Source of the DNA: Deltaproteobacteria bacterium
GTDB taxonomy: Bacteria > Desulfobacterota > GWC2-55-46
Length of the DNA: 64,000 bases
Assembly (NCBI GenBank): GCA_016218105.1
Contig: JACRET010000005.1
Coordinates: 1 to 64,000 of the forward strand
Direction of reading: 5' to 3'
Below, one piece after another: positions 1-64,000 of the stretch. Under the pieces are notes generated by a model. The model ran no database searches. It had not been told where the DNA came from and was given only the letters and a program-made list of their open reading frames with translations. How positions within the stretch are numbered: position 1 is the stretch's first letter; every line of letters starts with the position of its first letter. A program made the translations under genes and the position numbers.

Positions 1-355
1 ACCTCCCCTCCCTCGATGGGAGGGGACTGAGGGGAGGGTGAAATTCGTGCCACTCTGGTGAAAACCTTTTTGCGCGCTACCGCGCGCTTGCGGGGTATTG
101 GCTCTGCTCGCTATCGGCTCTCTCCCTCCGATGGAACTGGAGCCCGGTCGTTCGCCTCCTTTATGCTCGCTGCGCAATACCCCTGGTGTTTTTGAGAAAC
201 AAAAAGCAAAAATAACAGTCATTGCGGTGGAGCGAAGCAATCCCTTTTAAATCCCCCTCACCCAGCCTCTCCCCAAATGGGGAGAGGGGCTTCTTCTGTA
301 GGGCCCGCTCGAAGAACGGGCCGGGGATGGACTTTTTCAGCAGCCTACCAGTTGA
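1..355. repeat. Intergenic repeat mosaic
   Basis: No gene is seen here. The stretch is built from modules that recur elsewhere in the window. A palindromic G/C module lies at 4-41 (also near 12888, 25466 and 38447). A module bounded by the inverted ends GGGGTATTG and CAATACCCC spans 92-183. A second palindromic module (CTCCCC-AAAT-GGGGAG) covers about 245-293. A GGGCCCG/CGGGCC hairpin lies at 299-325, and the end of the TTTTTCAGCAGCC element at 337-348. The last module stops a few bases before the stop codon of the minus-strand response-regulator gene. Confidence 0.8.
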
Positions 356-1768
356 TCATTCCGTGAATTTTCTCCGGTTAATCCGCTTATTGAGCGCCTG
401 TCTCGTGATACCAAGGAGAGACGCGGCTATCCCTTGATTGCCGTTCGCTATTTCAAGCGCCTTTGAAATAAGCATATCCTCCATGTCCTTAAGTGTCGGA
501 AAGTGGCTTGGGCTGTAGCTTAGGGTCTCCTCCTCGGCCGCGTGCTCCCCTTTAACCAGGCGCTCCTGTCCTATTATGTCCTTGAAACTCTCCGTCGAAA
601 GCACCCCGCCTTTGTGTCTCGCCACGGCGTCATAGACCATCGCCTGCATCTCCCTGACATTGCCCGGGAAATGATATGTAGACATGAGCGTCACAAGCTC
701 AGGGGGCGGCGTCGGCTTTTTCTTTTTCATCGACCTTGCCGCTTCAATGAGAAAATGGTTAAGGAGGAGCGGTATATCGTCGCTCCTGTCGCGCAGAGGC
801 GGAATGTTCACCTGGTGGGCGCGGAGCCTGTAGTAAAGATCTTTACGGAACTTGCCGTCCGCGATGAGCTTCTGCAGGTCGCGGTTTGTCGCCACGACGA
901 TCCTTACATCGCTTTGCTTCGGCACGTCGGAACCGAGCGGATAATACTTCTGCTCCTGAAGAAGCCTCAAGAGCTTTACCTGCGAGGACTCGGTCGTATC
1001 GCCTATTTCATCCAGAAAGAGCGTGCCGCCGGCTGCCTGCGCTATAAGGCCTTCCCGCGCGTCTTCCGCTCCCGTATAGGCGCCCTTCTTGTGTCCGAAG
1101 AGGGTATCGGAGAACATCGTATCGTCCAGGCCCGCCACGTTTACCGCGACAAACCCGCCCCTCCTCTCGCTTATGTCGTGTACCGCCCTGGCGAAGAGTT
1201 CTTTCCCCACCCCGGTCTCGCCGATGATCAATACCGGCTGCTGGGTCTCGGCGATGACCTCGACATACTGGAATACGGCACGCATCTTCTTGTTTACGGT
1301 AATGATGGAAGAGAACGCGTCCTCCTTCTCAAGCTCGCCCTGTAGGAGACGCCTTTTAAGGGATGACACCTCCGTCCGGAGGGCGGTCAGCTCCAAAGCC
1401 CGCCTTATCGACGACTCAAACCTGCTCTTCTCTACAGGCTTCACAAGGTAGTCAAATGCCCCGGCTTTCATGCAGGAGACAGCCATCTCTATTTCGTTGA
1501 CCGCCGTCATTATGATGACCGGAACCAGCGGGTGAAGGTTGTTTATCTCGTTCAACAGCTCGCTCCCGGAAAGATGGGGCATTGAGAGGTCGAGCACTAC
1601 GGCCGAGACCTCGTGATGCTCCAAAAAGGGCAGTACCTCCCGGCTGTCGTCGATTGTCTGCACCTGTTTTATGCCATAGCTCCTGAGCATCACGCTGAAG
1701 GACTTAAGTATCTGCGGTTCGTCGTCTACAAGAAGTACCGGAAGAGGCAAATAACCAGATCTTTTCAT
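356..1768 (-). CDS. NtrC-family sigma-54-dependent response regulator
   Basis: A 470-residue cytoplasmic transcription activator, normal length for the NtrC family. A receiver domain covers about 8-125, with acidic pair D15/D16, predicted phospho-acceptor D60 and K110. The AAA+ domain runs about 150-380 with Walker A GETGVGKE (183-190) and a sigma-54 contact loop GAYTGA (229-234; the usual GAFTGA with F to Y, a tolerated variant). A Fis-type helix-turn-helix forms the last ~45 residues. I chose the ATG at 1768, preceded by AAAGG; a GTG at 1813 in the same frame has no Shine-Dalgarno sequence. It is the last gene of a minus-strand set after cheR and a hybrid kinase, its likely phospho-donor. 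The target genes are not evident. Confidence 0.93.
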   Translation of the reverse strand: MKRSGYLPLPVLLVDDEPQILKSFSVMLRSYGIKQVQTIDDSREVLPFLEHHEVSAVVLDLSMPHLSGSELLNEINNLHPLVPVIIMTAVNEIEMAVSCMKAGAFDYLVKPVEKSRFESSIRRALELTALRTEVSSLKRRLLQGELEKEDAFSSIITVNKKMRAVFQYVEVIAETQQPVLIIGETGVGKELFARAVHDISERRGGFVAVNVAGLDDTMFSDTLFGHKKGAYTGAEDAREGLIAQAAGGTLFLDEIGDTTESSQVKLLRLLQEQKYYPLGSDVPKQSDVRIVVATNRDLQKLIADGKFRKDLYYRLRAHQVNIPPLRDRSDDIPLLLNHFLIEAARSMKKKKPTPPPELVTLMSTYHFPGNVREMQAMVYDAVARHKGGVLSTESFKDIIGQERLVKGEHAAEEETLSYSPSHFPTLKDMEDMLISKALEIANGNQGIAASLLGITRQALNKRINRRKFTE

Positions 1769-1948
1769 GAAAACCTTTTTAACGATTTTAGATTTCAAGA
1801 CGAAAGCCGCCACGGCAACGGGCCTGAGTATGAATTAAGGAAACTTATACAAAACTCAAGGATAAAAGTAAACCATTAGATTGAATACGGGAAATGAAAG
1901 CAGGCCCACAGGGGGTCAGAGCAGGTTGTTTTTCACGCGTATTTCAGA

Positions 1949-4861
1949 CTAAAAAATAAGCCTTGATATCATGTCATGCAGCTGGTCTACGGTGAACGGC
2001 TTATTCAGGGAGAGGTTGCCTGTCTCCTTCAAAAAACGCTGCGTCTCTTTACTAAGGCTGTCGCCTGAAATAAATATGATCTTTTTCTGGGACTCAGGCC
2101 TGATCTTTTTGACCTCGTTGTAAAATCCCCTTCCGTCCAGGCCGGGCATCTTTATGTCGCTTATTATAATGTCGTAATCATTTTCCTTGAGCTTACGGAG
2201 GGCCTCGTCGCCTGATCCGGTTTTTTCCACCTTGAAGCCCGAATAGGTGAGCGAATCGTGCAGGAGATCGAGCACGATAGGCTCGTCGTCGAGTATCAGC
2301 GCCTTAAGCCCCTTGATCCGCGCCTTTACCGGGTCTATCTTGAAACCAAAAGCCTCGCGTATTTCCTGCGTGTCCGTCCTTATAAGCCCCGTCACGGGAA
2401 GCTCCACCACGAATACGGTGCCCATCCCGAGGGTGCTTGAGGCGTATATGGTGCCCCCGTGCTCATTGATAATGCCGTATGAGATGGAAAGCCCCAGCCC
2501 GGTACCCTTGCCGACACCTTTGGTAGTGAAGAACGGGTCGAAGATCTTGTTTGCTATCTCATCGGACATGCCCTTGCCGGTATCTTCGAATTTTACGATG
2601 ATCTTGCCTTCGCAGTGCCTGCTCGATATCCTGATCTTTCCGCGCTCTCCTTTTTCCTTTATAGCGTCCCTGGCGTTATTTATAAGGTTCAAAAAAACCT
2701 GATGTATCTGGTCGTCATCGAGCATTGTCGGAGGTATGGATTCGTCAAGATCGACCTCAAGGTCGATATTATCGACCTTCAGCTGGTAACCCCTTAAGTC
2801 AATGCTTTCCTTTATGACCTTGTTTATATCCTCATATTTTCTCTCAGGCCTTTTCCATCTGGCGAACGTCAGAAGGTTGTCTATTATTTTTTTGCACCTG
2901 TGAGAGGCGTCATTTATCTTTTTAAGCTTGGATTTCACATCGTCCGGGAACTTATCGTCCAGAAGAAGCTCTGAGAAGCACATGATGCCCGTAAGCGGGT
3001 TGTTAAGCTCATGGGCGACCCCGGAGACAAGCTCTCCCAATGACGACAGCTTATCCGTCTGCATGAGCTTGTTGGTCATCATCCTCTGCTCTGTAATATC
3101 CTTGATATAGACCACGGCCCTCTTGGGGTCTTCGTTTTCGTTAACGGAAGGGTATATATGCCATGTGAAGACCTTTCCGTCCTGGGTGGTCATTTCCGCC
3201 TCGACAGGGGTCAACATGTGTATGGACTTTTTTATCGGGCAGTTCCTGGGCTGTTCCATCCCGAGTATCTTGTATATCTTCTCGCCTGTAAGGGCTGATT
3301 CGCTTATCCTGAATTTATCCATAAAATGCCTGTTTGCCTCAAGCACCCTGTGGCCGTAATCGACAAGGAGAATGTAATCCGTGATGCTGTCATATATGAA
3401 CCTGAGCTTCTCCTTGGCGCTCTTTATCTCTTCCTCTTCCTGCGTGATTATCCTGTTGGCCCTTTGGAGCTCGATATTTTTCCTGTCCAGGTCTTCGTTC
3501 AGGAGCTTTAGCTCCTCGTTTATGGCATGAAGCTCCTCGGTCTGGCTCTGGGTCTCCTCGTAGGCGACTTCAAGGCTTTCGTTCGTGATCTTAAGCTCCT
3601 CATTCAATTCTATGAATTCGCGGTTTTTCTCCTCTATTTCCCTTAGATAGCGTTCCTTCTCCTCTTCCCTTTTGCTGACACCGTCCATCATCGAGTTAAA
3701 AGCCCTGGCGAGCATTCTAAGCTCGTCCCTGGTCTCGACCGAATCCACGTTGACCCTTACCTGCAGGTCTCCTCTTGCGAACTCCCCAATCTTTTCTTTT
3801 AACGATTTAAGAGGCCTCGTGATCTCGGATGTAGACACAACGGCCGCAAAGAGCGAAACCGCAAGCCCCAGAATGGTTATTATAATAATGATCTTCTGGG
3901 TCTCTTTCTGTATCTCCCACAGCTTCTCTTTCGAGATACCCACGTCCAGGGAACCGATTATCTTGCCTTGCGCGTCCCTTATCGGCTCGAATACCGAGAT
4001 GAACGTCATGCCCGGCATCGACCATTCGCCAAATACCGGCTTACCGGCTTTTACAACCGGCAAAACCGTCTCCGGGATCGCTGTCCCCTTTATGCTCCTT
4101 CCTGAGCTGTCGACCAGGTTCGAGGCGATCCGCACGCCGTTTACGGAAATGGTGGTAAAAAGGCCAGGTATCTTATTGGCGATAGTCTCGGAGATGTAGT
4201 TGTCCTCGTTCAGGACATCCCCTGTTATTATCGCCCCTATCGGGCGCTGCGAATCGCTCAGCACAGGGGTCACGACCATTAACGCTATTACGGCGCTTTC
4301 TTTTTCAGCCTTTGGGTTCTGGTTGGCGGTTTCCGGGGTGGCCGCCTCGTCAAGGAACCTTTTGCCGTCGAGCTTCAAAATACTTTTTTCGATGAGCTCG
4401 CTTGATATCCTTGGCTCTCCGCTGTCCAGTGAGGCTTTCACGGACCCGTTCAACTCAAGCCTGTCCCCTGAAACATCGCTATTAAGCCTTGCTATCACCC
4501 TTTCGTTCTCATCGACTATGATCCAGATGTCCACATAGGGGCGCATCTCTTTCCATCGGGTTATCATCTTCCTTAAATATTGCTTGTCACCGCGTGAAAT
4601 GGCGCGCTTTATCTCCTCCATGGAAGCCGCCTGGAGCATCCCGTAGCGCATCTGGTCGCCGCGGACGTAGTACTCCGTCCATGCGGACTTAAGCCCCATG
4701 TTTATCTTTTCCTCGGCCTCTTTCGTCAGCCTCGAATCTATGACCTTGTAAGAGATATAGGCCAGGAGCAGCATCGGAATAAGTATTACGGAAAGAAAGA
4801 CTATGGTGAGCTTGAAGCCCATAGTGCGATTGGAGAAATATCTTATGAAAGACCAGTTCAT
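1949..4861 (-). CDS. Membrane-bound hybrid sensor histidine kinase (Cache-like sensor, HAMP, coiled coil, PAS, HK, receiver)
   Basis: A 970-residue kinase. The order is TM helix about 17-38, a ~285-residue extracytoplasmic region resembling a Cache/double-PAS sensor, TM about 325-346, HAMP about 347-400, a long Glu-rich coiled coil about 395-490, PAS about 490-600, HisKA with phospho-acceptor H617 in the motif AHELNNP, HATPase_c with GKGTGLGL, and a C-terminal receiver with predicted phospho-site D902. The ATG overlaps the cheR stop (ATGA), so the two are translationally coupled. The coiled coil (repeats such as NEEL and ITNESL) resembles the linker in CheB-CheR-PAS kinases. The kinase probably phosphorylates the downstream NtrC-type regulator; the ligand is unknown. 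Confidence 0.93.
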   Translation of the reverse strand: MNWSFIRYFSNRTMGFKLTIVFLSVILIPMLLLAYISYKVIDSRLTKEAEEKINMGLKSAWTEYYVRGDQMRYGMLQAASMEEIKRAISRGDKQYLRKMITRWKEMRPYVDIWIIVDENERVIARLNSDVSGDRLELNGSVKASLDSGEPRISSELIEKSILKLDGKRFLDEAATPETANQNPKAEKESAVIALMVVTPVLSDSQRPIGAIITGDVLNEDNYISETIANKIPGLFTTISVNGVRIASNLVDSSGRSIKGTAIPETVLPVVKAGKPVFGEWSMPGMTFISVFEPIRDAQGKIIGSLDVGISKEKLWEIQKETQKIIIIITILGLAVSLFAAVVSTSEITRPLKSLKEKIGEFARGDLQVRVNVDSVETRDELRMLARAFNSMMDGVSKREEEKERYLREIEEKNREFIELNEELKITNESLEVAYEETQSQTEELHAINEELKLLNEDLDRKNIELQRANRIITQEEEEIKSAKEKLRFIYDSITDYILLVDYGHRVLEANRHFMDKFRISESALTGEKIYKILGMEQPRNCPIKKSIHMLTPVEAEMTTQDGKVFTWHIYPSVNENEDPKRAVVYIKDITEQRMMTNKLMQTDKLSSLGELVSGVAHELNNPLTGIMCFSELLLDDKFPDDVKSKLKKINDASHRCKKIIDNLLTFARWKRPERKYEDINKVIKESIDLRGYQLKVDNIDLEVDLDESIPPTMLDDDQIHQVFLNLINNARDAIKEKGERGKIRISSRHCEGKIIVKFEDTGKGMSDEIANKIFDPFFTTKGVGKGTGLGLSISYGIINEHGGTIYASSTLGMGTVFVVELPVTGLIRTDTQEIREAFGFKIDPVKARIKGLKALILDDEPIVLDLLHDSLTYSGFKVEKTGSGDEALRKLKENDYDIIISDIKMPGLDGRGFYNEVKKIRPESQKKIIFISGDSLSKETQRFLKETGNLSLNKPFTVDQLHDMISRLIF

Positions 4862-5664
4862 CGCGCCACCTTCTTTCTAAAGACGTTCAGCCTCTCGCCG
4901 ACCGGAGAGTACCTGTGGGCGAACGATGGGGGAAGCACCTCGGCTTTTCCAAGCACGATAATGCCCCCTGGCCTCAAGGAGTAATCGAGTTTTTCAAAGA
5001 CCTGTTCCTGGAGGCTCTTATTGAAATATATAAAGAGGTTCCTGCAGAAGAGTATCTGTACGCCTGATATAGAGGGGCTCCCGACAATGTCGAGCACACC
5101 GAACTTGACGAGGTTCCGTATGTTATATTTGACCTTGTATTGCCCGTCAGCCTTGAAGAAGTACTTCTCAAGTATATCCGGAGGCACGTTCTTGAGGGAC
5201 TCTTCCCTGTACTGGGCCTTACGGGCCTGATCCAGGGCTTCTCCGTCTATGTCGGTAGCGAACACCTTGGTGTGCTTCACCGCATCCGTGGTAAGGCACT
5301 CGGAAAGCAGTATGGCCGCGGAATACGCCTCCTCGCCATAAGCACAGCCGCAGCACCAGACCTTGAGCACGGTTTCCGAGAAGTTCGTCTTTATTATACC
5401 GCAGAGCTCCCCGAAGACCTCCGGCTCCCGGAAGAATTCGCTGACCTTTATCGTCAGATTTGAAAAAAGCTTTTCATATTCGTGCGGAGTATCGTTAAGA
5501 TATTGGCAGTATTTTTTATAGGAATGGATATCGAGACAGGTAAGCCTTTTGGATACCCTCCTCATGATGCTGGACTTCTTATAATTGCGGAAGTCCCACC
5601 CTTTTTCATGATAGATCTTTTCAAGGAGCATCGGGAGATCCCCTTCGCGGTCTTTTTTAAACAT
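4858..5664 (-). CDS. CheR-type protein-glutamate O-methyltransferase
   Basis: SAM-dependent methyltransferase of the CheR family, which methylates glutamates on coiled-coil signalling proteins. Visible features are the basic N-terminal helical domain (SSIMRRVSKRL), the SAM-binding motif GCAYGEEAYS, FATDID, and the CRNLFIYF motif near the C-terminus. From the ATG at 5664 the product is 268 residues, the usual CheR size. In-frame upstream starts at 5700 (ATG) and 5727 (TTG) would add a poorly conserved tail of up to 21 residues. It is the first gene of an operon with a hybrid kinase and an NtrC regulator. No chemoreceptor, CheA, CheW or CheB lies in the window, so the coupled kinase is the natural candidate substrate (inference). 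Confidence 0.9.
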   Translation of the reverse strand: MFKKDREGDLPMLLEKIYHEKGWDFRNYKKSSIMRRVSKRLTCLDIHSYKKYCQYLNDTPHEYEKLFSNLTIKVSEFFREPEVFGELCGIIKTNFSETVLKVWCCGCAYGEEAYSAAILLSECLTTDAVKHTKVFATDIDGEALDQARKAQYREESLKNVPPDILEKYFFKADGQYKVKYNIRNLVKFGVLDIVGSPSISGVQILFCRNLFIYFNKSLQEQVFEKLDYSLRPGGIIVLGKAEVLPPSFAHRYSPVGERLNVFRKKVAR

Positions 5665-5864
5665 ATAGTCAGCTCTTGTCGATAATACAGGGAGTATCAT
5701 TCTAACATTTTTAATGTATCCATTCAAACCAATAATTAAAAGACGCTATCACTTTGAATTTCCTGCATATTTCAAAACCCTCCTTTACGGACGGGCGGCG
5801 TCCCGATTCCGGGCGCCCGGTACGCCTTCAAATTCTTCAAGCATTATGCTATCCTTAGGTCTAT

Positions 5865-8800
5865 ATGGACATCTCCGCGTTACTTAAGGCAGTAATCCTT
5901 AATATTAAGGCGAAAGACCATGAAACCGTATTAAATGAGATGACACGCAGGCTCCTGCCCGAAGGCACGCCTGCGGAAGAGAAGGCCTTCTGCGACCTCA
6001 GGGACCACGAGTCCGTAGAAGGCATGCTCACCGGCACGGATTCCGCGATCTTCCATTGCCTTTCCGAAGAGGTCAAGGACACCTCCATAGCCCTCGCCAT
6101 ATCAAGACGGGAATTGCCTCACCCCGCGAAAAAAATAAAAGTCAGGCTGTTCTTCCTGATAATCTCGCCTCTGAAAGAGAGCGGAACCCACCTTCAGCTC
6201 CTCTCTAAAATAGAAGGCATGCTCCTTGACCGGGCCCTGCACCACGCCATCATGAACGCGCGAAGCGAACCGGAAGTGAGAGATGTGATCAAAAGGGCGG
6301 AGACGAGCGCGCGGTCGCTCTACATACCCCTGCCCCGCGAAGAGGTCTTCGGGGAACTCGGGTCTCAGCCCGTGGGACTGACCGAGGCCGCCGCAGGCGA
6401 GCGCCTGAAACTCACCGGCCCCAACTCAATAAAGAGGATCGAGAAGGGCACCCTTTTAAAAGACTTCCTCTACAATATGTTCCTTAATCTCTTCGCGGTA
6501 CTGCTCTGGGCGGGCGGCTTCATGTCCTTCGTAGCGGGTATGCCCGAGCTTGGGTGGGCGATATTCCTCGTCATCGTAATAAACGCGTCCTTCAGCTTCT
6601 GGCAGGAATACAAGGCTGAGCGGGCCGTCGAGGCCCTTAAGAACCTGTTGCCGAAAAAAGTAAGGGTAATACGGGACGGCAGGGAGAGGGAGATCGACGC
6701 GGCCTTGCTGGTTCCGGGCGACCTTATAAAACTCGCGGAAGGCGACAGCATCCCGGCTGACGGCAGGCTGGTCGAAGCCGAGGCCATGCGGATAGACAAT
6801 AGCGCCCTCACAGGGGAGTCCCGCCCCATCTATAAGGTCTCCGAACCTCTCGCCGACGGCAAGGGCTTTATCTGGACCGAAGTCCCGAACATGGTATTCG
6901 CCGGCACCACTGTCCTCTCCGGCTCAGGCAACGTGGTCGTGACCGCTACCGGCATGGATACGGAGATAGGCAGGGTAGCTTATCTTACGCAGGCGATAAA
7001 GCCCGAGATGAGCCCGCTTCAAAAAGAGATAAAAAACATAACGAAGGTAGTGACAATGATAGCCGTCACGCTCGGGGTGCTGTTTTTCTTCCTGGGTTAC
7101 TCCTTCGCCGGGCTTACATTCGCGGAGAGCTTTATCTTCGCCATAGGAATAATCGTCGCGAACGTCCCCGAAGGGCTCCTGCCGACGGTATCCCTGTCGC
7201 TCGCGATGGGCGTTCAGCGGATGGCAAGCAAGAACGCGATAGTAAAAAAACTCTCGGCCGTGGAGACGCTCGGGAGCGCCACAGTCATATGCACGGACAA
7301 GACCGGAACCCTTACCAGAAATCAGATGTGCGTAACGAGGCTTTTTGTCAACAACAAGATGATCGAAGTTACCGGCACCGGCTATGAGCCGGACGGGGCG
7401 TTCGTCCATGACGGAAAGAAACTTTCAAAGGAGGAACTTGCCTCCGAAGGCATCCGCAAGCTCCTCCTGACAGGCGCCCTCTGCAATAACGCAAAGCTCA
7501 GTCCCCCATCGAAAGACTCGCGGCTCTGGTCGATCTCCGGCGACCCCACGGAAGGCGCGCTCCTGACCGCCGCCGCCAAAGGGGGCATCGACATGGATTC
7601 GTTGAACAAAGAGATTACCCGCGTGGCCCACCTGCCTTTTGAGCGGATAAGGAAGATGATGACCACCGTCCATGAAGGCGGCCCCGATTACCCGAAAGGA
7701 GGGCGTAAGGCCGCCGCTTTTATAAAGGGGGCTCCTAAGGAAGTCCTTTCCCTATGCACGTCCGTATTTATAAACGGCGCAACCGCCCTTCTTACAGACA
7801 GGGAGAGGGAAGAGATATTAAAAGAGAACGACTTGCTTGCCTCGAAGGGATTGAGGATACTCGCTTTCGCCTCGCGGGAGATGGAACGGAGGGGTTCTTA
7901 CGCAACCGGAGAAGTTGAAAGGGAACTGACTTTTATCGGGCTCATGGCGATGCTAGATCCCCCCAGGCCCGAGGTGAAGAGGGCTGTTAGCCAGTGCCAC
8001 ACGGCAGGCATAAAGGTCGTGATGGTCACGGGCGATTACGGCCTGACGGCAAAGGCGATAGCCGGGCAGGTAGGGATCGCCCAAGATGCCAGAGTCATAA
8101 CAGGAGAGGAACTGGGCAGGTTTTCAAAGCATGAGCTTCAGGAAATATTAAAGAAAGGCGAGGTTATATTCGCGCGCGTTGCGCCTGCCGACAAGCTAAA
8201 GGTCGTCGAGGCGCTCCAGAAAAACGGCGAGATAGTCGCGGTCACGGGCGACGGGGTAAACGACGCGCCTGCCTTGAAGAAGGCTGACATAGGGGTTGCC
8301 ATGGGGCTTCGCGGAAGCGACGCCGCAAAAGAATCGGCTGAGATGGTTTTGGCGGATGACAATTTTGCGTCCATTGTCGATGCCATAAAGGAAGGACGGG
8401 CCGTCTACGCCAACATAAAAAAGTTCGTCACTTATATATTCGCGTCCAACATACCGGAGATCGTCCCTTTCATAGCATTCGTCATATTCAAGATCCCTCT
8501 GCCCCTTACCGTGATGCAGATACTTGCCGTAGACCTCGGGACAGACGTATTTCCAGCCCTTGGCCTCGGGGTCGAGCCGCCCGAGGAAGGCGTGATGAAC
8601 CAGCCGCCGCGCCCGAGGGGCAAGAGGCTCCTTGATTTCAAAACCTTATCAAGGGCGTATCTCTTCCTTGGGCCGCTTGAGGCGGCGCTGGCGCTATCCG
8701 GCTTCTTCTTCGCGTATTGGCTGAGGGGGTGGTCGCCTGGGACAGGCATGGAAGAAGCAGGCATGCTTTACGCGACCGCCACAACGATGAGCTTCGCGGG

Positions 8801-9080
8801 TATCGTCGCCTCGCAGGTCGGGAACGTCTTTGCCTGCAGGACGGAGAAAGAGTCGGTCTTTAAGGCCGGTTTCTTCAAGAACAGGTTCGTGCTCATAAGC
8901 ATTGCCGTGGAAATATCGCTTATGCTCATCCTTATATACACGCCTGTTCTTCAGGATGTATTCGGGTTTGCTCCGTTGTCGCTCTATGAATGGGGCTACC
9001 TCGCCGTATTCCCGGTAATAATGCTCGCGGCTGACGAGACAAGGAAGGCCATGCTCAGGAGAGGGGCTATCAGGGCTTAG
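5865..9080 (+). CDS. P-type cation-transporting ATPase with N-terminal PTS EIIA-like domain
   Basis: A 1071-residue protein. Residues ~155-1065 form a P2-type ATPase: TGES at 316-319, the ion-site motif NVPEGLL at 433-439 (Na/K- and H/K-ATPase-like), phosphorylated D478 in DKTGTLT, and GDGVNDAP from 795, with about ten membrane helices. Residues 1-150 match the fold pattern of the fructose/PtsN-type EIIA domain: a helix-strand start, a histidine (H64) at the position of the phosphorylated His of PtsN, a hydrophobic strand, then THLQLLSKI and EPEVRDVI near its end. Family knowledge supports active ion pumping across the inner membrane; the transported ion is not certain. Control through the EIIA-like domain is inference. 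It is divergent from the cheR operon and seems monocistronic. Confidence 0.9.
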   Translation: MDISALLKAVILNIKAKDHETVLNEMTRRLLPEGTPAEEKAFCDLRDHESVEGMLTGTDSAIFHCLSEEVKDTSIALAISRRELPHPAKKIKVRLFFLIISPLKESGTHLQLLSKIEGMLLDRALHHAIMNARSEPEVRDVIKRAETSARSLYIPLPREEVFGELGSQPVGLTEAAAGERLKLTGPNSIKRIEKGTLLKDFLYNMFLNLFAVLLWAGGFMSFVAGMPELGWAIFLVIVINASFSFWQEYKAERAVEALKNLLPKKVRVIRDGREREIDAALLVPGDLIKLAEGDSIPADGRLVEAEAMRIDNSALTGESRPIYKVSEPLADGKGFIWTEVPNMVFAGTTVLSGSGNVVVTATGMDTEIGRVAYLTQAIKPEMSPLQKEIKNITKVVTMIAVTLGVLFFFLGYSFAGLTFAESFIFAIGIIVANVPEGLLPTVSLSLAMGVQRMASKNAIVKKLSAVETLGSATVICTDKTGTLTRNQMCVTRLFVNNKMIEVTGTGYEPDGAFVHDGKKLSKEELASEGIRKLLLTGALCNNAKLSPPSKDSRLWSISGDPTEGALLTAAAKGGIDMDSLNKEITRVAHLPFERIRKMMTTVHEGGPDYPKGGRKAAAFIKGAPKEVLSLCTSVFINGATALLTDREREEILKENDLLASKGLRILAFASREMERRGSYATGEVERELTFIGLMAMLDPPRPEVKRAVSQCHTAGIKVVMVTGDYGLTAKAIAGQVGIAQDARVITGEELGRFSKHELQEILKKGEVIFARVAPADKLKVVEALQKNGEIVAVTGDGVNDAPALKKADIGVAMGLRGSDAAKESAEMVLADDNFASIVDAIKEGRAVYANIKKFVTYIFASNIPEIVPFIAFVIFKIPLPLTVMQILAVDLGTDVFPALGLGVEPPEEGVMNQPPRPRGKRLLDFKTLSRAYLFLGPLEAALALSGFFFAYWLRGWSPGTGMEEAGMLYATATTMSFAGIVASQVGNVFACRTEKESVFKAGFFKNRFVLISIAVEISLMLILIYTPVLQDVFGFAPLSLYEWGYLAVFPVIMLAADETRKAMLRRGAIRA

Positions 9081-9205
9081 CTGGGTAAGGGGGGAAAAGT
9101 TGCTTCGCTCCACTCGCAATGACTATTGTTTTCGTATCTTGTTTTTGCTTTACCCAAACACAAGGGCGTAGGGTGGGTAGCCCGCCGTGAAAAACCATAA
9201 AAGAC

Positions 9206-9234
9206 TTGAACAAGGCTTCGACTATAAGTTAATA
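9206..9234 (+). promoter_or_regulatory. Possible sigma-70 promoter before the DsrE-like gene
   Basis: TTGAAC at 9206-9211 and TTAATA at 9229-9234 are separated by 17 bp, in an AT-rich stretch 33 bp before the start codon. Each box departs from consensus. An alternative TATAAT at 9237-9242 lacks a well-placed -35 box. Confidence 0.3.
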
Positions 9235-9266
9235 TATATAATATTGATTTCCACAGGACAAGTAAA

Positions 9267-9761
9267 ATGACAGATCAGATAAAAACAAAGGGTTCGGTAA
9301 CGATAGTACTGTTCAGCGGAGAGATGGACAAGGCCATAGCGGCCTTCGTCATCTCGACCGCCGCCGCCTCGATGGGCATGAAGGTCAATATTTTCTTCAC
9401 CTTCTGGGGTCTTAACGCGATAAAAAAAGAGGGCGGGCTCATAAAGGGCCAGAACTGGATGCAGAAGATGCTCAACATCATGAACTACGGGCACGCCAGG
9501 AAACTTGCCCTTTCCAAACTCAATATGATGGGCATGGGCCCCGCTATGCTTAAGACGATGATGTCCCAAAAAAAAGTACCTTCCCTGCATGAGTTCATAA
9601 AGATGGCCAGCGCGCTCGGGGTAAAATACTATCCCTGTGAGATGTCCATGTCCGTGATGGGGCTTAAAAAAGAAGACTTCATAGACGAATGCCAGGACGT
9701 TATCGGAGCGGTGTCTTACCTGGCCATCGCCAAGGAATCGACCATAAACCTTTTCATATAG
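9267..9761 (+). CDS. DsrE/DsrF/DrsH-like sulfur-relay family protein
   Basis: A 164-residue protein of the DsrE2 (DrsE_2, peroxiredoxin-like) family. The N-terminal SVTIVLFSGEMDKAIAAF strand-helix and the AAAASMGMKV region are typical. One conserved cysteine lies in the motif YYPCEMSMSVMG, where family members carry persulfide. A hydrophobic helix spans roughly residues 22-45. The ATG follows AGGAC. A TusA gene begins 11 bp downstream, the usual partner of DsrE2 in sulfur-carrier exchange, so the pair probably passes sulfane sulfur between carriers. No dsrAB or hdr genes are visible here. Confidence 0.88.
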   Translation: MTDQIKTKGSVTIVLFSGEMDKAIAAFVISTAAASMGMKVNIFFTFWGLNAIKKEGGLIKGQNWMQKMLNIMNYGHARKLALSKLNMMGMGPAMLKTMMSQKKVPSLHEFIKMASALGVKYYPCEMSMSVMGLKKEDFIDECQDVIGAVSYLAIAKESTINLFI

Positions 9762-9772
9762 GGGTATTTGAA

Positions 9773-10009
9773 ATGGACTTTCATATAAACAAGACGCTTG
9801 ACGCCAGGGGGCTCAGCTGTCCGATGCCTTCGGTCAAGACCGCTCTCGCCCTGGAGGGCATGGAGGCCGGACAGATACTGGAAGTGCTTACGGACGACCC
9901 GGTTTCAAAAAAAGACCTCCCTGTATGGGCGCAGTCTACAGGCAATGAACTCCTCTGCATCAAAGAAGAAGCCGCGTCCGTAAAGATATATCTTAAAAAG
10001 GCATCATAA
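9773..10009 (+). CDS. tusA: TusA-family sulfur carrier protein
   Basis: A 78-residue protein. The signature is LDARGLSCPMP, with the persulfide-carrying cysteine before PMP, followed by the beta-alpha pattern ILEVLTDDP. The start at 9773 gives the standard TusA length and lies 11 bp after the DsrE2-like gene; an upstream in-frame extension runs into that gene and is not believed. It acts in the cytoplasm as a sulfur shuttle, feeding thiomodification, molybdenum cofactor formation or sulfur energy metabolism. Which of these applies cannot be told from the window. Co-transcription with the upstream gene is very likely. Confidence 0.9.
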   Translation: MDFHINKTLDARGLSCPMPSVKTALALEGMEAGQILEVLTDDPVSKKDLPVWAQSTGNELLCIKEEAASVKIYLKKAS

Positions 10010-10039
10010 CCCCCGCTCCTCTATCTTGAAAGGCATGAG

Positions 10040-10804
10040 ATGCCAAGGGTCTACCACCTCGACCTCGACAAAAGAGCGATACAGGGCGCGAAGATCGCCC
10101 TCCTTCCGGGAGACCCCGGCAGGGTCGGCGCTATCGCAGACGCAATCGCCGTGACCTACGGCTCCTCATCACTTGAACTCGCCTCAAAAAGGGAGTTCGT
10201 AACCTTCATCTCTGAATTCAACAACAACAAAGTCCTGGTGACATCGACCGGCATAGGCGGCCCCTCGGCCTCCATAGCCGTAGATGAGCTCGCGCAACTC
10301 GGGGTAAAGACCTTTATCAGGGTAGGCACCACGGGTGCGATACAGGACTACATAAAAAAAGGCGACTGCGTGATCACTACCGGCTCGGTCAGGTTTGACG
10401 GCGCATCCACCCATTACGCCCCGGTGGAATACCCTGCCGTTGCGGACCACGCCGTTACGGGGGCGCTTATAGAAGGCGCGAAGAAGACCGGGGTCAGATA
10501 CCATGTAGGCGTCTCCGCCTCATCCGACACTTTTTATCCTGGCGAAGAGAGGAAAGACTCTTACAGGGAATACACCTTGAGGAGGTTCAGGGGCCTGACG
10601 GAAGAGCTCAAGGCCCTGCATGTCCTGAACTTTGAGATGGAATCGGCCACGGTTCTTACGCTTACCGCCTCGATGGGTTTAAAGGGCGGGGCTGTCACAG
10701 GGGTCGTAAACCGTGGCTCTACCGGAAAGATAACAGACCAAGCGCTTAAACTGGGCGAAGAGAGCGCCATAAGGGTAGCCGTGGCGGCGCTGGCATTCTT
10801 ATGA
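10040..10804 (+). CDS. udp: Uridine phosphorylase
   Basis: A 254-residue enzyme of the nucleoside phosphorylase family that splits uridine with phosphate into uracil and ribose-1-phosphate. It resembles E. coli Udp along its length: the phosphate loop LLPGDPGRV, the central STGIGGPSASIAVDELAQLG, RVGTTGAIQ, SVRFDGAS, ASSDTFYPG and the nucleoside-binding NFEMESAT near the end. The start at 10040 has AAAGG about 8 bp upstream. It lies 30 bp after tusA on the same strand and may share its transcript, though no functional link is evident. Confidence 0.93.
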   Translation: MPRVYHLDLDKRAIQGAKIALLPGDPGRVGAIADAIAVTYGSSSLELASKREFVTFISEFNNNKVLVTSTGIGGPSASIAVDELAQLGVKTFIRVGTTGAIQDYIKKGDCVITTGSVRFDGASTHYAPVEYPAVADHAVTGALIEGAKKTGVRYHVGVSASSDTFYPGEERKDSYREYTLRRFRGLTEELKALHVLNFEMESATVLTLTASMGLKGGAVTGVVNRGSTGKITDQALKLGEESAIRVAVAALAFL

Positions 10805-10878
10805 CCACCCGGGCTTTATAAACCTCTTCCCATCTCCATCGACATATCCGCCTCTTCAGCGTTGTGTTGTAAGGTGGG

Positions 10879-11253
10879 TCATTTTCCGGGTTCTTTCAAT
10901 TTAAGGATCAGCCAATTCTTGCCGCCCGTAAGGATGAGCGCGTATCTGCCCGTAAGCTTTTCCCCTTTAAGCCTGAATACGACCTTGTCCGCCTCCCATG
11001 ATTCAACCGTATAAGTGCCTTTGTCCCATATCTCTACAGTCCCGGCGCCGTAGCTCCCTTCCGGGATGACCCCCTCGAAACTTATATAATCAAGGGGGTG
11101 GTCTTCCACGGCTACGGCAAGCCTCCTGGCACCCGGCGCATCAGGCAGTCCTTTTGGCACGGCCCAGCTCTTCAGCGCCCCTTGCGCCTCTAACCGAAAG
11201 TCATAATGGAGATGCGTCGCGTTATGCTTGTGTATTACAAAGCGGCTTTGCAT
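10879..11253 (-). CDS. Stand-alone LigD-type 3'-phosphoesterase domain protein
   Basis: A 124-residue protein equal to the phosphoesterase (PE) domain found at the N-terminus of bacterial DNA ligase D. The metal and catalytic signature is visible: FVIHKHNATHLHYDFRLE, then SWAVPKGLP, AVEDHPLDY, FEGVIPEGSYGAG, and a final GRYALIL..WLILK. The ATG at 11253 has GGAGG five bases upstream; a GTG at 11265 lacks its own ribosome site. PE domains trim 3'-phosphate and ribonucleotide ends during end-joining. No ligase, polymerase or Ku gene is in the window, so it may act in another repair context. The gene is convergent with udp. Confidence 0.9.
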   Translation of the reverse strand: MQSRFVIHKHNATHLHYDFRLEAQGALKSWAVPKGLPDAPGARRLAVAVEDHPLDYISFEGVIPEGSYGAGTVEIWDKGTYTVESWEADKVVFRLKGEKLTGRYALILTGGKNWLILKLKEPGK

Positions 11254-11369
11254 GCCAGCCTCCACGGTTGACAGGGATAGAACTCATGGTATCTTCTAAA
11301 TAGAGCTTGAAGAGCCTCGCTTTTCAAAACCACTATAATTATTCTATCCTTCTTTTTTAAAGGCACAGC

Positions 11370-11873
11370 ATGTGGAACCTTAAAAAAATCATAATGGCGG
11401 TCGCCGCCTTTACGCTTATCGGCTGCGCCCCTGTAATCTCAAAGGATACCCTGAAGGCCGTTGACCGCGATATAAAGTTCGAGCAGGTAGTGAAAAACCC
11501 CGATGCTTACGCGGGCAAGGGCGTCGTCTTCGGCGGGACTATCCTCGATATCGAGAACCGGGAAGATGTCACTATACTGGAAGTATTGCAGGAAGGCGTC
11601 AACTCGCAGCTTAAGCCCGTTGCCCCCGAAGAATCGGAGGGCCGCTTTTTAGTGAGGTTCAAGGGCTTCAAGGACCCTGCCGTTTATTCGAAGGGCAAGC
11701 ACATAACGGTAGCGGGAAAGATCGTGGATGCGGAAGAGAGAAAGCTCGGGAAAGGCACGTATCTTTATCCGGTCATAGAGCCTGCCGAGCACTACCTTTG
11801 GAAAAGACATGAATACGACAGAGGCCCTTCGCTCGGGATAGGCCTCGGCCTGGGATATACCCATATAGATTAG
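11370..11873 (+). CDS. Slp-family outer-membrane lipoprotein
   Basis: A 167-residue lipoprotein. The signal peptide ends in the lipobox LIGC with Cys at residue 19. The body follows the Slp (starvation lipoprotein) pattern: FEQVVKNPDAYAGKGVVFGGTI, then an OB-like strand set with VTILEV, GRFLVRF, ITVAGK and a YPVIEPAEHYLW end. It is probably anchored in the outer membrane facing the periplasm; the family's exact function is unknown. A TATAAT box lies at 11334-11339, about 30 bp before the ATG, but I see no convincing -35 box. It converges on rpe. Confidence 0.88.
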   Translation: MWNLKKIIMAVAAFTLIGCAPVISKDTLKAVDRDIKFEQVVKNPDAYAGKGVVFGGTILDIENREDVTILEVLQEGVNSQLKPVAPEESEGRFLVRFKGFKDPAVYSKGKHITVAGKIVDAEERKLGKGTYLYPVIEPAEHYLWKRHEYDRGPSLGIGLGLGYTHID

Positions 11874-11898
11874 CGGAACACACAAATTGGAAGAAAAC

Positions 11899-12567
11899 TT
11901 ACGCCTTTGCGGTCAGGCTCTCAACCTCTTTTCTCATCGCCTCGATCGTCTTCCTGTAATCCGGGGTACCGAACACACCCGACCCTGACACGAACACATC
12001 GGCCCCGGCGCGCGCAACCTCTTTGATATTCGATACCTTAATCCCTCCGTCGACCTCAAGCTCTATCATCTTTCCAGACTCGTCGATCATCTTCCTTACA
12101 GCGGCTATCTTGTTGATGGACCCGGGTATGAAGCCCTGGCCGCTGAAACCCGGATTAACGGACATCACGAGTATCATGTCAAGGTCATGGATTATGTCTT
12201 CTATCGTATGCACGGAGGACGCGGGGTTCATAGAAACGCCCGCTTTGACGCCGAGGTCTTTTATCGACTGAACGACTTTATGGAGGTGTTTTGTCGCCTC
12301 TACATGGACTGTTATTATATCGCTACCGGCCTTTACAAAATCAGCTATATATCTCTCAGGCTCTTCTATCATGAGGTGGACATCGAGCGGCAGCGAGGTA
12401 GCGCGCTTAAGCGCCTCCACTATGAAAGGCCCTATGGTTATATTCGGCACAAAACGCCCGTCCATCACGTCTACATGGACGTAATCGGCCTTCGCGTCCT
12501 CAAGTGCTTTCAGTTCGGCCGTAAGCTTGGTGAAATCTGCGGATAGTATTGAAGGGGATATTTTCAT
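11899..12567 (-). CDS. rpe: Ribulose-phosphate 3-epimerase
   Basis: A 222-residue TIM-barrel enzyme that interconverts ribulose-5-phosphate and xylulose-5-phosphate in the pentose phosphate pathway. It has the family motifs SPSILSADF, VDVMDGRFVPNITIG, LDVHLMIEEPERY, MSVNPGFSGQ and EVDGGI, covering the metal-binding Asp and His residues and the phosphate loop. The ATG is preceded by AAAGGA. It stands alone between a convergent lipoprotein gene and an intergenic repeat block. Confidence 0.95.
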   Translation of the reverse strand: MKISPSILSADFTKLTAELKALEDAKADYVHVDVMDGRFVPNITIGPFIVEALKRATSLPLDVHLMIEEPERYIADFVKAGSDIITVHVEATKHLHKVVQSIKDLGVKAGVSMNPASSVHTIEDIIHDLDMILVMSVNPGFSGQGFIPGSINKIAAVRKMIDESGKMIELEVDGGIKVSNIKEVARAGADVFVSGSGVFGTPDYRKTIEAMRKEVESLTAKA

Positions 12568-12641
12568 AGGCGTCCTTTAATTGTCTTTTAGTCGTGGCAT
12601 TCTTTTACCAGATTGACGCATTTTTGTCCAATATAACTTCC

Positions 12642-12977
12642 AGCAGGTTGCTGAAAAACAGGGGATGTGTGCAGGCTCCAGTCTGGTAAAGGCCTTTTGT
12701 GCACTGCCGTGCGCTTCTGGGTATTGCTCTGCTCGCTGTCGGCTCTCTCCCTCCGATAGAACTGAAGCCCGGTCGCTCGCCTCCTGCTCGTCTACGCAAT
12801 ACCCCTGTATTTTTTAAAGAACAAGATGCAAAAACGAAAGTTATTGCGAGCGGAGCGATCTCTTTCTCTAATTAAATTCCCCTCCCTCGATGGGAGGGGA
12901 TTAAGGGGAGGGTGATGTAGGGCCCGTTCCCCGAACGGGCCGGAAAACTATAAGATGGACTTTTTCAGCAGCCTGCT
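12642..12977. repeat. Composite repeat element (inverted ends around other repeat modules)
   Basis: The left end AGCAGGTTGCTGAAAAA (from 12642) and the right end TTTTTCAGCAGCCTGCT (to 12977) are inverted copies of each other. Between them lie the GGTATTG...CAATACCC module (12719-12805), the palindromic CCCCTCCC module (about 12888-12916) and a GGGCCCG/CGGGCC hairpin (12920-12943). The right edge contains the stop codon of the short nrdJ gene. There is no coding capacity. Confidence 0.8.
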
Positions 12978-14700
12978 AGCAGTAAAGCGGGCTTTTGCAC
13001 GTAAGCACCTGTTCCGCCCTTGTCCCGCTCCTGTAGACCGTGACGCCCTTGCACCCGAGCCTGTAAGCCAGCAGATAGGCGTTCTTTACGTCTTCCGGCT
13101 TGGCGTCTTGAGGAAGGTTTATTGTCTTCGAGACCGCGTTGTCCGTAAACTCCTGGAATACGGCCTGCATCCTTATATGCGCTTCGGGACTTACGTCAAA
13201 CGCAGTAACGAAGATGTCTTTTATCCACTCCGGCACATCTTTCCGGTCTTTAACGTTCCCGCCCGCGCTTATGAACTCGATCAGCTCCGTGCTGTAGAAC
13301 CCCTCGTCTTTCGAAACCTCTTCCACGAGCGGATTCACCTCCGGTATCTTCACCCCGTTCAACACCTGCCTTATATAACTCAGCGAATAGAACGGCTCTA
13401 TGCCGGATGAACAATCGGCAATGATCGACAGCGTGCCTGTAGGGGCTATGGTAGTGACGGTAGCGTTCCTTACCGGCCTGCCCCGGGGCATATCGAATAC
13501 GCTCCCCTTGATATTGGGGAAAGGCCCTTTTGTCCCGGCAAGCTCCCGTGACGCCTCCCATGCTGTCTCGCTTATGAACTTCATCACCTCTCCGGCTATC
13601 CTGAAGCTGTCCGCGCTTCCGTAGCACACCCTGAGCCTTACGAGCATGTCCGCGAACCCCATGACGCCAAGCCCGATCTTACGGTTGCCTTTCGCCATTA
13701 CGTCTATCTCACGGGTGGGATAGCGGCTCATGTCGATCACATCGTCAAGGAACCGCACGGAGGCTACGACGGTGGAGCGGAGCTTATCAAAATCCATTGC
13801 CCACCCCTTATCCCTGCGCCTCAGCATCTTCCCGAGGTTTATGGAGCCGAGATTGCAGGGCTCATAGCTTAAGAGCGGCTGCTCTCCGCAGGGGTTTGTC
13901 GCCTCGAAGCTCCCGATATTCGGCGTAGGGTTCGACCTGTTGACCCTGTCCATGAAGATAACGCCCGGCTCGCCGCTTTTCCACGCGGACTCGGCGATTT
14001 TATCGAAGACCTCCTTCGCGCTCTTATATTCCGCGATCTTACCTGTCCTGGGGTTTACAAGCGGATATTCCGCGTTTTTTTCAAGCGCCTCCATGAACCT
14101 TTCGGTTACCGCGACGGAAAGGTTGAAATTCGTAAACTCGGAGGGGTCTTCTTTTACCGTAATGAACGACATTATGTCGGGATGGTCGATCCTTAAAATA
14201 CCCATATTTGCGCCCCGCCTTGTGCCGCCCTGCTTTATGGCCTCGGTCGTGGCGTTAAACACCCTCATGAAGGAAACAGGGCCGCTGGCGATCCCGCCGG
14301 TAGAGCCTACAATGTCATTGGACTGTCGGAGCCTTGAAAATGAAAAACCCGTGCCGCCGCCGGACTGGTGTATTATGGCGGTATTTTTTACGGCCTCGAA
14401 AATGGAATCAAGGGAGTCTTCGACCGGCAGCACAAAGCAGGCCGCGAGCTGCTGAAGCCTTCTACCCGCGTTCATCAGGGTCGGCGAGTTCGGGAGGAAC
14501 TCAAGTCTCGCCATCATGCGGAAAAACTCCTCCTCGAACATCGAAGCGTCCACCCCATAGAGCTTCTCCGCACCAGCGACATTACGGGCTACCCTTCTAA
14601 ACATCTCAAGCGGGGTCTCTACTGCGCGGCCTGACGCGTCTTTCGTCAGATACCGTTTTTCAAGCACGGTCATTGCGCCGGGTGAAAGTTTAAGCTCCAT
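12976..14700 (-). CDS. nrdJ: Adenosylcobalamin-dependent ribonucleotide reductase, short form (class II)
   Basis: A 574-residue class II RNR that makes deoxyribonucleotides using adenosylcobalamin. Key residues are present: C88 (QLAACFV), the thiyl cysteine C271 and E273 in NPCGEQP, and redox partner C282. It keeps the GGTRRGANMG and IAPTGTLSIIA motifs but lacks the long C-terminal TSCPD and zinc-ribbon part of the second copy at 43227-45608. It ends in C-X5-C (C568, C574), which could be the thioredoxin-reducible tail pair. The stop codon lies in the edge of a repeat element, so truncation is possible. The ATG is preceded by AGAGG. No NrdR box pair was seen upstream. Confidence 0.92.
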   Translation of the reverse strand: MELKLSPGAMTVLEKRYLTKDASGRAVETPLEMFRRVARNVAGAEKLYGVDASMFEEEFFRMMARLEFLPNSPTLMNAGRRLQQLAACFVLPVEDSLDSIFEAVKNTAIIHQSGGGTGFSFSRLRQSNDIVGSTGGIASGPVSFMRVFNATTEAIKQGGTRRGANMGILRIDHPDIMSFITVKEDPSEFTNFNLSVAVTERFMEALEKNAEYPLVNPRTGKIAEYKSAKEVFDKIAESAWKSGEPGVIFMDRVNRSNPTPNIGSFEATNPCGEQPLLSYEPCNLGSINLGKMLRRRDKGWAMDFDKLRSTVVASVRFLDDVIDMSRYPTREIDVMAKGNRKIGLGVMGFADMLVRLRVCYGSADSFRIAGEVMKFISETAWEASRELAGTKGPFPNIKGSVFDMPRGRPVRNATVTTIAPTGTLSIIADCSSGIEPFYSLSYIRQVLNGVKIPEVNPLVEEVSKDEGFYSTELIEFISAGGNVKDRKDVPEWIKDIFVTAFDVSPEAHIRMQAVFQEFTDNAVSKTINLPQDAKPEDVKNAYLLAYRLGCKGVTVYRSGTRAEQVLTCKSPLYC

Positions 14701-14742
14701 ATAGCCTCTTTACAGACGGTTTTTCCGCCGTGGATTGTTTAG

Positions 14743-14764
14743 GCAGGCTGTTTTTACAGCCTGC
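14743..14764. repeat. Minimal hairpin related to the TIR repeat family
   Basis: GCAGGCTG and CAGCCTGC form an 8-bp stem around a six-base T-rich loop. The arms echo the ends of the AGCAGG...CCTGCT elements with nearly all of the internal sequence lost. It sits between the tlpA stop and the short nrdJ start, where it could act as a weak terminator. Confidence 0.55.
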
Positions 14765-14875
14765 TATACGATTCTATCAGCGATATGAAATGATGGCAAG
14801 GCAGAGGCGGGGAGAGCTACTTCCCTTTAAGGAAAGCGGAGGCGTGATTTCACGAAACAGATGGTTCAGAGCCAA

Positions 14876-15391
14876 CTAAAGGGCTCTTTTTATCTCCCTG
14901 AAAAGGATATCTTCCGATATGGCGCCGGAGTGGGTATAGCTGACCGCGCCGTCCTTTCCGATTATATTGGTCTGAGGCACCCCGTAAATATTGTAGGCCT
15001 TCATGATCTCGCCGGCAGCGTCCCTTCCGGCGGGGAACGTAATATTAAACTCCTTTATAAAGCCCTTCGCCCCGGCTTCGGTGTCGTCAACTGCTACGGC
15101 TATGAACTCCACGCCGTCATTTTTATAAGCCTGATACGCTTTCTCAAGCGTTTTAGCCTCAAATCTGCAGGGCCCGCACCATGACGCGAAGAAATTGACC
15201 ACCACCGTCTTCCCCTTCATAGCCTCAAGGCTGAATTCCTGATTATCGAAGGTAGTCAGCTTGAAAGGTATGGCGGCAGCCGCGCCGGAAGGCTTTTTTT
15301 CAGACTTGCCTTTACATCCGCCAATGCCCGATATCATTAGAAACGCCATTAAGACCGCTGACATCAAGGCTGTAATTTTTCTTTTTTTCAT
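14876..15391 (-). CDS. TlpA-family thioredoxin-like lipoprotein
   Basis: A periplasmic thiol-disulfide oxidoreductase of 171 residues. The start at 15391 has AAGGAT upstream; an in-frame extension to 15475 runs into a terminator and repeat debris. A hydrophobic signal ends in a likely lipobox (GIGGC), so it is probably membrane-anchored. The thioredoxin fold has the active-site WCGPC in a VVNFFASWCGPC context and the cis-Pro region IYGVPQTNIIG. Family roles include reduction of apocytochrome c or other periplasmic cysteines; the ccsA gene at 60 kb would fit this. It follows trxA on the same strand with a terminator between. Confidence 0.88.
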   Translation of the reverse strand: MKKRKITALMSAVLMAFLMISGIGGCKGKSEKKPSGAAAAIPFKLTTFDNQEFSLEAMKGKTVVVNFFASWCGPCRFEAKTLEKAYQAYKNDGVEFIAVAVDDTEAGAKGFIKEFNITFPAGRDAAGEIMKAYNIYGVPQTNIIGKDGAVSYTHSGAISEDILFREIKRAL

Positions 15392-15424
15392 CTTCACATC
15401 CTTAATATTGTAATAAATCCCGAA

Positions 15425-15459
15425 GAAAGCAATTTCTATTCGCTCGCCATGCATATTCA
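15425..15459. repeat. Truncated copy of the two-hairpin repeat
   Basis: CAATTTCTATTCGCTCGC followed by CATGCATATTC matches the middle and right end of the ~112-bp element found complete at 21706, 27858, 36002 and 53163. Both hairpins are missing. Confidence 0.6.
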
Positions 15460-15460
15460 T

Positions 15461-15491
15461 AAAAAAAGGGGACAAACCTCAGTTTGCCCCC
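15461..15491 (-). terminator. Rho-independent terminator after trxA
   Basis: Read on the minus strand, GGGGGCAAAC and GTTTGTCCCC form a 10-bp stem (one G-U pair) with loop TGAG, followed by seven T residues (15461-15467). It lies about 28 bp after the trxA stop and should separate trxA from tlpA. Confidence 0.75.
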
Positions 15492-15518
15492 TTGAAAGAT
15501 ATCTGAAAAAAACTTCTT

Positions 15519-15845
15519 TTAAAAGCCTTTTTCGATAAGCTCTTTTATCTGGTTTTTGGGCACGGCGCCTACGAGCTGGTCTAGGACCTTGCCGCCTTTA
15601 AAGAGTATCAGGGTCGGTATCCCCCTTACGCCGTATCTGCCGGGGGTCGCGGGATTATCGTCCACGTTCATTTTGGCTACCCGGATCCTTGCGCCGTACT
15701 CATTGGCCATCTCTTCCACGATCGGGGCTATAGCCCGGCAAGGAGCGCACCAGCTTGCCCAGAAATCCACGAGAGCCGGCACCTCTGACTTAATCACCAT
15801 CGAATCAAACGTCGAATCTGTTACGTTTATTATATTATCAGCCAT
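15519..15845 (-). CDS. trxA: Thioredoxin
   Basis: A 108-residue cytoplasmic thioredoxin. The active site is WCAPC, where most thioredoxins have WCGPC; the Ala variant is known in some bacterial thioredoxins. The buried Asp region (PALVDFWASW), KMNVDDNPATPGRYGVRGIPTLILF with the cis-Pro, and GAVPKNQIKELI are all standard. AAAGGAG lies 10 bp before the ATG. It is a plausible reductant for the class II RNRs and the TlpA protein in the window. Confidence 0.95.
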   Translation of the reverse strand: MADNIINVTDSTFDSMVIKSEVPALVDFWASWCAPCRAIAPIVEEMANEYGARIRVAKMNVDDNPATPGRYGVRGIPTLILFKGGKVLDQLVGAVPKNQIKELIEKGF

Positions 15846-16015
15846 TTTAAACCACTCCTTTCGGTCATTTTCAGCGTGGAAGATGGAACGAGGCTCAATT
15901 CAGGGACATCCTCTATGAAATATAATCTAATGATCAAGTTGTGTCAACCCCTTTATTTCCCTCGAACATCGCTTTTATCCTTGACAGGGAAATGCCAAAT
16001 AAGGAAAATATCCCC

Positions 16016-16303
16016 ATGAAAGATGAAGCGCTTTTAACACTGCTGGAAGAATCAGCCGCCAAGCTATCGATAAAGCTCGGATACGAGGATCTAAGAAAAG
16101 GTGAGGTGGCGACCCCCGGAGGGCTCTTTCTGTTAAGGGGCGAGAAGAGGATCCTTATACATAAGGGACTCACGGTAAAAGACAAGATAGAAGTCCTTAC
16201 CGATATCCTCTCAGGGCTGAACATCGAAGAAGTCCACCTGCCCCCGGAAGTGAGGGAAAGGATACTTAAGCATAGAAAGGGCCGTACAACAACCCCGGCC
16301 TAA
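16016..16303 (+). CDS. Conserved hypothetical protein
   Basis: A 95-residue soluble protein with no recognised domain. It begins with an acidic helix (DEALLTLLEESAAKL), then a beta-rich core with GGLFLLRGEKRILIHKGLT, a helix KDKIEVLTDILSGL, and a conserved-looking end VHLPPEVRERIL. The start at 16016 has AAGGA ten bases upstream; in-frame ATGs at 15992 and 15941 are less well placed. Small proteins with this GGLC/F-LRG...LPPxVR layout occur in Deltaproteobacteria, but the function is unknown to me. It is divergent from trxA. Confidence 0.65.
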   Translation: MKDEALLTLLEESAAKLSIKLGYEDLRKGEVATPGGLFLLRGEKRILIHKGLTVKDKIEVLTDILSGLNIEEVHLPPEVRERILKHRKGRTTTPA

Positions 16304-16430
16304 AACCCTGGTTTTACGAAGGCCTTTATAAACTCTTAAACCGGCTCTCATCTTCAAATTGCCCGCGATGCCCCCCCTTGCTCCTCCCTTTTGCGCCTTC
16401 AGGACGGCATGCCTCGAAAACTTTCTTATA

Positions 16431-16459
16431 TTGACTATGGCTTTCGGTAATGTTACTAT
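16431..16459 (+). promoter_or_regulatory. Possible sigma-70 promoter for the TPR-lolB-like operon
   Basis: TTGACT at 16431-16436 and TACTAT at 16454-16459 are spaced by 17 bp, about 160 bp before the GTG start of the TPR gene. The rest of the 314-bp gap (16304-16618) shows only a small GCCCC-TGA-GGGGC hairpin near 16575. Confidence 0.4.
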
Positions 16460-16618
16460 AAACGCGGCGTAATATGCCTTTTTTGAACTGTCTTTTTTTT
16501 GTAAACAAGGCCCTTCTACCCGCCAGACCCGGTTAATGCTGTACCTTCAATCCGGCCTTTTAGTTTAAACACAGCCCCTGAGGGGCTTCCAACCCGGCTC
16601 ACAAATGGAGGATTTTTT

Positions 16619-18334
16619 GTGACAAAATTTTCCCTCTTTAAAAAGCTAGTTTTTCCGGCTTTTATATTTTCCCTTATCCTCCCAGTCATGGCCGGAACCG
16701 CGGAAGGCGCGCGCTCCTCAAGGGTCAAGGCCGCCTCTGAATCATACTACAATTACACGGCCGCCCAGATGCTTAAGAAAGGCGGCAATATCGCCGGGGC
16801 GATAGACCTTTACAAGAAAACCATCGCTATCGACGGCAAATCCGCCACCCTCTACGCCGACCTGGGCCAGCTCTACATGTCGACCGGAGACAACGAACAG
16901 GCGAAAAAATCCCTCGAGAAGGCTATTGAGATAGACCCCGCCTATCCGCAGTCCTACCTCATACTTGCGGAGCTTTATTCGATCCTCAAGAACGACAATG
17001 CAGCCGCCGTGAACTATAGTAAAGCCATCGAGCTCGACCCGAAGAACACGAGGAACTATCTCCTCCTCGGCGCCCTTTACGGCAAGACCAAGGATTATGA
17101 TAAGGGGATCGAGGTTCTTAACAAGCTCATTGCCGTCAACCAGGATTCCATAATGGCCTATTATTACCTGGCCAAGATCGAATTCGACCGCTCAAATTAC
17201 GCCAAGGCCGCCGAATATTACTCCAGGGCCTTAAGCATCAACTCGCACTTCGGGGCAGCCTACTTCGAACTCGGCGTCACCTACGAGCTTGATAAAAAAA
17301 CCGACCAGGCGATAGAAATATACCGCAAGGGCATAGAGATAATGCCACACGATACCGGCATAAGGAGCCGGCTCGGCACATTATACATCCAGCAGAACAA
17401 GCTCGACGACGCGCTGGCGCAGTACAAGGAACTTGAAAAAAACCAGGACACGAAGCTTGACGCGACGGTAAAGATAGGCCTCATTTATTTCGAAAAAAAG
17501 GATTATGACAGCGCGATCTCCCAGTTCAGCAGGATACTCGGCGAGAACCCGGACTTTCACAGGGTGCGCTATTATCTCGGCACGAGCTACGAGGAGAAGG
17601 GCGATCTTACCGGCGCGGCCAGGGAATTCATGCTCATCCCCGAGAAGGACACGAGCTTCATCGATTCGAAGATCCACCTCGCATACATATATGAACGCCA
17701 GGGCAGGCTCGATAACACCATAAAGGAATTGAACGAGGCTATCAAGGTAAAGGGCGACTCTGCTGAGCTTCTAAGGCTCCTTGCCTCGATCTACAGGGAA
17801 GCGAAGAAATATACCGAAGCCGTCGATACGCTCGAGCGCGCCTCAAAGACCGGGTCAAAAGACCCTGAGCTGTACTTCCTCCTGGGTGTCGTCTACGACG
17901 AGGCCAAGATGGAGGACAAGGTCCTGGGCGCCATGCGGAAGGTGCTTGAGCTTGACCCCAAGCACGCGAACGCCATGAACTACATCGGCTACTCTCTCGC
18001 CGAGCGGGGCGTGATGCTCAACGAGGCGGAAGATTACGTAAAGAAGGCGCTCGCCCTTAAACCCGAAAGCGGCCACATACTCGACAGCCTCGGCTGGGTA
18101 TACTACAAGAAAGGCGAATTCGGGCGGGCGATAACCGAGCTTGAGAAAGCCGTCAAACAGCTTCCTGAGGACCCCACGGTCATAGAACACCTCGGCGATG
18201 CCTATCTCATGAACAACCTTAAGCAGAAGGCCCTCCTATCTTATGAGGGCGCGCTTAAAATAAACCCCGGCAACGCTTCACTTAAAGAGAAGCTGGAAAA
18301 GCTGAAGGAAGAGCTCAAGGCAAGCAATCCGTGA
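16619..18334 (+). CDS. Secreted tetratricopeptide-repeat protein
   Basis: A 571-residue protein with an N-terminal signal segment (about 1-28, ending near the TAEGARS cleavage region), followed by about 14 tandem TPR motifs to the end, recognisable by A-x-x-x-Y/L and A-IEIDP spacing (for example AKKSLEKAIEIDPAYPQSY). The GTG start is set by GGAGG at 16608-16612. TPR arrays scaffold protein complexes, and the export signal suggests a periplasmic or envelope role. The stop overlaps the GTG of the next lipoprotein gene by 4 bp, so both are translated together. TPR protein beside a LolB-like lipoprotein is a recurrent pair in Deltaproteobacteria. Confidence 0.9.
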   Translation: MTKFSLFKKLVFPAFIFSLILPVMAGTAEGARSSRVKAASESYYNYTAAQMLKKGGNIAGAIDLYKKTIAIDGKSATLYADLGQLYMSTGDNEQAKKSLEKAIEIDPAYPQSYLILAELYSILKNDNAAAVNYSKAIELDPKNTRNYLLLGALYGKTKDYDKGIEVLNKLIAVNQDSIMAYYYLAKIEFDRSNYAKAAEYYSRALSINSHFGAAYFELGVTYELDKKTDQAIEIYRKGIEIMPHDTGIRSRLGTLYIQQNKLDDALAQYKELEKNQDTKLDATVKIGLIYFEKKDYDSAISQFSRILGENPDFHRVRYYLGTSYEEKGDLTGAAREFMLIPEKDTSFIDSKIHLAYIYERQGRLDNTIKELNEAIKVKGDSAELLRLLASIYREAKKYTEAVDTLERASKTGSKDPELYFLLGVVYDEAKMEDKVLGAMRKVLELDPKHANAMNYIGYSLAERGVMLNEAEDYVKKALALKPESGHILDSLGWVYYKKGEFGRAITELEKAVKQLPEDPTVIEHLGDAYLMNNLKQKALLSYEGALKINPGNASLKEKLEKLKEELKASNP

Positions 18335-18975
18335 GGTTTAAGAAATACCTTTTCATATCTTTATCTCTCATCCTCCTGGGCTGCGCGGGGATAAAACCCA
18401 CGCCGGTAAGCCCGCCTGAGATCAAAAAACATATAACCCCTGTTTCACTGCGGGCAGAGGCCAAAGTCGAGCTCAGGGGCCTTTTAACCTTAAGCGGAAG
18501 GGCTGCCATAACAGCCAAAAACCCTGACCAGTTCAGGATAGAGGTCACCGGGCCTTTCAATCAGATGATCGCCCTCTTTGTAAGCGACGGCAAAACACTC
18601 TATTCCTATTCAGGCGATGAGGTCCGGATACACGACTGGGATGACCCGCTTCTGCCGTATTCTTTTAAATCCAGGGAAATAGTCTCCTGTCTCCTGGGGG
18701 CCGGGGAGACTACGGAAAATGCGCAGTCCCCTGAAGATATTTTAATATCCAGAGACGGGCAGGGCCGCCTCAAATCGTTGTCGAGGGCCGCGGACGGGAA
18801 AAAGGCTTTTAGGGTGGAGCTTTCGGATTACAGGGATGTAGGAGGGGCGGAGATACCTTTCAATATCGACATTGAGGACGGCAAAAAGCGCCTCGTCATA
18901 AAATACTCGTCCGTTGTGATAGATACGGACTTAGACCCGGACTCGTTCAATATCGGGCTTTTGACCGAGCGCTAA
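18331..18975 (+). CDS. LolA/LolB-like outer-membrane lipoprotein
   Basis: A 214-residue lipoprotein with signal peptide and lipobox LLGC (Cys at residue 18). The body has the strand-rich pattern of LolA/LolB-like and DUF4292 proteins: VSLRAEAKVELRG, GRAAITAKNPDQFRIEV, a central ALFVSDGKTLYSY strand, and a closing ITK-like VVIDTDLDPDSFNIG. By family it may insert or hold lipoproteins at the outer membrane. The GTG start overlaps the upstream TPR stop. Identity as true LolB is not certain, so no symbol is given. Confidence 0.8.
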   Translation: MRFKKYLFISLSLILLGCAGIKPTPVSPPEIKKHITPVSLRAEAKVELRGLLTLSGRAAITAKNPDQFRIEVTGPFNQMIALFVSDGKTLYSYSGDEVRIHDWDDPLLPYSFKSREIVSCLLGAGETTENAQSPEDILISRDGQGRLKSLSRAADGKKAFRVELSDYRDVGGAEIPFNIDIEDGKKRLVIKYSSVVIDTDLDPDSFNIGLLTER

Positions 18976-19001
18976 TTTAATTTGATGTTTAATCAAAGAA
19001 G

Positions 19002-19030
19002 TTGACTTATTCTATTTGATTGTGTTATAA
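19002..19030 (+). promoter_or_regulatory. Sigma-70-type promoter for carD
   Basis: TTGACT (19002-19007) and TTATAA (19025-19030) are separated by exactly 17 bp, about 35 bp upstream of the carD start codon, in the 89-bp gap after the LolB-like gene. The boxes match consensus at 5/6 and 4/6 positions. Confidence 0.65.
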
Positions 19031-19064
19031 AGGATTGTACCTTCCCCTTTAAATAAGGAACCTC

Positions 19065-19571
19065 ATGTCAAAAGCCACTATCCAAGATTTCAAGACAGGC
19101 GAACTAGCGGTCTATCCTGCCCACGGCGTAGGAATGATCATGGGAGTGGAGTGCAGGGATGTATCCGGCATCAATAAACACTTCTACATTTTAAAGATCC
19201 TCGATACCGAAGCTACCATCATGGTTCCCATCGAGACGGCCTCAACGGTTGGTTTAAGAAAGATCGTCAAAAAATCTCTCGTGCCGAAGATCTACGAGAT
19301 ATTGAAGGACAGGAAGGAAGTCATCCTCGACAACCAAACCTGGAACAGGCGTTATCGCGATTATACGGATAAGATAAAGAGCGGCTGCGTAATGGAGGTC
19401 GCCAAGGTCTTACGCGACCTGTATCTCCTTAAAATCGACAAGGAGCTTTCCTTCGGAGAGAGAAGGATGCTAGATACCGCAAAAAATCTTCTTGTAAAAG
19501 AGCTCTCTATCGCCAAAAACATCAAAGAAGAAAAAGTGGAAGAGGAACTGCTGCGCATAATGCAAAAATAA
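19065..19571 (+). CDS. CarD-family transcriptional regulator
   Basis: A 168-residue CarD/CdnL protein. The N-terminal RNA-polymerase-interaction domain is clear (GELAVYPAHGVGMIMGVE, then the Tudor-like IMVPIETASTVGLRKI), and the C-terminal helical DNA-binding domain includes WNRRYRDYTDKIKSG and LSFGERRMLDTAKNLLVKEL. Such proteins bind the RNA polymerase beta subunit and stabilise open promoter complexes. A good promoter and AAGGAA ribosome site precede it. It heads the run of PIN/TRAM protein, ispD, ispF, gltX and cysS. Confidence 0.95.
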   Translation: MSKATIQDFKTGELAVYPAHGVGMIMGVECRDVSGINKHFYILKILDTEATIMVPIETASTVGLRKIVKKSLVPKIYEILKDRKEVILDNQTWNRRYRDYTDKIKSGCVMEVAKVLRDLYLLKIDKELSFGERRMLDTAKNLLVKELSIAKNIKEEKVEEELLRIMQK

Positions 19572-19583
19572 GGGGTTCTTTGG

Positions 19584-20624
19584 GTGTTTATATTAATGCG
19601 CTCCCTGCTTGTACTCTTTGCTTCGGCAAGCGGGTATTTAATAATACTCCAGATAGTCGGGGGCCAGTTAGCTTATATAGGTCTGATCAGCGGGCTCCTG
19701 ATAGCCGTACTCGCGCTCATCTTCGAAGATAGAGTCAAAAAAACGCCTCTAAGGATAGTCCTGGGGGGCGCCATAGGCCTTATAATCGGCCTTATCGTGG
19801 CAAACCTCCTCACCTATCCTCTCATGCTCAACAATCAAAACATCTACCTCGAACTTTCATCGTACCTGCTCGCCAACTGCGTAATAGGATACCTGGGTTT
19901 GAGCATCGGCATGAAAAAAGGCGACGAGTTCAACGGCTCCGGGATACTCAATCATTTCAAGGAGAACCACACTGCCGCGTCGCCTGAGAAGGCGTACCCT
20001 ACCCTCCCCTCAGGCCTTATCATCGACACGAGCGTTATAATAGACGGCAGGATAGCGGAGGTCTGCGACACAGGTTTCCTCGAAGGCAAGCTTGTCGTGC
20101 CGCAGTTTGTGCTCCAGGAGCTTCAGTACATAGCCGACTCTCCTGACCCCATAAAAAGGGCCAGGGGAAAACGCGGACTGGATGTCCTCAAGCAGATACA
20201 ATCCAACAAAAAGGTCGAGGTCTCGATAACAGACCGTGACTTCCCCGACATAAAAGAGGTCGACAGCAAACTGGTCGCGCTCGCGAAAGAGACGAGCGCA
20301 AAGGTTCTGACCAATGACGCGAACCTCCATAAGGTGGCGGAGCTAAGGGGCGTGCCTGTCCTCAATATCAACAAGCTCGCGACAGCCATGAAGCCGGTCG
20401 TGCTCCCCGGCGAGATAATGAACATACTCGTGCTTAAGGAAGGCAAGGAACATAATCAGGGTGTCGGGTATCTCGAGGACGGCACAATGGTCGTTATAGA
20501 CAATGCAAGGGAATATCTGGGGAAGATGATCGACGTATCGATTACCAGCGTCCTTCAGACTACCGGAGGCAGGATGATATTCTCCAAAGTCAGGGATGAG
20601 TTCAAGAGGCACGTTTACCAGTAA
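19584..20624 (+). CDS. PIN/TRAM-domain membrane protein (YacL-like)
   Basis: A 346-residue protein of the YacL family. Four N-terminal membrane helices fill about residues 1-115. A PIN nuclease domain follows (about 140-260) with the acidic metal residues in IIDTSVIIDGRI, QELQYIAD and LTNDANL. A C-terminal TRAM domain (about 275-335, from LPGEIMNILVLKEG) should bind RNA. The GTG start has AGGGG upstream; an ATG four codons on is an alternative. It lies 12 bp after carD and before ispD, as Bacillus yacL lies before ispD. A membrane-tethered RNase role is inference. Confidence 0.9.
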   Translation: MFILMRSLLVLFASASGYLIILQIVGGQLAYIGLISGLLIAVLALIFEDRVKKTPLRIVLGGAIGLIIGLIVANLLTYPLMLNNQNIYLELSSYLLANCVIGYLGLSIGMKKGDEFNGSGILNHFKENHTAASPEKAYPTLPSGLIIDTSVIIDGRIAEVCDTGFLEGKLVVPQFVLQELQYIADSPDPIKRARGKRGLDVLKQIQSNKKVEVSITDRDFPDIKEVDSKLVALAKETSAKVLTNDANLHKVAELRGVPVLNINKLATAMKPVVLPGEIMNILVLKEGKEHNQGVGYLEDGTMVVIDNAREYLGKMIDVSITSVLQTTGGRMIFSKVRDEFKRHVYQ

Positions 20625-20760
20625 CCCCCTCCCTCCTCTCCCCCCCCGCTTTTTGGCCCGAGCATCAACCTGAGCCGCCCCTCAATCCTAAAAAACACTT
20701 TTCAAACAACCGGTTTTTTATTAAACTGTAACCTTCTCCTCAATCCACCCAAACTGTTTT

Positions 20761-20914
20761 AACAGGGTGCTGAAAAACCCTAAATTAGCACAGGCTGTTC
20801 AAAAAGCTCCGGATGCGAGGCGGCGAGAAGCGAGGAATGCGGCGTACTTTGCCTGTAACGCCGCAGGACGATTTGATGCCAACGAAGCAGATGGACTTTT
20901 TCAGCAGCCTGTTA
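20761..20914. mobile_element. MITE-like element, 154 bp, with inverted ends
   Basis: The left end AACAGGGTGCTGAAAAA and right end TTTTTCAGCAGCCTGTT are inverted repeats (one mismatch). The flanks TTTT and AAAT continue the palindrome. Inside are a second GGCTGTTCAAAAAG motif, a GGCGGCGAGAAGCGAGGAATG segment and GTAACGCCGCAGGACG. The same structure, same length, recurs at 34381-34535. The right end touches the ispD start codon. The 136 bp between the PIN/TRAM stop and the element hold nothing I can name. Confidence 0.7.
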
Positions 20915-20915
20915 A

Positions 20916-21617
20916 ATGAAAAAAATGCCTGTTTTAAAAACCGTCGCTATAATCCCTTCCGCCGGCCTCGGCAGACGCATGGGATCGCAGAAAAAGAACT
21001 ATCTCGATCTCCTGGCGAGGCCCATACTCGCGCATACGCTCGGAGCGTTCGAGAGATGCTCCTCTATAGATTCCGTCATAGTCGTCGTCACGCCTGGCGA
21101 CGAGGTCTTCTGCAGAAAAGATATAATTGAAAGATTCGGGTTAAGGAAAGCCGCCCGGGTGATCGCTGGAGGGGCGGAAAGGCAGGATTCGGTATATAAT
21201 GCGCTTGAATATACCGATGGCTTTGACCTCATCGCCGTGCATGACGGCGCAAGGCCCCTGGTCACTGTTGAGATAATAGAAGCGGTTATAAGGGCCGCAA
21301 CGGAGTCCGGCTCGGCTATCGCCGCCGTCCCGGTAAAGGACACAGTCAAATCCATTTCAGACGGATTTGTAGAGAAGACCATAGACAGGACAAGCCTTGT
21401 ATCGGTTCAGACGCCGCAGGTCTTTAGACGCGATATACTCCTGCAATCATTCGATCAGGCGCGGAGAGACAACTACAAAGGCACGGATGAGAGCTCTCTC
21501 GCTGAAAGGGCGGGCTTCAAGGTAAAGGCCGTCCCCGGCTCGTATGAGAATATAAAAATAACCACCCCTGAGGACATTATCATCGCCGAATCCATCCTCA
21601 GGAATAGAGCAGGATAA
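20916..21617 (+). CDS. ispD: 2-C-methyl-D-erythritol 4-phosphate cytidylyltransferase
   Basis: A 233-residue enzyme of the non-mevalonate isoprenoid pathway. It joins CTP and MEP to give CDP-ME. The nucleotide-binding signature IIPSAGLGRRMG and downstream K (QKK), then VAVHDGARPLV-like DLIAVHDGARPL, AVPVKDTVK, RTSLVSVQTPQVF and GTDESSLAE, match IspD. No Shine-Dalgarno sequence is seen before the ATG because a repeat element ends one base upstream; an ATG at 20925 is the alternative start. ispF follows, separated by another repeat. Confidence 0.94.
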   Translation: MKKMPVLKTVAIIPSAGLGRRMGSQKKNYLDLLARPILAHTLGAFERCSSIDSVIVVVTPGDEVFCRKDIIERFGLRKAARVIAGGAERQDSVYNALEYTDGFDLIAVHDGARPLVTVEIIEAVIRAATESGSAIAAVPVKDTVKSISDGFVEKTIDRTSLVSVQTPQVFRRDILLQSFDQARRDNYKGTDESSLAERAGFKVKAVPGSYENIKITTPEDIIIAESILRNRAG

Positions 21618-21676
21618 TTTCAAACAAACACCGCTGGCAATTGAACCGCAGAGCTGCGGAAGCGTATTTAAACCTG

Positions 21677-21940
21677 ACAGGTTGCTGAAAAACCCGGAAT
21701 TTATTGAAGCTCCCCGCGGAATTCGCGGAGAATCTTCGATATGTAAGGAAACAATTTCTATTCGCTCGCTTGACCCCGCAGAAGACTGCGGGGAATGCGC
21801 TCGCTATGCATATTCAGGCTGCTCAAAAAGATTCAGCTGCGAGGCGGCGAGAAGTGAGGAATGAGGCGTACTTTGTCTGTACGCCGCAGTGACGAGCGTC
21901 GAAGACAACAAAGCAGATGGACTTTTTTCAGCAGCCTGCT
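21677..21940. mobile_element. Nested repeat: TIR element carrying a two-hairpin element
   Basis: An outer element with ends GACAGGTTGCTGAAAAA and TTTTTTCAGCAGCCTGC matches the 154/155-bp elements at 20761 and 34381. Inserted within it at 21706-21816 is a full copy of the two-hairpin repeat (GAAGCTCCCCGCGG ... ATGCATATTC). The nesting shows the two families moved independently. It separates ispD from ispF by 347 bp without other content. Confidence 0.7.
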
Positions 21941-21964
21941 AACACCGGAATAAAGGAACATACT

Positions 21965-22444
21965 ATGCGTATAGGTTTTGGCTATGACGTACACAGGCTT
22001 GTAGAAGGCAGAAAATTGATTATCGGGGGCGTAGCGATACCCTTTGAGAAGGGGCTGCTCGGCCATTCTGACGCGGACGTGCTGCTTCACGCGGTGATAG
22101 ACGCCTTAATAGGAGCGGCCGCCCTGGGGGACATCGGCAGGCATTTCCCGCCCGATGATCCGGCCTATAAGGGCATATCGAGCATGGAGCTTCTCAAGCG
22201 GACAGCAACCCTGCTGCTCCGGAGCGGCTTTACGGTAGGCAACATAGATTCGACCATAGTCTGCGAGGCGCCGAGAATGGCCGTACACATACCGGAGATG
22301 ATAAAGAATATAGCAAGGGCGGTCAGCTGCGCCGAAGGCCGGATCAACATCAAGGCAAAGACCGAAGAGGGCCTGGGGTTTACGGGGAGAGGCGAAGGCA
22401 TATCCTCCTACGCTACTGCCCTCATAGAGGAGACCGTACGGTGA
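21965..22444 (+). CDS. ispF: 2-C-methyl-D-erythritol 2,4-cyclodiphosphate synthase
   Basis: A 159-residue enzyme that cyclises CDP-ME 2-phosphate in the MEP isoprenoid pathway. The zinc ligands D8 and H10 are in GYDVHRL, with [19 protein letters not shown], the [10 protein letters not shown] loop and [17 protein letters not shown] all present. AGGAAC sets the ATG at 21965; an in-frame start at 21917 begins inside the repeat. The stop overlaps the gltX GTG by 4 bp. Confidence 0.96.
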
Positions 22445-23820
22445 GGGTAAGGACGCGCTTCGCCCCAAGCCCGACGGGACACCTCCACATAGGGAATGCC
22501 CGTACAGCGCTCTTTAACTGGCTCTTCGCCAGACGCAGCAACGGAGATTTCATCTTGCGGATAGAGGACACCGACACAGAGCGGTCGTTGGCGGAGTTCG
22601 AACGGAGCCATCTTGCCGACCTTAAATGGCTCGGGCTTGCATGGAACGAAGGGCCTGATACAGGCGGCCCCAAAGGCCCTTACAGGCAGTCCGAAAGGCT
22701 CGATACATACCTGGAATACGCTCAAAGGCTCCTTACGGAGGGCCTAGCCTATAGATGCTACTGCACAAAGGAACGTCTTGAAGAAGTAAGGAAAAGACAG
22801 GTCGCCGCCGGCATGCCTCCGCGTTATGACGGCAGGTGCAGGGATATCAAATCCGGGAGCCCAGCCGGCGTTGAGCCGGTCTTGAGGTTCAAGGTCCCTG
22901 AGAGACAGATCGCGTTTACGGACGGCGTCCACGGAGACGTCATATTCGATTCCAGGTCCTTCGGGGACTTTGTCATCATAGGCTCTGACGGGGTAGCCTC
23001 GTATAACTTCGCCGTCGTAATCGACGACGCCATGATGGAGATATCCCATGTAATAAGGGGTGACGACCACATCTCTAATACGCCGAGGCAGATACTCCTC
23101 TTCGAATCACTGGGGTTTAAAACGCCGTCCTTCAGCCACCTCCCGCTCGTTCTTGGCGGGAACAGGGTACCGCTCAGCAAACGGGACTCAAGCTTCTCCG
23201 TCAGCGCCTTAAGGGCCGGAGGTTTTTTGCCATCCGCCATTATAAACACTATCGCCCGCCTCGGCTGGTCTCCTGGAGAGGGGCTTACGGGCCTGGATGA
23301 GCTGGCGGGGTCGTTCGGGATTGAAAAGCTCTCCAAAAGCCCGTCTGTCTTTGATATGGAGAGGCTCAGGTTTTATAATAAGACAGCTATAAGCGGCGCG
23401 GATGCCGGATATCTTTTAAATCTCATTGGGCTCCCGGCCGATAAGGAAGATATGACTGCGGCCGTAGAAGCCGTAAAAGATAACGCCTCGACGGTCGTTG
23501 AGCTTAAAGGGCTGCTCTCGCCCTTTATAGGTGATGTGCAATATCCGGAAGACGCCCTTCTGGTCTTGAACGAGCCTTACGCGAAAGAGGCCCTGAAAGC
23601 CTTCCGCGAAGAGGCGGAAAATCTCGACATGCTCGACGATAACGCATATAAAAAGATAATCGAGGGAGTAAAAAAGAAGACGAACGAATCCGGTAAAAGG
23701 CTTTTTCTGCCGATAAGGCTCGCCCTGACCGGGGAACGCCACGGGATCGAGCTTGTGAATGTCCTGAGATTGCTCGGCAAGGAAAAGGTGATCGAGAGGC
23801 TCAAGAGATTTCAGCCGTAA
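22441..23820 (+). CDS. gltX: Glutamyl-tRNA synthetase
   Basis: A 459-residue class I aminoacyl-tRNA synthetase that charges tRNA-Glu. The HIGH-type motif is [12 protein letters not shown] near residue 9, the KMSKS-type motif is PLSKRDSS near 242, and [23 protein letters not shown] is the characteristic middle segment. It begins with GTG overlapping the ispF stop, so the two are coupled. Length is normal. Whether it discriminates (tRNA-Glu only) or also charges tRNA-Gln cannot be told from the sequence. Confidence 0.96.
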
Positions 23821-23864
23821 AAGCCTCTTTCCAAAAGCGGCAGGCCGCGGGGGATATTCAATAT

Positions 23865-23963
23865 GTAGGGCCCACTCGAAGAACGGGCCTGGAACAACTC
23901 TGTATGTACGCCGCAATGACGGGCTTTGATGCCGACGAAGCAGATGGATTTTTTCACCAGCCT
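23865..23963. repeat. Partial repeat modules between gltX and cysS
   Basis: A GGGCCCA/CGGGCC hairpin module (about 23867-23890) is followed by TGTACGCCGCAATGACGGG and the right end of the TIR element (GCAGATGGATTTTTTCACCAGCC, to 23963). The left inverted end is missing. cysS starts 29 bp later. Confidence 0.65.
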
Positions 23964-23991
23964 TAAAATAAAAAAAACGGTGGTAAAAAAA

Positions 23992-25434
23992 ATGCCAATC
24001 AAAATCTACAATTCGCTGACAAGAAAAAAAGAGGACTTCGCGCCTGTTACGGAAGGCAAGGTTTTGATGTATGTCTGCGGGCCGACGGTATATGCCTTAA
24101 GCCACATAGGACACGCCAGGAGCGCGGTATCTTTCGACGTGATCTACAAATACCTCCGATACAAGGGTTTCGAGGTCAAATACGCGCGGAACTACACGGA
24201 TGTCGACGACAAGATAATACAGAAGGCCAATGAGGAAGGCGTCCCGTCCGAGGCCCTCGCCGAACGCTATATAAAGGCGTTTGATGAGGACATGGCGGCC
24301 TTAGGCGTGGAGCTCCCGACATTCAGGCCGAAGGCCACGGAGACCATAAAAAAGATAATAGAGGTGACAGAAACCCTCATAGAAAAAGGTTTCGCCTACG
24401 CCTTGAACGGTGACGTATATTACTCGGTGAGGCTTAAGAACGACTATGGCAAATTATCCGGCAAGAACATAGACGATCTTGAGTCAGGCGCGAGGGTCGA
24501 TGTCGATGAAAGGAAGAAAGACCCGCTGGATTTCGCGCTCTGGAAGTCGAGCAAGCCCGGCGAGCCCTCCTGGGATAGCCCCTGGGGCCCCGGCAGGCCC
24601 GGCTGGCATATCGAATGCTCCGCCATGTGCATGGAGTGGCTCGGCGAGACGATAGACATACACGGCGGCGGCAAGGACTTGATCTTCCCGCACCATGAGA
24701 ACGAAATAGCCCAGAGCGAGGCCGCTACCGGCAAGCTCCCGTATGTCAAATACTGGCTCCATAACGGGTTCGTAAACATCGAAAAAGAAAAGATGAGCAA
24801 GTCCATCGGCAATATCCTGAATATCAGGGACGTGCTCAAAGACCACACGAGCGAGGCCTTAAGGCTCTTCCTCTTATCCAGCCACTACAGGTCTCCCATC
24901 GATTACACGGCGGATTCGATAAAAGATGCCGAGGCCGCGGTTGAGCGGTTCTACAAGACCGTCCAGAGGATAGAGACGGAGTTTCCCGCATCGCTTGAGG
25001 TAGAGTACTGCCTCCACTGCATAGAGGACAGGCTTAACGAGATCACAGGCTCGATGGACGACGACTTCAACACAGCCGAGGTGGTCGGGGCCGTCTTCAA
25101 GGAGATAACACGGGCCAACCGCATCATGGACGAGGCAAAGGCCACGGGCAACACAAAAGGGGTTTGGGAAGACCTCTCCTACATACTCTCTCTATTCAAG
25201 GAAGCTGGAAAATTCCTGGGCCTCTTCACCCGCAGCCCGGAAGACTATTTCAGGGACAAAAACTCCCGCGCCGCGGTCCCGGCTGAGGAGATAGAACGCC
25301 TCATAAATGAACGGGAAGAGGCGAGGAAGAGGAAGGATTTCAAGGCCGCCGACTCTATCCGCATGGGTCTTCTTGAGAAAGGCATTATTCTTGAGGATTC
25401 GCCCAAAGGCACTGCCTGGAGCGTGAAGAAGTAG
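23992..25434 (+). CDS. cysS: Cysteinyl-tRNA synthetase
   Basis: A 480-residue class I synthetase charging tRNA-Cys. It has the zinc/substrate Cys in VCGPTVY (C29), the HIGH-type site SHIGHAR, NYTDVDDKI, HIECSAM, the HGGGKDLIFPHHENE zinc region and KMSKSIGN. The ATG at 23992 is the family start; a longer frame upstream is repeat DNA. The ribosome site is weak (GGTGG). It is the last gene of the carD-to-cysS run. Confidence 0.96.
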   Translation: MPIKIYNSLTRKKEDFAPVTEGKVLMYVCGPTVYALSHIGHARSAVSFDVIYKYLRYKGFEVKYARNYTDVDDKIIQKANEEGVPSEALAERYIKAFDEDMAALGVELPTFRPKATETIKKIIEVTETLIEKGFAYALNGDVYYSVRLKNDYGKLSGKNIDDLESGARVDVDERKKDPLDFALWKSSKPGEPSWDSPWGPGRPGWHIECSAMCMEWLGETIDIHGGGKDLIFPHHENEIAQSEAATGKLPYVKYWLHNGFVNIEKEKMSKSIGNILNIRDVLKDHTSEALRLFLLSSHYRSPIDYTADSIKDAEAAVERFYKTVQRIETEFPASLEVEYCLHCIEDRLNEITGSMDDDFNTAEVVGAVFKEITRANRIMDEAKATGNTKGVWEDLSYILSLFKEAGKFLGLFTRSPEDYFRDKNSRAAVPAEEIERLINEREEARKRKDFKAADSIRMGLLEKGIILEDSPKGTAWSVKK

Positions 25435-25465
25435 CACCTCCCTCTGTCTTGGCCATTCTCTTTCA

Positions 25466-25530
25466 ACATCCCCTCCCTTGACGGGAGGGGACTGAGGGGA
25501 GGGTGAAGGGCTCGTTCTCCGAACGGGCCG
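25466..25530. repeat. Palindromic intergenic modules after cysS
   Basis: The CCCCTCCCTTGACGGGAGGGG palindrome with its GACTGAGGGGAGGGTGA tail (25466-25505) is joined to a GGGCTCGTTC/GAACGGGCC hairpin (25508-25530). The same order occurs near 12888 and 38393-38480. Confidence 0.7.
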
Positions 25531-25611
25531 AGGGCAAGAAAAACCCCGCCGCACTTCCCCCGCCCCTTTTTTACCTTATAATTATATATGTCAAAAAAGG
25601 AGGAGGCGGAA

Positions 25612-25878
25612 ATGGAAAAACTGAAAGGGTTCAAGATATTCTTATCCGGTTTCGGGATAGCGGCTGGAATATTCCTTATATCAGGGGCAGGGAGGCCTGA
25701 CGACGCGGAGGTAAAAAGATATCAGATGACGGTTTTCGGGGAGACTGAGAGAGAAGGCCTTTTTGTGATCGACTCAAAGGCAGGAATTGTAAAGATAGCG
25801 CATTACAGAAACCACGAAGGGCTCCTTACTATAGATAATCTCGGGAAGGATTTCGAGGAATTCGCCGCTCTGCCCTGA
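25612..25878 (+). CDS. Small single-span membrane protein, hypothetical
   Basis: An 88-residue protein. One hydrophobic helix covers about residues 6-26 (IFLSGFGIAAGIFLIS), likely a signal anchor. The rest is a short soluble domain with two strand pairs (QMTVFGETEREGLFVID, GIVKIAHYRNHEGLLTID). The strong ribosome site AAAGGAGGAGG decides the ATG at 25612 over an ATG at 25588. No family is recognised. It is convergent with a PilZ gene. Confidence 0.65.
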   Translation: MEKLKGFKIFLSGFGIAAGIFLISGAGRPDDAEVKRYQMTVFGETEREGLFVIDSKAGIVKIAHYRNHEGLLTIDNLGKDFEEFAALP

Positions 25879-25894
25879 CGCGGCGCGGGCAGGC

Positions 25895-26269
25895 TTACCC
25901 CTTTGAGCCTACCCATTCCTCTATCTTATCCTTTATCTCGTCATCAAGGTCGATGAACTTGATGCCCATGCCGGGGTCCTGCTTGTGGGGCTCGTACTCC
26001 CTCATCCACACGACCGCGCACCTGCACTTCAGGTCGTAGTCGAGGAACGGGAGCCTGAACGTGATCTCGAACTCCTCGCCTACCTTGCGCGGGGTCACGG
26101 AGGCTATGAACATCCCGCCCCTGCTTACGGTCTTGGCATATCCGAAGAAGACCCCTTTTTTATCCTCCCCCTTTATCTTGAGGACGAGGAGCTGCTTTCT
26201 AAGGGTCTTTCTCCTGTCCGAGCGGAGGACTACAAATTCGGCCTCTTTTTCATCGCTACCATTTGCCAT
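25895..26269 (-). CDS. PilZ-domain protein
   Basis: A 124-residue protein consisting mostly of a PilZ domain, a c-di-GMP receptor fold. The binding signature is partly kept: RSDRRKTLR supplies the RxxxR motif and TVSRGGMFI corresponds to (D/N)xSxxG, with T in place of the acidic residue. It ends with the typical GMGIKFIDLD strand and a short helix. The start at 26269 overlaps the upstream nitroreductase stop by 14 bp; an earlier start at 26317 would overlap more. It is third in the ftsY-nitroreductase-pilZ set. Confidence 0.85.
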   Translation of the reverse strand: MANGSDEKEAEFVVLRSDRRKTLRKQLLVLKIKGEDKKGVFFGYAKTVSRGGMFIASVTPRKVGEEFEITFRLPFLDYDLKCRCAVVWMREYEPHKQDPGMGIKFIDLDDEIKDKIEEWVGSKG

Positions 26270-26786
26270 AATGTATGATCTCCCCGAGCGGTTTTCTGGC
26301 CTTGTTCTCTTTCGCAAGCTCTGCCGCGGGCCAGCCTAAGGCTATAAGCCCGACAATCTCTATATGGGCGGGTACGCCGAGTATCTCTTTAACGCGCTCC
26401 GCGTCGAGAGAGGCTATCCAGCAGGTGCCGAGCCCCTCGGCTGTCGCGGCCCCTATCATCTCGGTGACCGCTATGGTAACGTCTACCCAGGCGTAATTGA
26501 CCTTGTCGGTCTTTCTTATCCACGCCTCTTTGGGGTCGGCGCAGGCGGCTATGATAACAGGGGCGTTCCTGAACCCCTCTTTCGTGAGCGTCTGGTTCAG
26601 CTCCTCCCTGTCTTTCTTCTCTACCACTATAAAATGCCAGGGCTGGCGGTTGGCCGCGCTCTGCGCCCTGTTTATAGTCATAAGGAGCCTTGAGAGCACG
26701 TCAAGCCCGACGGGCTTGTCCAGAAACTCCCTTACGCTCCTTCTCCTGTCGTAAAGTTCGTAGAAGGTCTTAAGTTTTTCATCCAC
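26256..26786 (-). CDS. Nitroreductase-family FMN protein
   Basis: A 176-residue flavoprotein of the nitroreductase family. The FMN-binding RRRSVREFLDKP and AQSAANRQPWHFIVV segments, a middle VTEMIGAATAEGLGTCWIASLD and the C-terminal IALGWPAAE are all visible. Substrates of this broad family include quinones, nitro compounds and enoates; none can be chosen. The GTG start has GGAGG upstream and lies 21 bp after ftsY. Confidence 0.9.
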   Translation of the reverse strand: MDEKLKTFYELYDRRRSVREFLDKPVGLDVLSRLLMTINRAQSAANRQPWHFIVVEKKDREELNQTLTKEGFRNAPVIIAACADPKEAWIRKTDKVNYAWVDVTIAVTEMIGAATAEGLGTCWIASLDAERVKEILGVPAHIEIVGLIALGWPAAELAKENKARKPLGEIIHYGKW

Positions 26787-26807
26787 CAGGTCCGCCTCCG
26801 GGGTAGT

Positions 26808-27713
26808 TTATATGAGCGCTTCAACAAAATCGTTGGCGTCGAAATCCTTGAGATCACCTACAGTCTCGCCAACGCCCACAAACCTTATAGGTATATTAAG
26901 CTCTCTGGCTATAGCCACTATTATCCCGCCCTTTGCCGTGCCGTCGAGCTTCGTAAGGGCTATGCCCGTTACGCCGACCGCCTCGTTAAAGAGCCGCGCC
27001 TGATTGAGGGCGTTCTGCCCTGTCGAGGCGTCAAGCACAAGGAGGTTCTCGTGGGGCGCGTCGGGCAGTTCCCTTGAAACTATGCGCTTTACCTTCTTTA
27101 GCTCCTCCATGAGGTTTACCTTTGTATGGAGCCTGCCAGCGGTATCGAGTATAAGGATGTCGGCCCTCCGTGCGATGGCGGCCTTTATAGCGTCGAAAGC
27201 GACCGCTCCAGGGTCTCCGCCCTGCGCCTGTTTGACCACCTGGCACCCTACCCTCTGGCCCCAGCCCTCAAGCTGCTCTACAGCCGCGGCCCTGAACGTA
27301 TCACCGGCGGCCAACAGGACTGTTTTACCCTCGGCCGTATAGCGCGCGGCGAGCTTGCCGATAGTAGTGGTCTTTCCGACCCCGTTTACCCCAAGCACCA
27401 TTATGACGTAAGGGGCCTTGTTTATCTCAAGCGGCCTCTCGACCTCTTTTAATATCCTGTATATGGATTCTTTCAGGTAGTCCTTGAATTTATCTACGTC
27501 CCACCCCACCATTCTGGTGCGGAGGCCGTCGACGATTTCAGTCGAGGCCTTTACACCCACATCTGACGAGATAAGGGATTCCTCCAGATTATCGAGCACC
27601 TCTTCCCTGGACTTTCCGGTGAATGCCGACTCGACGCTGCCCATAATGGCGTTATGGGTGCGGGCAAGGCCGGCCTTAAGGCTCTCAAAACCTGCCTTTA
27701 ATCTTTTAAACAT
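26808..27713 (-). CDS. ftsY: Signal recognition particle receptor FtsY
   Basis: A 301-residue SRP GTPase at the inner membrane that docks ribosome-SRP complexes. It has a helical N domain (1-95), then the G domain with GVNGVGKTTTIGKLA, DTFRAAAVEQL, ILDTAGRLH, ALTKLDGTAKGG and the end GVGETVGDLKDFDANDFVEAL. The acidic A domain of E. coli FtsY is absent, as in many bacteria. The ATG has AAGGAAT upstream. It leads a short operon with a nitroreductase and a PilZ protein. Confidence 0.96.
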   Translation of the reverse strand: MFKRLKAGFESLKAGLARTHNAIMGSVESAFTGKSREEVLDNLEESLISSDVGVKASTEIVDGLRTRMVGWDVDKFKDYLKESIYRILKEVERPLEINKAPYVIMVLGVNGVGKTTTIGKLAARYTAEGKTVLLAAGDTFRAAAVEQLEGWGQRVGCQVVKQAQGGDPGAVAFDAIKAAIARRADILILDTAGRLHTKVNLMEELKKVKRIVSRELPDAPHENLLVLDASTGQNALNQARLFNEAVGVTGIALTKLDGTAKGGIIVAIARELNIPIRFVGVGETVGDLKDFDANDFVEALI

Positions 27714-27857
27714 TATAATTCCTTGTCCTGCCCTTAAATTTTCATTGGTTCAAAATTATTTTTAACATATAAATGAATAATTTTAAAGTTTTTTAGGCTC
27801 TTACGAATAAATTCGTCAAATCAACCTCAAAGCGGGATATTACTATATTATAACCTA

Positions 27858-27970
27858 TGAATATGCATAGCGAGCGCATTCCCCGCAGTCTTCTGCGGGG
27901 TCAAGCGAGCGAATAGAAATTGTTTCCTTACATATCGAAGCTTCCCCGCGGCTTGCCGCGGGGAGCTTCA
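27858..27970. repeat. Two-hairpin repeat, reverse orientation
   Basis: A complete copy of the ~112-bp element, read here right to left: GAATATGCATAGCGAGCGCA, hairpin CCCCGCAG-TCTT-CTGCGGGG, GTTTCCTTACATATCG, hairpin CCCCGCGG-CTTG-CCGCGGGG, and GAGCTTC. It lies in the 444-bp gap between the divergent ftsY and split-kinase genes. The remainder (27714-27857 and 27971-28085) is AT-rich with no gene. Confidence 0.75.
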
Positions 27971-28085
27971 ATCTTATTCCAGCCTGCGATAGGGCACAGC
28001 GCCCTTCTATTTTTCATTTTGCTTTCAAAAAGAATTGTGGTATATATGAAATTCAATCATAAGTTAATTGCGGCGACTCTCCTTA

Positions 28086-28141
28086 GACTCCTTCATCCGG
28101 TTTAAACGCCAAAAAAACCCGGCATCAGGACTCCTTCATCC
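28086..28141 (+). repeat. 13-bp direct repeat upstream of the split kinase
   Basis: GACTCCTTCATCC occurs at 28086-28098 and again at 28129-28141, 43 bp apart (four helical turns), just before the start codon at 28158. It could be an operator pair or a duplication scar. Confidence 0.45.
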
Positions 28142-28157
28142 CGAATAAAGGCTCACC

Positions 28158-28898
28158 ATGAGCTTATATTCCAATTCTCCCTATATGTCTGTAAGGAAAC
28201 TCACAATAGCGTCCCTCGGGGCCCTCGCTCTTTTTGATCTGCTTTTCATCTCCCTTTTGCTCAGCATCGGATATGACGCCTTCCTGACCATAGCGCTCTT
28301 TTCAGTGGTCATTATAAATCTCGTTGCCGCGGCGCTTACGGCGGCCTTTGCCGGCAGGCTTTTAATCCTCACCTCCGAAGCAAAAGAGTTTACGGGAAGG
28401 CTCATTGAAAATATCCCTGATGCCGTCTTTAAGCTCGATGAAAGGGGCGTCATAATCTGGGGCAATGAAAAGTCCGGGGGTCTCGCCACCCCCGGAGAGA
28501 GCATGGGTTTTCCACCCGATGAGATCGTACCGTTTGATTCACAAAAAAATATGCCGCCGTTTGCCGGATTAATGAACACCCTTGTGCCGCTTCTTTTAAA
28601 GGACGGCCGTGTAAATCTTTTCAGCCTAAGCTCCATACCCATAATCGAAGGAGGGATCCCAAAAGGATCTATCCTTATCTGCAAGGATATGGAAGAGACC
28701 GTAAAACTACAGGATGAGCTCAGAAAGGTTCAGATCGAGGGAGAGGCGGCTGCCATAAAACTTAAAACCACGATAAAAGACCTTGAGGAATTCGCGCTCA
28801 TGGCCGTTAAAAGGGAGCTTAAGATGCGTGAGATCAGGGAGCGGCTGCTGAAGGAGAGCCTGCCTGATGACAAACGGAGCTTGCCATGCAGATCTTGA
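28158..28898 (+). CDS. Membrane PAS-domain protein (sensor half of a split kinase)
   Basis: A 246-residue protein with two membrane helices (about 12-35 and 40-66), a PAS-like domain (about 78-195, with IENIPDAVFKLDERGVIIWGNE and IPKGSILICKDMEE) and a C-terminal coiled coil ending in LEEFALMAVKRELKMREIRERL. That last motif normally leads directly into a histidine kinase core. The core is in the next gene, whose ATG overlaps this one by 13 bp in another frame. The natural reading is a two-protein sensor kinase; a frameshift in one long gene is the alternative. Confidence 0.82.
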   Translation: MSLYSNSPYMSVRKLTIASLGALALFDLLFISLLLSIGYDAFLTIALFSVVIINLVAAALTAAFAGRLLILTSEAKEFTGRLIENIPDAVFKLDERGVIIWGNEKSGGLATPGESMGFPPDEIVPFDSQKNMPPFAGLMNTLVPLLLKDGRVNLFSLSSIPIIEGGIPKGSILICKDMEETVKLQDELRKVQIEGEAAAIKLKTTIKDLEEFALMAVKRELKMREIRERLLKESLPDDKRSLPCRS

Positions 28899-29800
28899 AA
28901 ACCGCCGAAGCCTCTAAAGAAAGCCCGGCCAGGGAATTCACCCTTACGGAAGAGCTCGAATCGACGAAGGAGGAACTCGCGAAGCGGGTCACATACCTGG
29001 AGGACTTCAGGGCGGGCGTATTCCATATGATACGGGACCTGGACCGGAACGAAAGAGAGCTTGAGGATACCTGCAGGAAGCTAAAAGACACGCAGGACCA
29101 GTTGATACAGTCATCCAAGATGACGGCGCTTGGTGAGCTAGCGGCGGGGCTCGCCCATGAGATCAACCAGCCCTTGACGATAATAAAGGGCCTTTCGCAA
29201 AACCTCATCAAGAATTGCGAGCGCCAATCCCCCCTTTACGAAAAACTGCAGCTTATTACAGAATCCTCAAGAAGAATGGAGTCGGTGATCAATCACCTTC
29301 GCGCCTTTTCCCGCCTGGAGACGCAGGAGTTCAAGCCCATCGAGATAAATTCCATAATCAACGGCTCCTTCGCTATCTTAAAAGAGGTATTGAAGGGCGA
29401 CTCGATAGCGCTGAAGACAACATTATCCCCGCTCCCCCTTGTCCTGGGTTCGGCAAACAGGCTTGAGCAGGTGCTGATCAATCTGGTGACGAACGCGCGT
29501 GACGCCATGCCCGGAGGAGGCGTCATAGAGATAACGACCGGACAGAAGGAGGCGAACGGGCGTAAGCTCGCCTTCATAAGCTTCCATGATACGGGGCCGG
29601 GCATACCGAAAGAAGCGATAGAAAAGATCTTCGACCCGTTCTTCACCACCAAAAGCGCGAGCAAGGGCACCGGCCTTGGATTATATATCTGCCGCGGCAT
29701 AATAAAAGAGCATCAAGGCGATATCACCGTCGAGAGCGCGCCAGGCCAGGGCGCCACCTTCCAGATAACCATACCCTCTTTGCCTGCCCTCTTTGATTGA
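28886..29800 (+). CDS. Sensor histidine kinase, cytoplasmic half
   Basis: A 304-residue kinase with no membrane segment. An N-terminal coiled coil covers about 15-85. HisKA follows with [16 protein letters not shown] carrying the phospho-acceptor His, then HATPase_c with [10 protein letters not shown] (N box), DTGPGI (G1) and GTGLGLYI (G2). Its ATG has GGAG seven bases upstream, which supports real independent initiation. It pairs with the upstream membrane PAS protein. The TGA stop lies in the left edge of a two-hairpin repeat. No response regulator is adjacent. Confidence 0.9.
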
Positions 29801-29846
29801 AGCTACCCGCGGCAAGCTGTGGGGAATCCGCTCGCTATGCATATTG
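29796..29846. repeat. Deleted copy of the two-hairpin repeat
   Basis: TTGAAGCTACCCGCGG is followed at once by GGGGAATCCGCTCGCTATGC and ATATTGA, so the central AAGGAAACAATTTC part is lost. Similar internally deleted copies are at 34972 and 38483. Its left edge holds the TGA of the kinase gene. Confidence 0.65.
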
Positions 29847-29905
29847 AAAGGACGGCCGTGATGTGTTAATTAATAAGCAGTCCCTCCAAAAGAACAGGAA
29901 GTCTT

Positions 29906-30607
29906 ATGCTGCGCGCGCTTCTCGACATAATCTTCCCGCCCGTCTGCCCTCTGTGCGAAGAAGCCATATGGCAGGATAAATTTTGCCCTTCCTGCCTCGA
30001 TGGGTTCTCCTCAAAAAAAATAGCAAGCCCAAAATGCACCGTATGCGCCATACCTTTCATCTCGCAGACTGGAGATGACCACGCTTGCGGCGAGTGCTTA
30101 AGCGGGCATATGCCCTTTAAAGAAGCGCGGAGCGCCTTTATCTACGATGGATGCGTGCTCAAGGCGATACATCTTTTTAAATACAGCGGCCGTGTTACCC
30201 TCGCCGGAGCGCTTGGGGCCATGATGGCCGGGGCGGCGTCTTTCGGAGAGAAGCCTGACGTTATTGTACCTGTCCCGCTCCACAGGAAACGGCTAGCAAG
30301 CAGAGGCTACAACCAGTCCCTTCTGCTCGCGAACGAAGTCTCAAAGGCCTTATCAATAGAGGTCGACCGCACTGGCCTTAAACGGATGCGTTACACGGAG
30401 GAGCAGATAAATCTCAGCGCGGATGAGAGAAAAACAAATGTCCGCGGCGCGTTCGAGGTTAAAGACGGCATGTTCAAAAAAAGGAAGGTACTTCTTGTGG
30501 ACGATGTATTTACAACCGGCGCCACGATAAAGGAGTGCTCGAAGGTTTTAAGCGACGCCGGCGCGGAGGTTTATGTCCTTACCCTTGCCAGGGCCGTAAA
30601 GGTGTGA
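29906..30607 (+). CDS. ComF-family phosphoribosyltransferase-like protein
   Basis: A 233-residue ComF-family protein. The N-terminal zinc-finger part has paired cysteines (CPLC, CPSC, CTVC, CGEC). A type I phosphoribosyltransferase fold follows with VPVPLHRKRLASRGYNQS and the PRPP loop VLLVDDVFTTGAT. ComF is required for DNA uptake in naturally competent bacteria, but widespread members outside such species have unclear roles. AGGAAG precedes the ATG. A repeat begins nine bases after the stop. Confidence 0.92.
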   Translation: MLRALLDIIFPPVCPLCEEAIWQDKFCPSCLDGFSSKKIASPKCTVCAIPFISQTGDDHACGECLSGHMPFKEARSAFIYDGCVLKAIHLFKYSGRVTLAGALGAMMAGAASFGEKPDVIVPVPLHRKRLASRGYNQSLLLANEVSKALSIEVDRTGLKRMRYTEEQINLSADERKTNVRGAFEVKDGMFKKRKVLLVDDVFTTGATIKECSKVLSDAGAEVYVLTLARAVKV

Positions 30608-30615
30608 TAATTTTT

Positions 30616-30760
30616 AGCATGCTGAAAAACCCGGATTTGTTAAGGCCGCTCAAAAAGAGCAGGGCCCGCTCGAAGAACGGGCCGGGATCAACCTTGTCTG
30701 TATACGCCGCAGGACGATTTGATGCCAACGGGGCAGGATGGACTTTTTCAGGAGCCTGTC
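30616..30760. mobile_element. MITE-like element with an internal hairpin module
   Basis: Ends AGCATGCTGAAAAA and TTTTTCAGGAGCC are the inverted ends of the TIR family, here more diverged. A GGGCCCG/CGGGCC hairpin (30661-30688) replaces part of the interior. It follows the comF stop by nine bases and precedes the RfaE-like gene by 27. Confidence 0.6.
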
Positions 30761-30786
30761 AGAACATCAAGACAAAAGGATGTCAA

Positions 30787-31269
30787 ATGAAGAAAGTAGT
30801 GTCACTGAAAACCCTGGTCACGAAGGAACTGCCTAAACTCAGAAAACAGCGGAAGAAGATAGTATTCACGAACGGATGCTTCGACATTATACACGCGGGC
30901 CACGTAAGATACCTGACCAAGGCCCGATCGCTCGGCGACATACTTATAGTCGGGCTCAACAGCGACCTGTCGGTACGCGCCATCAAGGGCGAGACCAGGC
31001 CGATAGTGCCTCAAACTGAACGCGCCGAGGTGATGTCCGCGCTTTCATGCGTAGACTTTATAGTCATCTTCAACGGCCAGACCCCGTTAAAGCTTATCGA
31101 GGCGATACGTCCTGATATCCTAGCCAAGGGCGCGGACTGGGCGGCAAAGGACATCGTCGGCGGAGATATAGTTAAAAAGAACGGTGGCAGGATCGCAAGG
31201 GTGACGCTCGTCAAGGGAAGATCCACGACGAACATCATAAAAAGGATATTGGAACTGCATAAGCATTAG
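30787..31269 (+). CDS. RfaE domain II: D-glycero-beta-D-manno-heptose 1-phosphate adenylyltransferase
   Basis: A 160-residue nucleotidyltransferase matching the second domain of HldE/RfaE. It adenylates heptose-1-phosphate to make ADP-heptose for the LPS inner core. The cytidylyltransferase-like signature is TNGCFDIIHAGHVRYL, then VGLNSDLSVRAIKG and the end VKGRSTTNIIKRI. The start at 30787 has AAAGGAT; an in-frame frame reaching 30535 crosses a repeat and comF and is not believed. The kinase domain is not in the window, so it is a split HldE or rfaE2. Confidence 0.9.
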   Translation: MKKVVSLKTLVTKELPKLRKQRKKIVFTNGCFDIIHAGHVRYLTKARSLGDILIVGLNSDLSVRAIKGETRPIVPQTERAEVMSALSCVDFIVIFNGQTPLKLIEAIRPDILAKGADWAAKDIVGGDIVKKNGGRIARVTLVKGRSTTNIIKRILELHKH

Positions 31270-31370
31270 CAGGCTTCTAAAAGGCCCATCCTGCTCCATT
31301 GTCTTCGCCTCTCGCCACAGCGGCGCAGTAGCCGGGTTCCCCGATCCACGGCGAGAACAGCCGATATCCA

Positions 31371-31399
31371 TTGACAGCTTTTAAAAAAACGTGTAAATT
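31371..31399 (+). promoter_or_regulatory. Sigma-70-type promoter for the PAS-GGDEF gene
   Basis: A perfect TTGACA (31371-31376), a 17-bp spacer and TAAATT (31394-31399) lie 27 bp before the ATG at 31427. This implies a short 5' leader of about 20 bases. Confidence 0.6.
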
Positions 31400-31426
31400 G
31401 CCTCATTTTCTTCCAACAGGGTGCTT

Positions 31427-32728
31427 ATGGAGAATAGATCCAAACAGGATTGCGATGAGGCGTTAGCGGCTCTGCGGGCAAGGATTGTTGAGCTTGAGGG
31501 CAGACTGCACTACGATTATAGCGAGGAGCGTTATAAAAATATCGTAGAGAGCCTCGAAGAAATAGGCGAGGGTATTTTTATAGTCGATTCGAACAAGCGC
31601 GTCCGTTACATGAACAAGGTAATGGTCAACTGGTTTGGAGATCATACCGGAGAGATATGCTACAGCTCGATAGCAAAACGGCAGTCCCTGTGCTCCTATT
31701 GCAAGCTTGACGATGTAATCGGACTGGGGGAAAAGGTCCATTACCGCCCAACGACGCCGGACGGGAGGACGTTCAATATCGTCGCCGTCCCGCTCCATAA
31801 TTCCGACGGAACCGTCTCAAAAATGGAAGTCATCCTCGATATAACGGAGCAGATCCGTATAGAAGAGGAGCTCCGCGATTCGGAGGAGAGATACAGATCC
31901 CTGGTTGAGAGCTCCTCGAACTGCATCTTCCATCTCGACCTTGATGGAAAGATAATATACGCGAACCCGGTCGGCAAGAGGTTTTTGGGAGACTCTCTTG
32001 AAAAAACGGATCTTGTCCAGATCATAAAAAGCGAGTACAGGGGTGTTTTTGAAGGTGGGATGGAAAAGGCAAGAAATGGCGAGACAGCCGGCATAGAGTA
32101 CTCATCCCAGGCATCCAACGGCCCCATCAAATGGTGGGTGGCGAATATTACCCCGGTCAAAGACGCCGATGCCAGGGTAATCAGCATTTTAATGAGCGCC
32201 CAGGATATTACGAAACGTAAGCTCGCGGAGGATATGCTCGCAAAGCTCGCGTCGACCGACAAACTGACAAACACCTACAATCGGACAAAGTTTGACGAAT
32301 TAATCGGGAGAGAAATGAACTTCGCGCGGCGGCACAATCATTTTTTATCCCTGATACTTTTTGACCTGGACAACTTCAAAAATGTTAACGATACCTTCGG
32401 GCATATGACCGGAGATACCGTATTGAAGGACTCGGCTGAGATCGTAAAGGGCGCTATCAGGGACACCGACTTTCTCGTCAGATGGGGCGGAGAGGAATTT
32501 ATGATAATAGCCCCTGTGACGGCCGCGGACGGCGCTAAAACCCTTGCTCAGAGGATAAGGTCGCGATTTGAGGGGCACGAATTCGGGAATGGAATAAAGA
32601 TGACGGCCAGCTTTGGAATCGCGGAGTTCAAAAGGGACGAAAGCGAGAATTCCTTTATAAAAAGGGCTGACAGAGCGTTGTACATCGCAAAAATGAACGG
32701 AAAGAACAGGATTGAAAATGCCTGCTGA
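31427..32728 (+). CDS. PAS-PAS-GGDEF diguanylate cyclase
   Basis: A 433-residue soluble protein with a short N-terminal coiled coil, two PAS domains (about 38-145 and 155-270; the second ends SILMSAQDITKRK) and a C-terminal GGDEF domain with active-site GGEEF and the FDLDNFKNVNDTFGH motif. It should make c-di-GMP from two GTP. No upstream RxxD inhibitory site is obvious. A cysteine cluster (LCSYC) in the first PAS is notable. An ATG at 31427 follows AGGGTG; a GTG at 31421 is possible. A strong promoter and a terminator bracket the gene, so it is monocistronic. Confidence 0.92.
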   Translation: MENRSKQDCDEALAALRARIVELEGRLHYDYSEERYKNIVESLEEIGEGIFIVDSNKRVRYMNKVMVNWFGDHTGEICYSSIAKRQSLCSYCKLDDVIGLGEKVHYRPTTPDGRTFNIVAVPLHNSDGTVSKMEVILDITEQIRIEEELRDSEERYRSLVESSSNCIFHLDLDGKIIYANPVGKRFLGDSLEKTDLVQIIKSEYRGVFEGGMEKARNGETAGIEYSSQASNGPIKWWVANITPVKDADARVISILMSAQDITKRKLAEDMLAKLASTDKLTNTYNRTKFDELIGREMNFARRHNHFLSLILFDLDNFKNVNDTFGHMTGDTVLKDSAEIVKGAIRDTDFLVRWGGEEFMIIAPVTAADGAKTLAQRIRSRFEGHEFGNGIKMTASFGIAEFKRDESENSFIKRADRALYIAKMNGKNRIENAC

Positions 32729-32772
32729 AATGGCCACCCAGGTCTAAAGCCAGTTTTTTTTTAAGCGGCTTT

Positions 32773-32818
32773 ATAAAAAAAAGCCCCGGAACAAGCTCCG
32801 GGGCTTTTCTGTTTTTTT
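32773..32818. terminator. Bidirectional rho-independent terminator
   Basis: AAGCCCCGGA and TCCGGGGCTT form a 10-bp perfect stem with loop ACAAGC (32781-32806). It is flanked by A-rich DNA on the left and TTTTCTGTTTTTTT on the right, so it can stop transcripts of both the GGDEF gene (+) and glnA (-). Confidence 0.88.
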
Positions 32819-32840
32819 AGGCTACCTTCAAGTACTCGTT

Positions 32841-34253
32841 TTAGCAGTCGTAGTAGAGGGCGAACTCGTGCGGAACAGGTCTTAACCTTACCGGGTCTAC
32901 CTCTTTCTCCTTCTTGTACTCCATCCAAGTATCTATGACGTCCTTCGTGAACACGTCTCCCTTAAGGAGGTACTCGTGGTCGGCCTTAAGGGCAGCGAGC
33001 GCCTCTTCAAGCGAGCCGGCCGCCGACGGGACTTTTGAAAGCTCCTCGGGTGAAAGCCCGTAGATGTCCTTGTCAAGCGGTTCGCCTGGATCTATCTTGT
33101 TCTGTATCCCATCCAATCCCGCCATGAGCATCGCCGCGAAGGCGAGGTAGCCGTTGGCTGACGGATCGGGGAACCTTACCTCTATCCTCTTTGATTTAGG
33201 CGAGGGCGAGTACATCGGTATCCTGATGGACGCCGAACGGTTCCTCGATGAATACGCGAGGTTGATAGGGGCCTCGAAACCGGGGACGAGCCTTCTGTAG
33301 GAGTTCGTGCCCGGGTTGCAGAACGCGTTTAACGACCTTGCGTGCTTGAGTATCCCGCCGATGTAGTACATGGCCATCTCGCTCATCCCGCCATACTTGT
33401 TGCCGGCGAAAAGGGGCTTGCCGCCCTTCCATATCGACTGATGAACATGCATGCCGCTCCCGTTATCGCCGAATATCGGCTTGGGCATGAAGGTGACGGT
33501 CTTTCTCCACCTCTTCGCGACGTTCTTTACGATGTATTTGAACCACATGAGCTTGTCGCCCATCTTTACGAGGCTGTCGAACCTCATGTCTATCTCGGCC
33601 TGTCCGGCTGTGGCGACCTCGTGGTGCTGCCTTTCGACCTGGATGCCGACCTGCTCCATGACGAGACACATCTCTGACCTGATGTCCTCCTGACTGTCCG
33701 TCGGGGGAACCGGGAAGTACCCTTCCTTGTGCCTAGGCTTGTAGCCGAGGTTCGGGCATTCCTCGCGTCCGGTATTCCAGATGCCTTCCACTGAATCTAT
33801 ATAGTAGTACCCGTGGTTCGGCCCCTGGCTGTACCTGATGTCGTCGAATATGAAAAATTCCGGCTCCGGGCCGAAGTACGCGACGTCTCCGATGCCTGTT
33901 GATTTAAGAAATGCCTCGGCTTTCTGCGCTATGTTCCTGGGGTCCCTTGAGTACGACTCTTTTGTGATGGGGTCTACGATATTGCAGATAAGGCTCATGG
34001 TCGGCGTTTCCGAGAACGGGTCCATTACGGCTGTAGTCGGGTCCGGGATAACAAGCATGTCGCTGGCGTGGATCGGCTGCCAGCCGCGGATACTTGAACC
34101 GTCAAAACCGAGCCCTTCGTCAAAAAGATCTTCGCTCAACTCGTTTACGGGAACTGAAAAGTGCTGCCAGATGCCGACAAAATCAAGAAACTTGAAATCG
34201 ACCATCTTGGCGTTCTTTTCTTTCGTAAACTTTAACACTTCCTTCGGCGTCAT
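32841..34253 (-). CDS. glnA: Glutamine synthetase type I
   Basis: A 470-residue enzyme that makes glutamine from glutamate and ammonia with ATP. Standard GS-I motifs are visible: [45 protein letters not shown] and [11 protein letters not shown]398 in DIYGLSPEE corresponds to the adenylylated Tyr397 of enteric GS, so control by GlnE-type adenylylation is likely. GGAGG precedes the ATG. glnB lies upstream on the same strand, separated by a repeat and a hairpin. Confidence 0.97.
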
Positions 34254-34282
34254 TTTAAGTCCTCCTTTTTTCGTCTAATAAA

Positions 34283-34318
34283 AAAAACCTATCCGCGAAA
34301 GCGGTATTATGTTTTTTT
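34283..34318 (-). promoter_or_regulatory. Small hairpin with T-run ahead of glnA
   Basis: On the minus strand a CCGC-TTTC-GCGG stem is followed by AGGTTTTTTTTATT, about 30 bp before the glnA ATG. It could end glnB transcripts or attenuate glnA. A second inverted repeat, CCGGT...ACCGG, lies at 34329-34348. Both are short, so the call is tentative. Confidence 0.35.
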
Positions 34319-34380
34319 AATAAATCATCCGGTCAACCTGAAAACCGGTTGTTTTACCGTTGCGGTTGAAATATCCTTCT

Positions 34381-34533
34381 AGCAGGTTGCTGAAAAACCC
34401 GTAATTTGTTCAGGCTGCTCAAAAAGCTTCAGCTGCAAGGCGTCGAGAAGCGAGGAATGAGGCGTACTTTGTCTGTACGCCGCAGTGACGAGCGTCGATG
34501 ACAACGGAGCAGATGGACTTTTTCAGCAGCCTG

Positions 34534-34535
<2 letters not shown>
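34381..34535. mobile_element. MITE-like element, 155 bp, at the end of glnB
   Basis: Ends AGCAGGTTGCTGAAAAA and TTTTTCAGCAGCCTGCT are near-perfect inverted repeats (one mismatch), and flanks TCT/AGA extend the pairing. Interior order is CAGGCTGCTCAAAAAGC, AGGCGTCGAGAAGCGAGGAA, GTACTTTGTCTGTACGCCGC and GCAGATGGAC. Length and layout match 20761-20914. The right edge contains the TAG stop of glnB. Confidence 0.72.
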
Positions 34536-34896
<361 letters not shown>

Positions 34897-34971
34897 TCAA
34901 CAAAAACTAACATATACCCCGCTGGTTGTAAAGCTTTTTAGGTCTTTTTAACTGCTCTATTTGATAAAAAA

Positions 34972-35010
34972 TGAAGCTCCCCGCGGGGGATGCGCTCGCT
35001 ATGCATATTC
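34972..35010. repeat. Deleted copy of the two-hairpin repeat
   Basis: TGAAGCTCCCCGCGGGG joins directly to ATGCGCTCGCTATGCATATTC, with both hairpin loops and the centre missing. It lies in the 182-bp gap between glnB and the zinc-ribbon PilZ gene. Confidence 0.6.
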
Positions 35011-35054
35011 GGGTCTCTCTCGCGTCGCGCGTCGCACATCAAAAACAACACATC

Positions 35055-35663
35055 CTAAAACCTGCCCCTTGCGCTTATATAATCGGCGATGCCTTTACGA
35101 GCCTCTCTGTCATCTTTTATAAATTTTATGCCCATCCGCCCCACTTCGACCCAGGCCGCTTCTCCCATAACCTTTAAAAAGGGGGTCCTTACGCTGATAA
35201 GGTCTACGGTCAACGTATCTTTCTCTTTTATGCCTGCCAGACCCCTGGCATCGAGAGAGATGCCGTTCAAGGATACATTCACGAGCCTTCCAGAAAAATC
35301 CGCGTCTTCGCTGGAGAACCTCACGTCATTTGCCGAAGCGGCGGATGTTCCGGCAGCGCCTTCCAGAAGCTCCTTCAAATTTCCGATATTATCCTCCAGC
35401 GCGGCGGCTGACAGGCCAAAGGGGTTAAACGCTTCATTCGACCTGAGCCTTTCAAGCTCCGCCTGGGCATCGAACAGGAGCGCCCTGTACTTCGCGCTAT
35501 TCCTGATGAGTACATCCCTCTTTATCGAGAACGGCCCTGCCGCCACATAGACCTCCCTGTAAGGCACATAATCCGCGCATACCGGGCACCGGGTCATTTC
35601 AGTCCCGTTTATAAGAGGGGCGTGCAGCCATTCCCCGCACCCGGGACATTCAAGCCTGTACAT
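35055..35663 (-). CDS. Zinc-ribbon and PilZ domain protein
   Basis: A 202-residue protein. An N-terminal zinc ribbon is formed by CPGCGEWLHAP and CPVCADY. A helical linker (about 50-100) follows, then a PilZ-like domain (about 110-200) with NVSLNGISLD in the (D/N)xSxxG position and GRMGIKFIKDD near the end. The RxxxR motif is not clearly kept, so c-di-GMP binding is uncertain. GGGAG precedes the ATG. It is upstream of glnB on the same strand but separated by repeat DNA. Confidence 0.78.
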   Translation of the reverse strand: MYRLECPGCGEWLHAPLINGTEMTRCPVCADYVPYREVYVAAGPFSIKRDVLIRNSAKYRALLFDAQAELERLRSNEAFNPFGLSAAALEDNIGNLKELLEGAAGTSAASANDVRFSSEDADFSGRLVNVSLNGISLDARGLAGIKEKDTLTVDLISVRTPFLKVMGEAAWVEVGRMGIKFIKDDREARKGIADYISARGRF

Positions 35664-36001
35664 TCCTAAACACTCCCTTTAGATGGGAAAGCTGCTGTTT
35701 AAGCCGAAAAAACTCATGTTAACTTACTTTAACTCGGCGATACAGCATTGTATCACAGGTGTCAAGACAGGTCTCTTATATCCGGATAAGGGTCTGGACT
35801 ATTTATCCTCCTCAATTTGCCTATTATTGTCTATTATTAATAAAGCAATATCCATGCCGTTCGTTTTTTACGCAAAAACACGCATTTTTCATCTGCTTAG
35901 GCCTGAAAAAGATTAATTTTTATGCACCGCGGCTCTTCGTTTGCACATAAATTGTTCACCCCTTGAAGGTGCGGTTATACTCTGTTATCATTGGCCAGTG
36001 T

Positions 36002-36115
36002 TGAATATGTCTAGCGAGCGCATTCCCCGCAGTCTTCTGCGGGGTCAAGCGAGCGAATTGAAATTGTTTCCTTACATATCTAAGATTCTCCGCGGATTCC
36101 TCGGGGAGCTTCAAT
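36002..36115. repeat. Two-hairpin repeat, reverse orientation
   Basis: A nearly complete copy: GAATATGTCTAGCGAGCGCA, hairpin CCCCGCAG-TCTT-CTGCGGGG, GTTTCCTTACATATC, a second imperfect hairpin, GGGGAGCTTCAA. It ends 21 bp before the yacP-like start. The rest of the 473-bp gap (35664-36001) is AT-rich; I see no gene in it. Confidence 0.75.
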
Positions 36116-36136
36116 TTTAAACGCAGGTAACTACCA

Positions 36137-36646
36137 ATGGCCCTTCGTCTCGTGATCGACGGTTATAACCTCCTGGGGGTTCTCCCCCGCGAGGAGAAAT
36201 TTGGCGACATGGAAACCAAAAGGGACGGCCTCATCGAAAGCCTTTCCATCTATAAACGGCTTAGAAAGGTTAAGATCACCGTCGTCTTCGACGGGACGCG
36301 TTCAAAGAGGCTTACCCGCCAGAGAGAGGTAAAATCCGGGATAGAGGTAGTCTTCTCAAAGGACGGCGAGGAGGCGGACAGGGTCATAAAAGACCTCGCA
36401 AGCTCTGCGGGCAGCGGGCTTACGATAGTGACGTCGGACAGGGATATCTCCAACCTGGCAAAGGCTAAAGGGGCAGTCGTAATAGATTCAAACGAGTTTC
36501 TCGGCTTGCTCGATGCCGCGCTCTACGAAGACCTTAAGGGCGTTGACCCCGAAGGCGAAGATGAAGGCTCCGCAAGGAAAAAAGGGGCTTCGAGGAAGCA
36601 AAAAAAAGCCGACAGGAAAAAGGCCCAGCGGATAAAGAAGTTGTAG
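36137..36646 (+). CDS. NYN-domain protein (YacP/DUF901 family)
   Basis: A 169-residue PIN-like nuclease domain protein. Acidic catalytic positions are in LVIDGYNLLG, VVFDGTRS, DGEEADRVIKD and VTSDRDISNLA. The tail is very basic (KKGASRKQKKADRKKAQRI), suited to binding RNA. Bacillus YacP (Rae1) cleaves mRNA in the ribosome; the role here is not established. It lies 18 bp before the metallo-beta-lactamase-fold gene. Confidence 0.88.
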   Translation: MALRLVIDGYNLLGVLPREEKFGDMETKRDGLIESLSIYKRLRKVKITVVFDGTRSKRLTRQREVKSGIEVVFSKDGEEADRVIKDLASSAGSGLTIVTSDRDISNLAKAKGAVVIDSNEFLGLLDAALYEDLKGVDPEGEDEGSARKKGASRKQKKADRKKAQRIKKL

Positions 36647-36664
36647 CCCCTCCAGACCAATCCC

Positions 36665-37609
36665 ATGAGAAAACTACACGCTACAAAAGACGGCAGGTTT
36701 TTCAACCCCTGGCCCGGCGGATCAAGGGCGAGCTATCTGGGGCTCGTCAAGTGGCTGCTATTCTCCCGGAACAAGTACCGGGCGGAAAAGAAAAAAGAGG
36801 CCACCTTTACTGTCGTCAAGCCTGATTTTAAAAGGCTTGAAGCCTCCGGCAAGGATTATCTCGTATGGCTGGGACACTCTACCGTACTCTTGAAAATAGC
36901 GGGAAAGGTATTGATAACAGACCCGGTGTTCTGGGACGTGAACCCCTTCATAAGGAGAAAGACGCCTCTTCCGATAGACCCCGTTAGTCTCCCCAAAATA
37001 GATTTTTGCCTTATCTCTCACGGGCACCTCGACCACCTGAACACAAAAAGCATAAGATTCCTTAGAGACCACTCAGACCCGGCCTTTATTACAGGCCCCG
37101 GCTTCAGATCCCTTCTGAAGCGGCTCGGCACAGAAAAAAACATAGTCCTCGACTGGTGGGAAGAACACAGGGCGAACGGTCTTAAAATAACCTCCCTTCC
37201 GGCACAGCACTGGTCAAAGAGGGGTTTTTTCGACACCAACAGGATGCTGTGGTGCAGCTTCCTTATAGAAAAAAACGGATTTAAATATTACTGGATCGGT
37301 GACAGCGGATACTTCGGAGGGTTTAAGGAGATCGGGGTCGAGTTCGGGCCAATGGACATCCTGCTCGTTCCTATCGGTGCATATGAACCAAGATGGTTTA
37401 TGAAGAGGAATCACTTGAATCCTGAAGAGGCTCTGCAAGCGGCAAGGGATTTACTGGCAAAGCGGGTCATTCCGATACACTGGGGGACTTTCGACCTTTC
37501 GGACGAACCTCTGTGGCTGCCGCTCCGGCGTCTGAAAGAGATTTACGACCCTCAAAAGGACGCGCCCCTGACAATACTAGGCCACGGGGAGGATTTTATA
37601 ATCAGCTAA
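36665..37609 (+). CDS. Metallo-beta-lactamase-fold hydrolase, NAPE-PLD/UlaG-like
   Basis: A 314-residue metal hydrolase. The first strand LVWLGHSTVLLKIAGKVLITDPVF and the HxHxDH site (SHGHLDHL) are clear. Further metal ligands are in PAQHWSKRG, WIGDSGYF and PIHWGTF. The layout (an N-terminal ~50-residue lead with FNPWPGG, then this core) resembles bacterial NAPE-PLD-like proteins acting on membrane phospholipids, but a specific substrate cannot be assigned. The 3' end overlaps plsY, convergent, by 4 bp. Confidence 0.88.
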   Translation: MRKLHATKDGRFFNPWPGGSRASYLGLVKWLLFSRNKYRAEKKKEATFTVVKPDFKRLEASGKDYLVWLGHSTVLLKIAGKVLITDPVFWDVNPFIRRKTPLPIDPVSLPKIDFCLISHGHLDHLNTKSIRFLRDHSDPAFITGPGFRSLLKRLGTEKNIVLDWWEEHRANGLKITSLPAQHWSKRGFFDTNRMLWCSFLIEKNGFKYYWIGDSGYFGGFKEIGVEFGPMDILLVPIGAYEPRWFMKRNHLNPEEALQAARDLLAKRVIPIHWGTFDLSDEPLWLPLRRLKEIYDPQKDAPLTILGHGEDFIIS

Positions 37610-38214
37610 CCCTTCTTGCCGCCGATCTTGTTCTCCCGCCCCTCTACAAGCCTTTTGATATTTTCGCTGTGCTTTATTATCACGAGCGCGCTTATGATAA
37701 CCCCCATCGGCACGAACGGCTTTCCCCTCGTAAGGAATGAGAGGAACACCGGCATTGTCGCCGAGGCTATCATAGAACCTAATGATACGTATCTCTTGAG
37801 AAAGACCGCTACGGCAAAGACTACCGCGCTTAAAAGTGTTGCCAGCGGACAAACTACCAGCATGACCCCGCACGCTGTAGCAACCCCCTTCCCTCCCCTG
37901 AAACCCAGATACAACGGGTAGAGGTGTCCAGCGAAGGCCGCCAGGCCCGTTAAACTGACGAGCCTTACATCCTGAGTTACCCTTAACGCGATAAAGACAG
38001 GGATCGCGCCCTTTAGCAGATCACATATCAGGGTAAGTATACCGGCGAATTTTCCCGACGTCCTTCCGACGTTTGTGGCGCCGATATTTTTACTGCCGCT
38101 CATCCGGGGGTCTCTGCCGCCGAATAGCCGCGAGATCAATATGCCTGACGGGACGCTCCCCAACAGATAGGCGGCTGGTATAAAGATCAGATACAAAATC
38201 ATATTTGAAGGCAT
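37606..38214 (-). CDS. plsY: Glycerol-3-phosphate acyltransferase PlsY
   Basis: A 202-residue inner-membrane enzyme with about five helices that transfers the acyl group of acyl-phosphate to glycerol-3-phosphate, the first step in phospholipid synthesis. The three family motifs are visible: SVPSGILISRLFGGRDPRMSGSKNIGATNV, the GGKGVATACGV loop and the H of FAGHLYPLYLGF. It converges on the metallo-hydrolase gene. Confidence 0.94.
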   Translation of the reverse strand: MPSNMILYLIFIPAAYLLGSVPSGILISRLFGGRDPRMSGSKNIGATNVGRTSGKFAGILTLICDLLKGAIPVFIALRVTQDVRLVSLTGLAAFAGHLYPLYLGFRGGKGVATACGVMLVVCPLATLLSAVVFAVAVFLKRYVSLGSMIASATMPVFLSFLTRGKPFVPMGVIISALVIIKHSENIKRLVEGRENKIGGKKG

Positions 38215-38334
38215 AACGGCTCGGCTAAACCTCTCCTGTTATTATTTCCCGGGTACTCCCACGCGGCTTGACGACGCGCGCTTCAGGCCCGGCAAAAGAT
38301 TAGCATAATTGGATAATATATCAATAAATTATCT

Positions 38335-38904
38335 GACAGTTTGCTGAAAAACCTGAAATTTGCAGGCTCTCAAAAAGCTTCAGCAGGGCCCGTTCACCGA
38401 ACGGGCCGGGATCAAGGGAACCCTGCTGCAAGAAAAACCTCCCCTCCCTTGATGGGAGGGGACTGAGGGGAGGGTGAAAATTGAAGCTCCCTGCGGCAAG
38501 CTGCGGGAAATGCGCTCGCTATGCATATTCAAACCTCTTGGTAAAAGGCCTTTTTGCGCGTTGCCACGCACCTCTGGGGTATTGGCTCTGCACGCTGTCG
38601 GCTCTCTCCCTCCAATGGAACTAAAGCCCGGCCGTTCGCCTCCTTTATGCTCGCTACGCAATACCCCCTGTGATTTTTTAAAAACTAAAAGCAAAACGAA
38701 TATCATTGCGAGTTGAGCGAGGCAAGCTCTTTTTAAAGCCCCCTCACAGGGGCTTCTTCTGTGTAGGGCCCGTTCTCCGAACGGGCCGGGAAACTATAAG
38801 GGAAACTCAGGAAGCAAGGAATGAGGCGCACTTTGTTTTGTCTGTACGCCGCAGTGACGAACGACGCTGACAACGCGGCAGATGGAATTTTTCAGCAGCC
38901 TGTT
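38335..38904. repeat. Large composite repeat block
   Basis: The longest mosaic in the window, in the 785-bp gap between plsY and glmS. Outer ends GACAGTTTGCTGAAAAA and TTTTTCAGCAGCCTGTT are inverted repeats. Inside, in order, are a GGGCCCGTTC hairpin (38392), the CCCCTCCC palindrome (38447-38480), a deleted two-hairpin repeat (38483-38530), the GGGGTATTG...CAATACCCC element (38576-38667), another GGGCCCG hairpin (38764-38790) and GTACGCCGCAGTGACG. There is no gene. Confidence 0.78.
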
Positions 38905-38929
38905 GGTTTTGTTCAAAGGGTTTTAAAGC

Positions 38930-38977
38930 TTACTCAGCAGTGACACCCTTGGCGAGGATACGGGGGCGGCGGAGACT
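38930..38977 (-). pseudogene. Remnant of a glmS 3' end
   Basis: On the minus strand, the 16 codons ending in TAA at 38930-38932 read L-S-L-R-R-P-R-I-L-A-K-G-V-T-A-E. The last eleven match the end of GlmS (P-R-N-L-A-K-S-V-T-V-E) at 8 of 11 positions, including the stop. Sequence further upstream is unrelated. It looks like the tail of a decayed second copy, 67 bp beyond the intact glmS stop. Confidence 0.6.
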
Positions 38978-38999
38978 AAGCTTGCAACGGCCCTCAGGC

Positions 39000-40820
39000 T
39001 TACTCGACCGTAACGCTCTTGGCGAGGTTACGGGGCTGGTCTACGTCCGTTCCTTTCAAGACCGCTATGTGGTAGGCGAGTATCTGAAGCGGCACCGCCA
39101 TCAATATGGGCATCAGGTGCGAAGATGCCGCCGGCACCCTGATGATATCGTCAGCCTTCTGAGAGGCTTCTATGTCTCCGTCGTTTACGAGGGCTATGGT
39201 ACGGCCCCCGCGCGCCTTTACCTCTTCCATGTTCCCCAGCATCTTCGGGTAGCTTAAATCCTTAGGCGCGATTATAACGACAGGCATATTCTCGTCTATC
39301 AGCGCTATCGGGCCGTGCTTCATCTCTCCGGCGGCGTATCCTTCGGCATGGATGTATGATATCTCCTTGAGCTTAAGGGCGCCTTCAAGGGCTATCGGGT
39401 AATTGACGCCCCTTCCGAGGTATATGAAGTCCCTCAGATGGAAATACTTTTTCGCGAGGGCCTCTATCGCCGGGGCCTGGTCGAGCGTCATTTCTATCTT
39501 CTTGGGGAGCTTTACAAGCTCCTGTATAAGGGCGACGCCAGCCTCATTCGATAGCCTGCCGGAAGCCCTTCCGAAGAATAGCGCCAGGATATATAAAGCC
39601 GTCAGCTGGGTCGTAAACGCCTTTGTCGATGCCACACCTATCTCCGGGCCGGCGTGGGTCATGAGAGACCAGTCGGTCTCTCTCGTAAGGCTGCTCTCCA
39701 TCACATTGCATATCGATATCGTAGCCGCGCCTCTTCTCTTCACCTCTTTTACGGCCGCCAGTGTATCGGCCGTCTCGCCCGACTGAGATATGGAGATGAC
39801 GAGGGTCTTCTTGTCTATAAGCGGGTTCCGGTAACGGAACTCGGAGGCGAGGTCCACTTCGGTCGGGACCCTGAAAAACTCTTCGAACAGGAATTTGCCC
39901 ACCAGCCCCGCGTGCCATGACGTGCCGCAGGCCACGATATATATCCTCTCGATATCCTTGACGGGGATATCGAATTTATTCAAATAAATATCACCGCTCT
40001 CTTCCCGTACAAGCCCCCTGAAGGTGTCCGTCACGGCCCTGGGCTGCTCGAATATCTCCTTAAGCATGAAGTGGCGGTATCCGCCCTTCTCCGCCATTAT
40101 CGGCGACCAGTTTATGGAAGAGGGCGCCCTCTTTACCTCCGCACCGTCGAAGGTGCTTATCGTAGCGCCGTCCCTGGTGATAGTCACCATCTCGCCGTCT
40201 TTAAGAAAAACAGCCTGCCTTGTCACATTCAATATGGCCGGGATGTCCGACGACAGTATGGCCTCGTGCCTGCCTATGCCGAGTATTAGAGGGCACTCCA
40301 TCCTCGCGCCGACGATCTTGTCCGGCTCATGCTCGCTTATGGCGGCAAGCGCGTATGTGCCTTTAACAAGCCTTACGGCCGCGCGCACGGCTTCCTGCAG
40401 GTCTTTCCCCTGCTTGATCTCGCGGCAGATAAGATGCGAGAGTATCTCGGTGTCGGTTTCGGACTTGAACTTCGCCCCCTCTCTCTGGAGCTCCTCTTTT
40501 AAAGGTATGTAGTTCTCGATTATTCCGTTATGCACAACCGCTACGCCGCCCTCTATGTGAGGATGGGCGTTCTGCTCCGTTGGCCTTCCGTGGGTGGCCC
40601 ATCGCGTGTGTCCTATGCCGATATTGCCGTCAAGCGGCTTTTTCAGCACCTCGGCCGAGAGCTTCTCAAGCTTGCCGACGCTTCTCCTTAACTCGACCTT
40701 GCCGTCCTTTAATACAGCGATACCCGAAGAATCGTAGCCGCGGTACTCAAGTTTTTTAAGCCCCTCAAGGAGCACTTCCACCGAGTCTCTCGTCCCGACA
40801 TAACCAACAATGCCGCACAT
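39000..40820 (-). CDS. glmS: Glutamine-fructose-6-phosphate aminotransferase
   Basis: A 606-residue enzyme making glucosamine-6-phosphate for cell wall and LPS. The glutaminase domain starts with the nucleophile in MCGIVGYVG (Cys after Met removal) and has the HTRWATHG motif. Two SIS sugar-binding domains follow (CGTSWHAG, SISQSGETADTLAA, STKAFTTQ, EGALKLKEISYIHAEGYAAGEMKHGP), and the end is DQPRNLAKSVTVE. GAGG precedes the ATG. It is 47 bp after glmU and clearly in one operon. Confidence 0.97.
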   Translation of the reverse strand: MCGIVGYVGTRDSVEVLLEGLKKLEYRGYDSSGIAVLKDGKVELRRSVGKLEKLSAEVLKKPLDGNIGIGHTRWATHGRPTEQNAHPHIEGGVAVVHNGIIENYIPLKEELQREGAKFKSETDTEILSHLICREIKQGKDLQEAVRAAVRLVKGTYALAAISEHEPDKIVGARMECPLILGIGRHEAILSSDIPAILNVTRQAVFLKDGEMVTITRDGATISTFDGAEVKRAPSSINWSPIMAEKGGYRHFMLKEIFEQPRAVTDTFRGLVREESGDIYLNKFDIPVKDIERIYIVACGTSWHAGLVGKFLFEEFFRVPTEVDLASEFRYRNPLIDKKTLVISISQSGETADTLAAVKEVKRRGAATISICNVMESSLTRETDWSLMTHAGPEIGVASTKAFTTQLTALYILALFFGRASGRLSNEAGVALIQELVKLPKKIEMTLDQAPAIEALAKKYFHLRDFIYLGRGVNYPIALEGALKLKEISYIHAEGYAAGEMKHGPIALIDENMPVVIIAPKDLSYPKMLGNMEEVKARGGRTIALVNDGDIEASQKADDIIRVPAASSHLMPILMAVPLQILAYHIAVLKGTDVDQPRNLAKSVTVE

Positions 40821-40867
40821 TCCTTAACCTCTTTTACAGTTAAAATAATAGGCCATCCATGGCATGA

Positions 40868-42268
40868 TCAATGGCCCTGAGATTTTTTAGACCTCTTCTT
40901 TTTCGCCCAGCCTTCTATCACCCGCTCCCTTGCCCTTGTGATCACGAGGGCGTCGGGCGGGACGTCTTTTGTGACCGTGCTCCCGGAACCGACGTAAGCC
41001 CCTTTTCCGACCCTTACAGGCGCCACGAGCTGGGAGTCGCTCCCGATGAACGCTCCGTCCTCTATCGTCGTCTGATATTTATTTACCCCGTCATAGTTGC
41101 AGGTTATGGTGCCCGCGCCTATGTTCACGTCATCGCCTATCACCGAATCGCCAAGATACGCAAGGTGGTTTGCCTTGCTGCCCTTGCCGATAACCGTCTT
41201 TTTGACCTCGACAAAGTTGCCTATCCTGACCTTGTCCTTGATATCGTTGCCGGGCCGCAGCCTCGCGAAAGGCCCTATCTGAACATCATTTCCGGCAACG
41301 GTAGACTCTATCAATGTATGGCTCTTCACGATAGAATTATCGCCGATCCTGGAGGCCTCGATCCTTACGCCTTCTTCGATAATGCAGTTCGCGCCTATCC
41401 CGGTATCTCCCCTCAGATGAACCCCTGGATATATCGTAGTATCGACGCCGATCGTCACCCCGTGATCTATGTAGGTGGTGTCAGGGTCTATTATGGTTAT
41501 GCCGCCGAGCATATGGGCGTCCGATATCCTCCGCCTCATCAGCGCGTTCGCGCGGGCGAGTTCGATCCGGTTGTTTATGCCCATGACTTCGTCGGGCTCC
41601 ATGTGGGTCAATCCCACAACCCTGTGCCCCTGTGACGTTGCCATCTGAATAAGGTCGGGCAGATAGTACTCGCCCTGGGCATTCTCTTTGCCGAGCTTTT
41701 TTATATTCTCTTTCAGAAAATCGGACTTGATCAGGTAAATGCCGGAGTTGACCTCGTTTATTCTTTTCTGGAGGACGCTGCAATCCTTGTCCTCGACTAT
41801 CCTTGTCACAGCGCCGCTACTATCCCGTACGACCCTTCCGTAGCCCCTCGGGTCTTCGAGTATCGTGGTAATAAGCGAAACAACGGGCTTTTTTCTTCCA
41901 TTGCCCCTGTGCATCTTCAAAAACGCGTTGATCGTATCTTTTGAGATAAGCGGGACATCGCCGGATAGTATGAGCACATCGCCTTTAAACCCGGCCAGCG
42001 CCTTCGACGCGATAAGTACCGCGTGCCCGGTGCCGAGTTGCTCCTTCTGCAACGCGTAAGATATTTTATTTGATTTAAAGGCGGCCTTGACGTCCTGGGC
42101 TCCGTGGCCGACGACCACGACGACCTTTCCAGGCTTTAGCCCGGAGAGAAGGCTTAAGGGATAGAAGAGCATCGGTTTTCCGGCAACTCTGTGGAGCACC
42201 TTCGGTATATTCGATTTCATCCGTGTGCCCTTGCCTGCCGCAAGGACGATCGCCGCGATATTTTTCAT
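40868..42268 (-). CDS. glmU: Bifunctional UDP-N-acetylglucosamine pyrophosphorylase / GlcN-1-P acetyltransferase
   Basis: A 466-residue enzyme catalysing the last two steps of UDP-GlcNAc synthesis. The N-terminal uridylyltransferase has AIVLAAGKGTRMKS. The C-terminal left-handed beta-helix begins near residue 250, with NFVEVKKTVIGKGSKANHLAYLGD and GAGTITCNYDGVNK marking acetyltransferase activity. The start at 42268 gives the canonical N-terminus; the in-frame codon at 42304 adds a foreign leader. The promoter seems to lie only a few bases upstream. Confidence 0.96.
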   Translation of the reverse strand: MKNIAAIVLAAGKGTRMKSNIPKVLHRVAGKPMLFYPLSLLSGLKPGKVVVVVGHGAQDVKAAFKSNKISYALQKEQLGTGHAVLIASKALAGFKGDVLILSGDVPLISKDTINAFLKMHRGNGRKKPVVSLITTILEDPRGYGRVVRDSSGAVTRIVEDKDCSVLQKRINEVNSGIYLIKSDFLKENIKKLGKENAQGEYYLPDLIQMATSQGHRVVGLTHMEPDEVMGINNRIELARANALMRRRISDAHMLGGITIIDPDTTYIDHGVTIGVDTTIYPGVHLRGDTGIGANCIIEEGVRIEASRIGDNSIVKSHTLIESTVAGNDVQIGPFARLRPGNDIKDKVRIGNFVEVKKTVIGKGSKANHLAYLGDSVIGDDVNIGAGTITCNYDGVNKYQTTIEDGAFIGSDSQLVAPVRVGKGAYVGSGSTVTKDVPPDALVITRARERVIEGWAKKKRSKKSQGH

Positions 42269-42277
42269 AGTTAAAAG

Positions 42278-42304
42278 ATTATACTGAAGCCCTTTATTCG
42301 TCAA
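42278..42304 (-). promoter_or_regulatory. Possible promoter for glmU-glmS, close to the start codon
   Basis: On the minus strand TATAAT (42278-42283) lies 9 bp before the glmU ATG, with TTGACG (42299-42304) 15 bp upstream of it (short of the usual 17). If used, the transcript would begin within a few bases of the ATG, giving a leaderless or near-leaderless mRNA. No Shine-Dalgarno sequence is visible, which fits. Confidence 0.35.
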
Positions 42305-42453
42305 GAATTTAGATACTTAACCGGCGAGTACGAACAGCTCTTGATTATAACACACCATTTAAAAAATAATTTCAAAAAATGAAAAAAACCGCCTCGCGCA
42401 TCCCGCGGGATATCCAGCTCCAAAAATAAAAAGGACGCCCTGTCGGGACGCCA

Positions 42454-42492
42454 GGGCAGCTGAGCGGCCTTCCGTACGGCATGGAACGGAAG
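42454..42492 (-). pseudogene. Duplicated fragment of the zinc-ribbon gene
   Basis: These 39 bases match 43089-43127 at 37 positions. On the minus strand they encode FRSMPYGRPLSCP against FRSMPHGKPLSCP in the intact protein. A degraded copy of the GGCGCCCTGTCGGGGCGCC terminator (42433-42452) sits beside it, so the fragment and a terminator-like hairpin both appear twice. Confidence 0.6.
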
Positions 42493-42499
42493 TGGTCCC

Positions 42500-42909
42500 G
42501 TTTCTCCGAACGGGCCGGGATGTGAAAATTCATGCCTTTCTGTAAGACCTTTTTGCGCGCTGCCGCGCGCTTTCGGGGTATTGCTCTGCTCGCTGTCGGC
42601 TCTCTCCCTCCGATAGAACTGAAGCCCGGTCGTTCGCCTCCTTTATGCTCGCTACGCAATACCCCTGTATTCTGTTAAAGAATAAAAACCTCTGAAATAT
42701 CTTAGACCTTCTAATTACTCATCTCCCGAAGGGTGTAGGGCCCGGTCCCCGAACGGGCCGGGATCGACTGAAAAACCCGAATTTATTGAAGATCCCCGCG
42801 GCAAGCTGAGGGGATCTTCAATATGTAAGGAAACAATTTCTACTCGCTCGCTTTCGCCGCAGTGACGAGCGACAATGGCAACGAAGCAGATGGGCTTTTT
42901 CAGCAGCCT
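42500..42909. repeat. Repeat mosaic between glmU and the zinc-ribbon gene
   Basis: Contents in order: GTGAAAATTCATGCC leader module (42522), the GGGGTATTG...CAATACCCC element (42575-42665), a GGGCCCGGTCCCC hairpin (42738-42763), left-end remnant CTGAAAAACCCG (42769), a truncated two-hairpin repeat (42788-42860) and the right end GCTTTTTCAGCAGCC (to 42908). There is no gene; 42305-42430 is AT-rich and unremarkable. Confidence 0.72.
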
Positions 42910-42915
42910 CTAAAT

Positions 42916-42950
42916 AAAGAAAGGGCGCCCTGTCGGGGCGCCCTTTCTTT
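42916..42950 (-). terminator. Terminator after the nrdJ / zinc-ribbon unit
   Basis: AAAGAAAGGGCGCC and GGCGCCCTTTCTTT form a long perfect stem around a short CTGTCGG loop region, with an adjoining T-rich end on the minus strand. It follows the zinc-ribbon stop by about 20 bp. Confidence 0.75.
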
Positions 42951-42967
42951 AAAAAGTCATTTGCCTT

Positions 42968-43189
42968 TTACAGTTTTATCTTCCGCTTGACTAGCCGCTC
43001 TTCAAATGACTGCTCGAACATATCCGCCTCGGCCTCCTGCTCGGTCATGGACTGGCCTTTTAAATCCAGCTGTACCGAAGAGCAGAAGGGGCAGCTGAGC
43101 GGCTTTCCGTGCGGCATGGAACGGAAGCCTTGCTTGAAGAGCAGGCCGCATTTGCGGCATTCAATATCAATATCTATATCCAGGTCCAT
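42968..43189 (-). CDS. Small zinc-ribbon protein
   Basis: A 73-residue soluble protein. Two CxxC pairs (CRKCG and CPFCSS) make a single zinc ribbon in the first half. The rest is an acidic helix ending in a basic RLVKRKIKL. AAGGGG precedes the ATG. It lies 37 bp after nrdJ on the same strand and is probably co-transcribed. The function is unknown; an accessory role for the RNR is speculative. A 39-bp fragment of the gene is duplicated at 42454-42492. Confidence 0.72.
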   Translation of the reverse strand: MDLDIDIDIECRKCGLLFKQGFRSMPHGKPLSCPFCSSVQLDLKGQSMTEQEAEADMFEQSFEERLVKRKIKL

Positions 43190-43226
43190 GCAAACCCCTT
43201 CCGCTTATTGACGGATTTATTTACGC

Positions 43227-45608
43227 TTAACCGCACTCGCTGTAGCCGCAGCCCCTGCACACAAGGCATCCGTCAGAGTGCTCCACTGCGCTGCCGCAGT
43301 CAGGGCACGCGCCCCTCTTCATTATCTCGTTGGCGAGCGTAAAATCAAGCTTTGAAGAAGCCATATTTATGTCTGTCATGCCCAACGAGAGCGTCTGGCC
43401 GGTATTTCTCTTAAGTCCCAGATACCAATCCATCGCCTGGGCCATCGCGTCGGAACACGACATGACCTTGCCGCCCCCGAAGCCTACTGGCAGGTGGCAG
43501 CTGATGCCCCTCATCTGCTGGACTATCTCTTCGGCCTGTATGCCGCTCCTTAACGCCAGCGACGTCATCCTGCCCATCGCCTCGCACTGAGACGACACGC
43601 ACCCGCCGGCCTTGCCGATCTGGGTGAATATCTCAAACGGCCTGCCTTCCTCGTCTTCATTTATAGTAACATAAAGATTGCCGCAGCCGGTCTTTATCTT
43701 TCTGGTCACGCCGAAGGCGACCTCTCCTCTCGGTTTCGGCTTTGGTGAAGTGGATGCCGCCACCGCCTCGGCCCTTACTTCCGCCTCCTGCGGGGCGGCC
43801 GGTTTTTCACTGCCCTTGTTCAAGACCTGCACTTCCCTGGAGCCGTCCCTGTAGACCGTCACACCCTTGCAGCCGAGCCTGTAGGCCATTATGTAAACCT
43901 CGGCTACTTCCTCGACGGTAGCTTCGTTAGGGAAGTTCACGGTCTTGCTGACCGCGTTATCGGTATACTTCTGGAACGCGGACTGCATCCTTATATGCCA
44001 CTCCGGGGTAATATCGTGGGCAGTAACGAATACCCTCTTTACGTCTTCCGGCACGCCCTCCACATCGTGGAGCGTCCCTTTCTTGGCGACCTCTTTCATC
44101 ACCTCCGGGCTGTCGAACCCCCTCTCCCTGGATATCTCCTCAAGAAGCGGGTTTACCTCCAGAAGCTCCGTCCCTTCCATTACGTTCCTTGTAAAGGCAA
44201 GCGCGAAGAGCGGCTCGATCCCTGAAGAGCACCCGGCTATTATGGAGATCGTCCCCGTCGGTGCGATCGTAGTCACAGTGGCGTTCCGGATGCCCTTGAG
44301 CTTGCCGTCAAACAGCGAGCCCTTGAAGTTGGCGAAGGCGCCCCTTTCAGCGGCGAGATCGATCGAAGCCTCCCTCCCCTTCTCCTGTATAAAAGACATG
44401 ATCCGCTCAGCCAGCTCTATCGCCTCTTCGGAATTATACGGGATGCCCAGCCTTATGAGCATGTCCGCGAACCCCATTACGCCAAGGCCTATTTTCCTGT
44501 TCGACTTGGTGACCTTCTCTATCTGGGATATCGGGTATTTGTTCATCTCTATTACGTTATCGAGGAAGTGGACTGACTTGCGTATCGTCTCCTCCAGCTT
44601 TTCCCAGTTGAACTCGTATTCGCCGCCCTCCTCCGATATCATCCGGCTTAGGTTGATGGAGCCGAGGTTGCAAGACTCGTAGGGAAGGAGCGGCTGCTCT
44701 CCGCAGGGGTTTGTCGATTCTATCGCGCCCACATGAGGGGTCGGGTTATCCTTGTTCATCTGGTCTATGAAGATGACGCCGGGGTCTCCGTTACGCCATG
44801 CCATTTCAACTATCTTGTCGAAAACCTCGCGCGCGCGTCTTTTCGCCACAGGCTTACTGTCCCTGGGATTTATTATGTCGTACTCGCCGTCTATCTCCAC
44901 GGCGTTCATGAAAGGCTCTGTCAGGCTGACGGATATATTGAAGTTATTTAATTTGCCGTTATCTTCCTTGCAGGTTATGAAGTTCATGACATCGGGATGG
45001 TCGACCCTCAGGATACCCATGTTGGCGCCCCTTCTGGTGCCGCCCTGCTTTATGGCCTCAGTGGCGCTGTCGAATACCGTCATAAATGATATCGGGCCCG
45101 AGGAAATACCCGATGTAGACCCTACGGTATCGCCCGAAGGGCGGAGCCTTGAGAAGGAGAAGCCGGTGCCGCCGCCGGATTTGTGTATAAGGGCCGTGTG
45201 CTTCACGGCCTCGAAGATAGACTCCATCGAGTCCTCAACCGGGAGGACAAAGCACGCTGAGAGCTGCTGCAGCTCCCTTCCCGCGTTCATAAGAGTTGGG
45301 GAGTTGGGCATGAAATCAAGAGAGGTCATCATCTTGTAGAACTCCCTTGCGACTTCGTCTATATCAGCTTCGGGGTCGAAGTTCTTGTCAGCCTGGGCGA
45401 TGTTGAAGCTGACCCTCCAGAACATCTCCTCTATGGTTTCAACAGGTTTGCCGTCGAGGTCTTTTTTGAGATACCTCTTTTCCAGAACCCGCTTGCCGTT
45501 TTCATTTATCTCGACCGTCGGCCTTGCAACCTCGGGCTGAGACTTTTTCACCTTCTTTTTTTGCGGCAAGGCGGAGTTCAGTAGGCGGCTGTAAATGTCC
45601 TGATCCAT
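43227..45608 (-). CDS. nrdJ: Adenosylcobalamin-dependent ribonucleotide reductase, long form (class II)
   Basis: A 793-residue class II RNR. Catalytic residues are C119 (SACFV), C302 and E304 (NPCGEQP) and C313. A low-complexity PAPQEAE linker joins the barrel to a TSCPD domain (TGCGNLYVTINEDEEGRPFE, MGRMTSLALRSG) and a C-terminal zinc ribbon (CPDCGS, CRGCGYSECG) typical of the long form. It is the more complete of two copies in the window. A promoter with paired NrdR boxes lies 200-255 bp upstream, and a pair of direct repeats lies in the leader. Confidence 0.96.
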   Translation of the reverse strand: MDQDIYSRLLNSALPQKKKVKKSQPEVARPTVEINENGKRVLEKRYLKKDLDGKPVETIEEMFWRVSFNIAQADKNFDPEADIDEVAREFYKMMTSLDFMPNSPTLMNAGRELQQLSACFVLPVEDSMESIFEAVKHTALIHKSGGGTGFSFSRLRPSGDTVGSTSGISSGPISFMTVFDSATEAIKQGGTRRGANMGILRVDHPDVMNFITCKEDNGKLNNFNISVSLTEPFMNAVEIDGEYDIINPRDSKPVAKRRAREVFDKIVEMAWRNGDPGVIFIDQMNKDNPTPHVGAIESTNPCGEQPLLPYESCNLGSINLSRMISEEGGEYEFNWEKLEETIRKSVHFLDNVIEMNKYPISQIEKVTKSNRKIGLGVMGFADMLIRLGIPYNSEEAIELAERIMSFIQEKGREASIDLAAERGAFANFKGSLFDGKLKGIRNATVTTIAPTGTISIIAGCSSGIEPLFALAFTRNVMEGTELLEVNPLLEEISRERGFDSPEVMKEVAKKGTLHDVEGVPEDVKRVFVTAHDITPEWHIRMQSAFQKYTDNAVSKTVNFPNEATVEEVAEVYIMAYRLGCKGVTVYRDGSREVQVLNKGSEKPAAPQEAEVRAEAVAASTSPKPKPRGEVAFGVTRKIKTGCGNLYVTINEDEEGRPFEIFTQIGKAGGCVSSQCEAMGRMTSLALRSGIQAEEIVQQMRGISCHLPVGFGGGKVMSCSDAMAQAMDWYLGLKRNTGQTLSLGMTDINMASSKLDFTLANEIMKRGACPDCGSAVEHSDGCLVCRGCGYSECG

Positions 45609-45638
45609 GCGTTTTTATCCCCCCTTTTATCTGGCTTT

Positions 45639-45740
45639 ATTTCAATATCGGCGTATTTAAAAAATGATACCCTTAAAGGGCGGACACCTTAAAACGGACC
45701 CTGCTTATTTCAATACGGCGTGTTAAAAATAATGATACCC
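45639..45740 (-). repeat. Imperfect direct repeat in the nrdJ leader
   Basis: Units of about 35 bp at 45639-45672 and 45706-45740 share TATTTCAATA, CGGCGT, TTAAAAA and AATGATACCC (plus-strand reading) at a period of 67 bp. They lie between the NrdR-controlled promoter and the nrdJ start, so they would be transcribed. No known riboswitch motif was recognised. Confidence 0.5.
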
Positions 45741-45810
45741 ATGCCCGGCTGAAAACAGGCCAACGGAAACGAAAGGCTTAAGCAAATTAAGTAGTTGATT
45801 TATATGAGAA

Positions 45811-45864
45811 ATCGTTTATATTGTGGTTGAACAGTAGTAAACCACAACATATTGTGCCTGTCAA
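45811..45864 (-). promoter_or_regulatory. nrdJ promoter with tandem NrdR boxes
   Basis: On the minus strand TTGACA (complement of 45859-45864) and TTTACT (45836-45841) are 17 bp apart. The spacer is filled by the palindrome CCACAACATATTGTGC (45842-45857), which matches the NrdR consensus core with one mismatch. A second, weaker box (ATCGTTTATATTGTGG) lies at 45811-45826. The 31-bp start-to-start distance is the spacing known for NrdR box pairs. Repression by NrdR with ATP/dATP is the family expectation. Confidence 0.75.
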
Positions 45865-46171
45865 GGAAAAACCTGAAGCTCACATAAAAAAACATTTTTA
45901 ATAAAAAAATCAAGCGCCTGCGAAGCATTACGGCAAAAAAGGTGGACGCGCGATCAGGCGGAGAGCGGGCCGCGTCATTCGCCCGGTCAGTTCGATTGAA
46001 GGAGATATACAGGAGAAAGGCGACACACGAAGGCAGGCCCAGTGCAAAAAGACTTTTGTAAGAATACTGCAAGCAGCCGATTGGCCTCAAAAAAACTATA
46101 TGGATGAAAATACACGGAACCGCCATGAAAAACAGACAAAATCCCTTGCCCGATTCCGGATTTTACGGTTT

Positions 46172-46519
46172 TTATCCCTGTCCCCCTTCGTCGTGCCTGT
46201 AGGCAAACACCCTTACCTTCTCAATAGTTATAAGCCCCTCTTTTACCATTGAATCGAGGTGCGGGAGGAATTCCTCTATGCGCTCCGTCTTATCGACTAT
46301 CTCAACGATCATCGGCAGGTCTTCTGACAGCCTCAAGACCTTGGACGTATGTATCCTGCTGTGCACCCCGAAGCCGAGGGTACCCCTGACTGCCGTAGCC
46401 CCCGCCATGCCTCTTTTACGGGCCTCTTCCACTATGGCCTGGTAAAGGGGCTTCCCGCCGTATTTATCGCTCTCGCCTATGAATACCCTTACAAGCTCCG
46501 CTTCAAGCGGCAGTTTCAT
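46172..46519 (-). CDS. DUF190-family protein
   Basis: A 115-residue protein of the PII-like DUF190 family (RVFIGESDKYGGKPLYQAIVEEARKRGMAGATAVRG, then GFGVHSRIHTSKVLRLSEDLPMIVEIVD). The family has a ferredoxin-like fold and commonly sits beside crcB, as here, 16 bp downstream of it. A regulatory role for fluoride export is inferred from this recurrent pairing. GGAGG precedes the ATG. Confidence 0.92.
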   Translation of the reverse strand: MKLPLEAELVRVFIGESDKYGGKPLYQAIVEEARKRGMAGATAVRGTLGFGVHSRIHTSKVLRLSEDLPMIVEIVDKTERIEEFLPHLDSMVKEGLITIEKVRVFAYRHDEGGQG

Positions 46520-46535
46520 AGCCCACCTCCGGTTT

Positions 46536-46907
46536 TTATAGGAGCCTTCCTACGGCAAGCCCGATCATTAGAAATATAATGCCTGATATATTCTGAAGCG
46601 CAATGTTCCCGAACGCCAGGGCCCATTGGGAGTCTCTTAAGAGCTGGTTTGTCTCGAATATGAAACTTGAAAACGTAGTGAACGCGCCCATAAAGCCGAC
46701 CAGTACTATAGCCCTGGTCTCACCGGTGATCATCAGACGCTCTTCTGCCATCGACCAGATGAACCCGAAAAAGAGGCATCCGATCATGTTGACGGCGAAT
46801 GTGCCCCACGGGAACACCCCTCCTGAGATCCTCTGTACCGCCGCGCTCAGCCAGTAGCGGAGCAGCGTCCCGCCCACCCCGGCCAGGGCCATCCATAATA
46901 TCTTCAT
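46536..46907 (-). CDS. crcB: Fluoride ion exporter CrcB/Fluc
   Basis: A 123-residue inner-membrane protein with four helices that forms dimeric fluoride channels. Motifs are GGTLLRYWLS, GTFAVNMIGCLFFGF and GFMGAFTTFSSF, including the conserved Asn and Phe-box residues. The ATG at 46907 has GGAGA five bases upstream; a GTG one codon earlier is possible. No fluoride riboswitch was recognised ahead of it. Confidence 0.94.
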   Translation of the reverse strand: MKILWMALAGVGGTLLRYWLSAAVQRISGGVFPWGTFAVNMIGCLFFGFIWSMAEERLMITGETRAIVLVGFMGAFTTFSSFIFETNQLLRDSQWALAFGNIALQNISGIIFLMIGLAVGRLL

Positions 46908-46979
46908 CACATCTCCAGTGGATTTCAGACTATTCTAGTTAAAACCATTGATTAAATCAATTATTTTCTATGGTAGTTA

Positions 46980-47008
46980 TTGACTATGGGCGCACAATGG
47001 TGTTAAAT
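46980..47008 (+). promoter_or_regulatory. Probable promoter of the tol-pal operon
   Basis: TTGACT (46980-46985) and TTAAAT (47003-47008) are separated by 17 bp in the 272-bp divergent gap between crcB and tolQ. The leader to tolQ would be about 165 bases. Confidence 0.45.
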
Positions 47009-47182
47009 TTATGAAGATGTATCTGCCCCATAAACATCGCCAAAATAATCGCATCTTTTGTTGGAATAACTGCCAGGATCACCTGGGCTCGTTACGGCAT
47101 TTTCTTCCGGAAAGCACAGGGTTTCCAACCGGCGGCTTTTTAAATGGGTAATCCCAAATATGATTCAAAGAGGTAGGCTTAT

Positions 47183-47887
47183 TTGAACGGTTCCTTATAC
47201 ATCCAGCCGGGTCTTTGGGAGATGGTCTGGGGCGCTGGGATGATGGTTAAATTCGTCCTTCTGGTACTTCTCCTCTTCTCGATCTTCTCCTGGGCAATAA
47301 TCGCATACAAAATAATACTTTTAAAGAAAATAGAGAAGGAGACTACGGCCTTTTACGACCTTTTCTGGGACAAGCGGCAGTTCTCGCAGATAGCCGCCAT
47401 GTCAAAAGATTTCAAATCTACCCCCCTCGTCAACCTTTTCGGTTCCGTATACGCGGAATTATCCAACATGATCAAGGCCGCGGAGCAAAGCGGCACAAGG
47501 GTGCAGAGAGACGAACTGGAAAGGCTTGAGCGGATACTTAAAAAGGCGAAGGCTATCGAGACCGCCAAGATCGAATACGCGGTCGGTTTTCTGGCGACCA
47601 CAGGCAACACCGCCCCCTTTATAGGCCTGTTCGGGACTGTATGGGGCATCATGGCCTCTTTCAGAAGCATCGGGGCCAAGGGCGCCGCTAACCTCGCCGT
47701 TGTAGCCCCCGGAATATCCGAGGCGCTTGTAGCCACCGCCATGGGGCTGCTCGCCGCCATACCCGCGGTCATGGGCTATAACCATCTGCTTACGCGCATC
47801 GGCCGCATTACTACGGAGATGAATAATTTTTCCTCAGACCTTATAAACATAATCGAGAAGCAGATATCAAAAAAGCCCGGGAGCTAA
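47183..47887 (+). CDS. tolQ: TolQ/ExbB-family proton channel protein
   Basis: A 234-residue inner-membrane protein with three helices (about 20-42, 138-160 and 170-195). The conserved channel region is TGNTAPFIGLFGTVWGIMASF and SEALVATAMGLLAAIPAV. With TolR it forms the proton-driven motor of the Tol-Pal envelope system. The TTG start has AGAGGT upstream. It is the first of six tol-pal genes. Confidence 0.94.
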   Translation: MNGSLYIQPGLWEMVWGAGMMVKFVLLVLLLFSIFSWAIIAYKIILLKKIEKETTAFYDLFWDKRQFSQIAAMSKDFKSTPLVNLFGSVYAELSNMIKAAEQSGTRVQRDELERLERILKKAKAIETAKIEYAVGFLATTGNTAPFIGLFGTVWGIMASFRSIGAKGAANLAVVAPGISEALVATAMGLLAAIPAVMGYNHLLTRIGRITTEMNNFSSDLINIIEKQISKKPGS

Positions 47888-47891
47888 ACAT

Positions 47892-48302
47892 ATGGAGACA
47901 GGCCCCCAGGACGGCAAAAGGCATCTGTCGCAAATAAACGTCACGCCTCTTGTTGACGTAATGCTGGTGCTTCTTATTATATTCATGGTCACCACGCCCA
48001 TGATGCAGGAAGGCATCGATGTGAACCTTCCGAAGGTCGAGGCTTCTGCCGTTAAGACAAGCGATGAGCCCCTTGTCATCAGCATAGACCGGGAGCGGCG
48101 CGTATTTCTCAACAATAAGTCTTTCAAAAGCTCCGAACTAAGGGCGAAACTCGAAGCCATAAAAAAATCCGGCGGCAACAGGACGGTCCTCCTGAGGGCG
48201 GACGAGACCGTGCCTTACGGTATTATCATGTCCACCATGTCCGATATCCGGAAGGCCGGCATCGAGAAGGTCGGTATGGTGACTGAGCCGGGAGAAAAGT
48301 AA
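47892..48302 (+). CDS. tolR: TolR/ExbD-family protein
   Basis: A 136-residue protein with one N-terminal membrane helix carrying the essential aspartate (INVTPLVDVMLVLLIIF) and a periplasmic domain (LRADETVPYGIIMSTMSDIRKAGIEKVGMVT). It pairs with TolQ in the proton channel. GGGAG precedes the ATG. Its stop shares one base with the tolA start. Confidence 0.95.
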   Translation: METGPQDGKRHLSQINVTPLVDVMLVLLIIFMVTTPMMQEGIDVNLPKVEASAVKTSDEPLVISIDRERRVFLNNKSFKSSELRAKLEAIKKSGGNRTVLLRADETVPYGIIMSTMSDIRKAGIEKVGMVTEPGEK

Positions 48303-49147
48303 TGGAAGGGCTCCATAAGCTCCAGCGGGGTTTGGGCAAGACCCTTGCCGGATCCCTGATCCTCCATGTGATAGTTATCTCTGCCGGGGTATTTCTTTTT
48401 AACGCGGGCTCCAGGAAGGAATTCTTCGCCCCTGTTTATACCGTTGACCTCATAGCTCCGGGTCCTCCCGGGCCAAGGGCGGAAACCGTAAACGAGCCGG
48501 AAAGCGACGCCCCGAAAACACCCGAGGCAAAGACAAAGGAAAACACCGCTGAGATCGAGGCGGCAAAGAAAGAGACCGTCAAGATCCAAAAAAAGACGCC
48601 AAAAGACGCGGCATCGCTCTACGAGGCATTGAAGCGGGTCGAGGAAAGCGTCAAGAAAAAAGAAGCCGCCGTAGCGATAGACTCCAGGATACGCGAGATA
48701 AGAAAGAAGCAGGAGGCCGAGTCGAGAGAGACCGGCAAGCGGCTGGAAGAATTAAAGAAGGAGATCGGCTCAAAGACCGCGAAGACCGGCGGGGGAGCGG
48801 TCAAGGCGGCCGGCAAACCAGGGGCAAAGGGCGGCGGAACAACCGGAGGGAAGCTTAAGTCTGAGCACCCGGCCTATTACAGTATCATCCACGACAAGGT
48901 GCAGGAGCAGTGGATATACCCGGAGGGGTTCGAGCTTAAAAAGATATCCATCATCGTCGGGATCAGGATAGACAAGAACGGAAAGTTACTTGAGCTCGCG
49001 GTAGAGCAGAGCTCCGGCAACAAAAGATTCGACGAATCGCTTTTAAACGCGGTAAAAAAGGCGGAGCCGTTCCCGCCCCTCCCCCGGGATTTCGAGGGAA
49101 AATACCTTGAGACGGGCTTAAGGTTCTGCCCGGGATGTACGGAGTAG
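48302..49147 (+). CDS. tolA: TolA/TonB-like energy-transducing protein
   Basis: A 281-residue protein with a single N-terminal membrane helix (about 14-38), a long Lys/Glu/Ala-rich coiled segment (about 65-190) with proline-rich start, and a C-terminal TonB-type domain (YYSIIHDKVQEQWIYP, GKLLELAVEQSSGN, FPPLP). It spans the periplasm to link TolQR with TolB and Pal. The overlap with tolR suggests coupled translation. Confidence 0.9.
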   Translation: MEGLHKLQRGLGKTLAGSLILHVIVISAGVFLFNAGSRKEFFAPVYTVDLIAPGPPGPRAETVNEPESDAPKTPEAKTKENTAEIEAAKKETVKIQKKTPKDAASLYEALKRVEESVKKKEAAVAIDSRIREIRKKQEAESRETGKRLEELKKEIGSKTAKTGGGAVKAAGKPGAKGGGTTGGKLKSEHPAYYSIIHDKVQEQWIYPEGFELKKISIIVGIRIDKNGKLLELAVEQSSGNKRFDESLLNAVKKAEPFPPLPRDFEGKYLETGLRFCPGCTE

Positions 49148-49155
49148 ATGTGAAA

Positions 49156-50487
49156 ATGAATATTAAAATAACCGCTTTTTCAGGGCTTTTTCTTTTTCTG
49201 GTGATTTTCATCCTTCCGAAAGAGGCCGCTTCCAAAGTATATATAGATCTGGCGGCGCCAGCGGCCAAAAAACTCCCGATCGCCATCCAGGATTTCAAAT
49301 ACCTGGGAGACGCCGCATCCGCCAAAGACCCGGTTGCCGTAAAGGTGCAGGGAGAGCTCCTTGACTCCATCAGGTCGGACATAAGGTTTTCAAACCTTTT
49401 CTCGATAATAGAGCGGGAGGCATTTCTTGAAGACCCGGCCGCCTCAGGCATTACCGAGGGAGAGATAGACTTCAGGAATTGGCGCTCCATAGGCGCGGAT
49501 ACCCTGATAAAAGGCGGCTTTCTTATTGAAAAGGACAAGCTTACGGTCGAGATAAGGTTCTTTGACGCGATTACGGAGAAGCAGGTCGTGGGCAAGAGAT
49601 ATGTCGGTTCAATAAATAATCCACGGAGAGTGATGCACTTTTTCGCGGATGAGCTCTATCAGGAGCTTACCGGAAAAAAGGGCATATTCGCCACGCGTAT
49701 AATGTTCGTCTCCGACAAGGAAGGCAACAAGGAAGTATATATCTCTGATTACGACGGGAAAAACGCCCTTAAAATCACCCGTAACAGGTCGATCAACCTC
49801 TCTCCACAGTGGTCTCCTGACGGGAAAAAGATCCTTTACGTATCCTATAAAAAGGGCTGGCCGTCCCTGTACATGCTCGACTTGACTAACGGCAAGGATA
49901 CGGTAGTCTCGGCAAAACCGGGGATAAATATCGGCGGAAGATTCTCGCCCGACGGCGGCAGGGTCGCCCTTACCATGAGCGGGGAAAAATCCCCGGAGCT
50001 CTATCTCCTTGATCTTAATACAGGCGAGTACAAAAAACTTACCGACAACCGCGGCATCGACGTGTCTCCGTCGTGGTCTCCTGATTCGACAAAGCTCGCA
50101 TTTGTCTCTGACACTGCTGGAAACCCGCACATTTTTGTGTTAGACTTAACTACCGGGGATATAAAAAGACTTACCTTTAACGGTAAATACAACTCAAGTC
50201 CTGCCTGGTCGCCCGATGGCAAACAGATTGCTTTTGCCCGTTCCGACAGCGGAAAATTCAATATATGGGTAATGCAGGCTGACGGCAGCTCGATGTCGCA
50301 GCTGACTTTCGAAAACAGCGACAGGAACCCTTCCTGGTCTCCTGACGGCAGGCATATAATTTTCAGCTCCACCGCCCGCGGGGCCTCGTCACTCTACATA
50401 ATGCGCTCCGACGGGACAGGCCACATGAAGATCAATACCGGGATAGGGAATGAAAAATCCCCTGTCTGGTCGCCATATCAGCAATAA
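49156..50487 (+). CDS. tolB: Tol-Pal system protein TolB
   Basis: A 443-residue periplasmic protein with a cleavable signal peptide, an N-terminal alpha/beta domain (about 30-160) and a six-bladed beta-propeller with repeated SPQWSPDGKKI-type motifs (seen at least five times). It binds Pal and TolA. An ATG at 49156 gives the usual signal peptide; an upstream in-frame start at 49135 overlaps tolA. Confidence 0.95.
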   Translation: MNIKITAFSGLFLFLVIFILPKEAASKVYIDLAAPAAKKLPIAIQDFKYLGDAASAKDPVAVKVQGELLDSIRSDIRFSNLFSIIEREAFLEDPAASGITEGEIDFRNWRSIGADTLIKGGFLIEKDKLTVEIRFFDAITEKQVVGKRYVGSINNPRRVMHFFADELYQELTGKKGIFATRIMFVSDKEGNKEVYISDYDGKNALKITRNRSINLSPQWSPDGKKILYVSYKKGWPSLYMLDLTNGKDTVVSAKPGINIGGRFSPDGGRVALTMSGEKSPELYLLDLNTGEYKKLTDNRGIDVSPSWSPDSTKLAFVSDTAGNPHIFVLDLTTGDIKRLTFNGKYNSSPAWSPDGKQIAFARSDSGKFNIWVMQADGSSMSQLTFENSDRNPSWSPDGRHIIFSSTARGASSLYIMRSDGTGHMKINTGIGNEKSPVWSPYQQ

Positions 50488-50533
50488 TATTTTTTTTGTA
50501 ATCCTAACTTCTTCGACAAGGAGGAACATACAG

Positions 50534-51142
50534 ATGAAACGTTATCTTACCGTTATACCGATTCTTGCGCTGAGTTTGTCGATCATAGCCGGCTGCGGCG
50601 GAAAAAAGCTAATAAATGAAGAGATGGGCCAGGGCTCGCAAAGCAAGCCCTCGGAAAGCGGCCCGTCGGAAACCATCGTCCCCGACCAGAACCCCATGAG
50701 CGAGGCTGTTACGTCGGAAGACCTCCTGGGCGAGGCCAAGCTCGGCGGTAAATACGCCTCGCTTTCTCCGGGCGACGACCTTACAAAAGAAGCCATGGAA
50801 AGAGGCCACCTCTACACCATTTACTTCGACTACGACACGTATACGATCAGGGACGGCGACAAGTCTAAATTGGATAAAAACGCCAAATGGCTGAACCTTA
50901 ATTCAAGCATAGCAATCCGTATCGAGGGGCACGCCGATGAAAGGGGCGAGACGGAATACAACCTCGCGCTTGCCGAGAAAAGGGCGCGGTCCGTAAGAAA
51001 GTTCCTTGAGGATATGGGCATAAAGACAGACAGGCTCGATTCAATAACATACGGCGAAGAAAAGCCGGCTGATCCGGGCCATGACGAATCCGCCTGGTCA
51101 AAGAACAGAAGGGCCGAGTTCGTGATCACAAGGACAAACTAA
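50534..51142 (+). CDS. pal: Peptidoglycan-associated lipoprotein Pal
   Basis: A 202-residue lipoprotein with lipobox IAGC (Cys near residue 20), a Ser/Pro-rich linker and a C-terminal OmpA-like domain (YFDYDTYTIRDGDKSKL, IRIEGHADERGETEYNLALAEKRARSV, SKNRRAEF) that binds peptidoglycan. AAGGAGG sets the ATG at 50534. It anchors the outer membrane to the wall with TolB. Confidence 0.96.
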   Translation: MKRYLTVIPILALSLSIIAGCGGKKLINEEMGQGSQSKPSESGPSETIVPDQNPMSEAVTSEDLLGEAKLGGKYASLSPGDDLTKEAMERGHLYTIYFDYDTYTIRDGDKSKLDKNAKWLNLNSSIAIRIEGHADERGETEYNLALAEKRARSVRKFLEDMGIKTDRLDSITYGEEKPADPGHDESAWSKNRRAEFVITRTN

Positions 51143-51143
51143 G

Positions 51144-52061
51144 TTGTCTAAAAGATTTTTCATACCAATGCTCTTTCTTGGCGCCGTCCTCTACGGGTGC
51201 GGCCCCGGTTTTCCGATTATGACGGCGGAGCAGGAAAACCTGATGAAGAACGTAGACCGCATCGTCAAGGAAAACGAGGAGCTTAAGGCCAGGGTTGCAT
51301 CTCTTGAGGGCGGAGGGGCCGCTGAGATAAGGAAGGGCTTTGAGGATATAAAGCGGTCTGTGGCCGAGACCAATAACGGTCTGGAGGACTTGAGGCACCA
51401 GCTCTCCTTCGTAAAGGGCGACATGGAAGGGGCTGACCGCGACAGGACCCAGCTGAAAGCGGCGCTGGATTCCATGCAATCATCCATCAGGTCGGCGGAT
51501 GAACGCCTTACGAAGGTCGAAGAATCCGCCGACAGCGGAGCTGCCGGCATAAGGCAGATAAAGGACTCCCTGGAAGCCAACGCAAAAAAGATCGGCGAAC
51601 TGGGAGAGGCTGTCTCAGCGATAGAAAAAAAGGCTGTGGCGGCCGAAGCGAAGCGCCCGGAACAGGCCGCCAAAAAAGAGCCTGCCGAACCGGCCGACTC
51701 GATATACGCGAAGGCTTACAAGGACACCCTCGACAAGGAATATCCAAAGGCTACGGAAGGCTTCAGGACGTTTCTCGTACATTATCCCGATCATAAACTC
51801 GCCGGTAATGCCCAGTACTGGATCGGCGAGATATATTACGCCAAGGGCGACTGGGAGATGGCGATACTTGAATTCGACAAGGCAATAAAGAAGTACCCTG
51901 GAAGCGAGAAGCTGCCGGCGGCGATACTCAAGCAGGGTTTCTCATTTGAGAAGCTCGGCTCCAAAAATGAGGCCAAGGTGCTTCTCGAAGAGGTCGTTGA
52001 GAGATTCCCCAAGAGCCCTGAAGCCGGTATAGCCAAAAAGCGGCTGGCGGCCTGGAAATAG
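51144..52061 (+). CDS. cpoB: Tol-Pal system protein CpoB/YbgF
   Basis: A 305-residue protein with a signal and lipobox-like LYGC, unusual because E. coli CpoB is soluble in the periplasm. A long coiled coil (about 35-185) is followed by C-terminal TPR repeats (YAKAYKDTLDKEYPKATEGFRTFL, NAQYWIGEIYYAKGDWEMAILEF). It coordinates Tol with cell-wall synthesis in E. coli. The TTG start lies 1 bp after the pal stop. Confidence 0.9.
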   Translation: MSKRFFIPMLFLGAVLYGCGPGFPIMTAEQENLMKNVDRIVKENEELKARVASLEGGGAAEIRKGFEDIKRSVAETNNGLEDLRHQLSFVKGDMEGADRDRTQLKAALDSMQSSIRSADERLTKVEESADSGAAGIRQIKDSLEANAKKIGELGEAVSAIEKKAVAAEAKRPEQAAKKEPAEPADSIYAKAYKDTLDKEYPKATEGFRTFLVHYPDHKLAGNAQYWIGEIYYAKGDWEMAILEFDKAIKKYPGSEKLPAAILKQGFSFEKLGSKNEAKVLLEEVVERFPKSPEAGIAKKRLAAWK

Positions 52062-52105
52062 CCCTTTTCTTCAAGTAACGGGCTCTTCTGCCGATAAATA
52101 ACTAT

Positions 52106-53086
52106 ATGGAACGGATAATGTCAGGAAAAGTCCTCCTGGTGGACGATTCACAACAGGCCAGGCAGACTATAAAGGAGGCTTTAAGAGATATATTCCCTGT
52201 CTTCATAGAGGCGGATGACGGCCTTACGGCCATCAAGGCCTTTGTCGAGGAGAAGCCGGGCTTTATAATCACCGATATAGAAATGCCGTCTATCAACGGC
52301 TACAGGTTCATCTCCACTATCCGCAACATGGATGACGGCAGGGATGTCCCTATCATAATGCTCTCCGGCTCTAAAGACTCCCTTAAAAAGAAGCTCACCG
52401 GTTTCAACCTGGGCGCCAGCGATTTCCTTATAAAACCGTTTGAAAACGAAGAACTCGTGGCCAGGGTCAAATCCCTCTTAAGGATGCGCCACCTGATGGA
52501 CGAGCTTAAGGAAAAAAACGTCCTCCTCGAAAAGCTGGCCATTACCGATGAACTTACGGGCCTGTATAACAGAAGGCATTTTTTCGCTACGGTAAGGGAA
52601 CAGCTTGCTCTTGGGCTCAGGCACAACTTCAAGATAGGCTGCATGCTCATGGATATAGACCACTTTAAAACCATCAACGACACCTGGGGACACATCGCGG
52701 GTGACGATGTCCTCAGAAAGATCGGCGGCATACTGGCGTCATGTAAAAGGGAGGGTGAGCTTCTGGCCCGTTTCGGAGGCGAGGAATTTATCATGTGCCT
52801 CTTTAATACAGACTCCGAAAACGCCTTGCTCGCGGCCGAGAGGTTCAGAAATCTTATAAAATCCTATGACTTTACATCCGTCTACTACCCCTCCATCAGT
52901 GTTACTATAAGCATTGGGCTCGCGGTATACCCTCAGGGCGCGACAGTCTCGATAGACGACCTTATAAAGGCCGCGGACAAGGCCCTGTACAGGTCGAAGA
53001 TAGAGGGCAGGGACAGGGTGTCCTTGTATGAATGGTCTCCTGGCCCGGGCCTAGAAACGCAGCACCCCCCCCTTATCGAAAAATAA
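52106..53086 (+). CDS. Receiver-GGDEF response regulator (diguanylate cyclase)
   Basis: A 326-residue protein. A receiver domain (about 7-125) has the acidic pair in LLVDDS, predicted phospho-Asp in FIITDIEMPS and Lys in FLIKPFE. A coiled-coil link leads to a GGDEF domain (about 150-310) with FGGEEF and MDIDHFKTINDTWGH. Phosphorylation should switch c-di-GMP synthesis. It lies 44 bp after cpoB. The ATG at 52106 has no clear ribosome site; an ATG at 52121 is an equally plausible start. The partner kinase is unknown. Confidence 0.92.
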   Translation: MERIMSGKVLLVDDSQQARQTIKEALRDIFPVFIEADDGLTAIKAFVEEKPGFIITDIEMPSINGYRFISTIRNMDDGRDVPIIMLSGSKDSLKKKLTGFNLGASDFLIKPFENEELVARVKSLLRMRHLMDELKEKNVLLEKLAITDELTGLYNRRHFFATVREQLALGLRHNFKIGCMLMDIDHFKTINDTWGHIAGDDVLRKIGGILASCKREGELLARFGGEEFIMCLFNTDSENALLAAERFRNLIKSYDFTSVYYPSISVTISIGLAVYPQGATVSIDDLIKAADKALYRSKIEGRDRVSLYEWSPGPGLETQHPPLIEK

Positions 53087-53162
53087 CCGCCCCGATCCAT
53101 GCGGCTTTATCCCCCATTCCTTATCCCTTGATATCCTATCCTTTCTTAAATATAATTTGATT

Positions 53163-53274
53163 GAAGCTCCCCGCGGCAAGCCACGGGGAATTTTCGATAT
53201 GTAAGGAAACAATTTCTATTCGCTCGCTTGACCCCGCAGCAAGCTGCGGGGAATGCGCTTGCTATGCATATTCA
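53163..53274. repeat. Two-hairpin repeat, forward orientation
   Basis: A full copy: GAAGCTCCCCGCGG-CAAG-CCACGGGG hairpin, CGATATGTAAGGAAACAATT, TCTATTCGCTCGC, hairpin CCCCGCAG-CAAG-CTGCGGGG, ATGCGCTTGCTATGCATATT. It lies 76 bp after the receiver-GGDEF gene. It is the best copy for defining the element limits. Confidence 0.78.
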
Positions 53275-53346
53275 ATGTCCAGAGGTCGTCTAACGCCCGG
53301 CACACCGGCAAGAGACTTTCTATAGAACATGGCTCCTTTTATAGTT

Positions 53347-53605
53347 TTCCGGCCCGTTCTTCGAGCGGGCCCCACACAAAAACCCCTCTCCCCAAATGGG
53401 GAGAGGCTGGGTGAGAGGTTTTAAAAACGAAATTGCTTCGCTCCGCTCGCGATGACATTCGTTTTGCTTTTAAAAAAATCAGGGGTATTGCGAAGCCGAG
53501 CATAAAGGAGGCGAACGATCGGGCTTCAGTTCTATCAGAGGGAGAGAGCTGACAGCGAGCAGAGCCAATACCCCGAAAGTGCGCAGCAGCGCGCAAAAAA
53601 GTTTT
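53347..53605. repeat. Reverse-oriented repeat mosaic before the DUF362 gene
   Basis: A CGGCCCGTTC hairpin (53352-53372), the palindrome CTCCCC-AAAT-GGGGAG (53387-53405), and the GGGGTATTG...CAATACCCC element in reverse (53482-53574) with its GCGCGC flank. The same modules occur in the opposite order at 1-325. There is no gene in this 599-bp gap. Confidence 0.75.
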
Positions 53606-53685
53606 ACCAGTTTGAGGCGATACCCATAATACCCCGTAGATTGCTTGCCGAGCGGTATTTCATTAAAATCAGGACGTGAAAATTC

Positions 53686-54807
53686 ATGAGCTCTGTTTCA
53701 ATCACACGATGCCCGGATTACGACAACGAGCGTATCTTTAAAGCAATATCCAAATCCATCGGTCTTTTAGGCGGGATCGAACAATTTGTAAAAGAGGGCG
53801 AGCGTATACTCATAAAGCCGAACCTTCTCGCCGGAAAACCGCCTGAGGCGGCTGTTACGACCCATCCGTCCGTCGTAAGGGCTGTCATAAGGCTCGTAAA
53901 GTCAGCCGGGGCAACCCCGGTGGTCGGCGACAGTCCGGGCCTCGGCAGCGCCAACAAGACCGCGGAGAAGTGCGGGGTGCTGCGTGTATGCCAGGAGGAG
54001 GGGGTGGAGTTTGTAGACTTAAAGACCCTTGTCATCACTGAAAACCCGAACGGCCGGACGTTCAAGCGTCTTGAGGTCGCCAAAGAGGCGCTCGAGTGCG
54101 ACGGCATCATCAACCTTCCAAAGCTCAAGACCCACGCCCAGATGTTCCTGACCCTTGGCGTAAAAAATCTGTTTGGCTGCGTCCCAGGCAAATTAAAGCC
54201 GCAGTGGCACCTGTCAGCGGGCGTGGAGAGTCTGCATTTCGCCTCGATGCTCCTTGACCTCTACGCCTTCCTGAACCCCAGGCTAACGGTACTGGACGGC
54301 GTAGTCGGCATGGAAGGCAACGGCCCCGGCAATGGAGACCCCAGGCAGATAGGGCTTATATTCTGCGGGGCTGACGCGATCGCGCTGGACATCGTCGTAA
54401 CCGGGATCCTCGGCGGAAAACCGGGAGATCTTCCGATACTTAAAGCCGCCCATCTTTTCGGAATAAGGCCTGAGATACAAGTGCTTGGCGAAGACATTGC
54501 AGAGATAAAAGTGGACGGCTTCCGTTTCCCGCCGCTCTCAAGCGTAAACTTCGCCGCCAAACTCCCCTATTTCATGGATAAGAGGCTCAGGAAGGCGCTC
54601 ACGTCAAGGCCGCACGTTAATCGAGGGGCCTGCACATTATGCGGTATCTGCGTCCGGTTATGCCCCGCGGAGATAATGGACAAGACCAACAGGATCAATA
54701 TCGATTACGATAAATGCATCAGGTGCTACTGTTGCCAGGAGATGTGCCCCGAAGGCGCCATATCGCCGAAGGAAGGCTGGCTTAAAAAGATAATCCCCGG
54801 CTTGTAG
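53686..54807 (+). CDS. DUF362 domain protein with 4Fe-4S ferredoxin domain
   Basis: A 373-residue protein. DUF362 covers about 1-300 (ILIKPNLLAGKPPEAAVTTHP, VVGDSPGLGS, NLPKLKTHAQMFLTLGVKNLFG). Two [4Fe-4S] motifs follow at the C-terminus (CTLCGICVRLC and CIRCYCCQEMC). This architecture is common in anaerobes; the reaction is unknown. The start context GTGAAAATTCATG matches a repeat leader module, so the ATG may lie at a repeat junction. No clear ribosome site is present. Confidence 0.9.
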   Translation: MSSVSITRCPDYDNERIFKAISKSIGLLGGIEQFVKEGERILIKPNLLAGKPPEAAVTTHPSVVRAVIRLVKSAGATPVVGDSPGLGSANKTAEKCGVLRVCQEEGVEFVDLKTLVITENPNGRTFKRLEVAKEALECDGIINLPKLKTHAQMFLTLGVKNLFGCVPGKLKPQWHLSAGVESLHFASMLLDLYAFLNPRLTVLDGVVGMEGNGPGNGDPRQIGLIFCGADAIALDIVVTGILGGKPGDLPILKAAHLFGIRPEIQVLGEDIAEIKVDGFRFPPLSSVNFAAKLPYFMDKRLRKALTSRPHVNRGACTLCGICVRLCPAEIMDKTNRINIDYDKCIRCYCCQEMCPEGAISPKEGWLKKIIPGL

Positions 54808-54898
54808 CCAAAGTCTCCAAAAGACTTGCGGCACATTATTTTCTACTATATACTTTTGATTTACATGATATTTTCCAAAACTGTCAAAGGCATTTGAA

Positions 54899-55618
54899 AT
54901 GAGCTGGCTATTTAAAAAAATCCCCTGTTTTTTCAGAAAAATAAAGGCTGGCAGGTCAACTTACGTCTCCTTTTTTGCAAGCGTTCTCTTTCTCCTGGCG
55001 CTCCTCCCGCAGGCTTGGGCTGAAACGCCCGAAAAAGACGTGTTCCGGGTTCCGATAACGCATAAGGATGACGGCGCGGATGGCTGGAAATTAAAAGAAT
55101 GGAAGGGCAAGGCAAAGGTCTCGGTAGTTGAAACCGAGGTGGGTGCGGCGTTCCACTTGAAAAGCGACTCCACATCCACGGCGCTTTATAAGGAGATTAA
55201 ATTCGACGTCAGCAAGTATCCAGTCTTCAACTGGAGCTGGAAGGTAACGGAGCTGCCGAAGGGCGGAGATGTCCGCAAGAAGTCCAGCGACGACCAGGCG
55301 GCTCAGGTCTATGTTGTCTTTCCGAAATGGCCCTCCACGGTAAACAGCAGGATAATCGGATACATCTGGGACAGCACGGTCCCGGCGGGATTGACGCTCC
55401 AGTCCACCAAATCCGGCAACACCAAATATGTGATAGTAAAAGGCGGCCCCAACGGCTTGGGCCAGTGGTTCAATGAAAAAAGAAATGTCTATGAGGACTA
55501 CAAAAAACTTTTCAAGGAAGAACCTCCGAAGGTAGGCAGCGTATCTGTAATGATAGATGCCGACGACACGAAAAGCTCCGCAGAATCCTATATCGGCAAC
55601 ATTTTCTTTTCGAGATAA
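54899..55618 (+). CDS. DUF3047 family secreted protein
   Basis: A 239-residue protein with an N-terminal signal segment (hydrophobic about 20-40, ending LPQAWAE) and a DUF3047 body: AAFHLKSDSTSTALYKEIKFD, FNWSWKVTELPKGGDVRKKSSDDQAAQVYVVF, GYIWDSTVPAG, SVMIDADDTKSSAESYIGNIFF. It is exported, probably periplasmic. The fold is likely jelly-roll; the function is unknown. Confidence 0.88.
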   Translation: MSWLFKKIPCFFRKIKAGRSTYVSFFASVLFLLALLPQAWAETPEKDVFRVPITHKDDGADGWKLKEWKGKAKVSVVETEVGAAFHLKSDSTSTALYKEIKFDVSKYPVFNWSWKVTELPKGGDVRKKSSDDQAAQVYVVFPKWPSTVNSRIIGYIWDSTVPAGLTLQSTKSGNTKYVIVKGGPNGLGQWFNEKRNVYEDYKKLFKEEPPKVGSVSVMIDADDTKSSAESYIGNIFFSR

Positions 55619-55667
55619 CCTGAGTATGCATCGCAAGCGCTTGATTCCGCGGTGAGCTTCATCGGGT

Positions 55668-55761
55668 GCCCGGGTTTGACCCGCCCTTTTAAGGGCGAGT
55701 CAAACCCGGGCTATATAAAAGACATGTACCTTGCCGACAATCCCTGCCATTTATGGCAGGG
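55668..55761. other. Two strong hairpins between DUF3047 and AsmA-like genes
   Basis: Hairpin one at 55668-55711 has a 19-bp stem (GCCCGGGTTTGACCCGCCC with one mismatch) and loop TTTTAA. Hairpin two at 55742-55761 pairs CCCTGCCA with TGGCAGGG around TTTA. Neither is followed by a convincing T-run. A truncated, reversed two-hairpin repeat lies just before (55620-55660). Confidence 0.6.
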
Positions 55762-55837
55762 TAATTGAATCTTGTTTGCATTTCCGTTCATCTGTTTTGC
55801 CAGTTTAAAACCTGCATCCAAAAAAATCGGAGACCAA

Positions 55838-58800
55838 TTGGCAAAGGACAGTACGGTTAGAAAAAGGCAGATCGCTGCCGCGCTCGCGGCGCTCTTTACC
55901 GCCTTGTTTACAGCCGCGGCGCTCTATTTGTCGCTCGTGCCAATTGACCTTACGGACTCCAGGGACAAGATCGAATCGTTTGTAGAGGCGCGGGTCGACG
56001 GCCATATCGACATAGGCTCCATAACGATCAAACTCCTCCCCTCGCCCGATGTCAGAATAACCGGTTTCAGGGCCTATGATGACAAAGAAGACATAATCAA
56101 CGCGCGCTCCTTAAGGTTCAAGGTCTCCCTCCTGCCGCTGCTGGCGAGAAAGCTTGTGCTCGAAAACTTCGAGGCCGATGGCATCGGCCTTAACATTCGC
56201 AGACATAAAGACGGCGAATTGAACCTCGCCGGATTTTTAAAGCAGGAGAAGGACAGGGAGGAAGAAAAAAAGGGGCGTAAAAGGAAGTTCGGGATAAAAT
56301 CCTTTAAGGTCACGGACGGTTATATCAAGATGACCGATGAGACCACGAAAACGCCTGCCGCATATGAAGTGACCGGCATCAACGGCTACCTTTACGGGAC
56401 ACCCGAGGGTTCGGTCTACAGGACTCAAGGCCTCCTGATGCCCGCCACTAAAATAACATTCTCCGGCGTAAACAAAGCCGGCCTATTGAACGGCACCGGC
56501 GCAATCAATAACATCGATCTCGCCGCCCTCAACCCTTATCTGGGCGGCAAAGGGTCTTTAAGCGGCAAGGCCGATATCCTGCTCAATTACGGCCTGAACC
56601 ATAAAGATTTTGCGGACGGGATATTGATCTACAGAGACTTGACCGTCTCGTACCCCGCGGCACTGGGCAGGCCCATCACCTCCCGTTCAGGCTCCGCTAT
56701 AATCGAAGCGTCATCTGAAGGCGATGAAAAGACAATAAGCATCAGGGACGCAACCATCGCGGCGATGGATTTCATATTAAGGGGCGACATCAGCCTGAGC
56801 GGCCCGGATACCGGGAGGGCTTTCGCGGTAAAATTATCCACCTCTCCGGTTCCGCTCAAAACCATAAAGGAACTGGTTCCGGTCAACGCTATCCCGAAAG
56901 ACGCGGCGGAGAAGATAAACAGGATAACCCCTATCGGGGGCGCCGTTACCGTACACGAGCTTTCTGCCAAAGGGCTCGTGGGAGAGCTTAAGGGAGGAGA
57001 GGCGTTCAAAAAACCCGGCGCGCTCACCTTCAGGGCGTCCTTCGGCGGTATAGGGTTTAACTACGCCGGGCTTGACGAGCCTCTAACCGGCTTGTCAGGC
57101 GGTTTCACCATAAAAAACAACAAGCTTACGCTCGACGATATTACAGCCAGGTATGGTGATGATATCATCGAGGCGTTCAATGGAGAGGTTTCGGACTTAA
57201 CCGGGACGCTTGCGTACAAACTCTCTTTGCAGGGCCTCTTCGAGGCGGCGGAGACGCTTGGGCTTGCCAAACAGTTATTTAAAGAGGGCTCCGCCGTATC
57301 GGAACGGCTTAAAAAGGCCGACGCAGGCGGCGAGCTCAGATTCACTGTAAGCGCAACCGGCGCGGTCAAGGGAGGCCAGCCTCTAAGGTATGCCGGGAAT
57401 ACAGAGCTTAAAAGCGGCTGGTTTTCTTACGAGGGCATGCCTCCCATAGAATCGATAAACGCCTCTCTGGATTTCGATGAAAAGACGGCAACTATAGATG
57501 AGCTTACCATCGGCGACGGCTCCTCCGATCTCCGTATCGAGGGGCGTATAGACGGTTACCGTGAGAAAACCCCCGCTTTCGATATCAAAACCGAGGGGGT
57601 ACTCGGCGGTGAAACTGTGTCAAAGGCCCTTGCCGGGAGAAAAGCCGGGGCTGACCTGATATTTACGGGAAAGATCGGCGTGGCCGCGCGCGTATACGGG
57701 AATACAGGCTCATTTGCCGCCGACGCCAGGCTGGATACCGGGACAGCGCATATAGAATACAAAAAATACATCCGAAAAGAAGAAAATTATCCTCTCGCCA
57801 TAGATACCTCTTTTACCCTCGAAGGCAGCAGGCTTGGGCTGAAAGGCGCTGTAATGACGTTTGGCGCATCGAGCGCCGAGGTCTCGGGAACCCTTTATCT
57901 CGACAAACCCGTATACGACCTATCGGTATTCTCGAACCAGCTAAACATTATCGACCTTGACGATATCTCGCCGCTCCTGAGCAGCGGCAACGAATCCGCG
58001 GGGCTTGTGGCCTTTAAGATAAATACCGTAAAGGCCTCGCCGGAAAAGGCGGCTTCGCTCGAAGGAGACATAAGGATAAAGGGCGCGCGGTTCAAGTCGC
58101 CTTACATAGCGAAGCCGGTAGAGGAGATAAACGCTACGGCCTTGTTCAAGGAGAACAAAGGCAATATCTATCTTGACGGGCTCTCGGTCGGCGAGACTAA
58201 CGTTACCGGCAGGGTCGATATCCTCGACATAGAGGCAAGAAAGATAAATTTTATTCTGACGTCGCCGCGGTTCCAGACGTCCGATTTCTTCGTAAAAAAG
58301 GATAAGGAGAAAACCGAAGAAGAGGCCGAAGAGCCAACGGTAAAGGAAGAAAATATCTCCGCCGCGCCGCCCGTCACTGGCACAGGCCGCATAATAGTCA
58401 AAGAGGGGACTCTCTGGGGGCACCCATTTAACGAATTCAGCACGGATATAAGACTCGATGAAAAGGCTGTATATGTATCTCCGTTATCCATCCTCATTGA
58501 CAGGGGCAAGATGACCGGAGATTTGACTTTATTCAGGGACAAAAACGAGCCCCTCCTCTTTAAAACCAATCTGAGCGTCTCTAACGTCCATCTGGAATCC
58601 GTTATCGCAGGCTTTGGCGCAAAAAAGAGCATCATCACCGGAGACCTCAAGGGCACGCTCTCCCTTTCAGGGGCAAGGGGCAGTGTCCCGTTCTCCAGGG
58701 GGCTTAACGGAGAGGCAACGCTGCGCTCGGAAAAAGGACGGCTCTGGAAATTTCCGATACTTACGAACATATTCTCGATAGTCAATATACTATCCATAGA

Positions 58801-59197
58801 CGAGGCGCTCAAAGAGGGGCTGCCGTACCGGAGCCTCGGGGGCGATTTTTCCCTGATAGACGGGGTTGTCTCTACGAACAATGTCCATTTTGACAGCAAG
58901 ACCATGAGGATGTCCGGGGTCGGCGAGGTCAATCTTCCCGATTCCCATATAGACGTCTTGCTTGCCTTGCATCCTTTTGTTACCATAGACAAGATAATCT
59001 CCCACATACCCCTGGCCGGCTGGATACTTACGGGCAAGGAGAAATCCACTATAAGCATGTACTTCTCGATTGAAGGGCCGCTTAAAAAACCGGATATAGA
59101 CCCTGTACCGATAAAAAGCATCCAGGAAGGGGTATTCGGGATACTGGAACGGATCATCGAAGCGCCTCAGGAATTTATAAGGGAGTTGAGGGACTGA
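55838..59197 (+). CDS. AsmA-like large envelope protein
   Basis: A 1119-residue protein with one N-terminal membrane helix (about 12-35) and a very long periplasmic beta-rich body. The N-terminal AsmA pattern is clear (FVEARVDGHIDIGSITIKLLPSPDVRITGF), and the C-terminal AsmA-type end has GRLWKFPILTNIFSIVNILS, MRMSGVGEVNLPDSHIDVLLALHP and GPLKKPDIDPVP. Such proteins are thought to form bridges for phospholipid transport to the outer membrane. GGAG sets a TTG start at 55838; a TTG-type frame start at 55772 is less likely. Confidence 0.85.
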   Translation: MAKDSTVRKRQIAAALAALFTALFTAAALYLSLVPIDLTDSRDKIESFVEARVDGHIDIGSITIKLLPSPDVRITGFRAYDDKEDIINARSLRFKVSLLPLLARKLVLENFEADGIGLNIRRHKDGELNLAGFLKQEKDREEEKKGRKRKFGIKSFKVTDGYIKMTDETTKTPAAYEVTGINGYLYGTPEGSVYRTQGLLMPATKITFSGVNKAGLLNGTGAINNIDLAALNPYLGGKGSLSGKADILLNYGLNHKDFADGILIYRDLTVSYPAALGRPITSRSGSAIIEASSEGDEKTISIRDATIAAMDFILRGDISLSGPDTGRAFAVKLSTSPVPLKTIKELVPVNAIPKDAAEKINRITPIGGAVTVHELSAKGLVGELKGGEAFKKPGALTFRASFGGIGFNYAGLDEPLTGLSGGFTIKNNKLTLDDITARYGDDIIEAFNGEVSDLTGTLAYKLSLQGLFEAAETLGLAKQLFKEGSAVSERLKKADAGGELRFTVSATGAVKGGQPLRYAGNTELKSGWFSYEGMPPIESINASLDFDEKTATIDELTIGDGSSDLRIEGRIDGYREKTPAFDIKTEGVLGGETVSKALAGRKAGADLIFTGKIGVAARVYGNTGSFAADARLDTGTAHIEYKKYIRKEENYPLAIDTSFTLEGSRLGLKGAVMTFGASSAEVSGTLYLDKPVYDLSVFSNQLNIIDLDDISPLLSSGNESAGLVAFKINTVKASPEKAASLEGDIRIKGARFKSPYIAKPVEEINATALFKENKGNIYLDGLSVGETNVTGRVDILDIEARKINFILTSPRFQTSDFFVKKDKEKTEEEAEEPTVKEENISAAPPVTGTGRIIVKEGTLWGHPFNEFSTDIRLDEKAVYVSPLSILIDRGKMTGDLTLFRDKNEPLLFKTNLSVSNVHLESVIAGFGAKKSIITGDLKGTLSLSGARGSVPFSRGLNGEATLRSEKGRLWKFPILTNIFSIVNILSIDEALKEGLPYRSLGGDFSLIDGVVSTNNVHFDSKTMRMSGVGEVNLPDSHIDVLLALHPFVTIDKIISHIPLAGWILTGKEKSTISMYFSIEGPLKKPDIDPVPIKSIQEGVFGILERIIEAPQEFIRELRD

Positions 59198-59201
59198 AAT
59201 T

Positions 59202-59954
59202 ATGCAGAACGGGACAAAGGGATACTGGAACAGGCTTAAGGCCCAGTGGTACAGACGGGGCCTCGACTACTCGACTCTTCCAAAGGTCGCGCTGGGGAGC
59301 ATACTTCCGAGGTCCGAGGATTGCAAGACCATCCTCGATATAGGCTCAGGCTGCGGCACGCTGGCGATACCTCTGGCGAGGGCCGGCAAGAAGGTCACCG
59401 CGCTCGATTCCTCCCGCGCCATGATAGAGATACTCGAAGGGGACGCAAGGAAAGAGGGGCTTAAAGGGATAAAGACTATCACAGCCTCATGGGGTGAAGC
59501 GGAGCTTAAGCCGCACGACGCCGTCCTTTGCGCCAATGTCCCCGCCCTCCTGAAAGAAACGGAGGGGTTCGTAAAGGACGCCCTTCGCCTCGCGAAGAAA
59601 GCTTTCTTCATAATCGAGAACGCCGACCCGAATTCGGACAAGTTTTACTATAAGGAATTATATCCGCTCCTTTTTAACAAGCCTTTCGGCGAGAGAAGCG
59701 ATTATATAAAGACCTACAACGCCCTGCATGATATGGGCATATTCGCCAACGTGGAGATCATAGATTACGACTTCGACCAGCCGTTTTACGATATTGAAGA
59801 GGCGATCGGCTTCTGGAAGGAATACATCGGGATCGTCACCGAAGAGCATGATGCGAAGCTTAAAAACTACTTATCGAAAAAGCTCGTAAAGAAAAAGGGG
59901 ATGCTCTTCGCGAAGTTCCATAAAAAATCCGCGATAATATGGTGGAGGAAGTAG
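59202..59954 (+). CDS. Class I SAM-dependent methyltransferase
   Basis: A 250-residue methyltransferase with motif I ILDIGSGCGTLAIPLA, the acidic end of strand 2 (VTALDSS) and the strand-4 segment HDAVLCANVPALL. The C-terminal half is less conserved, with IGFWKEYIGIV. The substrate is unknown. It begins 4 bp after the AsmA-like gene and is likely co-transcribed. Confidence 0.88.
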   Translation: MQNGTKGYWNRLKAQWYRRGLDYSTLPKVALGSILPRSEDCKTILDIGSGCGTLAIPLARAGKKVTALDSSRAMIEILEGDARKEGLKGIKTITASWGEAELKPHDAVLCANVPALLKETEGFVKDALRLAKKAFFIIENADPNSDKFYYKELYPLLFNKPFGERSDYIKTYNALHDMGIFANVEIIDYDFDQPFYDIEEAIGFWKEYIGIVTEEHDAKLKNYLSKKLVKKKGMLFAKFHKKSAIIWWRK

Positions 59955-59984
59955 AAAAGCGTAGCGAAGCAATCTCATCTAAAT

Positions 59985-60157
59985 ATCCCCCTCACCCAGC
60001 CTCTCCCCAAATGGGGAGAGGGTCTTCTTTATGTAGGGCCCGTTCCCCGAACGGGCCGGGTTGTGAAAATTCGTACAGGGCCGGGATCAACTTTGTCTGT
60101 ACGCCGCAGTGACGAGCAACGGAGATAACGCAGCAGATGGACTTTTTGAGCAGCCGG
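59985..60157. repeat. Repeat modules between methyltransferase and ccsA
   Basis: Palindrome module CCTCACCCAGCCTCTCCCC/GGGGAGAGG (59986-60024), a GGGCCCGTTC hairpin (60034-60060), GTGAAAATTCGTACAGG, GTACGCCGCAGTGACGAGC and the right end of the TIR element (GGACTTTTTGAGCAGCC, to 60155). The last module ends at the ccsA stop codon. Confidence 0.72.
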
Positions 60158-60158
60158 T

Positions 60159-60941
60159 TTAAAAGCTGTGGCTGGACTTCATCAGCATGGAGACCCCAAG
60201 GTAGGTAAATATCACCACTAAAAAGCCGATGACTGTGGCGATGGAGAGCCCCTTTCCCCTCCACTCCTTCAGGTAATACGCGTGCATGGCCCCGGCATAA
60301 TACATCCAGACGATAAACGACCAGATGATCTTGGGCTCCCACATCCAGTACGTCCCCCACGCGAGATATCCCCAAACGGCGCCTGAGAACATCGAGGCCG
60401 AAAAGAAGAAAAAGCCCCATAGGATGGCCCTTCCCGCTATGTCCTGGTAATTATTGAGCGCGGAGCTTTCGCGATCACGGTATCCGGTGATCAGATAAAG
60501 GACGGCCCCCGAGAAGGCGAGGGTGAAAAGGGCGTAGGCGGCGAACGACGCGGTTACATGTATCTCGAACCATACCGTCCTCAGGATCAGGGTAAGCGGG
60601 CCGCCGGGCTTCGCGTTAAAGAGGGCGAACATTATCGCGAGCATGGCTATAGGCACCGTAATAAGCTCGGTCATCCTCTCTTTATACCTGTACACCACTA
60701 TGAGGCTGGTGAGCGCCGTAGTCCAGCTGAAAAAGACGAGGGTCTCGTACATCGAGGCCATCGGGGCGTGGCCCGTGGAATACATCCTGGCGATGAGGGC
60801 CGCGGAATGAGAGACCAGCCCTAATGTCAGGAATATCTTCGAAAAAAATTCAAGCTTCCCGTTTTTTGAGAAGTTATAGGCGAGTACCGTTATAAAGGCC
60901 GCCGCGTAGAGTATGAAGGTTGCGTATAGAAGTGGTTTCAT
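60159..60941 (-). CDS. ccsA: Cytochrome c biogenesis protein CcsA/ResC-type
   Basis: A 260-residue inner-membrane protein with about eight helices. The heme-handling tryptophan-rich segment WGYLAWGTYWMWEPK is present, with conserved His residues in helices around it. It is part of the system II (Ccs) heme delivery and attachment complex for c-type cytochromes. The partner ccsB (ResB) is not in the window. It follows queE by 25 bp. Confidence 0.92.
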   Translation of the reverse strand: MKPLLYATFILYAAAFITVLAYNFSKNGKLEFFSKIFLTLGLVSHSAALIARMYSTGHAPMASMYETLVFFSWTTALTSLIVVYRYKERMTELITVPIAMLAIMFALFNAKPGGPLTLILRTVWFEIHVTASFAAYALFTLAFSGAVLYLITGYRDRESSALNNYQDIAGRAILWGFFFFSASMFSGAVWGYLAWGTYWMWEPKIIWSFIVWMYYAGAMHAYYLKEWRGKGLSIATVIGFLVVIFTYLGVSMLMKSSHSF

Positions 60942-60966
60942 CGACTGATCAAAGTAAAAAAACTCT

Positions 60967-61605
60967 TTACCTTCCCCTCTCGTCAGACCAGATATATGTG
61001 TGGAGCTGCAACTGAAATCTTACCTTGAGCCTGTCCCGTAATATCCACTCAGCCAATACCTTCGGCTCCAGGGAAGGCTTGACCGGAGCGAAGAGCAGTT
61101 TTTGCGTCCTGCCGCTTAAATACTCGTCGAGAAACTTCTTGGCGGAGTCGTAATCCTCCCTGTTCCCTATTACGAATTTTATCTCATCAGCAGGGGTTAT
61201 GAAATTCAGGTTATCGATCAGGAACGAACCGGCGTGCCCGCTCGACGGGCATTTGAAATCCACTATCTTTACGGCCCTCTCGTCGAGCCCCGCAAGGCTG
61301 ACGCTCCCGTTAGTCTCTATCAGCACGCCGTGGCCAGCGTCAAGTAGCCTGACCGCGAGATCCTTCGCCCCTTCCTGCAAAAGAGGCTCGCCCCCGGTGA
61401 TCTCAACAAGGTCGCACTTGAACTGTTTGACCTCATTGAGGATATGAGTTGCAGAAACCTCTTTCGCCCCCTCAGCCGACCTTGCGTAAGGCGTATCGCA
61501 CCAGGAGCATCTCAAGTTGCAACCGGCCAGCCTCACGAAGACGCAAGGGAGCCCCGCGTAAGTCGATTCCCCCTGTATGCTGACAAATATCTCGCTTATT
61601 AACAT
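60967..61605 (-). CDS. queE: 7-carboxy-7-deazaguanine synthase
   Basis: A 212-residue radical SAM enzyme in queuosine biosynthesis. It has FVSIQGESTYAG, the iron-sulfur cysteines C29, C33 and C36 in CNLRCSWC, the ITGGEPLLQ motif and IETNGS. The spacing CxxxCxxC is normal. GAGGA lies about 11 bp before the ATG. Other queuosine genes are outside the window. Confidence 0.94.
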   Translation of the reverse strand: MLISEIFVSIQGESTYAGLPCVFVRLAGCNLRCSWCDTPYARSAEGAKEVSATHILNEVKQFKCDLVEITGGEPLLQEGAKDLAVRLLDAGHGVLIETNGSVSLAGLDERAVKIVDFKCPSSGHAGSFLIDNLNFITPADEIKFVIGNREDYDSAKKFLDEYLSGRTQKLLFAPVKPSLEPKVLAEWILRDRLKVRFQLQLHTYIWSDERGR

Positions 61606-61618
61606 CTATGACTATTCC

Positions 61619-64000
61619 TCACGATCCCTTTCTGACTTCCTGCGCCCTTTCTTTCTTTTGCTCTTCCGGCCTTTTCTTCTCCGCCTTGCCGAACTCCTTC
61701 AGGCACCTGGCGAGCTTTAACAACCTGTTCGCCACCAGATAATTGGCCGTGCCCTCCGGATACCTGCCTGTTTCGTCCTTTTCACCCATTGGGACACCGG
61801 AGAGCACTTCAAAGCCCTGGTCAACGGTCTCTATCGGGTATACGGCGAACTTGCCTGCGTTTACCGCTTCTATCACCTCTTTTTTAAGCATCAGGTGTCT
61901 CACGTTTCGCTTGGGTATTATAACGCCCTGCCTTCCCGTAAGCCCCTTGGCCTTGCAGACCTCGAAGAACCCCTCTATCTTTTGATTCACCCCGCCTATG
62001 GGCTGCACCTCTCCTCTCTGATTCATAGAGCCTGTAACCGCTATGCCCTGGTCGATCGGGAGGCCGGACAGGCTTGAAAGCAGGGCATACGTCTCGGAGC
62101 AGGTGGCGCTGTCGCCCTCTATCTCCTCGTAGAGCTGCTCGAAGGTGATAGAGGCGGACAACGTAAGCGGAAAATCCTGGGCATATCTCTCGCCGAGGAA
62201 ACTTGTAAGTATCATCAGGGCCTTGTTATGAATACGGCCGCTCATCTTGACCTCGCGCTCGATATTCACCACCCCCGAATCTCCCATATAAGTCCTTACG
62301 GTGATCCTTGAAGGTTTACCAAAGGCATAATCGCCGGGGTCAAGCACCGCTATTCCGTTTACCTGGCCCGTAACACTGCCCTCTGTAGCTACCATAATAG
62401 TATCGTTTGTTATGTACTCCCTTATCTTTTCCTCGATCTTGGAGTTCCTGTAAGTCCTCTCCTCTTCGGCCTTTTCAACATGCTCGGCCCCGACGGTACT
62501 GGCGCCCGCGGCGCTGGCCCAATAACTCGACTCGACCACAAGGGTTTTAATGTCATTGAACTTCGCGGAGAGCTTATTCCTGTCTCCGGCGAGCCTGCAT
62601 CCGAACTCCACGACCCTCCCTACGCCCGTCCTGTCGAAGGGCAGCAGATTCTCTTCCCTGCAGCGGGTCGCCACGAAGTAGGCGTATTTCTGGACATTAT
62701 TCTCATCGTTTGGCAAGGCGTTGTCGAAATCGGCCTTGACCTTAAACAGCTTCCTGTATTCATTGTCAAGATTATAGAGCAGGTAATAAATAAACGGGTC
62801 TCCCAGAATAACGAGCTTTATATTGACGGGTATGGGCTCTGGCTTGAGGGTTGAGGAGGAGACGAGCCTGTACTGCTCCCATACGTCCTCGATCCTTACC
62901 TCCTTGTTCTTTATCATCCTCTTTAAGGAATCGTAGACGAAGATATTACGGAGTATGTCGAGGGCGTTCACTATCAGATAACCGCCGTTGGCCTTATGTA
63001 CCGAACCGCCCTTTATCATGGTGAAATCGGTCGTAGCCGCCCCGAACTGTACCCTGTACTCGGTTCTGCCGAATAGATTGTAGTAGGTAGGGTTTGATTC
63101 GCAGACAACAGGCGCGCCTTCGGCGTCCTTGTTGTTTATAATGAGGTTTACCCTGTATCTTTCAAAGCTGGGCTCCGGCCTTTGTATCTTAAGGCCGCCG
63201 AGCGCGAGCGGCACCTCTTCCTTGGGCCTGAAGTCCTCTATGTTGTCCAGTATGTTCTCTTTGATTTTATAGAGAAACTCTATAACGCCTTTAAACTCTT
63301 TATATTTATCGAGCAGGTCGTTGATGTGCGGGTTCACCACGTACTGGACGACTTCACGGTCCAGGGAGTTTATCCTCTCCTTTGTCTCCTTCTCTATATT
63401 CCTCGCGTCCCTTATAGCGTCGCTCAGTTTATCCTGCAATATCGCGAGCTCCTGCTCTATCGAGGACTTTTTCTCATGCGGCAGGGCGTCGAATTCCTCC
63501 TGGCTCAGGGCCTTTCCGCCCTTTGCCGGCACGACGGAAAGGCCGCTTACGGATTTTTTGAGGAGGAAACCTTTTTCTATCGCCCTCTGCTCCAGCCTGA
63601 AGAACAGCGCCCTTGTCCTCTCCTGCTGTCCTTCTAAAAGCTCATCCCTGTGTTTCTCGTAATCCTTTGACTCGAAAACCTTCGGGATATCCCTCCTCAA
63701 GGCTTCGATAAGCTCGTCCATGTCAATGGCAAGTTCCGAACCCCTGCCCGGGGGGAGGTTAAGCGCCTTCGGGGAGTCGGGATCGTTGAAATTAAACACA
63801 TAGCACCAGTCATCCGGGACAGGCTCGAGCCGGGCCTTTTTTTCGACGATCTCCCTTACGGTTGTGTTTTTCCCGGTTCCGCTCTCGCCCAGGACGAAAA
63901 TATTGTAATTATGGTTCTGTATGCCCAGGCCGAAGTCGATGGATTTCAGGGCCCGCTCCTGTCCTATTATCTCCTGTAGGGACGGTATCTCTTCCGTAGT
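61619..64000 (-). CDS. LonB-like ATP-dependent protease (partial, runs off the window)
   Basis: The frame is open to the window edge, so the N-terminus is missing; at least 793 residues are seen. Walker A is GESGTGKN at the start of the visible part. A long insertion domain (AAA_32 type, helical with Glu/Lys-rich segments) follows, then EVRIEDVWEQY and PLTLSASITFEQLYEEIEGDSATCSET with the catalytic Ser, and GGVNQKIEGFFEVCKAKG with the catalytic Lys. Such proteases degrade misfolded proteins; the tail is a basic PEEQKKERAQEVRKGS. queE begins 13 bp after its stop. Confidence 0.92.
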   Translation of the reverse strand, partial: TTEEIPSLQEIIGQERALKSIDFGLGIQNHNYNIFVLGESGTGKNTTVREIVEKKARLEPVPDDWCYVFNFNDPDSPKALNLPPGRGSELAIDMDELIEALRRDIPKVFESKDYEKHRDELLEGQQERTRALFFRLEQRAIEKGFLLKKSVSGLSVVPAKGGKALSQEEFDALPHEKKSSIEQELAILQDKLSDAIRDARNIEKETKERINSLDREVVQYVVNPHINDLLDKYKEFKGVIEFLYKIKENILDNIEDFRPKEEVPLALGGLKIQRPEPSFERYRVNLIINNKDAEGAPVVCESNPTYYNLFGRTEYRVQFGAATTDFTMIKGGSVHKANGGYLIVNALDILRNIFVYDSLKRMIKNKEVRIEDVWEQYRLVSSSTLKPEPIPVNIKLVILGDPFIYYLLYNLDNEYRKLFKVKADFDNALPNDENNVQKYAYFVATRCREENLLPFDRTGVGRVVEFGCRLAGDRNKLSAKFNDIKTLVVESSYWASAAGASTVGAEHVEKAEEERTYRNSKIEEKIREYITNDTIMVATEGSVTGQVNGIAVLDPGDYAFGKPSRITVRTYMGDSGVVNIEREVKMSGRIHNKALMILTSFLGERYAQDFPLTLSASITFEQLYEEIEGDSATCSETYALLSSLSGLPIDQGIAVTGSMNQRGEVQPIGGVNQKIEGFFEVCKAKGLTGRQGVIIPKRNVRHLMLKKEVIEAVNAGKFAVYPIETVDQGFEVLSGVPMGEKDETGRYPEGTANYLVANRLLKLARCLKEFGKAEKKRPEEQKKERAQEVRKGS

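Follow-up and report, generated by a model that had tools for sequence, protein, structure and literature searches.

The window analysed here is a stretch of 64,000 nucleotides, and the region spanning 5865–9080 on its forward strand was found to contain a gene for a protein of 1071 amino acids, in which an N-terminal PTS EIIA-type-2 domain is joined to a P2C-like cation-transporting P-type ATPase, as judged from the open reading frame, Pfam and full-length homologues. The frame is uninterrupted through its 1071 codons, and its ATG is the first one after an in-frame stop. The EIIA domain (PtsN/Fru-type) covers residues 1–148 (5865–6308, forward strand) and was mapped with Pfam family PF00359, an AlphaFold2 model and Foldseek, and the P2-type ATPase covers residues 155–1066 (6327–9062, forward strand), as defined by domain profiles and by its nearest solved structures, which are Na,K-ATPase alpha chains. 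When the full protein was searched against Pfam, PTS_EIIA_2 (PF00359) matched residues 9–144 with an E value of 8e-16 and 58.7 bits, the cut-off being 27 (E = 1.7e-17 for the domain alone), and residues 157–1062 matched Cation_ATPase_N, E1-E2_ATPase, Cation_ATPase, Hydrolase and Cation_ATPase_C in that order. The N-domains of all 29 homologues tested likewise matched PTS_EIIA_2 and no other Pfam family. The covalent fusion of an EIIA domain to a pump was thereby confirmed.

The immediate flanks of the fusion gene contain no PTS or K+ gene. Divergent to it, at 356–5727 on the reverse strand of the window, lie genes for a response regulator of the sigma-54 activator type, a large hybrid histidine kinase with the architecture Cache-HAMP-PAS, and a methyltransferase of the CheR type, and 3' of it, at 9267–10804 on the forward strand, lie DsrE-like, TusA-like and nucleoside phosphorylase genes, which are syntenic in relatives. 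Across genomes of the family, CheR, kinase and sigma-54 activator genes regularly lie on one side of the fusion gene, and DsrE-like, TusA and nucleoside phosphorylase genes on the other. About a dozen related genomes keep the kinase-CheR pair next to the fusion, and this synteny suggests a regulatory circuit that may be linked with the pump.

The P-type pump and its ion-site motifs

The pump has the DKTGT, TGES and GDGVND motifs and the core with Cation_ATPase_N and Cation_ATPase_C that mark P2-type (HAD-IC) ATPases. The catalytic phosphorylation motif DKTGT, with Asp478, is encoded at 7296–7310 (forward strand) and was located from the sequence and the alignment of fusions. Among solved structures, the pump is closest to Na,K-ATPase alpha chains (E = 6e-167), with SPCA, the Listeria Ca pump and SERCA ranking behind. 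The top NCBIfam pump models were those for IIC (Na,K/H,K) and PMR1 Ca ATPases, each scoring under its cut-off, and the best-matching subfamily model was TIGR01106 (Na,K/H,K-ATPase alpha, IIC) with 642.6 bits against a cut-off of 946.1. On these scores, the pump is assigned as P2C-like and outside the curated IIC subfamily. A sequence-only reading of this DNA had described a complete P2-type ATPase; all the P2 domains and motifs are indeed present, but the term P2 was too loose for a pump that is P2C-like (Na,K-ATPase-like).

The alignment of fusions located the cation-binding motif PEGLL in TM4 (7167–7181) and, together with PDB matches, the Na,K-ATPase-type motifs SNIPEI in TM5 (8445–8462) and DLGTD in TM6 (8532–8546), all on the forward strand. 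NVPEGLL of TM4, SNIPEI and DLGTD are kept across the fusions, apart from minor differences in the group of genome G265. TM8 carries Q984 and N987 versus Gln and Asp in Na,K-ATPase, and the Glu of TM9 is retained. Residues at these positions bind Na+ and K+ in Na,K-ATPase. Because the ion-site motifs are of the Na,K-ATPase type, the pumped ion is probably monovalent, and the exchange of Na+ or H+ for K+ appears to be the most likely activity of this P2C-like pump.

Fold and active site of the EIIA domain

A PtsN/EIIA pattern had been noticed earlier in residues 1–150, and a structure prediction to be compared with PtsN had been proposed. The AlphaFold2 model of residues 1–160, built with 29 homologues as input, reached a pLDDT of 83.7 and a pTM of 0.80, and its best Foldseek match was the EIIA-Ntr structure 2a0j (TM 0.80 by target length, E = 9e-9). 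The predicted fold is thus EIIA-Ntr-like, and the pattern, which also scores above the PF00359 cut-off, stands. Further Foldseek matches included other PtsN and EIIA-Mtl structures as well as cytosolic domains of SLC4 anion exchangers. Designed helical repeats, which came up as top PDB relatives of the N-domain in a single-sequence phmmer search, were rejected as helix artefacts; a profile search ranks EIIA-Ntr first. The best EIIA models in NCBIfam were FruA- and PtsN-type, both under their curated cut-offs, and the PtsN equivalog TIGR01419 gave 28.4 bits against a cut-off of 138.7. By its profile scores, the fused domain is therefore assigned as an EIIA_2 domain and not as a PtsN orthologue.

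In the profile alignment, His64 (codon 6054–6056, forward strand) falls on the AIPH histidine of EIIA-Ntr, the residue phosphorylated in PtsN/EIIA, and His109 (codon 6189–6191, forward strand), within the segment THLQLL, falls on the second active-site histidine; the positions picked out by the sequence-only reading were thus correct. The two histidines were kept in 27 of 27 sequences of the first homologue alignment and are identical in 31 of 31 fusions from several families, distant classes included, whereas elsewhere the domain has diverged. Five of the 160 N-domain columns are invariant in these 31 fusions, His64 and His109 being two of them, and the chance of both histidines falling among the invariant columns if placed at random is ~0.001. 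Loss of the aligned His64 from close homologues, which had been named as grounds for giving up the assignment, was seen neither in the 27 sequences nor in the 31 of the wider clade. In the clade of the window protein, the active-site Arg of PtsN (Arg57, E. coli numbering) is replaced by His48 (codon 6006–6008, forward strand, placed by alignments) and the Pro preceding the catalytic His by Phe63, so that the PtsN-like Arg and Pro-His motif is absent from this clade and present in the fusion of genome G117. With both residues replaced, phosphotransfer in the window subclade could be weakened or lost. The profile alignment also placed His-Glu at the Arg position in 3oxp, an EIIA-type protein of solved structure, and the change of Arg to His therefore need not abolish function.

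The reading that we favour, and hold to be rather probable, is that HPr~P would phosphorylate the fused EIIA domain and so gate the pump in cis. According to the main rival, which we consider unlikely but deserving of weight, the EIIA fold has been kept as an unphosphorylated regulatory or docking module, the histidine pair would have a metal, anion, small-ligand or interface role, and the pump would be run by a ligand or partner with no part for the PTS. The replacement of Arg by His and of Pro by Phe in the window clade fits such a module, as do the SLC4 anion exchangers among the Foldseek matches, which carry EIIA-like folds without PTS function. The invariance of both active-site histidines in all 31 fusions argues against it, and the substitution of Arg by His loses some of its force by recurring in 3oxp.

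Distribution of the fusion and the PTS of its hosts

An architecture search across genomes, as the sequence-only reading had proposed, was carried out with the full protein over 59 related genomes. The EIIA-bearing fusion was found to recur in 29 of them: the family of the host contributes 20, out of 30 genomes covered there, and the other 9 lie beyond that family. The same architecture is present at full length with 62–75% identity in many related genomes, and the homologue alignment gave identities to the window protein of 41–65% for the EIIA domain and 64–77% for the pump. Most of the named records among the relatives are metagenome genomes from groundwater, labelled "Deltaproteobacteria" or "Nitrospinota". 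The fusion is also carried by the closed genome G265 (3,282,536 bp), and a class-wide search around it found fusions in 8 of 29 genomes. The N-domain was absent from the plasmid records searched. Genus g6 of the same family is without the fusion, and two g6 genomes have 47–48% identical pumps lacking the EIIA domain. In a maximum-likelihood tree of the ATPase part, all 31 fusions lie on one side of one branch (support 99/92, 200 of 200 bootstraps), and their clade adjoins EIIA-less P2 ATPases of the same phylum. The simplest reading of this tree would be one ancient fusion event.

The putative phosphate donors are encoded by the host. Its genome has one HPr and one EI, in an operon with the order lptA-lptB-rpoN-hpf-ptsN-hprK-rapZ-EIIA/B/C/D-Man-HPr-EI, and a canonical PtsN is the only EIIA_2 protein that it has besides the fusion; the check for EI, HPr/NPr and other EIIA proteins proposed earlier was thus answered in the affirmative. 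In this groundwater lineage, the rpoN-ptsN-hprK-rapZ operon at G000:C46:26985-38864 (L033 2986-14865) thus holds all four components of a mannose-type PTS (EIIA, B, C and D) together with HPr and EI. Among the relatives, EI was found in 55 of 59 genomes and HPr in 54 of 59, and this presence of both proteins in nearly all hosts speaks against a module working outside the PTS. In two fusion genomes rated complete (G048 and G010), neither EI nor HPr was detected. A true loss of HPr and EI in G048 was discounted, as its contig stops inside the operon, after the EIIA-EIIB-Man genes. G010, which is rated 100% complete and has the fusion with both histidines, gave no match for EI, HPr, HprK/RapZ or PtsN, a result compatible with an assembly gap as well as with a genuine loss. 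A fusion kept alongside no detectable EI or HPr would suit the unphosphorylated module.

In the G117 fusion, the active site is canonical throughout (RE...FPHAR...LHLQ), and the protein scored 105.5 bits with PTS_EIIA_2, on par with true PtsN. The EIIA_2 domain of this fusion is the only one found in the genome, which is ~95% complete and so leaves a small chance of a ptsN elsewhere. The PTS operon of G117 (G117:C77, L176 145-1678) has the order hpf-hprK-rapZ-EIIMan-HPr-EI; ptsN is absent between hpf and hprK, which are separated by 46 bases, and the remaining operon is intact. In G151 of the same genus (G151:C250, L180), a genome in which no fusion turned up, ptsN occupies exactly this gap between the two genes. 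The G117 domain shares 28–38% identity with free PtsNs of the phylum and, with identity this low, is no recent relocation of a neighbouring ptsN. Thus, the fusion has apparently replaced ptsN in this one lineage, and a sole EIIA_2 domain borne by the pump, with ptsN missing from the operon, points to a real coupling with the PTS. The rival of an unphosphorylated module is weakened by this swap and by the invariant histidines, and it is kept alive by the Arg and Pro replacements and by G010.

A further and quite improbable possibility is that the fused domain acts chiefly within the PTS chain itself, competing with PtsN for HPr~P or relaying phosphate or a signal from the membrane to other partners, and that the pump is mainly an anchor or reports the ion state to the PTS in reverse signalling. 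The fusion of G117, being the only EIIA_2 protein there, would need to assume the other roles of PtsN, which is in keeping with this possibility; against it, the ATPase retains all its catalytic and ion-site motifs and evolves slower than the EIIA domain, which indicates that pumping is under the stronger constraint. The reading that the fusion arose by accident, or through an error in the gene model or the assembly, and has no linked function, for which only the general fragmentation of metagenome assemblies could be cited, is highly improbable and already refuted by conservation, given the unbroken frame in the window, the fusion shared by 29 of 59 relatives and by a closed genome, and the invariant active-site residues.

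A proposed PTS input to the pump and its relation to known systems

The steps of the favoured reading, gating of the pump by HPr~P, can be outlined as a model whose phosphorylation, pumped ions and sign of regulation we infer. The N-termini of P2-ATPases are cytosolic, and the fused domain can therefore meet HPr~P. EI charged by PEP would hand its phosphate to HPr, His64 of the fused domain would receive it from HPr~P, and the phosphorylation state would shift the contact of the EIIA domain with the cytosolic domains of the pump and so alter its activity. The covalent domain would then be the in-cis counterpart of the control of K+ transport by free PtsN. As a guess from the action of PtsN on TrkA and YcgO, the unphosphorylated domain may restrain the pump, and high PEP and phosphorylation may release it. 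Among the known targets of free PtsN, the K+/H+ antiporter YcgO is bound and inhibited by the unphosphorylated protein (PMC11808508), and KdpD is also bound by PtsN (PMC9239096). The AlphaFold2 model of the full-length protein (pTM 0.53) was too poor for domain placement, and an EIIA docking site on the pump was not visible in it. The fusion is old and conserved, and it is probably a built-in switch tying ion pumping to the energy state of the cell. We see about even chances for the broader proposal that a bacterial lineage has wired the PTS covalently into a Na,K-ATPase-like pump and that, in at least one genome (G117), where the pump bears the only EIIA_2/PtsN-type protein, PTS-Ntr output and monovalent cation pumping would reside in one molecule.

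The action of PtsN/EIIA-Ntr on K+ transport in proteobacteria (TrkA, KdpD and YcgO) resembles the present case in the EIIA family and fold, the position of the phosphorylatable His and the monovalent cation transport target (PMC11808508, PMC9239096). PtsN is free and acts in trans, whereas here the domain is covalently attached to a primary pump and its active-site Arg and Pro are changed in the window clade. Na,K-ATPase and H,K-ATPase alpha chains and bacterial P2C-like ATPases share with the fusion the P2 pump, the PEGLL/SNIPEI/DLGTD ion-site motifs and the best solved-structure matches; in the fusion, by contrast, an EIIA domain of 150 amino acids replaces the short N-terminal tail, and the Asp of TM8 is Asn987. 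To our knowledge, sensing and control of cation balance by PTS-Ntr are known solely through loose interactions of PtsN with its partners. A conserved fusion of EIIA with a primary P-type pump ties regulator to target, so that the link between the PTS and potassium becomes testable in one purified protein.

LacS-type sugar symporters are non-PTS transporters with a fused EIIA-Glc-like domain, the state of which is set by HPr~P. Their domain has the glucose-type EIIA fold, is C-terminal and sits on a secondary sugar transporter, with no ATP-driven ion pump. EIIA domains fused to secondary transporters are thus already known from LacS, while the open-access literature searched yielded no account of a P-type pump that bears one. 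In the SLC4 anion exchangers (band 3 and AE2), too, the cytosolic N-terminal domain of an ion transporter is EIIA-like by Foldseek, but they are eukaryotic secondary transporters with no PTS, whereas the bacterial domain described here retains the phospho-His position. Its fusion would give a Na,K-ATPase-like pump a regulatory input of prokaryotic type.
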